NCBI GenBank assembly: GCA_020425695.1
Contig: JAGQRE010000030.1
Location: forward strand, 1 to 33,854
Direction: 5' to 3'
From: Planctomycetota bacterium
GTDB taxonomy: Bacteria; Planctomycetota; UBA8742; UBA2392
DNA: 33,854 nucleotides
The notes under the pieces were generated by a model. That model did no database searches, was not told the DNA's origin, and saw only the letters and a list, made by a program, of their open reading frames with translations. The translations under genes and the position numbers were made by a program. Below are positions 1-33,854 of this stretch, piece by piece; the first letter of the stretch is position 1; the number at the start of each line of letters is the position of its first letter.

Positions 1-1
1 T

Positions 2-1147
2 GAGTTCAACGGTGTGAAGCAGGTTGAACAGTTCCCGGTCCGGAAGACTCCGATCGTGCACTATAACCTTCCCGTTGAAGTCCCGAACGCTGTGACGAAC
101 CAGCCGGAAATTGACGCTTCGGCGTTCATCTACAACGGCGTCGTCATCACATCTGCCACATTTACCGAGAAAGCTTCGCCGGGTCACGACCTCTGGGCCC
201 AAGCCATGCGCGGCTACGACATCAACGGCGATATGGCCGAGGACTGGGGCTTCCTGTTGTCCGGCAGCGGCTACCGCGCCTACGGCAGCGCCTGGCCTGA
301 CGTCCAGGTGCAGCAGGCGCCGTTCCCGCAGCCAACCGTTGCCGCTGAGGACTACATCGAGGCGTGGGTGCTTTCGATTATGAACCAGCGCTTCCTGCGT
401 GACATCGACGGCAACGACCTGATCGGTGTTGGCGCCAACGCGCCGGTCCAGTACGAGGGTGCGAACTTCGCTTCCATGCCGATTTCGATTCATGAAACGG
501 CTTCTTCTGCGTCGCCGTACAGCCCACTGCTTGCAAACTCACCTCCCTCTGCTGCACAACAGGAAACCACGACCAGCATTCCGCCGGGCGCCGGTTCTAA
601 CGGGATTCAGCGCGTCAATCCGCCGATCAACAACGTTCTTTCATGGTTGGACGGTTCGGGACCGGCCGGTCTCAGCGCCGTATCGTGGCGTGAGCCGCCG
701 GCGAAGAACCTCAGCATCGAAACGACCTTCGGTAACCTTTCTAACGTGCCGGTACCTGACTACTTCGGTGGTGGCGGTGGCATCACCGCACTCGGCGGTG
801 TGTACCTGCGCAACTTTGTAGATGCTTGGGCCGGAATTACTTCAGGTTCGACCCCAACGATCCAGCCTGACGACGGTGTGCTCTTTTCTTACTACCTGTC
901 TGTGGTTGGCAGCCATCTGATCGGCTACGGACTTGGGTTGGCCGACAGCGCTTTCGCCCTGCCGGGTGTCATCAACGACGAAGAAGACATCATGAACGTC
1001 AGCGTCGTGTTTGACATGACGGCATTCATGGCGGCCGGTAAGCGCTTCAACTTCGTGCTGGAAGACCTGCTGCGAATGCAGGACGTCGTCAACGGTGACT
1101 TCATGACACCGGGTATTCTCAGCACACTGCCGGGTACTGATCGCTAG
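2..1147 (+). CDS. Hypothetical protein, 5' end cut by window edge
   Basis: The frame is open from the first bases of the window (reading E-F-N-G before the first GTG at 14) to the TAG at 1145-1147, so the gene very probably begins upstream and at least 381 codons are visible. I do not recognise a family. The protein is rich in Gly, Ser, Pro, Asn and aromatic residues, has no membrane helix in the visible part, and contains a Gly run (about residues 254-258 counted from the GTG at 14), which suggests an exported or surface-exposed beta-rich protein. It lies 78 nt upstream of a lipoprotein gene on the same strand and probably belongs to the same transcription unit as the next three exported proteins. 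No signal peptide can be judged because the N-terminus is missing. Confidence 0.75.
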   Translation, partial: EFNGVKQVEQFPVRKTPIVHYNLPVEVPNAVTNQPEIDASAFIYNGVVITSATFTEKASPGHDLWAQAMRGYDINGDMAEDWGFLLSGSGYRAYGSAWPDVQVQQAPFPQPTVAAEDYIEAWVLSIMNQRFLRDIDGNDLIGVGANAPVQYEGANFASMPISIHETASSASPYSPLLANSPPSAAQQETTTSIPPGAGSNGIQRVNPPINNVLSWLDGSGPAGLSAVSWREPPAKNLSIETTFGNLSNVPVPDYFGGGGGITALGGVYLRNFVDAWAGITSGSTPTIQPDDGVLFSYYLSVVGSHLIGYGLGLADSAFALPGVINDEEDIMNVSVVFDMTAFMAAGKRFNFVLEDLLRMQDVVNGDFMTPGILSTLPGTDR

Positions 1148-1225
1148 AGCTTGGAAGACTGGTTGGAAACTAGAGGAATGCATTTTCGCACACTGTGCGA
1201 ATCACATAAGGCAAGGAAGACAATC

Positions 1226-2365
1226 ATGCGCAAATTACTCGCCATGCTCCCCGCCATCGCGCTCTTTGGGCTTGTCGGTACGGCAGCTCTCAGTAGCACG
1301 GGTTGTGACGGCAAGTTCGCGGGTCCCCCGGGTGGCTCGGTTACAGGCACACCTGGCACAGACCCACTGTTCGGTGTTACACCGTTCACCTTTGCGGCAG
1401 AGAACCCGGCAATCACCGGCTTCTATGACGACGTCTGGTACATCGATCCGGGTCGTGACAGCGATGACGCCCTGAAGCAGCAGCTGCCGGTTTATGCCGA
1501 CTCGATTCAGGCGATGCGCATCGCGGGCTTCAAGGGATATCTCGTCAACTCGCCGCTGGCGACCTATGTCGAGGTCAACAACCAGTATCCGCTGATGCTC
1601 AGCTTCATGAGCCAGTGGTTCCGTCGCAACTCAGACGGCACGCGTATTCGTGAGCTGGATCAGTTCGGTTCTCTGGTCTGGTCGTCGAAGAGCCTCGACA
1701 TCAACTTTGTGACCGGCCCGGTGACCCCGGTGTACGACTCGAACGGCGTTCTCATTGCGTACGAAGTTCTGCGCTCGGAGTACCCAGCATCGGGCGCCAA
1801 CACCAACGCCGTTCTGCACGGCTGGAGTGCCCCGCCGCCGAACAGCCCGGGCGACTTCCCGCCGCCGCAGATCAAGTTCCTTACCAACAATTACAGTGAA
1901 ATCGGGATGGTGCTGCTGACCCAGATGTTTGCGGCCGGCTCACCTCAGCTTACGCAGGCTCTCGGTATCACGATCGGCGACCAGGCGGACAACCCGAACG
2001 TTGAGAACCTCGGCGCGATTCCTCGTCAGGCCATCGGTGGCGGATTCACTCCGGTACCGACTCCGACAGGTGTCTTCGGCGACAACTATGCCGACGCTTA
2101 CCTTGCGGCTCCGGTGTTGAAGCCTTCGACTCCGGGTCACACCGAAGAGGAAGCGGTCATTGAGTATTCCCGCCACCTGGGTGCACTCAACTCAAACCTG
2201 CTGGTTCAGTCTGTCGGCCTGAGCTCTGGTGAAGTGGGTACGCTCACTGACCCGTCGCAGGTTGTCTGGCAGAACGGCTTCGGTTACTCGTTTGTTCAGA
2301 ATGACTTGAACAATCTGAGCAGCATGCACCTTCCGGGTAAGAAGCGTGACCCGAACGCGCCGTAG
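1226..2365 (+). CDS. Putative lipoprotein of unknown function
   Basis: 379 aa. The frame is open from 1151, but the ATG at 1226 is preferred because it follows AAGGAAG (1213-1219, 6-nt spacing) and opens a signal peptide: MRK, a hydrophobic run, then S-T-G-C with Cys27. The -3 residue of this lipobox is Ser rather than the usual Leu, so lipidation is likely but not certain. The mature part begins with a Gly/Pro-rich linker and continues as a soluble domain with many aromatic and Asn/Pro residues, including a PPP run near residue 200. I recognise no family or catalytic motif. Its position between other exported unknowns suggests a cell-envelope role. Confidence 0.75.
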   Translation: MRKLLAMLPAIALFGLVGTAALSSTGCDGKFAGPPGGSVTGTPGTDPLFGVTPFTFAAENPAITGFYDDVWYIDPGRDSDDALKQQLPVYADSIQAMRIAGFKGYLVNSPLATYVEVNNQYPLMLSFMSQWFRRNSDGTRIRELDQFGSLVWSSKSLDINFVTGPVTPVYDSNGVLIAYEVLRSEYPASGANTNAVLHGWSAPPPNSPGDFPPPQIKFLTNNYSEIGMVLLTQMFAAGSPQLTQALGITIGDQADNPNVENLGAIPRQAIGGGFTPVPTPTGVFGDNYADAYLAAPVLKPSTPGHTEEEAVIEYSRHLGALNSNLLVQSVGLSSGEVGTLTDPSQVVWQNGFGYSFVQNDLNNLSSMHLPGKKRDPNAP

Positions 2366-2424
2366 TAGCGCAGACGCCAGGCTTTGAACCCTACGGAATG
2401 AACTAAGAAACTGAGGTTACAGGA

Positions 2425-3741
2425 ATGAAAACCAAGACCTTATTCTGCGCCCTTGCCCTTCTGGCCACCGTTGTGGCGGTCGAAGCATCGGCTGAGGCAC
2501 GCGGATACATGCTGCACCGCACCACGGTCCAGCAACTGTCGAACAGTGCCGAGCTTGTTGTCGTCGGGCAACTCAAGAGTGTCGAGAACGTCCAGCTTAC
2601 AGAAGTCGGACTGGACGCCGCCCGTCACAAGCGCCTGAACGATGGCAGCTTCCAGGATGGCGAAGACTACATTCGCCGTGATGCTGTGCTGCGCGTCAAC
2701 TCGGTCATCAAGGGCACGGCTACGGTCGGCCAGGACATGCGCTTCGTCAGCATCCGCCAGCTCAAGCTGGATGCTTACGACGCCGACCTGCGCGATGGCG
2801 AGGCCATCTACTTCATGAGTCGTCGCGAAGACGGACGCTATGCTGTCCTGAACGACGAGCGTGGCACGGTTTCAAGTCAGGAATCACAGGGTGACCTGAA
2901 CAAGGCCATCGCCTTTGTGAAGGACCTTGTCGCCAAACCGGAAGTCACGACTTCGACCATCGAATCGATGCTGAACTCCATCACCCTCGACGGTTCACGC
3001 ATTTCGATGGACTGCACCGTTGAGCTTTCCTGGAACCACGGAAGCTACACGGCCGCCATGACGGATGTGCAGCGCAACCGTCTGCTGGACCTTTGCAAGC
3101 TGAGCCCGCTCGGCAGCGTTGAGCGCAACCAGCTTCTGACCTGCGTTGGTCGCCACCCCGGCGAAGGCGCACTTGAGGGGCTGCTTGAGATCATGTTCGC
3201 TGACCCAAGCTGGAGCACCACCAGCCTCGGCGCGATGTCGCTTGAGTATGTGGACCGCGGCTTTGCCATCTCCCGCCTGTTGAATGAGTTTGAGCTGGCC
3301 ACGGACGAGAACGTCAAGATGGTGATCGTACGTGCCCTTGGTCTGATTCGTCCGAAGGCTGATTATGATGGCGCTGAGCTGCGCACCCGTACCCTCGACC
3401 TTGTGAAGGGGCTACTCAACGGTGGAACCAGCAAAGACCTGCTTCGTGAAGCGCTGATCGCTTCCCGCGACCTCCGTAGCCAGGACGCTCACGTTGCCGA
3501 ACTGAAGGTTCTGATCGGCAACCGCCACACGAACGGGCTGACGAACGACGAAGTCAATGCCGCCATCATCGCCCTTGCGGCAGCACGTACCGTTGATGCC
3601 AACGGAGAAGTGACCATCCTTGCCAAGGACTACCTTGTGGCTCTGGGTGAAGCGGACGAAGTGTTGAAGCAAGCGGTTGAGTCGTCCCTGAAGTTCCCCT
3701 ACACGACCCTGATTCTGGGCGCTGACGGCAAGGGCCACTAA
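2425..3741 (+). CDS. Secreted protein of unknown function, paralogue of the next gene
   Basis: 438 aa with an Sec-type signal peptide (MKTKTLFCALALLATVVAVEASAEA, cleavage near residue 22-25). The start follows TGAGG (2412-2416) with 8-nt spacing. Residues about 40-150 read as a beta-rich module: V-V-V-G-Q-L, then a segment ending V-I-K-G, then D-G-E-A-I-Y-F-M. This pattern recurs in bacterial exported proteins of unknown role. Residues about 170-438 are mostly helical and look like HEAT-type or other alpha-solenoid repeats, although I could not define repeat borders. The downstream gene has the same order of modules, so the two probably arose by duplication. No catalytic residues are evident. 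Confidence 0.8.
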   Translation: MKTKTLFCALALLATVVAVEASAEARGYMLHRTTVQQLSNSAELVVVGQLKSVENVQLTEVGLDAARHKRLNDGSFQDGEDYIRRDAVLRVNSVIKGTATVGQDMRFVSIRQLKLDAYDADLRDGEAIYFMSRREDGRYAVLNDERGTVSSQESQGDLNKAIAFVKDLVAKPEVTTSTIESMLNSITLDGSRISMDCTVELSWNHGSYTAAMTDVQRNRLLDLCKLSPLGSVERNQLLTCVGRHPGEGALEGLLEIMFADPSWSTTSLGAMSLEYVDRGFAISRLLNEFELATDENVKMVIVRALGLIRPKADYDGAELRTRTLDLVKGLLNGGTSKDLLREALIASRDLRSQDAHVAELKVLIGNRHTNGLTNDEVNAAIIALAAARTVDANGEVTILAKDYLVALGEADEVLKQAVESSLKFPYTTLILGADGKGH

Positions 3742-3811
3742 ACAGAGACCCGCTTACAGCGCCAAGTAGTTTGCCAGGCAAACTAGCGACAGAACTATAG
3801 AGGAAAGAAAC

Positions 3812-5080
3812 ATGCGGAAGGCACTCGCAACATTGGCAGTCGTAGCAGTAGCAGTACTGCTGTCCAGTGCGCTACAGGCTAACTTTACGATGTTTGACCT
3901 GGCCAAGGATTCGATGTTCATCGCCCGCGGCGAGTTCACGAGCCTTGACCGCACAGCCGCCGGCGACCGCTTGACGCTGCGCTGCGACGAGATGATCAAG
4001 GGCGAACTCGCCGACGGTACGGAAGTGACGCTTGAAGCGTTCGAGCCTGCCCCGGCCGACGAAGCTCTGGGTCGTGAAGTGATCGTTTGCTTCAACCTGA
4101 TCAAGGGGAAGCACCTTTTCCTTTACCACCCGTTTGCCCAGCGCAGCTTCATCTTCGAGACGGACGATGTTGCCGCGAAGGGACTGGATCAGAACGAGCA
4201 GTCGATTCGCAACTTCATGGCAATCAATGAACCGCACACCGAAGTGATCATCTCCGAGCTTCAGAAGCGCCTGGAACTGGGCCTTGCCTACGAAGGCCAG
4301 TACGACGCGCCGCTGATCGACCAATGGCGCGCTGAGCTGGTTCGGCAGGCCTCATGGGCCGGCACCCGCGCCGCCAAGGACGCAGCCAAAGCGCTGGTTG
4401 AGCATGCTCTTTTCAAGGACACTGTTACGCTTGACGATCTCCATGCGATCGGTCAGTTGGTTCCGCAGTCTGCCGTAGGCACGCTGGAGCGTGCTTACAT
4501 GCTCGAACTCATTCGTAACGAAGTGTCGGCTCACCCGAACTTCGATGCGCAGATGGTCATGCTTAGCGAAGAGACCTTCGATGCATGCGTCGGCAAGCTG
4601 TCAAACCTCATGGCCCAGGTGGAGAACCGCGAGCTGGTGCTGTCCGAAGTTGGCGCCCTTGCAACGAACCGCAACCTCACCGTTCGCACTCGTGTGAATG
4701 CGCTGCAGATGCTGGAAGTTCTGAAGGACAAGGCGGGGCTGCCGTACGTGCAGAACGCAATCAGCGGAGAGCTGGACAACCCCGAAACGTTTGAAAAGGA
4801 CGTTCTGCGTCGCGCCTTCATGGCCCTGCGCAGCACGCCGGACGTAACCAACATCGACGTCATCACGGCCAGCCTTGAAAGCGATATCTTTGAGGCTAGC
4901 TGGGAGCTTCAGCAGCGCGCCTGGGTTGCTTACGCCATGATCGATACAACCGCGACCAACGCCAAGATTGAAAGCGAGTGCATTGCTTCTGAAGACTTGG
5001 CACGCCGCCGTTTCTTCAAGAAACTGCTGCCCTCATACAAGATGGCCCGCAAGCTGATGATCATTCACAACGAAGACTAA
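3812..5080 (+). CDS. Secreted protein of unknown function, paralogue of the previous gene
   Basis: 422 aa. The signal peptide is MRKALATLAVVAVAVLLSSALQA, with cleavage near residue 23, and the start follows GAGGAAAG about 5 nt upstream of the ATG. The N-terminal module (about residues 30-130) matches the preceding protein in layout: a strand with F-I-A-R-G-E-F, a segment with M-I-K-G-E, then G-K-H-L-F-L-Y. The remaining 290 residues are helix-rich and highly charged. It is separated from its paralogue by 70 nt and is followed within 17 nt by a strong terminator, so it is the last gene of the unit. The function is unknown. Similarity to the previous gene is at the level of pattern only and was not scored. 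Confidence 0.8.
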   Translation: MRKALATLAVVAVAVLLSSALQANFTMFDLAKDSMFIARGEFTSLDRTAAGDRLTLRCDEMIKGELADGTEVTLEAFEPAPADEALGREVIVCFNLIKGKHLFLYHPFAQRSFIFETDDVAAKGLDQNEQSIRNFMAINEPHTEVIISELQKRLELGLAYEGQYDAPLIDQWRAELVRQASWAGTRAAKDAAKALVEHALFKDTVTLDDLHAIGQLVPQSAVGTLERAYMLELIRNEVSAHPNFDAQMVMLSEETFDACVGKLSNLMAQVENRELVLSEVGALATNRNLTVRTRVNALQMLEVLKDKAGLPYVQNAISGELDNPETFEKDVLRRAFMALRSTPDVTNIDVITASLESDIFEASWELQQRAWVAYAMIDTTATNAKIESECIASEDLARRRFFKKLLPSYKMARKLMIIHNED

Positions 5081-5096
5081 AGCTGAATCACGCAAG

Positions 5097-5126
5097 AACC
5101 GGCCGGGGGTTACTCCCCGGCCGGTT
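5097..5126 (+). terminator. Strong intrinsic terminator
   Basis: A perfect 12-bp GC-rich stem (5097-5108 with 5115-5126) with loop GTTACT is followed by TTTTCAATTT. It sits 17 nt after the + strand gene and before the stop of the convergent - strand lipoprotein gene, so it may serve both strands. Confidence 0.93.
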
Positions 5127-5144
5127 TTCAATTTGGACTGCCGG

Positions 5145-6266
5145 CTATCGGCCTTGATTGCGTGAAACAAGCTCGCGTACGCCGGGCATCAGGTCAAGCC
5201 TGGCGTTACCGCCGACAAGGCTGGCTGCGGCCGGCTCATAGTCGAAAAGCTCGAGCTCCCACTTTCCGTCCACGCGCCTGAATGACAGCGTGGAGCGGGC
5301 CTCGCCAAGGTCGATCAGATACGAGAACGTGACTGTCAGCCGAGTGGCTGCCGCGGGCAGAGCCTCAACGTCTGCAGCACCGCTCTGAAGACCACGCAAC
5401 GCGGCCTGCAGGAAGCGTGAGTCAAGTTCGTCGACTGGCTCGCGTCGTCCGTCACTGACCCGGAACGGAAGCTGGGTCGGGCGACCATCGCTCAACGATG
5501 ACATGGCTTCGATTGCGTCTTTGACGGGGCTGGAACCGCCCGGCGTAACAAGGTCCAGCAGTAAACTGGATGCGCTGTAGTTCTCAAAGCTGTCGACAGG
5601 GCTCGGGAAGCTTACGCCGTCCGCTGACACGACCGTGCTGCGCAGGTGCGGCCCCATCAGGCTTTCGACCAACTGCACGGTGACGGGTTTGATGTAGTCA
5701 AGCTCGATTCGCCAAACCGATGCCAGGTAGGCATCGCCGCGAGTGTCGATTGCGGGTGAGAAGTGCCTCCACGCCGCCAGTAACTTGCCCTGAGGTGATG
5801 CATCGGTGTGTTCACTCAGCAGCTTGTCGATGAACAATTCCAGAGTTTCCGGCTTGGCGCGCGGGCTGAAATCCAGCGGCATCATCTGGTTGCTGTAGAA
5901 GCCGAACTCCTGAAACGGCGCCCTGTCGCTGCCGGATGGTTTCGGCTCGGCTGTCTCCCACAGCGTGGTCGCCAGGCGGGCATCCGATTGTCCTGCGTTG
6001 GTTACGGCACGAAGGATCTCTTCCGGTGTTCGGGTCTCGGCCCACGGTTCGCGCAGTTCACGCTCAAGGCGGGCAATTGTCAGCGCCGTCGCGATTGATG
6101 AGTAACGGATTGACTCCAGTTCCTCCATCGAGATCGCGGAGCCGTCATAGCGCGTCAGCGTTGTATCGGTAAGCAGCGGCTCGGGTTCGGGCGGCTCTGT
6201 GTTTGTACTGGCGCAGGCCGTGAACGTCAGCCCAATACAGAACAAGAATGCGATTCGACGTGCCAT
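5145..6266 (-). CDS. Putative lipoprotein of unknown function
   Basis: 373 aa. The N-terminus MARRIAFLFCIGLTFTAC looks like a lipoprotein signal with Cys18 as acceptor; the residue at -3 is Phe, which is unusual. A Pro/Glu-rich linker follows. The rest is soluble and mixed alpha/beta. The C-terminal 60 residues (strands around L-T-V-T-F-S-Y and W-E-L-E-L-F-D-Y-E) resemble a small beta-sheet module of the cystatin/NTF2-like kind, but that is a guess. It is the third gene of a leftward operon, 32 nt after the secretin-like gene, so it may act with that protein in the periplasm. No Shine-Dalgarno sequence stands out before the ATG. Confidence 0.75.
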   Translation of the reverse strand: MARRIAFLFCIGLTFTACASTNTEPPEPEPLLTDTTLTRYDGSAISMEELESIRYSSIATALTIARLERELREPWAETRTPEEILRAVTNAGQSDARLATTLWETAEPKPSGSDRAPFQEFGFYSNQMMPLDFSPRAKPETLELFIDKLLSEHTDASPQGKLLAAWRHFSPAIDTRGDAYLASVWRIELDYIKPVTVQLVESLMGPHLRSTVVSADGVSFPSPVDSFENYSASSLLLDLVTPGGSSPVKDAIEAMSSLSDGRPTQLPFRVSDGRREPVDELDSRFLQAALRGLQSGAADVEALPAAATRLTVTFSYLIDLGEARSTLSFRRVDGKWELELFDYEPAAASLVGGNARLDLMPGVRELVSRNQGR

Positions 6267-6298
6267 GGCGGCATTCTATGGGGTGAGAGCTATCGGGG

Positions 6299-7342
6299 CT
6301 ATTTCTTCTCTGCGGGTTTCGTGTCGATTGCTTTCACGGCGGCTCTTGCGCGCTCAAAATCGTAGTCGCTTCCCCGGAAGACAACCTTGCGGTCACGCTC
6401 AAAACCACCGATCTGCACACTGCCGGCGCCTAGTTCGTTCTCGAACATCTGCCGCAGGGTCGCCACGGCATCACCCGGCTGAATGTAAATCAGTTTCAGG
6501 GTCTGGGTGGTCTCACTAAAACTTGGGTCGGCCTGTTTCGAATCGAGTTGCCGAAGTCGGTTCAACACCATCGCCACTTCATCGCGACGTCCACTCAGCA
6601 GCAACAGGTTGGAACCCTCGTTTACGGTGGCTTTCCACGCTTCGCTGTTCTCACGCAAGCGCTCAATGGCGGCTACGTAGCGCTCTGCCACGCCGTTCTT
6701 CACCGCGTAGCTGTCAACGACCAGGTCATCATCGCGCAGGGCCTGAGTTTCGGCGGCCTCCACGATTACCCAGGCGGCGCGAAGGCGATCGGCGTAGTCC
6801 GTGATGATCATGCTGTGGGTGTTCTCAAAAACTTCGATACTGCCTACGCCTTCGGTCAGTTTCGGGCGGATGCGTGTTGCGACATCCTGAACACTGCTTC
6901 TGCGCAGGTGGACCGACAACGAGCCGAAGTAAAGCCCGTCAAGCGCCTCCGGAGCATCGACGATCACGGCGTTGCGCGCCGCACCATCTGCCGTGTAGAG
7001 ATGATAGGTCGGGCCCGGCATGCCGCCGACTTCGAACGCAACCAGCCCGCACCGCTTCAGCAACTCGAACAACAGCAGCGTGCGCTCGGGTTTGGTTTCC
7101 GGCTGGACGTGCTTTGCTGTGACGCGGCGTACTTGTTCAGTCTTTGGGTCGTTCAACACGTTGCCGTCGTAGATGAAACCGACGCCGATCGATTTCTGCG
7201 CCCAGATCAGTACCTCAGTGACGGGCGCGTTGTCGAATTCAGGCTTGGGTGTCGCCTCCTGGGCGCTGGCCGGCACGAACAGCAGCGCCGCAAAGGCGAT
7301 CACAAGGGCCGCAAGCGCGCCATGGGTCAGTTTGTGAGTCAT
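6299..7342 (-). CDS. Periplasmic secretin N-domain-like protein lacking the outer-membrane barrel
   Basis: 347 aa. The signal peptide ends near A-S-A|Q-E at residue 27. After it come about three repeated alpha/beta modules resembling the N0/N1/N2 (NolW-like) domains of type II/III/IV-pilus secretins: N-A-P-V-T-E-V-L-I-W near residue 38, then S-V-Q-D-V-A with the strand S-M-I-I-T-D-Y-A-D-R, and later L-K-L-I-Y-I-Q-P-G-D-A-V-A-T-L-R-Q-M-F. In GspD/PilQ-type proteins the pore-forming C-terminal domain would follow; here the protein stops after the last N-type module, so it cannot form a secretin channel. It overlaps the upstream transporter gene by ATGA (7339-7342). Its role is unknown; a periplasmic scaffold or adaptor is plausible. 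Confidence 0.75.
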   Translation of the reverse strand: MTHKLTHGALAALVIAFAALLFVPASAQEATPKPEFDNAPVTEVLIWAQKSIGVGFIYDGNVLNDPKTEQVRRVTAKHVQPETKPERTLLLFELLKRCGLVAFEVGGMPGPTYHLYTADGAARNAVIVDAPEALDGLYFGSLSVHLRRSSVQDVATRIRPKLTEGVGSIEVFENTHSMIITDYADRLRAAWVIVEAAETQALRDDDLVVDSYAVKNGVAERYVAAIERLRENSEAWKATVNEGSNLLLLSGRRDEVAMVLNRLRQLDSKQADPSFSETTQTLKLIYIQPGDAVATLRQMFENELGAGSVQIGGFERDRKVVFRGSDYDFERARAAVKAIDTKPAEKK

Positions 7343-8247
7343 ACAGAAACCTCCGTAACCTGCGGTTTGCGCCCGGCGAGAAGCCCGATTCCGACGCCCA
7401 CCAGAAGCATCAGTCCGCCGATGATCTGCAACGGCGTAAGGCTGGACTCGCGGAATACGGCAAACCGCTCACGCAGCAGGAACATGATTAGCAAGGCAAG
7501 TATCGGCTCGCCTAGGATCGTCAGGTTCACGTAAAAGACGGGCACGTACTTTACTACGTAATGAAACAGCGAATGCCCTATCAGCGTTGGGACTAGAATG
7601 GCCCCGATGAGCCAAAACCACTGGTCATTTGCGTATCCGAACAGCGAGTCGCCCGCAATCAACGCAACGATCAGGCAAGTTACACCGCCGACCAGATAAA
7701 GCGCGCCGAGATAACCCGAAAGCGTCATGCGCGGACGCAAACGTCGCCCGGCGCTGTAACTCAGCACAATCGCAAGCCCGCAGGCCAGCACCAGCGCATC
7801 GCCAATCAGGTTCGATGCGTCAAAACGATAGTCGTGCCAGGCGAAGATCAGCAGCCCGCCGATTGCCATGGCCGACGCTGCCAGCATCGTGCGCGTGATC
7901 GACTCCTTCAACCACAGTGCCCCAACGGCGGCGGCCATCAGCGGCTGTGCGCCAAGCAGGACGACGACGCTTTCTTTGGTCGTGTGTTCAAAAGCCAGGT
8001 TGAACAGCCCGAAATGCACGCCGTACATCACGCCGGAGGCGGCCAGATAGGCCAATTCACGCCCATTCAGTTTCTTGAGGTCGCCCCAGATGCGCGGCGC
8101 CACGAAAGGCAGCAGGATCAGTGCAACACTAAGCAGTCTCCAGGCCGCAAGTGCGAACGGTTGGATGTCAGCCAGCAAAATCAACGGCGGCGCCGTCGAA
8201 ACGGCGAGCATACCGAAGATCAGGGCCAGAAGTGGCATACGCGACAT
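7339..8247 (-). CDS. DMT-superfamily (EamA) transporter
   Basis: 302 aa with about ten hydrophobic segments arranged as two five-helix halves, the EamA/drug-metabolite-transporter fold of the inner membrane. Typical signs are P-F-A-L-A-A-W-R-L near residue 30, the L-G-A-Q-P-L-M-A-A motif at the end of the first half, and an L-x-E-P motif (T-I-L-G-E-P-I-L-A) near the last helices. Family members export amino acids, metabolites or drugs, and the substrate cannot be read from sequence. It is the first gene of a leftward operon and overlaps the secretin-like gene by 4 nt. The divergent leucine-dehydrogenase-type gene begins 99 nt away. Confidence 0.9.
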   Translation of the reverse strand: MSRMPLLALIFGMLAVSTAPPLILLADIQPFALAAWRLLSVALILLPFVAPRIWGDLKKLNGRELAYLAASGVMYGVHFGLFNLAFEHTTKESVVVLLGAQPLMAAAVGALWLKESITRTMLAASAMAIGGLLIFAWHDYRFDASNLIGDALVLACGLAIVLSYSAGRRLRPRMTLSGYLGALYLVGGVTCLIVALIAGDSLFGYANDQWFWLIGAILVPTLIGHSLFHYVVKYVPVFYVNLTILGEPILALLIMFLLRERFAVFRESSLTPLQIIGGLMLLVGVGIGLLAGRKPQVTEVSV

Positions 8248-8346
8248 GGCGACAGTTTGCGTTGGAAGCGGGGACTAGCAATGACAATGGCTTTGCATTG
8301 CGCACCAATTGAAGACTAAACTGCATACCCCCCAATAAGGGAAGCC

Positions 8347-9354
8347 ATGCCACTGTTCAAGCAACTCGAGGAAACCGGTTGCGAGATGCTGACGTTTGTC
8401 AGCGATCCCGCGTCCGGACTTCACGCCCTGATCGCGATCCACAGCACACACCGCGGCCCGGCGTTCGGGGGAATCCGCACGCTGAGCTACCAAAGCCAGA
8501 GCGCTGCAATCACGGACGCCATTCGCCTCGCCCAAGCCATGAGCATGAAGGCGGCCGTGGCCGACTTGCCGGCAGGCGGCGGAAAGACCGTTGTCATCAA
8601 GACCGAGAACATGGACCGTCAGAAGGCGTTTCACGCGCTTGGGCGCGCTATTGAACGCTTGGGAGGCAACTACTTCACCGGGCTAGACGTGGGCACGACG
8701 CGCGAAGACCTGCTCGAGATTGCGGGCGAAACCAAGTACGTCGCGAAGGATCTCGACTTCGGGAAAGCCACAGCTCGCGGCGTGATGGCCGCGATCAAGG
8801 GCGCCATGAAGCACAAGTTCGGGAGCGACTCGTTCGAAGACCGCAGCGTCGCAGTACAGGGGCTCGGTGCTGTTGGGGCGGAGCTTGTCACCATGCTTTC
8901 AGCTGAAGGTGCAGAGTTGTTTGTCGCGGACGCCGACCAGACTCTCGCCAATGAAGTCGGCGAAAAGATGGAGTGCGAAGTGGTGAACGCGGCTCGCATC
9001 CTGAACGCGGAAGTTGATGTGCTTTCGCCGTGCGCACTGGGCAGCATTTTCACGACTCAGAACGCCGATGCGCTGCGCTGCAAGATCATCGCCGGCAGCG
9101 CCAACAACCAGCTCGCCACGCCGGCCGCCGGGGAAGCGTTGCGCAAGGCCGATATCACCTACGTGCCTGACTACGTGGCAAACGCCGGGGCATTGATCAA
9201 AGGCGTAACCGAATACGTTGAGGCCAGAGAAGTGGGCTTTGACGTCGTAGACCGGATTGGTCAGAACGTGCTGATGGTGCTTGAGCGAGCCGACAAGGAA
9301 GGCAGGACCACGAACGAGGTCGCCGACCTTATAGCCCGGGAGCGCCTGGCTTGA
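8347..9354 (+). CDS. Leucine-dehydrogenase-type amino acid dehydrogenase (Glu/Leu/Phe/Val family)
   Basis: 335 aa. This family catalyses reversible NAD-dependent oxidative deamination of branched-chain or aromatic amino acids to 2-oxo acids in the cytoplasm. The N-terminal domain carries M-K (Lys68) and G-G-G-K (Lys80), the same positions as the substrate-binding and catalytic lysines of Bacillus leucine dehydrogenase. R-G-P-A-F-G-G-I-R (36-44) matches the conserved active-site stretch. The Rossmann domain has V-Q-G-L-G-A-V-G (170-177), and A-G-S-A-N-N-Q-L (249-256) is the usual A-x-x-A-N-N signature. The start has AAGGGAAG (8337-8344) just upstream. gluQ begins at its stop codon (TTGA overlap). 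Leu/Val specificity is more likely than Phe or Glu but is not proven. Confidence 0.9.
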   Translation: MPLFKQLEETGCEMLTFVSDPASGLHALIAIHSTHRGPAFGGIRTLSYQSQSAAITDAIRLAQAMSMKAAVADLPAGGGKTVVIKTENMDRQKAFHALGRAIERLGGNYFTGLDVGTTREDLLEIAGETKYVAKDLDFGKATARGVMAAIKGAMKHKFGSDSFEDRSVAVQGLGAVGAELVTMLSAEGAELFVADADQTLANEVGEKMECEVVNAARILNAEVDVLSPCALGSIFTTQNADALRCKIIAGSANNQLATPAAGEALRKADITYVPDYVANAGALIKGVTEYVEAREVGFDVVDRIGQNVLMVLERADKEGRTTNEVADLIARERLA

Positions 9355-10364
9355 CGACCGGGCGTCTAGCGCCGACACCTTCCGGATACCTGCATTTAGG
9401 CAATGCACGCAGCTTCCTGCTGGCGTGGCTGTGGTCGCGTCACGAAGACGGTCGCATCATTACGCGCGTGGAAGACATTGATCGACCGCGCTGCAAACCC
9501 GAACTGCGCGAAGGCGCGCTGAAAGATTTGCAGTGGCTGGGTCTGGACTGGGACGTCGGCCCGCACGCCGGTGACCCGGTAGGTGAGTACGACCAGCGGA
9601 CACGAACGGAGTTGTATCGTCGCTACTTGAAGCAACTGGCCGACATCGGGTTGGCCTATCGCTGTACCTGCACACGCAGAGATATCGAGCAGGCCAGCAG
9701 CGCACCCCACGGCGATGAAGGTGCAGTATACCCCGGAACTTGTCGGGATCGCTGGGAGAGTTTCGAGCAGGCTGAAGCCGAGAGCGGCATCAAACCTGCT
9801 TGGCGCTTCAACTTCGAAGGGTGTCAGACCCTGTTTTCGCCATCGAAAACAGGGTCTGACCCCTTACCGCACACCGTGTCTTTTCACGATGAAGTCCTGG
9901 GCGACGTATCTATTGACCCGTCAACGCTCGGTGATTTCGTGCTGTGGCGACGCGATGACTTGCCCAGCTATCAGCTTGCTGTCGTCGTCGATGACGCACT
10001 GATGGGTGTGACGCAGGTGCTGCGCGGGCGTGACCTGCTGACCAGCACGGCCCGCCAACTCGCGCTGTACCGGGCGCTCGGCCTGACAGCGCCGACGCAC
10101 TGGGCGCACGTGCCGTTTCTCCAAGACGAGCAATCCCGTCGCATGGCGAAACGCGACGGTGATCTGGCGTTGGCACACCTGCGCGATTCAGGCGTAAGTC
10201 CTGAGCGGATCATAGGCTTCGCAGCATGGTCGTCCGGTCTATTGTCCGAGTTGAAACCGGTCAGCGCTCAGGAACTGGTGGGGGAATTCAGCCTCGCCAA
10301 TGTCGGAACAGATGACTTTGTGGTAACCGCCGAGCATCTCGCATGGTTGTACGCGAGCGAATGA
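9351..10364 (+). CDS. gluQ: Glutamyl-queuosine tRNA(Asp) synthetase, with in-frame palindrome insertion
   Basis: 337 aa. The enzyme attaches glutamate to queuosine at position 34 of tRNA-Asp. It is a truncated glutamyl-tRNA synthetase without the anticodon-binding domain. Seen: G-R-L-A-P-T-P-S-G at the N-terminus, H-L-G-N (15-18, HIGH equivalent), R-V-E-D-I-D (39-44), zinc ligands C105, C107, Y127 and C131, Q-L-A-V-V-V-D-D (208-215), and R-M-A-K-R (264-268, KMSKS equivalent). The TTG start overlaps the stop of the preceding gene and is supported because the conserved GRLAP begins at residue 4. Residues 157-172 have no counterpart in E. coli GluQ and are encoded by a palindrome (9819-9864). 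All catalytic motifs are intact, so the protein is probably functional. Confidence 0.93.
   Translation: MTTGRLAPTPSGYLHLGNARSFLLAWLWSRHEDGRIITRVEDIDRPRCKPELREGALKDLQWLGLDWDVGPHAGDPVGEYDQRTRTELYRRYLKQLADIGLAYRCTCTRRDIEQASSAPHGDEGAVYPGTCRDRWESFEQAEAESGIKPAWRFNFEGCQTLFSPSKTGSDPLPHTVSFHDEVLGDVSIDPSTLGDFVLWRRDDLPSYQLAVVVDDALMGVTQVLRGRDLLTSTARQLALYRALGLTAPTHWAHVPFLQDEQSRRMAKRDGDLALAHLRDSGVSPERIIGFAAWSSGLLSELKPVSAQELVGEFSLANVGTDDFVVTAEHLAWLYASE
9819..9864. repeat. Palindromic element inserted in frame within gluQ
   Basis: Arms 9819-9839 and 9844-9864 pair with 17 uninterrupted base pairs at the loop end (9823-9839 with 9844-9860), one T/C mismatch, two further G-C pairs and a closing G/T wobble. 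The loop is CCAT. It adds 16 codons (peptide CQTLFSPSKTGSDPLP) between W-R-F-N-F-E-G and H-T-V-S-F-H-D. E. coli GluQ has 8 residues between the equivalent strands and this protein has 24, so the excess equals 48 nt. Confidence 0.85.
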
Positions 10365-10413
10365 AGCCATTGCAGGAGTACGCTCGCGCGACAGGATTGT
10401 CGGGCCTACCCGA
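10352..10413 (+). other. Cluster of small stem-loops at the 3' end of gluQ
   Basis: CGCGAGCG (10352-10359, last codons of gluQ) can pair with CGCTCGCG (10381-10388). Two short hairpins follow: CGACA-GGAT-TGTCG (10389-10402) and TCGGG-CCTA-CCCGA (10400-10413), which share three bases. There is no T-run after them, so this is not a typical intrinsic terminator. It may protect the 3' end or be a degraded repeat. Confidence 0.35.
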
Positions 10414-10430
10414 TTAGCCATCAAATAGAA

Positions 10431-10458
10431 GAAGGGGCGAGGTTGCCCTCGCCCCTTC
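10431..10458 (-). terminator. Intrinsic terminator of the coiled-coil protein gene
   Basis: A 12-bp stem (10431-10442 with 10447-10458) with a 4-nt loop lies 19 nt after the stop of the - strand gene. On the - strand it is followed by TTCTATTTG, a moderate U-tract; the + strand side lacks one. It may also stop transcripts arriving from gluQ. Confidence 0.85.
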
Positions 10459-10476
10459 GGTGATTCTTACAGGTGA

Positions 10477-11364
10477 CTAGTTCCAGTAGCTGGCGCTGGC
10501 GCCGTCTTCCTTGGTGTCTGTGCTGTCGTCGGAGAAGAAGCTGTTCTCATCCGGCGCGTCCTTCTCAGCTAGTTCCTGCTCAGCCAGGAATTCCTTCTGC
10601 TTGGTGCGGAACTTGTTGATGGCCTTGCCGAACTTGTTGTCGCTGCCGCCGCCGTTGATGGCTTCGTTGACTTCAGCGATGTTCTCTTCCAGTTCAAGCA
10701 GTTCGATCTCAACTTCCATTTCTTCGATGAAGACTTCCATCTCATCAATTTTTTCACCCATCTTTACGATCAAGGTGTCGAGCTTCGTGACGTAGTCCTT
10801 CTTCTTGCTGATCACTCGCTTCTGCAGCTCAATCTTGCGCTTGATCTTATTGATCTCCTTCGCTGCGGCGTCAGTCTGCTTACGAGCTTGCGCTTCGGTA
10901 AGCTTGACTGTCTTACCACTGGGGTTGGTTACGGTGTACTCGTGATCGGCCGGGATTTTACCGGTTTCTGCATCAACCGTGCCAGTCGCCTCGAGCTCTG
11001 CGCGTTCTTCTTTCACCTGCGTGACGAGGCTTTCGATTCCGGTTTCAAAGCGTTTGACTTCGCGCTCATACCATACGACCGTCGCCAAACCCTTAGTCTC
11101 GGACTTCAGCGTCGCTTCATCCCAGTCTTCACGACCTTCGCGTGCGATGATGTCCTTCTCGAGGTCGCGCTTGACCTCTTTCTTCTCTTCCAGATCCTTA
11201 CGCATATCCGCTAACTCGCGACGTGCCTGGGTCGGGAAGTTCTTCAGGTCCTGCTCGTCCATCCATTCCTGGCCTTGTTCCGGCAAGTCAGTCCAGCGAT
11301 ATACGCCGTAACCTACGCCACCAAGTACAACCAAGCCCAGTAAACCTATGATTGCCCATTTCAT
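10477..11364 (-). CDS. Membrane-anchored coiled-coil protein
   Basis: 295 aa. One N-terminal transmembrane helix (residues about 3-22, Gly/Val/Leu-rich) is followed by a very charged, almost wholly helical region. Residues about 50-125 and 160-255 have the Lys/Glu-rich heptad pattern of a long coiled coil, broken by a short non-helical loop (about 128-155). The C-terminus is acidic and Asp/Ser-rich. The start is supported by GGAAGGAGA about 6 nt upstream on the - strand. There is no signal-peptidase site, so it is anchored by its N-terminus, most likely with the coil in the periplasm. I do not recognise a family; a structural or stress-related envelope role is possible. It is a single-gene unit with its own terminator. 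Confidence 0.8.
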   Translation of the reverse strand: MKWAIIGLLGLVVLGGVGYGVYRWTDLPEQGQEWMDEQDLKNFPTQARRELADMRKDLEEKKEVKRDLEKDIIAREGREDWDEATLKSETKGLATVVWYEREVKRFETGIESLVTQVKEERAELEATGTVDAETGKIPADHEYTVTNPSGKTVKLTEAQARKQTDAAAKEINKIKRKIELQKRVISKKKDYVTKLDTLIVKMGEKIDEMEVFIEEMEVEIELLELEENIAEVNEAINGGGSDNKFGKAINKFRTKQKEFLAEQELAEKDAPDENSFFSDDSTDTKEDGASASYWN

Positions 11365-11567
11365 GCGCGTCTCCTTCCCTCAAGGGGGGTGAGGGGTCCC
11401 ATATCGTCCGTGGTTTCGTTTTGTCCCTCAGGAATTTCATCCCGGAACAAGCCTATCCTCTGCCTAGCATGGCGGGCCATTATAAAGAGGGCGCACTTTT
11501 TGAACAGCCGAAGTGTGCCCTATCTGACGCTTAGTGAAGATCGCGTAAAGTGCTTGAATTGGGCAGG

Positions 11568-12440
11568 TTATGCCGACTCAGCCCATTCCACACATTGCTG
11601 CATCTGGTGCGCGACCTCCGCAACGTCGGCGTGCAGAGGCCAGCCGTGGCCCGGCAGCACCCACTCAAAGCGCTTGGACACAAGCCTTTTGAGCGATTCG
11701 ACCACCGTGTCCCAATCATACCAACAGGCTGACCGAAAAGCGTACAGATGCCCAAGGCGCTGCGACCACGCCAGGTGATCGCCCGTGAACAGGAACTTGT
11801 CGTCGTAAAGCAGACAGGCCGAGCCACGCGTGTGCCCGGGCGTGGGGATGACGGTCAGGCCATTTGCGATTTCGTATTCGTCATCGCCCTTCAGTTTGGT
11901 TTCGGCCTCTATGCCGCGTGCGTCACTTTCCATGATGATTCGCTCACAGCCGAACTTCGCGGCCCACTTGGCATGGTCGGCCACGTCGTCGCGATGGGTG
12001 AGAAACATCCAGCGAATGCCGCCAAGCTGTTCGATTCGCTTCACCAGCGGTGCGGCGAAACGTGGCGAGTCCACCAGCACATTGCCGTCGTCGTGCTTGA
12101 TGAAATAGCTGGCCGCGCCGAAACTGCTCTCGCTGTGGAAGCCGCATTGATGCACGCCGTCAGCCAGCTCATGGGGGAAGCTCGCAGCAGCGTGTTTCAA
12201 GCCGGCCCGCGATGCAGGTTCCGTCACGCCAATACTGGCAGTCGGGCATGCCACAACCGCTCGCAAGGCTGCGGTACGCTGGGCGTCATTGCCGGGCTGA
12301 CGGTACACGGCGGACATACCGCCTTGCGCGTTGAAAACGTCCGGGGCCATCCAGCGGCAGGTAGCACAATCGATGCAGCTTGAATCGACATAAAAGTCGC
12401 CGTCCGCGTTTTCCCTGCGCCTCAGCTTCTGGTTGGCCAT
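11568..12440 (-). CDS. Ferredoxin / metallo-beta-lactamase-fold fusion protein
   Basis: 290 aa. Residues about 12-72 form a small ferredoxin-like domain with C22-x2-C25-x2-C28 and a later C65-P, enough for one [4Fe-4S] cluster. Residues about 95-285 are a metallo-beta-lactamase-fold hydrolase with T-H-R-D-D-V-A-D-H (148-156), P-T-P-G-H-T-R-G-S (199-207), F-T-G-D-H (218-222) and V-L-P-G-H-G (261-266). The first motif lacks the second His of the canonical T-H-x-H-x-D-H, so the metal site is altered; I recall this variant from related ferredoxin-MBL proteins. The substrate is unknown and a redox or thiol-linked role is plausible. It lies 42 nt downstream of the histidine phosphatase gene on the same strand and is probably co-transcribed. 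Confidence 0.88.
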   Translation of the reverse strand: MANQKLRRRENADGDFYVDSSCIDCATCRWMAPDVFNAQGGMSAVYRQPGNDAQRTAALRAVVACPTASIGVTEPASRAGLKHAAASFPHELADGVHQCGFHSESSFGAASYFIKHDDGNVLVDSPRFAAPLVKRIEQLGGIRWMFLTHRDDVADHAKWAAKFGCERIIMESDARGIEAETKLKGDDEYEIANGLTVIPTPGHTRGSACLLYDDKFLFTGDHLAWSQRLGHLYAFRSACWYDWDTVVESLKRLVSKRFEWVLPGHGWPLHADVAEVAHQMQQCVEWAESA

Positions 12441-12482
12441 ACAATAAGTAAAGCATGTGCTATACTTACCGCAAGGCGAACT

Positions 12483-13124
12483 TCAACGAATGCTTTCCAG
12501 AAGGCTTTGCCAGGTGTGCGGTGGAACTTCGCGTGGGTAGACGACGCAGTTCTCAAGGGCGTGGATTGGTTCGTTCAAGTCGCGCTGATCGAGTAGCGCC
12601 AGAACACCCGCCAGTATGCGTCCGTGGGCGAAGACTGCGGTGTGCTCGTCAGACTCATGCTCGTGCAGTGCCTGAATGGCGCGCATGGCGGCCTGCTTGA
12701 TGCTCTCGCCGTTTGGCGGCACGAAGTCCCAGATAGCCATCTTGTCGTTGATGGCCTGCTCGCGACGGAAGTTGGCCAGCCAGTCGCCGGAGTTTCGTTC
12801 ACGGAGATCGTCCACGATCTGAAAAGGGGACTGGCTCCGCAGCGAAGCGGAGGTGCCTGTCCCCTTTTCAGGTTCCGGCGAAATGGGGTCAGGCACCGCA
12901 AGCGGAGCCCGACCCCATTTCGCCATCGCGCGCTCGGCTGTTTGCCGCGCCCGCAGGAACGGCGAAACCAGTACCCGCTGTATATCGAGCGCAGCCAACT
13001 GCTCGGTCATCGCCGAAGCCTGTCGCTCGCCTTCAACTGACAGCGGAGTTTCAGAGTCAGGGCCGTCCCATTGATCCAACTGGGCCAGCGACTCACCGTG
13101 ACGGACAAACCACCAGATAGGCAT
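12483..13124 (-). CDS. Histidine phosphatase family protein with in-frame palindrome insertions
   Basis: 213 aa. It is a phosphoglycerate-mutase-like phosphohydrolase: R-H-G-E (8-11) contains the phosphorylated His9, S-P-F-L-R-A-R-Q-T-A-E follows (54-64), D-L-R-E-R-N-S-G-D-W is near 106-115, and the second catalytic His is in F-A-H-G-R. The natural substrate cannot be read from sequence. Residues about 68-102 (Pro/Ser/Gly-rich) are unusual: the stretch between Q-T-A-E-R-A-M-A and D-D-L-R-E is 36 residues, against 9 in E. coli GpmB. The extra part is encoded by two tandem palindromes at 12819-12924. The catalytic motifs on both sides are intact and in frame. It is upstream of the ferredoxin-MBL gene. 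Confidence 0.9.
   Translation of the reverse strand: MPIWWFVRHGESLAQLDQWDGPDSETPLSVEGERQASAMTEQLAALDIQRVLVSPFLRARQTAERAMAKWGRAPLAVPDPISPEPEKGTGTSASLRSQSPFQIVDDLRERNSGDWLANFRREQAINDKMAIWDFVPPNGESIKQAAMRAIQALHEHESDEHTAVFAHGRILAGVLALLDQRDLNEPIHALENCVVYPREVPPHTWQSLLESIR
12819..12871. repeat. Palindromic element 1 inside the histidine phosphatase gene
   Basis: The outer stem is 13 bp (12819-12831 with 12859-12871; CTGAAAAGGGGAC and its complement). An inner GGC/GCC pairing and TCCGC (12836-12840) with GCGGA (12847-12851) close the hairpin around a 6-nt loop. It is translated as part of the extra loop of the phosphatase and lies 5 nt from element 2. Confidence 0.85.
12877..12924. repeat. Palindromic element 2 inside the histidine phosphatase gene
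   Basis: The outer stem is 14 bp (12877-12890 with 12911-12924; GGCGAAATGGGGTC and its complement). One mismatch separates it from a GGC/GCC pairing, and a second mismatch from CCG/CGG, closing on the loop CAAG. It shares the layout of element 1: A/T-rich arm end, GGGG-T/A-C, mismatch, G-G-C, then a small GC hairpin. Confidence 0.85.
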
Positions 13125-13196
13125 GTCAGCACTTTAGAGAGGTGGGGTTGTGGCTCCAGCTTTTCTATTCTGCAAATTGGATAAAAAGGTTTTCCG

Positions 13197-13658
13197 ATGC
13201 TCGCTACATTGAAAACTATGCCCATGACCTTACTCGTTGAGTCGAACTTCATCATAGGCGGTGCAATAGCTGCTGGTGCGTTGCTGTTGTTTGTTTTGAT
13301 ACTCCGAAAGACTCTGGCTTCAAGCCGGGAACTAAAGGCCTGGCTCAAAGAAAACAACTACTCCATGGACCGCAAAGGCAAGGTCACCGGGCAGATTCAG
13401 GGCATGGCTTTCGAGATTACTGTTGAGACCAGGGCGAAACCTCACGTCCACAATCCCGCACTACCAGACTATTTCTACAAAGCGCGCGTCCAGTTGCCGC
13501 CATTGGCCAATGGCCGCGCAGGCGGCTGGGCACTAGGCGAAGAATGGCACGGTAGCCCAACGCCGGAAGTGTCGAACTACAAGATGGCGCTGATGAAGGG
13601 TGTTTCCAATGCCAAGGCTGTACTTCGCAAACGAAAGCGCGAAGAAGCGCAGGGCTAA
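13197..13658 (+). CDS. Small single-pass membrane protein of unknown function
   Basis: 153 aa. A transmembrane helix lies at about residues 20-40 (I-I-G-G-A-I-A-A-G-A-L-L-L-F-V-L-I-L). It is followed by a basic, soluble domain with beta character in the middle (G-Q-I-Q-G-M-A-F-E-I-T-V-E-T) and a Lys/Arg-rich C-terminus. The ATG at 13197 is preferred because AAGG lies 7 nt upstream; ATGs at 13218 and 13224 are possible alternatives. The stop overlaps the stop of the convergent Nudix gene (CTAA, 13655-13658). No family recognised. Confidence 0.7.
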   Translation: MLATLKTMPMTLLVESNFIIGGAIAAGALLLFVLILRKTLASSRELKAWLKENNYSMDRKGKVTGQIQGMAFEITVETRAKPHVHNPALPDYFYKARVQLPPLANGRAGGWALGEEWHGSPTPEVSNYKMALMKGVSNAKAVLRKRKREEAQG

Positions 13659-14146
13659 GTCTGCGGTGGAACATCCACGCGGCGCAAACGTTTTGAGATT
13701 TCGCCGAGGTAGCGGAAGCCGCTCTGTTTCTGAATCACCTGCACCAGGTCCATTGGGCGCAGATCGATCTCTTTCAACTTCTCCGGCCCGACCCATTCTA
13801 CGCCGACCTGAGCGTCGTCCGGTACGTCGCCCATACCAATCTCGCCGCCTTGGTAGTCGCAGGCGAAGTAGAACTCAATCGCGTGCGTATCGTTGTGATG
13901 GTCGTGAAATTCAAGCACGCACAGCATTTCGCCGACGGCGACAACCGCGCCGGTTTCTTCCATGCATTCGCGCTTCACGGCCTGGTCAAGCGTTTCGCCC
14001 GGCTCCTGTCCGCCGCCGGGGCAGCAGTACCAGTCACCGGAGTGGTCCACACAGCGCGTAAGCAGCACGCGCCCTTCATGGACAACCACACCCTTGGCCG
14101 AGTTTCTGAGTTTCACGCCAACAAGTTTAGCGCACACAAGTGACAT
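13655..14146 (-). CDS. Nudix hydrolase
   Basis: About 163 aa from the chosen ATG. The complete Nudix box reads G-G-Q-E-P-G-E, seven residues, R-E-C-M-E-E-T-G-A, which binds the divalent metal and cleaves nucleoside diphosphates linked to another group X. It is preceded by the usual first strands (S-A-K-G-V-V-V-H-E-G-R-V-L-L-T-R). The substrate is unknown. The start is uncertain: the frame is open to a TTG at 14191, with ATGs at 14182 and 14146 and a GTG at 14116 that would give the typical short N-terminus M-K-L-R-N-S-A-K. None has a clear ribosome-binding site. The stop codon overlaps that of the convergent membrane-protein gene by 4 nt. Confidence 0.85.
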   Translation of the reverse strand: MSLVCAKLVGVKLRNSAKGVVVHEGRVLLTRCVDHSGDWYCCPGGGQEPGETLDQAVKRECMEETGAVVAVGEMLCVLEFHDHHNDTHAIEFYFACDYQGGEIGMGDVPDDAQVGVEWVGPEKLKEIDLRPMDLVQVIQKQSGFRYLGEISKRLRRVDVPPQT

Positions 14147-14204
14147 GCGTAGGGGGCGGTCATTCGCGGAAGTTTCGCGCATGGTTGTCAAAGAGCTGCG
14201 TTGC

Positions 14205-14708
14205 TTACGGGCTGCTGGCTGTGCCGGCCTGGGCTGGTTCTGCTTCCACGTTCGGCTGGCTTGGTTGTGCGGTGCTTTCGGTGAAGGTGGGGGTGACGCC
14301 GTCGGGCTGTTCGGTTTCGGCGGGAAGTTCTGCCGGTGCTTCTGTCTCCGGCCAATCTTCGGCGACGCGCTTGCGGCAGTCTTCGAGCCACTTGTTGCGT
14401 TCTTTGATCAGGCGCAGTTGCAGCCCGCGGTTCATGCGGTCTTCGTAGGGTGTGATGGTTGGGCCCCAGTCTTCGCCGCCGTCGCGGGCCGCGCGCATCT
14501 GGGTTTCAAAGCACTCGGCCGTGAGGTCGCCGATACGGATCATGCGTTCAAGTGAAGCGCCGCCCTCGGCAAGAAACAGCTCATGTGCGGCCTTCTCAAT
14601 GGCGGCGCGTTTGGCCTTGGCCTGTTCGGTGTCAGGTACGGGCTGAGAGTGAGTCACCGGGCCAGCTTGCGCCCGAACCTTCAACTTACGTTTGTTCTTC
14701 TTCGACAT
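14205..14708 (-). CDS. Hypothetical protein with low-complexity C-terminus
   Basis: 167 aa. The N-terminus is strongly basic (MSKKNKRKLKVR), the middle (about 25-120) is helical and charged, and the last 45 residues are a Pro/Glu/Thr/Ala-rich disordered tail. There is no signal peptide or membrane segment, so it is probably cytoplasmic; the basic start could bind nucleic acid. GGAG lies 8 nt before the ATG on the - strand. No family recognised. It stands upstream of the Nudix gene on the same strand and may be co-transcribed with it. Confidence 0.65.
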   Translation of the reverse strand: MSKKNKRKLKVRAQAGPVTHSQPVPDTEQAKAKRAAIEKAAHELFLAEGGASLERMIRIGDLTAECFETQMRAARDGGEDWGPTITPYEDRMNRGLQLRLIKERNKWLEDCRKRVAEDWPETEAPAELPAETEQPDGVTPTFTESTAQPSQPNVEAEPAQAGTASSP

Positions 14709-14866
14709 GGAAAGATCTCCAGAAGCCAGAGGCCAATTCCCCCAGCACCAGAAACCCTAACAAGCCATGCGACATAACCGAGCCGGGGGAATGCCGTGCA
14801 CGGACGTGTCAGTCCGAAACGCAAGTGTCGGGTATGCGCAGCAGGTAGATACCGCCCTGATAAAAA

Positions 14867-14904
14867 ACGACGGCCATCTCCCTTTTACGGAGACAGCACG
14901 TCGT
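14867..14904 (-). terminator. Probable intrinsic terminator of the unknown gene pair
   Basis: Outer stem ACGACG/CGTCGT (14867-14872 with 14899-14904) and inner stem TCTCC/GGAGA (14877-14881 with 14889-14893) are separated by an internal loop. On the - strand the hairpin is followed directly by TTTTTTATC. It lies 31 nt after the stop of the - strand gene at 14936. Confidence 0.7.
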
Positions 14905-14935
14905 AAGTTTTCCTTGGGTAGTTAGAACGAAATTG

Positions 14936-15541
14936 CTAGGAGGCTGACGGCTTTTCTTCATGCTCACGCCTGAGGATTCCCGTTTCGATACGGCGAAGGA
15001 ACTGATCTTTGCAGTTGTCCACCCATGCGTTCTTGAGACGAGAGATTTCTAACCGGCCCCATCGATTTTCAAATTCAGTAATTCCGACGTTCCAGTAGGT
15101 GAGTTCGTCGACAAGCGTCAAATTGAATGGCTTGCTTGCGTAGCTGGCTGAAATTGAACGCGACGCCCATGACTGTGCGCCACCGTGCGGTCGTATTGCG
15201 GATCCCGGAGCGATCAATGCAAACTGAAAGTGGAAACGCTGATCATGGACGAAAAAGGGATACACCCTTTGGGGCAAGATCGCCGGTTCTTCGCGATAGC
15301 CTGCATGACTAGTGGGTCCAGACGCGATGACAGACAGTACGTGCAATCCGGTCCCGTCGATTCCTTCGCTGTCACAGCAGCCTAGCCAAACATATGGGCG
15401 CCGCCCGGCTTTCTGCCCGCCGCGCCACAGCCAGCAAGGTTCACCTTCATCGTCAAGGCACGATTCGTGGCAAAGTTCTTGGAGATATGGATCGAGGAAC
15501 TCAAGGCAGTCACCGATCGCGTACTCAACTGCGTTTCTCAC
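14936..15541 (-). CDS. Hypothetical protein, second gene of an overlapping pair
   Basis: 201 aa from a GTG start that lies inside the end of the upstream gene (17-nt overlap). The start is supported by GGAGGA, 9 nt upstream on the - strand. The protein is soluble, with several cysteines in its first 60 residues (C12, C24, C28, C36 and a C-C near 55) and many aromatic residues, but I see no recognised zinc or catalytic motif. The last 50 residues are charged and helical. Its GC content and codon use look lower than in the neighbours. Function unknown; the tight overlap implies it works with the upstream product. Confidence 0.7.
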   Translation of the reverse strand: MRNAVEYAIGDCLEFLDPYLQELCHESCLDDEGEPCWLWRGGQKAGRRPYVWLGCCDSEGIDGTGLHVLSVIASGPTSHAGYREEPAILPQRVYPFFVHDQRFHFQFALIAPGSAIRPHGGAQSWASRSISASYASKPFNLTLVDELTYWNVGITEFENRWGRLEISRLKNAWVDNCKDQFLRRIETGILRREHEEKPSAS

Positions 15542-16157
15542 GTGGATTGATCCTCCAACTCTGGTCCTTCTTTTTCGGACCGGCCTCTCGCAATTCTCGC
15601 AGTCGAGATTTTGCGTTCTGTAGTTGGATTATATCTTTGGTCACTTCATCCTGTAAGGCCCGGAGCCTTTCTTTCGCTACTTTTGCTTTCTTCCGATGTA
15701 CTCGAGCCTGACTCACGTTGAGTTCCAACGTGTGTTCGAGATGCGGCAGAAGTCGGTGAATCACTTGCTGCGTAACGCGGCAGCTGTCGAGCAGATCGCA
15801 GTCCTCCGGCTCCCGTTGCGTACCTACTTTGCTGGGTTCCACGCGCATTCGGCGTGCGATCCAAGTCTGGAGTAGTCCACGAAGCGAGCCGCCGACGCGG
15901 GCGTGAATCAGGTCTTGTTGATCGCGAAGGTCGTAGAAGCGCTGTAGCCCGAGAGATAAGCCAAGCCGCGCAATCTGTAGCCACGTCCAATGCGAATTAA
16001 CGGCGTCACCGACGATCGCAGCCCTACGGTAAAATTCCTGCGGAGAGACGGTTTCCTGAATTTCCTCTTCCGAGGAATCACGCCAAAAGTTGTCACCGCC
16101 GTCTAGCGACGATCGTTCCGCAATGAGCAGTTCGAGTAGATTGCCTGATTTATCCAT
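15525..16157 (-). CDS. Hypothetical protein, first gene of an overlapping pair
   Basis: 210 aa, soluble and mainly helical. Residues about 140-195 (K-K-A-K-V-A-K-E-R-L-R-A-L-Q-D-E-V) are Lys/Arg/Glu-rich and look like a coiled coil. No known motif was recognised. The ATG lacks an obvious ribosome-binding site. The 3' end overlaps the next gene by 17 nt. By eye the GC content here is near or below 50 percent (25 of 60 bases G or C at 15601-15660), clearly lower than in flanking genes, which suggests acquisition by transfer. It is preceded by a non-coding stretch of 274 nt. Confidence 0.7.
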   Translation of the reverse strand: MDKSGNLLELLIAERSSLDGGDNFWRDSSEEEIQETVSPQEFYRRAAIVGDAVNSHWTWLQIARLGLSLGLQRFYDLRDQQDLIHARVGGSLRGLLQTWIARRMRVEPSKVGTQREPEDCDLLDSCRVTQQVIHRLLPHLEHTLELNVSQARVHRKKAKVAKERLRALQDEVTKDIIQLQNAKSRLRELREAGPKKKDQSWRINPREKRS

Positions 16158-16215
16158 GTCGTTGGCGTCAGAGTAGTGTTGTCTTTCAGCCTCGCACCAC
16201 CCCTAAAGTCCGCTC

Positions 16216-16229
16216 CGTTTAAGTAAACG
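16216..16229. promoter_or_regulatory. Short perfect palindrome, possible operator
   Basis: CGTTTAAGTAAACG is symmetric (6-bp arms, 2-nt centre) and lies 59 nt upstream of the ATG at 16157 (- strand), in an AT-rich 274-nt gap that otherwise shows no gene or clear promoter. Its size and place fit a dimer-binding site, but chance is possible. Confidence 0.3.
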
Positions 16230-16431
16230 ATCAAACTAGGGCTTACGGCAACTGAATTTTCTGAGCGAGCAATTGAGCTTATGCCAGTCTGCATATCGGA
16301 AAGCTATAGCCGCACCTTTTGGAATTTTATGTTTTCCATGGACCTCATTGTACTGCAGAAACAGCATAAAACCTACCTAGCGACGTGTCCGCCCGATTTC
16401 AGTCGCAGCAACTTGTCATTGCCTCCAATGT

Positions 16432-17673
16432 TTAAGTATTTGCCAGTTGCTTGAGTTGGTCATCACTCAGCAGGGCTTTGCTGGCTTTGGCGGCTTCTAG
16501 GATCTTGGCTACTCTTTCATCCGTCGGCTCAAAGCCGTTGCTTTCCAGCCAGAAGACTACGTTGCTTTTGCCGCTCATGTGCCCTACTCGGATTCTTTGG
16601 GTCAGCCCGAATTCGCCGGCCGGTACTCCTGAATACACCCGGTCGGCCAGCCAGTCTTCGCCTTTCTTTTTGGCTTTGATTACCGCGGCCGCGTGCACGC
16701 CTGTGCCTGTGTCGAAGGCGTCTTCGCCGAACACCGGGTAGTTTTCGGGCAGGGGCACGCCGGTGTAGTCGTGGGCTTTCTTTACGTATTCGGCCAGGTG
16801 GGTGAGGTCGTTGTCGATCAAACCCATGAGTTTCAGGTTCACGAGCAACTGGTCCATCTGGGTGTTGCCTACGCGCTCACCTAAACCCAGCGCGGTGCCG
16901 TGGATGATGTCGGCGCCGGCCTCGACGGCTGCCAAGGCGTTCATCAGCCCGAGCCCGCGGTCGCTGTGCCCGTGCCAGTTTACGAGTGTGTCTTTGCCGC
17001 CCGGCTTGACGATTTCGTCAATCACGAACTTCAGCAACTCGCGCACGCCGTGGGGAGAAACGTGCCCGCAGGTGTCGCAGACGCAGATGCTGTAGGCGCC
17101 AAGCTCAATGGCGCGTGAATACAGCGCCTTGATGTCGCCCGGCTTACTGCGCGTGGTGTCTTCCGTGACGAACATGACCGGGATGTTGTGCGACACAGCC
17201 CACTGCACCGCGACTTCCATGGTGGACATGAGCTTTTCAAGCGTCCAACCTTCGGCGTACTGGCGGATCGGGCTGGTGCCCAGAAACGCGCTGGCCTGGA
17301 TCGGCAACCCGAACTTTTGCTGAAGCTTGTCGATGGGCTCGATGTCACTGACGACGGTACGAACCGCCAGCCCCGGCCTGATGTTCATTTTCTCGTCAAC
17401 GATGGTCTGCAGCAGGGCGTCGATATGCTCAATGTGCTGCGGGCCGGCGCCGGGGAGACCCAAGTCAACGCGATCAATTCCTAATTTTTCCATCAATCGA
17501 AGGATTTCAAGCTTCTGCTCGATTGTTGGATTGATTGCGGAGGGGCTTTGCAATCCGTCGCGCAAAGTCTCGTCGTCAAAGGCGATAGGCTTTTTGCGGT
17601 CCAGGATCGCGTCGTGGCCGATGCGGTTCCAGTCGTAGATCAGGTCGGTTTCTGCAGGCGTCGGGTTCGCCAT
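16432..17673 (-). CDS. 2-isopropylmalate synthase / homocitrate synthase family enzyme (DRE-TIM)
   Basis: 413 aa, cytoplasmic. The family condenses acetyl-CoA with a 2-oxo acid (LeuA, homocitrate, citramalate or methylthioalkylmalate synthases) or cleaves related products. Seen: D-E-T-L-R-D-G-L-Q (34-42) with the R-D pair, E-D-T-T-R (171-175), the metal ligands H-G-H (234-236) and G-L-G-E-R-V-G-N-T (263-271). It ends about where the catalytic barrel and short linker subdomains end, so the C-terminal LeuA feedback domain of about 130 residues is absent. The reaction is therefore not fixed; homocitrate-synthase-like or another acyltransferase is possible. The ATG has GGAG 7 nt upstream. Confidence 0.88.
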   Translation of the reverse strand: MANPTPAETDLIYDWNRIGHDAILDRKKPIAFDDETLRDGLQSPSAINPTIEQKLEILRLMEKLGIDRVDLGLPGAGPQHIEHIDALLQTIVDEKMNIRPGLAVRTVVSDIEPIDKLQQKFGLPIQASAFLGTSPIRQYAEGWTLEKLMSTMEVAVQWAVSHNIPVMFVTEDTTRSKPGDIKALYSRAIELGAYSICVCDTCGHVSPHGVRELLKFVIDEIVKPGGKDTLVNWHGHSDRGLGLMNALAAVEAGADIIHGTALGLGERVGNTQMDQLLVNLKLMGLIDNDLTHLAEYVKKAHDYTGVPLPENYPVFGEDAFDTGTGVHAAAVIKAKKKGEDWLADRVYSGVPAGEFGLTQRIRVGHMSGKSNVVFWLESNGFEPTDERVAKILEAAKASKALLSDDQLKQLANT

Positions 17674-17908
17674 GGTTTCGCTCCGGGTGTCTTAACGCGC
17701 TTATTTCATGCCCTCTTCCAGAGTATAGGGGCGTAGTAAACCGTGATACAAGGTGGCTGAGGCGATGGGGGCGAAATTCAGGCGTTGCATTCAGACGTTG
17801 CAACGTGCTTGATGACGCTTCCCCGCGCCTTGAAACCCCGCTATCTGGCGTACATACTCGCGCCATCGCGCAAAGGGTTCGGCGCGCAGGCGCGCCTGAA
17901 GGATTGAG

Positions 17909-19498
17909 ATGAAGAAGCTGATTGCTCTGTTTGCCGTTTCCGGGCTTATGCTTAGTGCCTGCCATTCCAGCATTAAGGAAGTTGAGCCCTCGGCCGCCTT
18001 CCGCAACGCGCTGGAAGAAGTCATGCAGCGCCAGCCGAACGCGCTGAAGGTGAAGCCCGACCAGTTAGACAACCGCAAAGAACCCATCGTGCTCCAGCTT
18101 TCGTACGACGACTGCATTGAGCTGGCGATGGCCCACAACCGCACGATCTTGTTCGAGCAACTGAACGCCGAAGTTGCAGCGGCCGATGTCGTGGGCTCGA
18201 AGGCGAACCTGGACTTCACGGTTGGCGCGAACGTCGGCTACACGCGGGAAGAGCAGGAGATTCAAGCCCGCTTCTTCGGCGATACCCGCAACAAGGAAAT
18301 CACGGCGACGACGAACGTTGGCATCAACGCCAGCCTGCCGTTTGCCACGGGTACGACGGTCAATATCAGCGCAGGGTTCCGTCGCAGCGACACGAACAGC
18401 CCCTTCCAGGCGTTTGAGTTCTTCCCGACTTCTACGCTGACGGTGACCCAGCACCTGCTGAACGGTTTCGGCTTCGTGCCGAACCTCGGCAACACGTGGA
18501 TCGCTGAAAACAACCGCACGATCGCCGAGTGGCAGATCGAAGCCACACGCAACGAACAGGCCCTGAATGTAGCCATGGCGTACTGGAATCTCGTTGAAGC
18601 CGAGGGCGAACTCCAGGTTCTGTATCGCCAGGAAGATCTGGCCGAGGACGCGCTGGACCTTGCAAAGAGCCGCCTTGAAGCCGAGATCGGCACGCGCCTC
18701 GATGTGCTGGCGCAGGAAGCAAACCTGAAGTCACAGCAGGTTGCGATCATCCAGGCCGAGACGTTGGTTGAGCAACGCACGGACGAGTTGCTGCATGCGA
18801 TTCACCCTGACCTGATTCACGGTTACGCGCTGTTCGACAACTACAGCATCGTGATTGAGACGACGACCGTGGCCGACACCTCGCGTATCAGCGCCGACGA
18901 GCCGAACCTGCTGGAAGAGGTGAAGGCCGCGCTGCGCCGCCGCCCGGAGATTCGCCAGGCCGTCAAGCGCATTGAGAACGCGGGCATCTCGATTGAAGTC
19001 AACGAGTACGGGCTGCTGCCGACGCTTGATCTTGAGACTGAGTTCACGGTCAACGGCTACGGCGAAGAGTTCGACAACTCGCTGGATAGCTGGAACCGTT
19101 TTGAGAACCTGCGTTACGGCTTCTCGCTGAACTTCGGCATCCCGCTTCAGAACAGCGCCGGGCGCTCTGCCTTGTCGAAGGCCGAGATTGCCAAACGCAA
19201 CGCGATCCTGACCGCGCGCGAAACCGAGACCGGCGTGATCCTTGAAGTTGCGGCGGCCGTTCGCCAGATCAAGAGCGCTCGCCGGGCCGTGAACGCGTCT
19301 GAAGAATCACGCCGCCTGCAAAACGAAACCTACGAGGCCGAGCAGGAGCGCCAGAAGGCGGGACTCGCCACAAGCTACGAAGTAAAGCAGGCGCTGAACG
19401 ACCTGACGCAGGCGGAACTGGACCTCGTGAAGTCAAAGATCGCGCTTGAGCGTGCGCGCTTGCAGCTTCAGAAATCGACGGGCGAACTGGGGCGCTAG
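17909..19498 (+). CDS. TolC-family outer-membrane efflux lipoprotein
   Basis: 529 aa. MKKLIALFAVSGLMLSAC is a good lipoprotein signal with lipobox L-S-A-C and Cys18. The mature protein has the two-fold layout of outer-membrane efflux proteins: two long helical hairpin regions (about 185-275 and 430-525, rich in Ala/Glu/Gln heptads) and two beta regions (about 95-165 and 350-410). It would trimerise as an outer-membrane exit duct for an RND, MFS or ABC pump, but no pump gene is in the window. SD AAGGA (17899-17903) lies 5 nt before the ATG. A GC-rich palindrome (17881-17896) lies just upstream of the SD. The stop overlaps the stop of the convergent DedA gene (CTAG, 19495-19498). Confidence 0.88.
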   Translation: MKKLIALFAVSGLMLSACHSSIKEVEPSAAFRNALEEVMQRQPNALKVKPDQLDNRKEPIVLQLSYDDCIELAMAHNRTILFEQLNAEVAAADVVGSKANLDFTVGANVGYTREEQEIQARFFGDTRNKEITATTNVGINASLPFATGTTVNISAGFRRSDTNSPFQAFEFFPTSTLTVTQHLLNGFGFVPNLGNTWIAENNRTIAEWQIEATRNEQALNVAMAYWNLVEAEGELQVLYRQEDLAEDALDLAKSRLEAEIGTRLDVLAQEANLKSQQVAIIQAETLVEQRTDELLHAIHPDLIHGYALFDNYSIVIETTTVADTSRISADEPNLLEEVKAALRRRPEIRQAVKRIENAGISIEVNEYGLLPTLDLETEFTVNGYGEEFDNSLDSWNRFENLRYGFSLNFGIPLQNSAGRSALSKAEIAKRNAILTARETETGVILEVAAAVRQIKSARRAVNASEESRRLQNETYEAEQERQKAGLATSYEVKQALNDLTQAELDLVKSKIALERARLQLQKSTGELGR

Positions 19499-20127
19499 TC
19501 GCCGAAGGCGGTAGCTTCTTCGGCGAGCTTGCGCTCATACTCCAGGCGACGCATGACGGCCTTGTCGAAGCGTTTGAAGATCCAGCCGGCGACCGGAAAG
19601 CTGATCACCAGCGCCCCCAGCCAGATCCAGATCGAATAGTTGCCCATGTACTCAACGGTGCTTGCGGCGAAGTAGCCGAGCATGGCGTATGCGGCTGATG
19701 ATGCCATGGCGCCGATTGCGGCGTACATCAGCACCCGGGCGAAGTTCACTTTGCGTATCCCGGCCGCGGCGGGCACGAATCGCCCGATCCATGGCAGCAG
19801 CCGGCCGGCCACGATCAGCGGGAAGGCCCACTTGTTCATGCCGTCTTCGAGTACTTTCAGGCGAGCGCGTCCTTTCTGTGAGCGCACGAAGCGGTCCAGC
19901 CAGTTCGCCCGCCAGCGCCCGATGCCGTAGAAAACGATGTCAGAGGCAAAGCTGCCGAGAGCGCCGGCGACGATGACCCCGTAGATCGAGATGCTTTCCG
20001 ATACGCCGGCCACCACGCCACCGGCTACTACAAAGGACTGCAGACCGGATTGATCAATGATCGTACCGATCGTGACGGCCAGATAGCCGAACTGCTGAAC
20101 GTAGAGTTGAACGGTGTCCCAATCCAT
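19495..20127 (-). CDS. DedA-family membrane protein
   Basis: 210 aa, inner membrane, with four to five hydrophobic segments. The family signature is visible as G-R-L-L-P-W-I-G-R-F-V-P-A-A-A-G, close to the DedA consensus G-R-x-x-P-x-x-R-x-x-x-P-x-x-A-G, and D-I-V-F-Y-G-I-G-R lies upstream of it. DedA proteins act in membrane homeostasis and some are lipid (undecaprenyl phosphate or phosphatidylethanolamine) flippases. The frame is open upstream to 20376, but the ATG at 20127 (M-D-W-D-T-V-Q) starts right before the first helix; the upstream part reads as Arg/Pro-rich shadow and overlaps the divergent gene. Confidence 0.88.
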   Translation of the reverse strand: MDWDTVQLYVQQFGYLAVTIGTIIDQSGLQSFVVAGGVVAGVSESISIYGVIVAGALGSFASDIVFYGIGRWRANWLDRFVRSQKGRARLKVLEDGMNKWAFPLIVAGRLLPWIGRFVPAAAGIRKVNFARVLMYAAIGAMASSAAYAMLGYFAASTVEYMGNYSIWIWLGALVISFPVAGWIFKRFDKAVMRRLEYERKLAEEATAFGD

Positions 20128-20185
20128 GGTGTGGCAGCATAGCTCTCTGCTTGGCGTTGGGCAGCGTGGGGTGCATACTCCGCGG

Positions 20186-21310
20186 ATGAACCTGCCGAGC
20201 GATCTATTCGAAGTTTCGACACCGGCGCTGGTGCTTGAGCTACCGCGTCTGCGGGCCAACGCGGCGTTTATGGCGGCGCGCGCGGCGAGTCTTGGTGTAA
20301 AGATGCGCCCGCACATGAAGACCGCGAAGTCGGCTGATGTTGCGCGACTTGCGACAGAGGGCTTCGGCGGGATCACGGTCTCGACACTGGCGGAAGCCCG
20401 CTACTTTCTTGAGCATGGATTCGCGGACGTCACATACGCGGTGGGGCTGGCGCCGTGTCGCATTCGAGAGGCTCGCGAACTTGTGCGAGCCGGCTGCCGT
20501 TTGAAGGTGCTGATTGACAGCCCGGAAGTTGCACGGCTGATCGCCGACGATGACACGCCGCTGGATGTCCTGATCGAAATCGATTGCGGCGATGCGCGTG
20601 GGGGAGTGACGCCGGATTCTCCCGAGCTGCTGGAAGTCGCGAAGGCGCTGCAAGGTAAAGGCGCGAGGCTGGCCGGTGTGCTGACCCATGCGGGGCAGTC
20701 CTACGCCTGCGGCAGTGTGGAAGAGATCGCCGATGTCGCCGAGCAAGAAAAGGCCGCTGCCGTTCACGCAGCAGAACGCTTGCGCACGGGCGGGTATCCG
20801 GTGGATACGGTCAGTGTCGGATCAACCCCGACGGCGACGCATGCGCGCGACCTGACCGGCGTGACCGAAATGCGCCCCGGCGTATACATGTTCGGTGACC
20901 TCGACCAACTGGGGCTCGGCTCAATGCCGGGCGAGCGCATTGCGGTGACCGTGTTGGCGAGTGTGATCGGTGTGTATCCGGACCGACTGATTGTGGACGC
21001 CGGTGGACTCGCGTTGTCGAAGGACACCAGTGCGCAGCGACACAACCCCGCGGCGGGTTACGGGCTGGTTCAGAACATACGCGGCGAAACCCTGCCGGGG
21101 GCCTCAGTGGTGACGGCGAATCAGGAGCACGGGATTATCAGGTTTGCGTCGTCGGAGAATCTACGCGGATTCAAGATTGGGGATCGGGTGCGCATTGTGC
21201 CCAACCACATCTGCATGACGGCGGCAGCGCATCCGGGTTATCACGTAGTCGATGGTGGTGTCGAAGTTACTGCGCGCTGGGGGCGGATTCACGGCTGGGA
21301 GCAGTGGTAG
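20186..21310 (+). CDS. D-threonine aldolase / D-serine dehydratase-like PLP enzyme
   Basis: 374 aa, cytoplasmic. It has an alanine-racemase-type PLP barrel followed by a C-terminal beta domain. R-P-H-M-K (41-45) carries the PLP lysine K45. V-P-N-H-I-C (338-343) gives H341 and C343, the zinc pair of the D-serine dehydratase/D-threonine aldolase family. The family cleaves D-threonine to glycine and acetaldehyde or dehydrates D-serine to pyruvate, and sequence alone does not separate these. The ATG at 20186 is chosen because the conserved start (L-F-E-V-S-T-P-A-L-V-L) follows at once; an in-frame start at 20114 would overlap the divergent gene. tRNA-Leu follows 39 nt downstream. Confidence 0.88.
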   Translation: MNLPSDLFEVSTPALVLELPRLRANAAFMAARAASLGVKMRPHMKTAKSADVARLATEGFGGITVSTLAEARYFLEHGFADVTYAVGLAPCRIREARELVRAGCRLKVLIDSPEVARLIADDDTPLDVLIEIDCGDARGGVTPDSPELLEVAKALQGKGARLAGVLTHAGQSYACGSVEEIADVAEQEKAAAVHAAERLRTGGYPVDTVSVGSTPTATHARDLTGVTEMRPGVYMFGDLDQLGLGSMPGERIAVTVLASVIGVYPDRLIVDAGGLALSKDTSAQRHNPAAGYGLVQNIRGETLPGASVVTANQEHGIIRFASSENLRGFKIGDRVRIVPNHICMTAAAHPGYHVVDGGVEVTARWGRIHGWEQW

Positions 21311-21349
21311 CTTGTACGCAGGCTGAACCTGCCTATCGTTTCAGGAAGT

Positions 21350-21437
21350 GGCCGAGTGGCGGAATGGCAGACGCAGGGGACTTAAAATCCCTTGGGGGTT
21401 ATCCCCCGTGCGGGTTCGAGTCCCGCCTCGGCCACCA
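21350..21437 (+). tRNA. tRNA-Leu (anticodon UAA)
   Basis: The acceptor stem GGCCGAG (21350-21356) pairs with CTCGGCC (21427-21433), followed by discriminator A and an encoded CCA (21435-21437). The anticodon loop CTTAAAA gives anticodon TAA. A long variable arm (GGGGGTTATCCCCC) marks a class II tRNA, and the T arm is GCGGG-TTCGAGT-CCCGC. It reads UUA codons. Confidence 0.96.
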
Positions 21438-21453
21438 ACCTTCGCCAGGGCTT

Positions 21454-21471
21454 CGGTTGGCAGGCCAACCG
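21454..21471. other. Stem-loop between tRNA-Leu and the convergent operon
   Basis: A 7-bp stem CGGTTGG/CCAACCG with loop CAGG. It lacks a T-run on either side, so it is only a weak candidate terminator or tRNA 3'-processing structure. Confidence 0.35.
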
Positions 21472-21500
21472 TACTCGCGGATTAGCGGACGAGTTGTGAG

Positions 21501-22325
21501 TTAGCCGACTAGTTGGCGCAGCAACCTTGCCGAGTATCGGTTTGTGCATGGCTCCGGTGCGCTGTAGGCGGCTGTGGACTCCGGTTGCGCTGCGGTTCTC
21601 GTCAGGTCAATGCGAATCAGCGGGGCGGCATTGGCATCAGTTGACGTGTCAAGTTGTGCCAAGACCGTCAGACCTTGCGCGGGCAGTTCGCGCTTGAAGC
21701 GCAGTTGCCCGATGCGGCAGACGTCATGGGACTCACAGGCCTCACGCAGTGGTTTTGTCGTGCGCAACAGCACTTCGTCGAGTTCGCTGTCCGTCAGTCC
21801 GTGCTCGTTTGCGAACTCGTGAGTAATGGCGGGGATGAAAAGCCGGCCGCCCATGGTTGCGAATGCGACGGGGCGTGTTGCTGCACTGCGTCCGGTCTCT
21901 GCCAGGGCGCGTGTAACGGCATCCGATGCGGTTGCGAGCCCGGCGATGGCGGAGACTGCCAGTTCCGCGACGTGTTCACACAAGTCAGGTCCGGCCTCCA
22001 GCGTGCTGAGCAGGCGTGCGATGTTTCGCTTTGCTTCGAGGCGCATGTCGGAAGCCAACTCGGGTGACGACGCCATGCGCTGGACCAGCAGTAACTCAAG
22101 GCGATGCAGGCGGCATTCAACGGCTGAGCGTACGACGCCGCGGGCGTGCCATTCACGAGAATCACCCGGCAGGCTGTTTACCACCGCGCGTAGAACGCCT
22201 GAGGCGATGTCCGCAACGGACTTCGCACGACGAATCACGCGTGCAGCATGGAGGATGTCATCCACCTGGTAGTCTTCGTGGTGTTCATCCGGTTGTTCAA
22301 ACGGTGGCTCAAACGGTGGCATCAT
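21501..22325 (-). CDS. Unknown protein, fourth gene of the Phc-like signalling operon
   Basis: 274 aa, soluble. The N-terminus is acidic and His/Pro-rich (about 1-20). A helical Ala/Arg/Leu-rich body spans about 22-165, and a more mixed part (V-A-F-A-T-M-G-G-R-L-F-I-P, then C-x4-C near 205) leads to a C-terminal segment with alternating hydrophobic residues. I recognise no domain. Its start codon overlaps the stop of the PhcQ-like gene (ATGA, 22322-22325), so translation is coupled and a role with the upstream regulators is likely. It could be an output effector or a scaffold. It is the last gene before the convergent tRNA. Confidence 0.7.
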   Translation of the reverse strand: MMPPFEPPFEQPDEHHEDYQVDDILHAARVIRRAKSVADIASGVLRAVVNSLPGDSREWHARGVVRSAVECRLHRLELLLVQRMASSPELASDMRLEAKRNIARLLSTLEAGPDLCEHVAELAVSAIAGLATASDAVTRALAETGRSAATRPVAFATMGGRLFIPAITHEFANEHGLTDSELDEVLLRTTKPLREACESHDVCRIGQLRFKRELPAQGLTVLAQLDTSTDANAAPLIRIDLTRTAAQPESTAAYSAPEPCTNRYSARLLRQLVG

Positions 22326-23572
22326 TGCGGGCTCGTCTGTGAGTTCAGTTGCTGCAGCTCGAACATGTCAAACACATCGTCCAGGAAGTTCGGGTTCGTT
22401 GGCGGCCTTTCCGCTGCCAGGGGGTCGTTCGGAAGCGTCAGCTCGATACGCGGCTGTGCGCCCTTCGCGATCAACCCTATGTCTCCGCCGTGGTGGTTTG
22501 CCACGAAGAAGGCTGACAGAACCTCCAGCCCGCCATCCTTTACGTCGCTGGAACTTGGAGTTAACGCAGTGAAGAGTGTTTCGCTTCCCAACTGCTTCCA
22601 GGCTTCTCCGTCGCCGCTGATCGTCAGTTTCACGCCGGGGGTGCCCCAGACGGCCTGCGGGCCTTCAAGCTTGAGTTGGATCGTCCCTCGGTCTTCGTTC
22701 AGCGCGACCGCCTTGCGAAGGAGAATGTCGAGCATGCGGTCGCTGAGTTCGCGGTTGACCTTCAACTCTGCCAGGTCGCCATCGGGATCGAACTCAATCT
22801 TGCACTCGCCGGTATTGGCGCGCTCGATGGCGGACTTCACGAGGTCTGCGGGCGCGACGAAGCTCTCAAATTTCTCGTTCGGCTTTACGACGATTGAACT
22901 GACATTTTCAACCAGTTTCAGCACGCGCTTGCTTTCAACCTGGGCCGATTGCCATACGTCCTGCCAGTAGCTTGGGTCGCGTAGCGTGCCCTGGCTGACT
23001 TCAGCCTCGAGCTTTTCGGGCATCAGGTCAAGGAAAGTCTTCAGTGCCGACATTGAGTTGCGTATGTGGTGGGACAGCCCGGCAGCCAGCACAGCGAGGC
23101 TGCGGATGCGATCAGACACCATCATGCGTTGCAGGACACTCAGCTTTTCGCGCAGCAGGCTGTCGCGCTGGCGCTGAACGATGAAAAAATCCATGGCCCG
23201 CAGCAGCACGCCTCGCAAGTCGCGAACGTCCCACGGTTTCACGATGTACTTGTAGATCGCGCCGGAGTTCACGCCTTCAATGGCGCTGTCGAGGTCGGAG
23301 TAGGCGGTCGTCAGCACGCGGATGATGCCGGGGTAGTCGGTGCGTGCACTGGCTAGCAGGTCTGTGCCGCGTTCACCGGGCATGCGCTGGTCGCACACCA
23401 GGATGCCGATGCGGTCAGCCTGTTCGGCCAATATCTTTCGGGCTTCTTCGACATTCTCGGCGGTCAATATTTCGAAGTCCTTTTCGAGCGCTTTGCGGAA
23501 GTACTTCAGCGCCTGGGCTTCGTCATCAACGTAGAGGATGGTGAATTGCCGATAGTCGTGGTTCGTGACCAT
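22322..23572 (-). CDS. Response regulator with degenerate histidine-kinase output (PhcQ-like)
   Basis: 416 aa, cytoplasmic. Residues about 10-125 are a complete receiver: acidic D16, D17, E18, phospho-acceptor D61 (V-C-D-Q-R-M-P), T88 and K112 (V-K-P-W). A helix leads to a dimerisation-like helix with G-L-S-H-H-I-R-N-S-M (165-174), where H168 stands at the phosphorylatable position and the next residue is His instead of Glu. The ATPase part (about 230-395) lacks a clear N-box and G-boxes, so kinase activity is doubtful. The ATG abuts the stop of the upstream hybrid kinase gene with no gap. Position and domain content match PhcQ of the phcBSRQ operon, but similarity was not computed. Confidence 0.85.
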   Translation of the reverse strand: MVTNHDYRQFTILYVDDEAQALKYFRKALEKDFEILTAENVEEARKILAEQADRIGILVCDQRMPGERGTDLLASARTDYPGIIRVLTTAYSDLDSAIEGVNSGAIYKYIVKPWDVRDLRGVLLRAMDFFIVQRQRDSLLREKLSVLQRMMVSDRIRSLAVLAAGLSHHIRNSMSALKTFLDLMPEKLEAEVSQGTLRDPSYWQDVWQSAQVESKRVLKLVENVSSIVVKPNEKFESFVAPADLVKSAIERANTGECKIEFDPDGDLAELKVNRELSDRMLDILLRKAVALNEDRGTIQLKLEGPQAVWGTPGVKLTISGDGEAWKQLGSETLFTALTPSSSDVKDGGLEVLSAFFVANHHGGDIGLIAKGAQPRIELTLPNDPLAAERPPTNPNFLDDVFDMFELQQLNSQTSPQ

Positions 23573-26206
23573 CTATGCTTGCTCCTGACTCGTGAATGGT
23601 AAATCGAAGGTGACCTCGGTCCAATGGTCTGGCTCGCTCTCGATGCGTAAGTCACTGCCGTGGTTCTTGACGATGGTGTGACAGATACTCAGCCCCAACC
23701 CCATGCCCTCGCCGGGTTCGCCGGTGGTGTAGAAGGGGTCGAAGACGTTCTTCAAAGCCTCTTTGGCGATTCCGATACCGTTGTCACGTATGAGAATCCG
23801 GGCTCGCCCGTTGTTGTCGCACGCGGACACGAGAATTTTTCTCGCGCGATCGTCCTTGACCTTGCTGGTGGCCTTGGCGGCGTTGGTTAGCAGGTTGATC
23901 AGCACTTGCACAACCTGGTTCTGTGCGCCGTAGACGCTGAGCCCCGGCGCAACCTGCTGTTCGATCTCACAGTCTTTGAGCTCGTGCCCGGCGAGGCGAA
24001 GCGACACCTCGATGGATTTGGCCAAGTCGAACTGTGTCTTGTTGGCGGCGCGCTCGGGGTAGGCGAACGAGCGCAGGTCGGAAACGATGTCACGAATTCG
24101 CGCCATGCCGCCTTCGATGTCCGTCAGGGTTTCGTGCAGGTCTGTGTTGCCTTCCGGTACATCTCCCTGGGCGATCTGGATGGCGGTCATTGTGAAATTC
24201 AACGGGTTGTTGATTTCGTGCAGCAGCCCGGCCGACAGAGTGCCAAGGGCGTTGATCTTTTCACTCTGGATCAACTGTGCCTCAGTCTGGCGCAACGTTC
24301 GAATGGTGGTTTCCAGCTTGCGGTTGGTGCTGCGAAGGCGGTCTTCAAGCTCCGAGGCCTGCATCAGGTTCTTTAGTCTTGTTCTGACTTCGAGGGTACT
24401 GAAGGGCTTTGTAAGGAAGTCATTGGCGCCGCGCTGCAATGCACCAAGTTTGGCGTCTTCGTCCGTGCGGGCGGTCAGGAGAACGATCTTCAGTGACTCC
24501 AGCCCTTCGGTTTCGCGCAGCTTGGCGCATAAGTCGAGCCCATCCATGCCCGGCAGCATCAAGTCGAGCAAGGCGAGCGTTGGCTTCTCTCGTACAGCCA
24601 GCTCATACCCCTTTAAGCCGTCGGCTGCCTGGACGATGCGGTAGTCACGCGACAGGAAACTGGTCAAGAAACGCCTCATGTCGGGCTCGTCTTCGACCAG
24701 CAACAGAGTCCGATCGCCTTCGCCCACAACAGGCAATTCGTCGACGGAGTTCTCATCGTCGGCAACCACGACGCTGCGCCGGGCGTCTCGATGAACGTCA
24801 GACAGCGCGTCATGTGCCTCGGGCGCTGTGACGTCACCGGCGAGGTCTCCGACCGGTAGCTCGACTCGCATGACCGTACCGCGCTGTAACTCGCTGGTGG
24901 CGGTCAGCTTGCCCTCGTGTGCCTCAACGAGATCTCGGGAAAGTGCCAGTCCGATGCCGACGCCTGAGTATTTGCGCGTGCTGGAAGAGTCGAGTTGTCC
25001 GAAGCGGTCAAAGATCCGCGGCAGATCCGTCGCAGCGATGCCGATGCCTGAGTCCTTGATCTCGATGACGGCCCGGTTTCCTTCGCGGCTCAGTTCAACG
25101 TCGATGCTGCCGCCGGCAGGCGTAAATTTGACGGCGTTGGTCAGCAGATTCAGCAACACTTTTTCGATAGCGTTTGAATCAACCCGGCAAACAAGTTCAG
25201 TGTCCGGGACGTGAACGTTGAGTTTGAGACCCTTGATTTTTGCAAGGTGCGAAGCCGAGTTGATAACGCCGGGCACGAGCATCCCGAGGTTCTCGTGACT
25301 GAAGCTTAGCTCCGCGTCGCGCTCTTCAAGGCGCACGAGATCAAGCAGGTCATTGATCAGACGCAGCAAGCGCAGCGCGTTGTCCCGCGCGATGCGAAGC
25401 GTGTCATCAAGAGACGCCTTGCCTGTGCCGCCTTCTTTCAGGACGTCCTGTAGCGGCGCGATGATGAGCGTCAGCGGCGTACGAAGTTCATGGCTGACGT
25501 TGGCGAAGAACTGGGATTTCAGGCGATCGAGCTCGGCCAGTTTCTCATAGGACTGCGCGAGTTCGTCATTCTGCTCACTCATCTGGTGGCGCAGGCGATA
25601 GTCCTGAAACCGCAGCTTGGAGAGGAAGAAGCTCGCAGTGGAAGTGATTACGGCGGTCGTGAGGATGAAGTAGAGGTTGTTGAAAAACGAATCCAAGGGG
25701 AACTTCAGCGGGGCCTTCAGTTGTTCAATCTGTGCAGCCTTTTCTTTCTGATCTGCTGTGAAGTTCTCTGGCGCCGTATCTGCCAACTCCGTTTCAAAGT
25801 CGGAAATTGTGCTAATGACGGCTTGTCTTTTGTCTGCGACTTGCTGTGGCGGAGCCCACTGGTGGGCTACACCGGCAGCTACGAACATCAACAAAGTTAG
25901 TGCGCAGGTGGTTAACACTTCGACCAAAGTCCACGGCATCAGCAGGCTGACGGCGATGATGACGAGGTTCAACCCGGCATAGTACGGCGAAAAAGCACCC
26001 TGCGTGTACCAGATCATCCAGGAGATGCTGGCAGCGGGCAGTAGTGCCCATGCGATACCCAGGAACCTGACGTGCTTTTCGCCGAACTGTGTGAACAACA
26101 GACCGAGGATCACCAGAACGGCCACGTCACAAATCATCCGGCTGGCAAACAGTGCGCCTAGATGCTCCGGGTAGACGAACCAGTCCAGGCTGATGCCGGC
26201 CGGCAT
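23573..26206 (-). CDS. Membrane hybrid sensor kinase with two kinase cores (PhcS-PhcR-like fusion)
   Basis: 877 aa from the first ATG. Order: membrane region of about five helices (1-115), a loop (115-170), one more helix (about 175-195), HisKA with H239 (N-V-S-H-E-L-R-T-P), HATPase (N-L-L-T-N-A near 353, D-S-G-I-G-I near 385, G-V-G-I-G-L-A near 415), receiver (E505, D506, phospho-acceptor D548, K600), second HisKA with H663 (L-L-H-E-I-N-N-P), second HATPase (N-L-L-T-N-A-A-K-A, D-N-G-I-G-I, G-M-G-L-G-L-S). Both kinase cores look complete. In Ralstonia, PhcS is a membrane kinase and PhcR a receiver plus kinase, so this reads as the two fused. The frame stays open upstream to 26350 and encodes the rest of helix 1, so the true start is probably further upstream (see findings). 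Confidence 0.9.
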   Translation of the reverse strand: MPAGISLDWFVYPEHLGALFASRMICDVAVLVILGLLFTQFGEKHVRFLGIAWALLPAASISWMIWYTQGAFSPYYAGLNLVIIAVSLLMPWTLVEVLTTCALTLLMFVAAGVAHQWAPPQQVADKRQAVISTISDFETELADTAPENFTADQKEKAAQIEQLKAPLKFPLDSFFNNLYFILTTAVITSTASFFLSKLRFQDYRLRHQMSEQNDELAQSYEKLAELDRLKSQFFANVSHELRTPLTLIIAPLQDVLKEGGTGKASLDDTLRIARDNALRLLRLINDLLDLVRLEERDAELSFSHENLGMLVPGVINSASHLAKIKGLKLNVHVPDTELVCRVDSNAIEKVLLNLLTNAVKFTPAGGSIDVELSREGNRAVIEIKDSGIGIAATDLPRIFDRFGQLDSSSTRKYSGVGIGLALSRDLVEAHEGKLTATSELQRGTVMRVELPVGDLAGDVTAPEAHDALSDVHRDARRSVVVADDENSVDELPVVGEGDRTLLLVEDEPDMRRFLTSFLSRDYRIVQAADGLKGYELAVREKPTLALLDLMLPGMDGLDLCAKLRETEGLESLKIVLLTARTDEDAKLGALQRGANDFLTKPFSTLEVRTRLKNLMQASELEDRLRSTNRKLETTIRTLRQTEAQLIQSEKINALGTLSAGLLHEINNPLNFTMTAIQIAQGDVPEGNTDLHETLTDIEGGMARIRDIVSDLRSFAYPERAANKTQFDLAKSIEVSLRLAGHELKDCEIEQQVAPGLSVYGAQNQVVQVLINLLTNAAKATSKVKDDRARKILVSACDNNGRARILIRDNGIGIAKEALKNVFDPFYTTGEPGEGMGLGLSICHTIVKNHGSDLRIESEPDHWTEVTFDLPFTSQEQA

Positions 26207-26306
26207 CAGGACCAGAGCAAGTACGCAGCCGATACGCGAATGCAGAACACGCTGGCGACGGTCCGTCTCCAGGTATGCGAGGTTTACTTCAGGCTTGCCC
26301 GTTAGT

Positions 26307-27710
26307 TCAGCCAGCGGTTTTCTCCGGCTTGTCGGCCACCAGATACACGTTCACACCCGTTGAATCTGTTGAAATCTGGGGCTTCCATTCGCTGGGTACC
26401 AAGGCCGCGAACTGGTCGTCGTTTCGATAGATCAGGTACCACTCAAGAATGTGTTCCATGAACAGGCGAATCGGGTTGTTCGCATGCACGTTGGTTGTTG
26501 CCACGCGACCGCCAGGTTTCGCCCAATGATAGAACAACCGCAACAAGCGCTTGCAGATGCGATCCGAAAGATAGTCGAACAGCCCCGCACAGAACACCAG
26601 ATCCCATTGCTCGTCCGGTTCTTCGTCTTTGCTGGATTCACGCAGCAGGTCGTGAATCGACTTGTGGATGAAGTTCAGGTTTGGGTGTCGTTTGCTTTCG
26701 ACACAGGCTGTCTGCAGGCGTGATCGCGTGTATTCAAGCGTTTCTTCATTGAAGTCGAGCAACGAGAATTCCGCACGCTCACTGCCCGGCACGTCACGGA
26801 TAAAACGCTCAGTTTCGCGCGCGGGGCCGCAGCCGATATTCAGCACCTTGAACCGGCGCCCGGCCGCAGTCGCCTTTGCCAGTTCGTGCTTCAACAGATC
26901 AACGAGGAAGTCGATACGGTTTCTGTGCGCCTCGGCTGGTTCACGGGCGAGCACGAACGAGTTCACGATCCGCGAGTAGATGTTCGGTCCTTCCGCGCTG
27001 TTGCGCAGAATCATGTTCACCATCTCGTAGTCACCGGCATAGCCGAGAGGCTTGGTGTACGTCCGGTGCACGAATGGCGAAATCAGCATCAGCGGGTGCA
27101 GCTCGCGCTGTGCGAAGGCCTTGTGCTGGACTTCTTCCTCGGGTGCGATTTGCGCTGCGACTTCCTCAAAGCGTCCGAAAAGCTCGAAGATCTTGGGTGT
27201 CAATGAGTGTTGCAGGCTGGCCAGCGTGTCTGGGTCCGGGTCGGTCCGGTGCCCTTCCGAGTTTGTGGACTCAGCCTCTAACTGCTCTACCCAGCGGCTT
27301 AGCTCAGACAGGAACGAGTTAATGGTCGTGACTGACAGTTGATACTGCGGCTGCAGGTCGTGGCTGGACTCCCAGTCCGACACGAACTCGTGCACTTCGC
27401 GCTCAAGCTGCGCGCCTGCAGGTACGCCCAGCAGGTCGGTCCACGCATCAACGAGCGTCGCGGAGACAATCAGCATCAGTCCCGTGGACACGAGGTTGCT
27501 TACGACAGCGCGTCCCGAATAGATCACGCGCTCGCCGCGCAGGACTCGAAACTCGCCGAGAACTTCGCTTAGCTGGACGATTGAGTACGGGTTGTATACT
27601 TCAAAAACAACCATGTTGCGCGTCAGGTGGACGAGCGTGCCGGTTGCTTTGACGCCTTGGGAGTTCTTGAAGGCGACGAGGCTTTCAATTCTGCGAGTGG
27701 TGCGATCCAA
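26307..27710 (-). CDS. PhcB-like SAM-dependent methyltransferase with N-terminal PilZ-like domain
   Basis: 467 aa, no signal peptide or membrane helix. Residues about 1-95 form a beta-rich, PilZ-like module without an obvious c-di-GMP motif. A helical linker (100-200) leads to the K-P-L-G-Y-A-G-D-Y-E-M-V-N-M segment (220-233), which I associate with PhcB-type proteins. The Rossmann methyltransferase then has V-L-N-I-G-C-G-P-A-R (289-298), acidic D319 and F-C-A-G-L-F-D-Y-L (373-381). PhcB of Ralstonia makes the quorum signal 3-hydroxy fatty acid methyl ester, and this protein may methylate a 3-hydroxy fatty acid. The TTG start is fixed by GAGG 7 nt upstream. It heads an operon with the PhcS/R- and PhcQ-like genes, stopping near the start of the kinase gene. 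Confidence 0.85.
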   Translation of the reverse strand: MDRTTRRIESLVAFKNSQGVKATGTLVHLTRNMVVFEVYNPYSIVQLSEVLGEFRVLRGERVIYSGRAVVSNLVSTGLMLIVSATLVDAWTDLLGVPAGAQLEREVHEFVSDWESSHDLQPQYQLSVTTINSFLSELSRWVEQLEAESTNSEGHRTDPDPDTLASLQHSLTPKIFELFGRFEEVAAQIAPEEEVQHKAFAQRELHPLMLISPFVHRTYTKPLGYAGDYEMVNMILRNSAEGPNIYSRIVNSFVLAREPAEAHRNRIDFLVDLLKHELAKATAAGRRFKVLNIGCGPARETERFIRDVPGSERAEFSLLDFNEETLEYTRSRLQTACVESKRHPNLNFIHKSIHDLLRESSKDEEPDEQWDLVFCAGLFDYLSDRICKRLLRLFYHWAKPGGRVATTNVHANNPIRLFMEHILEWYLIYRNDDQFAALVPSEWKPQISTDSTGVNVYLVADKPEKTAG

Positions 27711-27717
27711 GTTGCTA

Positions 27718-27721
27718 CCTC
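27718..27721 (-). promoter_or_regulatory. Ribosome-binding site that fixes a TTG start
   Basis: GAGG on the - strand lies 7 nt before the TTG at 27710. No ATG or GTG start is better placed, so the methyltransferase probably begins with TTG. Confidence 0.7.
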
Positions 27722-27773
27722 AAGTGTCACTGCAGGCAAATGCCACGATTGCACAATGTTAACACGTGCGTCT

Positions 27774-27791
27774 CTAGAAATATATTCCTAG
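27774..27791. promoter_or_regulatory. AT-rich 18-nt imperfect palindrome upstream of the Phc-like operon
   Basis: CTAGAAATATATTCCTAG is symmetric except for one position pair. It lies 64-81 nt upstream of the methyltransferase start in the 258-nt AT-rich gap between this operon and the epimerase gene. It could be an operator or overlap a promoter; no convincing -35/-10 pair was found. Confidence 0.4.
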
Positions 27792-27968
27792 TGCATATAA
27801 CGATTCCGGATGGTTGGCGATTCGCGCCCGACGCTGCCGCCAAGATAGTGAATGCTCAGTTCAGCTACCGATACCGTATTTCAGCATGTTCTGAGCCGCA
27901 TACGAAGTACCGTGAACGAAATATTTTCTTAGCTGTCGCATTGATCCCAACAGTATGAGCCCCGCGGA

Positions 27969-28841
27969 TCAGCTTCCGATGGCTGACTCGAGAGCTTCTT
28001 TCAGAGTGTCGTAGTCGAAAGAGAAGCCCAGAGATCGTGTCCGTGACGGAAGCACCTTCTGCCCGTTAAGCAGCATGTCGGCCATCTCACCGTACAGTAG
28101 ACGCAGGGCGAAACCCGGGACCGGCAGCGAAACCGGGCGGTGGACAGCCTTGGCCAGCGTCTTTGTGAACTTGCGGTTAGTGACGGGGTTTAGCGCGGAC
28201 CCGTTCAGGGGGCCGCGTACGTCGTTATTCTCAAGTGCCCAGATGAACAGCCGAACGATGTCATCGAGGTGAATCCACGACCAGTACTGCCGCCCGCTGC
28301 CGAGTCGTCCCCCGAGAAACCACTTAAAGATCGGCAACATCGCGCCAAGTGCGCCACCGCTGTGGTGCAGTACGACGCCCGTGCGTACGAGTGCGACCCT
28401 GAGTTTGTCTGACGCGGCGGCGGCTTCCCACTGGATGCAGATGTCAGCCAGGAAGTCGCTTCCCGGCGCTGAATCCTCGGTGCAGGCTTCTTCTCCGCGA
28501 TCACCGTAGTAGCCGATCGCGCTGCTGCTGATGAACGCCGTGGCGCCTCGCTCTTCAGCGGCCTTGCGAAGTGTCTCGGTAGCTCTGACGCGGCTTTCGA
28601 CCAGTACCTTCTTGTACTTGCTAGTCCAGCGCTGATCGAGCGATGCCCCTGCCAGGTTGATCACGCCGTCGAAAGCGTCAGGCAGTGCGTCAATGGAACA
28701 CGCAGCGGGCTTGTCGCCAAACATGCGTCCCACTTTCGCGGGAGTGCGTGAAACGACAGTCACGGAATGCCCAAGCGCGAGCAGGCGTTCGACGAGGGGT
28801 TTACCAATGAATCCGGTTCCACCGGAGACAAGTACGTGCAT
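27969..28841 (-). CDS. TIGR01777-family NAD(P)-dependent epimerase/oxidoreductase
   Basis: 290 aa, cytoplasmic. The N-terminal Rossmann motif is G-G-T-G-F-I-G (7-13). The extended-SDR features are N-L-A-G-A (about 62-66), S-S-S-A-I-G-Y-Y-G with the Y-Y-G-D signature, and the C-terminal R-x-x-P segment (L-P-S-R-T-R-S-L-G-F-S-F) typical of YfcH/SDR39U1 proteins. The physiological substrate is unknown. GGAG lies 6 nt upstream of the ATG on the - strand. It is divergent from the esterase gene (72-nt gap) and probably monocistronic. Confidence 0.92.
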   Translation of the reverse strand: MHVLVSGGTGFIGKPLVERLLALGHSVTVVSRTPAKVGRMFGDKPAACSIDALPDAFDGVINLAGASLDQRWTSKYKKVLVESRVRATETLRKAAEERGATAFISSSAIGYYGDRGEEACTEDSAPGSDFLADICIQWEAAAASDKLRVALVRTGVVLHHSGGALGAMLPIFKWFLGGRLGSGRQYWSWIHLDDIVRLFIWALENNDVRGPLNGSALNPVTNRKFTKTLAKAVHRPVSLPVPGFALRLLYGEMADMLLNGQKVLPSRTRSLGFSFDYDTLKEALESAIGS

Positions 28842-28913
28842 CAGTTACTCCGTTGCGGGGAGCATTTGTTTATCATGCCCGCGCATTTGGGGGCAGGTTA
28901 CAGGAGAGACAAC

Positions 28914-29798
28914 GTGGTCGTACGCAGTTTGATTCCGCTGGCAGCCGTCTTCATGCTGGGGCTTGGCTTGTCGGGCTGTCGCTTGCCCGTCAGCGAACGC
29001 CTTGAGCACACCGGCGGAGAAGTCAGCAACTACAACTTCACCCTCGACTACGAGGTGTGGCTTCCACAGGGCTACGACGAGAGCCCTGAACGGACCTACC
29101 CATTGTTGGTCTGGTTCCACGGCGGCGGTGACAACGAGCTGAGCTGGGGGCGTGAAGGCAAGATCGGCGAAATCGTTCAAGACCGTGTAACAAAGGGCGA
29201 GCTGCAACCGTTTATCGTGGTCAGCCCAAGTGCCGGCACATTCACGCCGGTGTTCCGTACATATGAACGATTACTGCTCGAGAACGTGCTTCCCGACGTG
29301 AAGCAAAAGTACCGAACCAACGGCGAGATCGTCGCCTTCGGGCATTCCATGGGCGGGCTGAGCGCGCTGATGGTAACTCTGCGGCACCCTGATCTGTTCG
29401 ACGCCACGGTCGCGGCCAGCCCCTTCGGTTTTGATTCAACGCCATGGGATACGCCTGAGCAAAAGCAGGCCTACGGCGAGAAGTACGGCGACACCTTCCT
29501 GCGACAGTACCGCTACCAGCTTGAGAAGAATTTCAACTCGCGAGAAGAGTACGACGAGTGGGCGCCGTTTAGCCTGGTGCGAAGAGACGGGATGGATCGA
29601 CCAAAGAACTTGCTGCTGACCATCGGCGATAAAGACCCGCTTGGCTTGTACCCGCACGTCAAACTGTTGCACGACGTGATGCTCGAAAACGGCGTCGAGC
29701 ACGAGTGGTATGTGCAGGAGGGAGTGGGTCACGGCACGGTCGAAGACCCGCGCCTGATGGACTGGCTGAGTGAACACGTAACGGACGGATCAAAGTGA
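28914..29798 (+). CDS. Alpha/beta-hydrolase (esterase) lipoprotein
   Basis: 294 aa. The frame is open from 28767, but the GTG at 28914 is chosen because AGGAG (28902-28906) precedes it by 7 nt and it opens a lipoprotein signal with lipobox L-S-G-C and Cys22. The mature protein is a putative-esterase-type alpha/beta hydrolase: oxyanion region W-F-H-G-G-G (67-72), nucleophile elbow G-H-S-M-G-G with S145, likely acid D241 (G-D-K-D-P) and base H273 (G-V-G-H-G). It would hydrolyse ester bonds at the outer membrane or in the periplasm; the substrate is unknown. Its last codon overlaps the start of the Nudix gene (GTGA), so the two are co-translated. Confidence 0.9.
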   Translation: MVVRSLIPLAAVFMLGLGLSGCRLPVSERLEHTGGEVSNYNFTLDYEVWLPQGYDESPERTYPLLVWFHGGGDNELSWGREGKIGEIVQDRVTKGELQPFIVVSPSAGTFTPVFRTYERLLLENVLPDVKQKYRTNGEIVAFGHSMGGLSALMVTLRHPDLFDATVAASPFGFDSTPWDTPEQKQAYGEKYGDTFLRQYRYQLEKNFNSREEYDEWAPFSLVRRDGMDRPKNLLLTIGDKDPLGLYPHVKLLHDVMLENGVEHEWYVQEGVGHGTVEDPRLMDWLSEHVTDGSK

Positions 29799-30307
29799 GA
29801 GATGCCCCGAAACCGAGAGTCATGGTCACGACTCGCGCGATTGTGCTTCATCGCGGGCATGTCCTGCTGATTCGTGCGGAAGACCCGGGACGAACCTGGT
29901 ACTTCCTGCCGGGCGGGCTGGTTCGCCACGGTGAGACCCTGCAGGAGGCCTGCAAGCGCGAGGTAGGCGAAGAGACTGCACTGGACGTACATGTGCGGCG
30001 CGCACTGTACCTGCGCGAGTTCATAGCCGAGCGCCACCAGCGGCGATCGGTTCACATGCCGTCGAAGCATCACGTGCTGGGACTGCTGTTCCTGTGTGAA
30101 GTCGCAGAGAAGGATCGGGATACACCCTTCGAGCAGCTTGGGCAGTTCACACCGGACAAGGGCGCCAAGGGTGTGAAGGGCCTCGAATGGGTGCCGCTGA
30201 GCAGGGTTCCCGGTATCGAGATCATGCCGCCCCACGTTGGCGAGGCACTAAGCGGCGAATTCCCACCACCAGCCGATCAAGGTCTGGAATTCTGGCCCGA
30301 GGACTGA
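29795..30307 (+). CDS. Nudix hydrolase-like protein
   Basis: 170 aa. The Nudix box reads G-L-V-R-H-G-E, T-L-Q-E-A-C-K, R-E-V-G-E-E-T-A-L. The catalytic R-E-x2-E-E core is intact, but the conserved Gly near the end is Ala. The preceding strands (T-T-R-A-I-V-L-H-R-G-H-V-L-L-I-R) are typical. The family hydrolyses nucleoside diphosphate derivatives, and the substrate is unknown here. The GTG start overlaps the stop of the esterase gene (29795-29798); an ATG at 29822 is an alternative that would still keep the whole domain. Confidence 0.88.
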   Translation: MRDAPKPRVMVTTRAIVLHRGHVLLIRAEDPGRTWYFLPGGLVRHGETLQEACKREVGEETALDVHVRRALYLREFIAERHQRRSVHMPSKHHVLGLLFLCEVAEKDRDTPFEQLGQFTPDKGAKGVKGLEWVPLSRVPGIEIMPPHVGEALSGEFPPPADQGLEFWPED

Positions 30308-30377
30308 GCAGTATATAGTGACTGCAATCGCAGCATTGCGTCGATAGAATGACGCCCTCAAAAATGGGGGGCGTGAC

Positions 30378-31088
30378 ATGGGAATTCCGATCGGGCAGAC
30401 TTCCACCGCAACCGTGGAAGCGACAGGGCTGAAGCACGAACAATGTATCTGGTGCCGAACTGAGTACGTGTACGAGTTCACGCGCCAAGCCGCCGGCAGA
30501 GGGTCGAGCTTGCTGTTTCTGGACAACGCCGGTGCGGAGATGCGTGCCCATCAGAGTGCCGAGAAAGCGCTGCAGAAGGAGATGGCCAAGGCCGTCGAGC
30601 CCGTGCGCTGTCCCGGCTGTGGAAAGATGCAACCGAAGGCATTGAGTAGCGTCCGTCTGAAACGAGGGCTTTCGACAATCTTTGGCGGGCTCGCGATCGC
30701 GTTCGTCGCATGGATCGCGACGATTTTCATCATGACCGATTCAACGTTTGATGCGCGCCTATCAACTGCGTCAACGATCGCGGGACTGCTTGCATTTGTC
30801 GCGGTATTGCTCGGCGTTGGCTGGTGGGTGCTGTTCGACCCGAATCGCGGCAGGAACTACCTGAAAGGCATCAACCCCGAGATTGCCGACAGCGCGCTCA
30901 CCGTAGAGGCCTTTGAAGCCTTGATTGAGGCGGAGGAAGAGTCGGAACGTATGCGTCAGGATGAACAGGAACAACGGCGAATGAATTACGAAGAACGCCA
31001 AACTGAACTGCGCCAGGCAGCAGAAAGTCGTAAACAGGCAGAAATGCAGAAAATGGCGGAGCGCGCAAAACGCAGCATCGGTTCCTGA
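30378..31088 (+). CDS. Zinc-ribbon-like membrane protein of unknown function
   Basis: 236 aa. The N-terminal cytoplasmic part holds C-I-W-C (about 23-26) and later C-P-G-C (about 78-81), two C-x2-C pairs that could bind one zinc. Two transmembrane helices follow (about 95-117 and 130-152). The C-terminal 65 residues are a Glu/Gln/Arg-rich coiled coil. A G-rich run (GGGGGG) lies 7 nt before the ATG as a possible weak ribosome-binding site. No family recognised; the topology suggests both ends face the cytoplasm. It is 70 nt downstream of the Nudix gene. Confidence 0.75.
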   Translation: MGIPIGQTSTATVEATGLKHEQCIWCRTEYVYEFTRQAAGRGSSLLFLDNAGAEMRAHQSAEKALQKEMAKAVEPVRCPGCGKMQPKALSSVRLKRGLSTIFGGLAIAFVAWIATIFIMTDSTFDARLSTASTIAGLLAFVAVLLGVGWWVLFDPNRGRNYLKGINPEIADSALTVEAFEALIEAEEESERMRQDEQEQRRMNYEERQTELRQAAESRKQAEMQKMAERAKRSIGS

Positions 31089-31149
31089 GCCGACGCAGGC
31101 TGGTCAGGGAATACTTGCCTGAGGACTGAACACAGCCAATGATGCCAAG

Positions 31150-31440
31150 CTACTGCTTTAGGAACTGTAGATAGACAGGACCCAGCAGCGCGACACCAAT
31201 TGCGTTGCCGAAGGTTGCGCCGCAACGTACGGCAGCAGCAGTCACCAGAATGGCTCCCAGGGCCCCAGCGGTGCAAGCAGCGTACACTAAGGAAGTTTCG
31301 CTCGGCGTACCCGCCCCGTATTCGAAATAGACACAGGTGGCGACGAACAGGAAGCCGACCAAGGCCGAGATCTTGTAGTAGCTGACCTTCAGCCGACGTT
31401 TGTCGAGTGTCGGGATGTTGGCTGTTTCGTTGCCGGTCAT
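31150..31440 (-). CDS. Small membrane protein of unknown function
   Basis: 96 aa from the ATG at 31440. Three hydrophobic segments (about 23-40, 48-66 and 74-92) follow a short polar N-terminus. The frame is open up to 31611, but the upstream part is polar and reads as non-coding overlap with the sigma-factor leader. The start has only a weak AGAG upstream. It is convergent with the zinc-ribbon-like membrane protein gene and divergent from the sigma-factor gene. No family recognised. Confidence 0.6.
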   Translation of the reverse strand: MTGNETANIPTLDKRRLKVSYYKISALVGFLFVATCVYFEYGAGTPSETSLVYAACTAGALGAILVTAAAVRCGATFGNAIGVALLGPVYLQFLKQ

Positions 31441-31622
31441 GGTCTGCTCTTGGCGTGGTACTAAGGACTCTATTCTATCATCGCTGGCTTCGAGCTTCAG
31501 TTTCTGGTCGTCACGAAGATCACCTGTCCCCACCGGCCCTTTGACTTTGTGGTCTGCCTGCGCGAACCTGATTTCCTGAGAATCCTGAACCGCCCTGCTT
31601 GCACCGGGCATTCATAGGGTTG

Positions 31623-32153
31623 ATGCAGGTGGCTTCGATCGATCGACGTGCGACATTTGAACGCATCATTCACGCCCACCAGCGTGGGGTCTGGCGCTAT
31701 TTGCGCTTCATTGGGTGCAGTCGCTCGGAAGCCGACGACCTGACCCAGGAGACCTTTCTGGCCGCGTGGAAAAGTGAGTTTGAAGAGATCAACGAGGCGG
31801 CGACGGCGGGCTATCTGCGAACGGTCGCCAAAAGCCGCTTCCTGATGATGCTGCGCAGCAAGGGGCGTCGCCCGAAGGAAACCGAGTTTGCCGAAGTCGA
31901 TGCCGACTGGGTGCAACTCGTTGAGTACGACGAAGGCTGGGATGAACGCGCCGATGCCCTTGAGGAGTGCATGCAACACGTGCAGGGCAAGGCGCGCGAA
32001 GTGATCGACCTGAATTACCGGGTTGGTCTGCGCTATGCGGAAATCGGTCAGCGTATGGGCATGAAGTCAGAAGGCGTACGCACCCTGATGAAACGCGTGA
32101 TCGCGAAACTTCGGGAGTGCATGGAAAGGAAGCTCGAGTGGCCCGCGGAATAG
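31623..32153 (+). CDS. ECF-type RNA polymerase sigma factor
   Basis: 176 aa. Region 2 spans about 10-75 (H-Q-R-G-V-W-R-Y-L-R, then D-D-L-T-Q-E-T-F-L-A-A-W, the core-binding and -10 recognition segment). Region 4 spans about 115-170 (A-R-E-V-I-D-L-N-Y, R-Y-A-E-I-G-Q-R-M-G-M-K-S-E-G-V-R-T, the -35-binding helix-turn-helix). There is no region 3, as usual for the ECF group. The ATG at 31623 is preferred over a TTG at 31599, although the spacing to AGGG is short. Its 3' end overlaps the FecR-like gene by 16 nt, a typical sigma/anti-sigma arrangement. Confidence 0.92.
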   Translation: MQVASIDRRATFERIIHAHQRGVWRYLRFIGCSRSEADDLTQETFLAAWKSEFEEINEAATAGYLRTVAKSRFLMMLRSKGRRPKETEFAEVDADWVQLVEYDEGWDERADALEECMQHVQGKAREVIDLNYRVGLRYAEIGQRMGMKSEGVRTLMKRVIAKLRECMERKLEWPAE

Positions 32154-33751
32154 ACAGACTGATTCACCTGCTGCTGCGTGAGCGCCTGGGCGACCAGACG
32201 CCGCCCGACCTGTCATCCAGCATCCTGGATGCGATCGACGGCAAACAGGCGCCGGTACACCAACTGCCCACCGCGCGGCAGGCGTTTCAGCCATGGATGG
32301 GCGTTGCCGCCGGCATCGCTGTGTGTGCGGCGCTGGCGCTTGGTGTCAGCGCGTGGCTGGTTTCGAAACCGCCCGAGAACGCACCCATCACGGCTGATGG
32401 CAACCAGGTGCGTGTCATCCCGTCTGAGCAAGAGCAAGCCAACCGAATGAGCCCGGAACCGTCAGGCAGTGGGTATCCTGCTCCGCAACGTGATCCAGTA
32501 CCACACAACGAAACTAAAGAACCTGATGAGCCAAAGACAGAACACCAGGTTGAGCAACCACCAGCACCCGAGCCTGAACCGAAAGCGCCGGCGCCTGAGA
32601 AGGACCCTGTAGTTGAAGAACCGCCGCGACCTGAACCGGAACCGCAGCCCGAAGTTCAGCCTGAGCCGAAGCCGCCGGAGCCCGAGACGGACCCCGTCGT
32701 TGAACAACCACCGCAGCCGGAGCCTGAGCCGCAAAGACCGCCGTCTGAAACACAGCCATCGACTACGGTGAAGCTGGCGAGTGTTGTGTACGCGCCCGAC
32801 AAGGCCCGACTAGAGTTTCGCAACAACAGCGAAGACAAGTGGGCCGACTTGCAGCAGAAAGAGGTAACTGCGGGCATGCAGTTGCGCGCACGACGCCCTG
32901 TCGCGCTCGAACTGGATGATGGCGCGCGTGTCTACTTCGATGGCGAAATCTTGCTGGCGGGTAACAACGAAAAGTTTGACCTGACGATTGAGGACGAGTC
33001 GGTCTACTTCGACGTGTATGGCAGTAAGCGTGAGTTTGTGGTTCGTCGTGGTGATGCGGTTCTGAACTTTCGTGATGCCGAGTTGCTGGCCGAGAAGTCA
33101 GGGCTGCGCATGCAGGTTTCGTGCCTCGGCGGTGAAGTGACGGTCGGCGATGTAACTCTGAAAGCGGGCTGGACAGCCTCTCTCAGTGACAAGGGGCTTT
33201 CGCGCGAGAAATTCCAGGGTGACCGCGGGCGCTACAACCCGCTTGTTGCAAGCATGGACCAGACCTTCGTGCTGATGCGCGAGGAGTTGAACCGCGATGC
33301 GATTAGTCGCGTCTACTTTGGCGACTGGAACGACGGTGTTGTTCGCGGCCAGGGCGAAGGCGACGAAAAGGACTTCGGCATCGAGCTGAGTAACGAAATC
33401 GTGCTGCAGGAGCGCGCCTACCTGCGCATGCGCGTTCGCATCAACGGTGATCAGAAAGGTCTGAACATCGGCTTTGGTTCAGGCGAAGAAGAGGATTGGC
33501 GTTACTTCCAGTCCCACCACGGCGAAGTGCAACCGGGCGAATGGACAATTGTGCGCGTGCCTCTCAGTGTGCTGATGGACGACGGCGACAAGAAAAAGAT
33601 CTGGCCCGGTGCGAAGCTGCACAAGTTCCAGATCGTGTTGTGGGATAAGAAGGACGCCAGCGTCGACGTGGACTGGTTCGAAGTCGGCATCGAGCCCGAG
33701 TGGGCGGGCAAAGAAAACGGCGAAACGAACGACAACAAGGAAAACAAATGA
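32138..33751 (+). CDS. Large putative anti-sigma / FecR-like membrane protein
   Basis: 537 aa. The frame is open from 31967, but the GTG at 32138 follows AAGGAAG by 5 nt. Residues 1-50 are a short cytoplasmic part, the likely sigma-binding segment, without a zinc-binding motif. Residues about 52-75 are a single transmembrane helix. About 105-208 is a Pro/Glu-rich linker with internal repeats, long enough to reach through the periplasm. About 215-360 is beta-rich and resembles a FecR-type sensor domain (L-E-L-D-D-G-A-R-V-Y-F). About 390-520 is a second beta domain that may be a carbohydrate- or ligand-binding jelly roll. It is coupled to the sigma gene upstream and by ATGA to the exported protein downstream. 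Confidence 0.82.
   Translation: MARGIDRLIHLLLRERLGDQTPPDLSSSILDAIDGKQAPVHQLPTARQAFQPWMGVAAGIAVCAALALGVSAWLVSKPPENAPITADGNQVRVIPSEQEQANRMSPEPSGSGYPAPQRDPVPHNETKEPDEPKTEHQVEQPPAPEPEPKAPAPEKDPVVEEPPRPEPEPQPEVQPEPKPPEPETDPVVEQPPQPEPEPQRPPSETQPSTTVKLASVVYAPDKARLEFRNNSEDKWADLQQKEVTAGMQLRARRPVALELDDGARVYFDGEILLAGNNEKFDLTIEDESVYFDVYGSKREFVVRRGDAVLNFRDAELLAEKSGLRMQVSCLGGEVTVGDVTLKAGWTASLSDKGLSREKFQGDRGRYNPLVASMDQTFVLMREELNRDAISRVYFGDWNDGVVRGQGEGDEKDFGIELSNEIVLQERAYLRMRVRINGDQKGLNIGFGSGEEEDWRYFQSHHGEVQPGEWTIVRVPLSVLMDDGDKKKIWPGAKLHKFQIVLWDKKDASVDVDWFEVGIEPEWAGKENGETNDNKENK
32603..32734 (+). repeat. Duplicated Pro/Glu-rich coding units
   Basis: Two 15-codon units (32603-32647 and 32690-32734) encode nearly the same peptide, D-P-V-V-E-E/Q-P-P-R/Q-P-E-P-E-P-Q, 29 codons apart. 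The DNA differs mainly at third positions, so the peptide rather than the DNA appears to be conserved. Confidence 0.75.
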
Positions 33752-33854
33752 CCAAGCGATTGCTTGTGGCACTATTACTGCTGATTCCGCTGGCAAGCAG
33801 CTTCCAGGCGGAAGAGCTTAGCGAGAAAAGCTACGACCGTATCCGCGACTATCT
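33748..33854 (+). CDS. Exported protein, 3' end cut by window edge
   Basis: 35 codons are visible. The ATG overlaps the stop of the FecR-like gene (ATGA, 33748-33751). The start encodes a clear signal peptide (MTKRLLVALLLLIPLASSFQA, cleavage near residue 21) followed by a charged mature start (E-E-L-S-E-K-S-Y-D-R-I). No family can be assigned. It is the third member of the sigma-factor operon and may be the exported client or a co-sensor. Confidence 0.75.
   Translation, partial: MTKRLLVALLLLIPLASSFQAEELSEKSYDRIRDY

Follow-up and report, generated by a model that had tools for sequence, protein, structure and literature searches.

Does a leftward operon on a planctomycete contig encode a relative of the Phc cell-density signalling system of Ralstonia, and how far has such a relative been rebuilt? 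The operon lies within a window of 33,854 nucleotides (the whole stretch of DNA that was analysed), and an earlier note had read it as a Phc-like fatty-acid-ester signalling operon in a host that did not look like a betaproteobacterium, an impression borne out by close relatives that are labelled Planctomycetes. On sequence evidence, we consider the operon a remodelled form of the Ralstonia Phc system, with homology of PhcB, the PhcS sensor, the PhcS kinase (here kinase 2) and the PhcQ receiver. The probable reading is a planctomycete Phc-type operon with a PhcB-type synthase, a PhcS-type hybrid receptor and a PhcQ-type relay, probably working without PhcA. Such an operon likely serves both to produce and to detect a fatty-acid ester signal, the chemistry and output of which we infer.

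Operon layout and the candidate synthase

Four leftward open reading frames make up the operon (Table 1), of which genes 2 and 3 directly adjoin, while genes 3 and 4 share 4 bases. Pfam places one Response_reg domain in gene 2, flanked by two HisKA/HATPase stretches, and Response_reg plus HisKA without HATPase in gene 3, so that reading frames and domains agree with the four-gene layout first described.

Table 1. Features of the operon and its edge; key phospho-acceptor residues were read by eye.
Feature	Positions	Strand	Description
Gene 1	26307..27710	-	PhcB-family SAM-dependent methyltransferase, predicted signal synthase, 467 aa
Gene 2	23573..26206	-	Hybrid PhcS-like membrane HK-REC-HK kinase, 877 aa as called
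PhcS-type membrane sensor domain (gene 2)	25562..26206	-	SPYYxGLNL motif, residues 73-81
Inserted kinase 1 (gene 2)	24842..25540	-	HisKA/HATPase (Pfam), phospho-acceptor H239
Inserted receiver domain (gene 2)	24362..24709	-	Pfam, phospho-acceptor D548
Kinase 2, PhcS type (gene 2)	23588..24292	-	Phospho-acceptor H663
Gene 3	22322..23572	-	PhcQ-like response regulator, REC plus degenerate kinase tail, 416 aa
Gene 4	21501..22325	-	Protein of unknown function, 274 aa, operon end
tRNA-Leu(UAA)	21350..21437	+	At cassette edge, adjoins operon

Gene 1 carries Pfam Methyltransf_25 at residues 289-401 and is 45.9% identical to Ralstonia pickettii PhcB over 455 residues, that is, over the full length. 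In a methyltransferase tree that carries a long-branch warning, it stands among the PhcB rows, apart from five generic methyltransferases (100/97), and the AF2 model of its protein has a pLDDT of 84.4. The tree thus sides with the earlier note, which had proposed a PhcB-like methyltransferase, and by homology we assign gene 1 as a full-length PhcB-family methyltransferase.

At the other end of the operon, gene 4 has no Pfam family, a weak PAS-like fold match in its C-terminal half and five relatives in the database, not counting its own entry, at 38-66% identity. It recurs only in the three congeneric loci read, is confined to close kin and is not a Phc protein; it may be a lineage-specific accessory.

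The PhcS-like hybrid receptor

Gene 2 joins a PhcS-type sensor and a PhcS-type kinase in one protein, with an extra module between them. In a two-sequence comparison, its sensor is 27% identical to that of PhcS (E 1e-27), and in an alignment with 10 betaproteobacterial and 8 other planctomycete sensors the SPYYxGLNL region is largely conserved; of 91 sensor ORFs, 8 lack the motif, each of them from a betaproteobacterium. Kinase 2 is 41% identical to PhcS over 271 residues and groups with PhcS in a domain tree (98/99), which sets kinase 1 apart from the PhcS and PhcR kinases (90/71) and the inserted receiver outside the PhcR/PhcQ receiver group (100/100). A second kinase tree separates kinase 1 from PhcS and kinase 2 (100/100), with one unrelated very-long-branch kinase falling within the kinase 2/PhcS group; both trees carry long-branch warnings. 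Judged by these comparisons, gene 2 differs from an ordinary PhcS in that an unrelated kinase-receiver module separates its PhcS-type sensor from its PhcS-type kinase. The reading frame is open from 26350, and congeners conserve the protein sequence upstream of the called start, but no in-frame ATG, GTG or TTG occurs between the upstream stop and 26206; the true start is therefore probably non-standard and upstream of 26206.

The architecture recalls Leptospira LvrA/LvrB, a biochemical precedent for phosphotransfer between HK-REC-HK and REC-HK proteins, in which a kinase-receiver-kinase protein also stands beside a receiver-kinase protein, with no DNA-binding domain (PMC5863495, in excerpt). 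However, LvrA is cytoplasmic with a PAS sensor, the LvrB kinase is complete, and no synthase is mentioned in the excerpted text (PMC5863495). The LvrA model is the best NCBIfam match of gene 2, at 318 bits far under its cut-off of 1200, and covers the protein only from residue 203, behind the sensor. An LvrA-type soluble hybrid kinase with a PAS sensor was rejected, given a hydrophobic sensor of five segments (simple scan) and no Pfam match to a PAS domain in gene 2.

The sensor and the synthase also bear on which ester would be involved. The same homologous circuit could use a different methyl ester, with another acyl chain, branched, or not of a 3-hydroxy acid, which would make this a Phc-like design without the Ralstonia signal. 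The low identity of the sensor to PhcS and the long PhcB branch leading to the betaproteobacteria in the tree favour this alternative, but with 77 alignment positions invariant across 19 PhcB rows from betaproteobacteria and planctomycetes, and the SPYYxGLNL region so widely kept, we regard it as unlikely.

The PhcQ-like regulator and the predicted relay

Gene 3 is 40% identical to PhcQ over 230 residues and 39% identical to PhcR over 170, and its receiver, with phospho-acceptor D61, groups with PhcQ at moderate support (80/99, domain tree); as its best match is PhcQ, we rejected it as PhcR. It differs from Ralstonia PhcQ in its C-terminal tail, a degenerate kinase in which a simple pattern found neither N box nor G box. 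The inserted kinase and receiver of gene 2 were likewise rejected as PhcR, with which they do not group in the domain tree. No operon gene carries a PhcR-type kinase, and a PhcR counterpart is missing from the operon. This absence is not decisive, because PhcR is also lacking in 4 of 81 betaproteobacterial loci and receiver-only in 10 of 81 (e.g. Janthinobacterium, Paraburkholderia), although PhcS in these loci is a simple sensor kinase.

Ralstonia is described, in the excerpted text of PMC10653808, as having phcB followed by genes for a kinase, a receiver-kinase and a receiver, with phcX upstream. The R. pickettii reference locus has the same layout, including a receiver gene before PhcB in the place of phcX, and this agreement supports the Phc homology. 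Shared with Ralstonia are the whole-length PhcB, the PhcS sensor and kinase, the PhcQ receiver and the order B-S-Q, whereas the planctomycete operon has a kinase-receiver module inserted into its sensor kinase, lacks PhcR and carries the extra gene 4, with PhcA and PhcX not visible. The proposed match to the order and domain logic of phcBSRQ thus stands for the B, S-type and Q-type genes and fails for PhcR, with an extra kinase and receiver inside the PhcS protein.

The earlier note had also seen no LysR-type PhcA. The assembly (88.7% complete) holds two LysR proteins, with YeiE and NhaR as nearest models, and PhcA, which was sought only as LysR proteins, is therefore not visible there either. 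In Ralstonia, PhcQ is described as binding and stabilising PhcA (PMC13320629, in excerpt). Gene 3 has no DNA-binding domain match, and ATP-binding motifs are missing from its kinase tail; it therefore likely acts through protein-protein contact, by analogy with PhcQ but with another target.

In the predicted relay, gene 1 would likely form a hydroxy-fatty-acid methyl ester that would build up with cell density and be detected by the PhcS-type sensor of gene 2. Ligand binding would switch kinase 1, which would pass phosphate to D548 of the internal receiver; this receiver would then gate kinase 2, from whose H663 phosphate would reach D61 of the PhcQ-like regulator, which would likely pass the signal on by contact with a protein other than PhcA.

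Distribution and wider meaning

The order PhcB, PhcS, (PhcR), PhcQ is kept in 81 of 81 betaproteobacterial loci fetched, and all 8 other planctomycete loci have PhcB followed by the hybrid PhcS, the 7 without a contig-end cut continuing with PhcQ. Synthase and sensor are linked in 89 of 89 loci (81 betaproteobacterial, 8 further planctomycete), confirming the recurrent linkage on which the earlier note had staked its reading. At E <= 1e-60, 9 of 392 planctomycete genomes carry PhcB, and each of these also has the sensor, while one further genome (G351) has the sensor and PhcQ with no detectable PhcB. The operon is missing from 2 of 5 congeners searched (86-88% complete), and none of 10 genomes from the family's other genera has the system; the planctomycete distribution is patchy. 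In two relatives, the tRNA-Leu site and flanking genes are present and the operon is absent.

The operon might instead monitor the state of the cell's own lipids or membrane, with a membrane lipid modified by the methyltransferase and read by the kinase, and no signal between cells. By Pfam, none of the four genes serves export or import, and the ligand would be membrane-soluble, both in keeping with this idea; we nevertheless hold it improbable, as the homologous Ralstonia operon is a quorum system (PMC10653808, PMC8578825, both in excerpt) and the sensor and PhcQ of G351 fit detection of an outside signal. Chance placement of a generic methyltransferase next to a two-component operon with which it has nothing to do is barely credible: methyltransferases and kinases are common and Pfam alone returns generic domains only, but the linkage, the PhcB grouping and the joint presence in genomes speak against it, and 7 further planctomycete loci repeat the gene 1-2-3 order, as does an eighth up to the point where its contig ends.

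In one Ralstonia paper, the Phc system is described as genus-specific (PMC8578825, in excerpt), and a literature search for the Phc system and planctomycetes together found no description. The claim of a system outside its described hosts therefore holds for the phylum in the literature searched, tempered by databases in which many such proteins are already named PhcB.

For the Phc-type reading, a conserved synthase-sensor-PhcQ core in a second phylum, with another receptor build, lets the signalling core be delimited, and an operon with no visible PhcA lets one ask what PhcQ does without PhcA. Very tentatively, ester quorum sensing may be an old cross-phylum system, which planctomycetes would run through a hybrid receptor with two kinases and a PhcQ-type regulator, PhcA playing no part; some would keep just the receptor, to listen in, and Ralstonia PhcS would then be a pared-down form from which the kinase-receiver module had been lost. 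The finding also raises the question of whether ester signals allow planctomycetes to communicate with soil betaproteobacteria or to eavesdrop on them.

Operon organisation and protein relationships

The window carries a Phc-type operon that is homologous to Ralstonia phcBSRQ, keeps its B, S, Q order and recurs in other genomes. Four leftward open reading frames fill the operon interval, the source assembly (G000:C232) amounts to 4.1 Mb, and the named close database relatives of the window proteins carry the label Planctomycetes.

Features of the window and of compared planctomycete genomes, with their coordinates
Feature	Coordinates	Strand	Description
Operon	21501-27710	leftward	Phc-type, four genes
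Gene 1	26307-27710	leftward	PhcB-like methyltransferase
Gene 2	23573-26206	leftward	hybrid PhcS-like membrane kinase
Gene 3	22322-23572	leftward	PhcQ-like receiver with degenerate kinase tail
Gene 4	21501-22325	leftward	274-aa protein
Gene 2 frame upstream of called start	26206-26350	leftward	open reading frame
Conserved block	27742-27763		upstream of gene 1
tRNA-Leu(UAA)	21350-21437		operon boundary
Alpha/beta hydrolase	28767-29798		esterase-like, near the operon
Two-domain protein	11568-12440		290 aa
Empty site in G003	L114:6404-6730		repeats
Kinase and regulator pair in G351	L140:5968-9577		hybrid PhcS-like kinase adjoining PhcQ-like gene
Genes upstream of PhcB in G279	L106:6830-8970		receiver gene and 313-aa ORF

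Gene 1 gave 5877 protein matches at E <= 0.001, its own entry counted (7995 candidates scored), and many among the 120 matches listed are named 'extracellular factor (EF) 3-hydroxypalmitic acid methyl ester biosynthesis protein'. Since this name already stands on many relatives, the PhcB-type label is not new, and the function that it names is a predicted one. The protein is 45.9% identical to R. pickettii PhcB over 455 residues. In a tree of 50 rows, in which the outgroups and the row of planctomycete genome G058 were flagged as long branches, 45 PhcB-type rows including the window's were separated from five generic methyltransferases (100/97), and the window formed a clade with its three nearest rows (98/93) apart from the betaproteobacterial clade; 77 positions were invariant in 19 PhcB rows drawn from both groups. 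At the R. pickettii reference locus, Pfam assigned successive genes to a methyltransferase, kinase, receiver-kinase and receiver, with another receiver protein upstream, in agreement with the published phcX-phcBSRQ order (PMC10653808).

Judged by its sequence, gene 2 is a PhcS carrying an insert, composed of kinase 1 and a receiver, between the sensor and kinase 2. The membrane part matched the PhcS sensor with 27% identity (E 1e-27, two-sequence comparison), covering ISWMI..T.GA.SPYY.GLNL, and a simple scan placed five hydrophobic segments in the window's sensor and five in the corresponding part of R. pickettii PhcS. Kinase 2 is 41% identical to the PhcS kinase over 271 residues and grouped with it in the tree (98/99), while kinase 1 fell outside the PhcS kinase group (90/71) and the inserted receiver outside the PhcR and PhcQ receivers (100/100). 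A smaller kinase tree again separated kinase 1 from kinase 2 and PhcS (100/100); the kinase 2 and PhcS group also took in one unrelated kinase with a very long branch, and a topology uniting all 18 rows of that group without it was not rejected (p-AU 0.305). For both kinases and the receiver, key residues were picked by eye and then placed on the sequence, and Pfam independently reported two HisKA/HATPase pairs and one receiver.

The gene 3 receiver grouped with PhcQ (80/99) and not with PhcR; the pairwise match of gene 3 to PhcQ covers 230 residues at 40% identity, and that to PhcR 170 residues at 39%. The gene 3 tail gave a weak HisKA match in Pfam; a HATPase domain (Pfam) and the N and G boxes (pattern search) were not found there. 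Gene 4 has five database relatives beyond its own entry and was present in all three congeneric loci; no match was found in G058, G112, G320 or G279, and the G156 sequence stops too early to show its presence or absence.

With gene 3 directly adjoining gene 2 and overlapping gene 4, the operon is likely transcribed as one unit. Genes 1 and 2 are 100 bases apart as called, and the gene 2 frame, open upstream to 26350, includes a segment, DRRQRV...GC, that is kept in congeners; in the window this frame has no ATG, GTG or TTG ahead of 26206. In the congener G005, the only such codon is a TTG lying farther upstream, within the methyltransferase gene and ahead of the conserved segment, and gene 2 may therefore use CTG or another rare start codon. 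By eye, the short block upstream of gene 1 is conserved in G005 and to a lesser degree in G004, and is a candidate promoter element. Elsewhere in the window, the two-domain protein combines a single-cluster ferredoxin domain with a metallo-beta-lactamase-fold domain.

Recurrence and distribution

Gene order was compared at 89 loci outside the window. ORFs were labelled according to the window or R. pickettii domain that they matched best, and those within 7 kb on the PhcB strand were listed. A PhcS-type sensor ORF was the next labelled kind after PhcB at all 89, and a looser form of the sensor motif was present in 83 of their 91 sensor ORFs, the other eight being all betaproteobacterial, two of them from one locus. 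The 81 betaproteobacterial loci, namely one plasmid and the best 80 of a genome scan headed by a Cupriavidus sequence, had the order B, S, Q. PhcR was a receiver-kinase at 59 of them; 8 had it divided between two frames, 10 kept the receiver alone and 4 lacked PhcR. The eight planctomycete loci showed PhcB, a sensor-kinase-receiver-kinase hybrid and then a PhcQ-like gene, except that the G156 contig ends after the receiver, which leaves kinase 2 and PhcQ out of view. Five further hybrids, including that of G351, were confirmed by Pfam to have the kinase-receiver-kinase order. Immediately upstream of PhcB, G279 has another PhcQ-like receiver gene and the 313-aa ORF.

A gene 1 search of 60 genomes, comprising close relatives and other members of the phylum, matched 11 at E <= 0.001, the weaker matches being distant methyltransferases. 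Of 392 planctomycete genomes, 9 had PhcB at E <= 1e-60: the window's own, three of the five congeners searched and five elsewhere, with none in ten other genomes of the family. The sensor domain matched 19 of 384 genomes at E <= 1e-4, and matches below 1e-15 stood out in ten, the nine with PhcB and G351 (one contig, rated 95% complete), in which no PhcB match was found at E <= 0.001 and which is possibly a listener without its own signal. The nine remaining genomes had weaker sensor matches (E 4e-9 to 9e-5); PhcB searches in five of these returned distant methyltransferases in three and no match in two.

Variation at the tRNA-Leu(UAA) site

The window operon lies between tRNA-Leu(UAA) on one side and a TIGR01777 epimerase gene on the other. 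At this site the operon is absent in G003, of the same genus, and in G006, of a different genus in the family; in both, the two flanking genes are adjacent with the tRNA between them. The G005 site resembles the window's, and G004 has some 3 kb of other genes between operon and tRNA. The 19 kb read from G001 showed neither the tRNA nor the aldolase-like gene; G002 has both, with no epimerase gene found in the 19.9 kb read there. The site thus differs among relatives in being empty, holding the operon, or holding it with other genes, a variation that we read as a block present or absent, whether by gain or by loss. In the window, no second copy of the tRNA end was detected, and no integrase was noticed beside the tRNA. 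The esterase-like hydrolase also occurs at the empty G003 and G006 sites and is therefore probably unrelated to the operon. By eye, the empty G003 site contains a repeated GGGGACTGTCCCC palindrome and a repeated unit of about 40 bases.

Output and proposed relay

Two proteins with a LysR ligand domain occur in the assembly, one nearest to YeiE (below the YeiE equivalog cut-off, above the PRK10837 subfamily cut-off) and one nearest to NhaR (below its cut-off); with the assembly 88.7% complete, a PhcA may still exist. A Ralstonia PhcX query gave a short receiver match only (E 3e-4). In Ralstonia, PhcQ binds to PhcA and stabilises it (PMC13320629).

A literature search of open-access journal papers found no text with both 'phcB' and 'planctomyc'. 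One paper, PMC8875677, mentions quorum sensing and 3-hydroxypalmitic acid methyl ester as well as planctomycetes, which its matching passages name for AHL lactonases only. A 2026 review places the Phc system in the Ralstonia solanacearum complex (PMC13220807), and the operon name also appears in two Cupriavidus genome papers.

In the proposed mechanism, the operon would make an ester that would bind the sensor, and the relay would run from kinase 1 through the receiver and kinase 2 to the PhcQ-like regulator. Leptospira LvrA, which phosphorylates its own receiver as well as LvrB (PMC5863495), provides a measured precedent for a hybrid relay like that proposed for gene 2.
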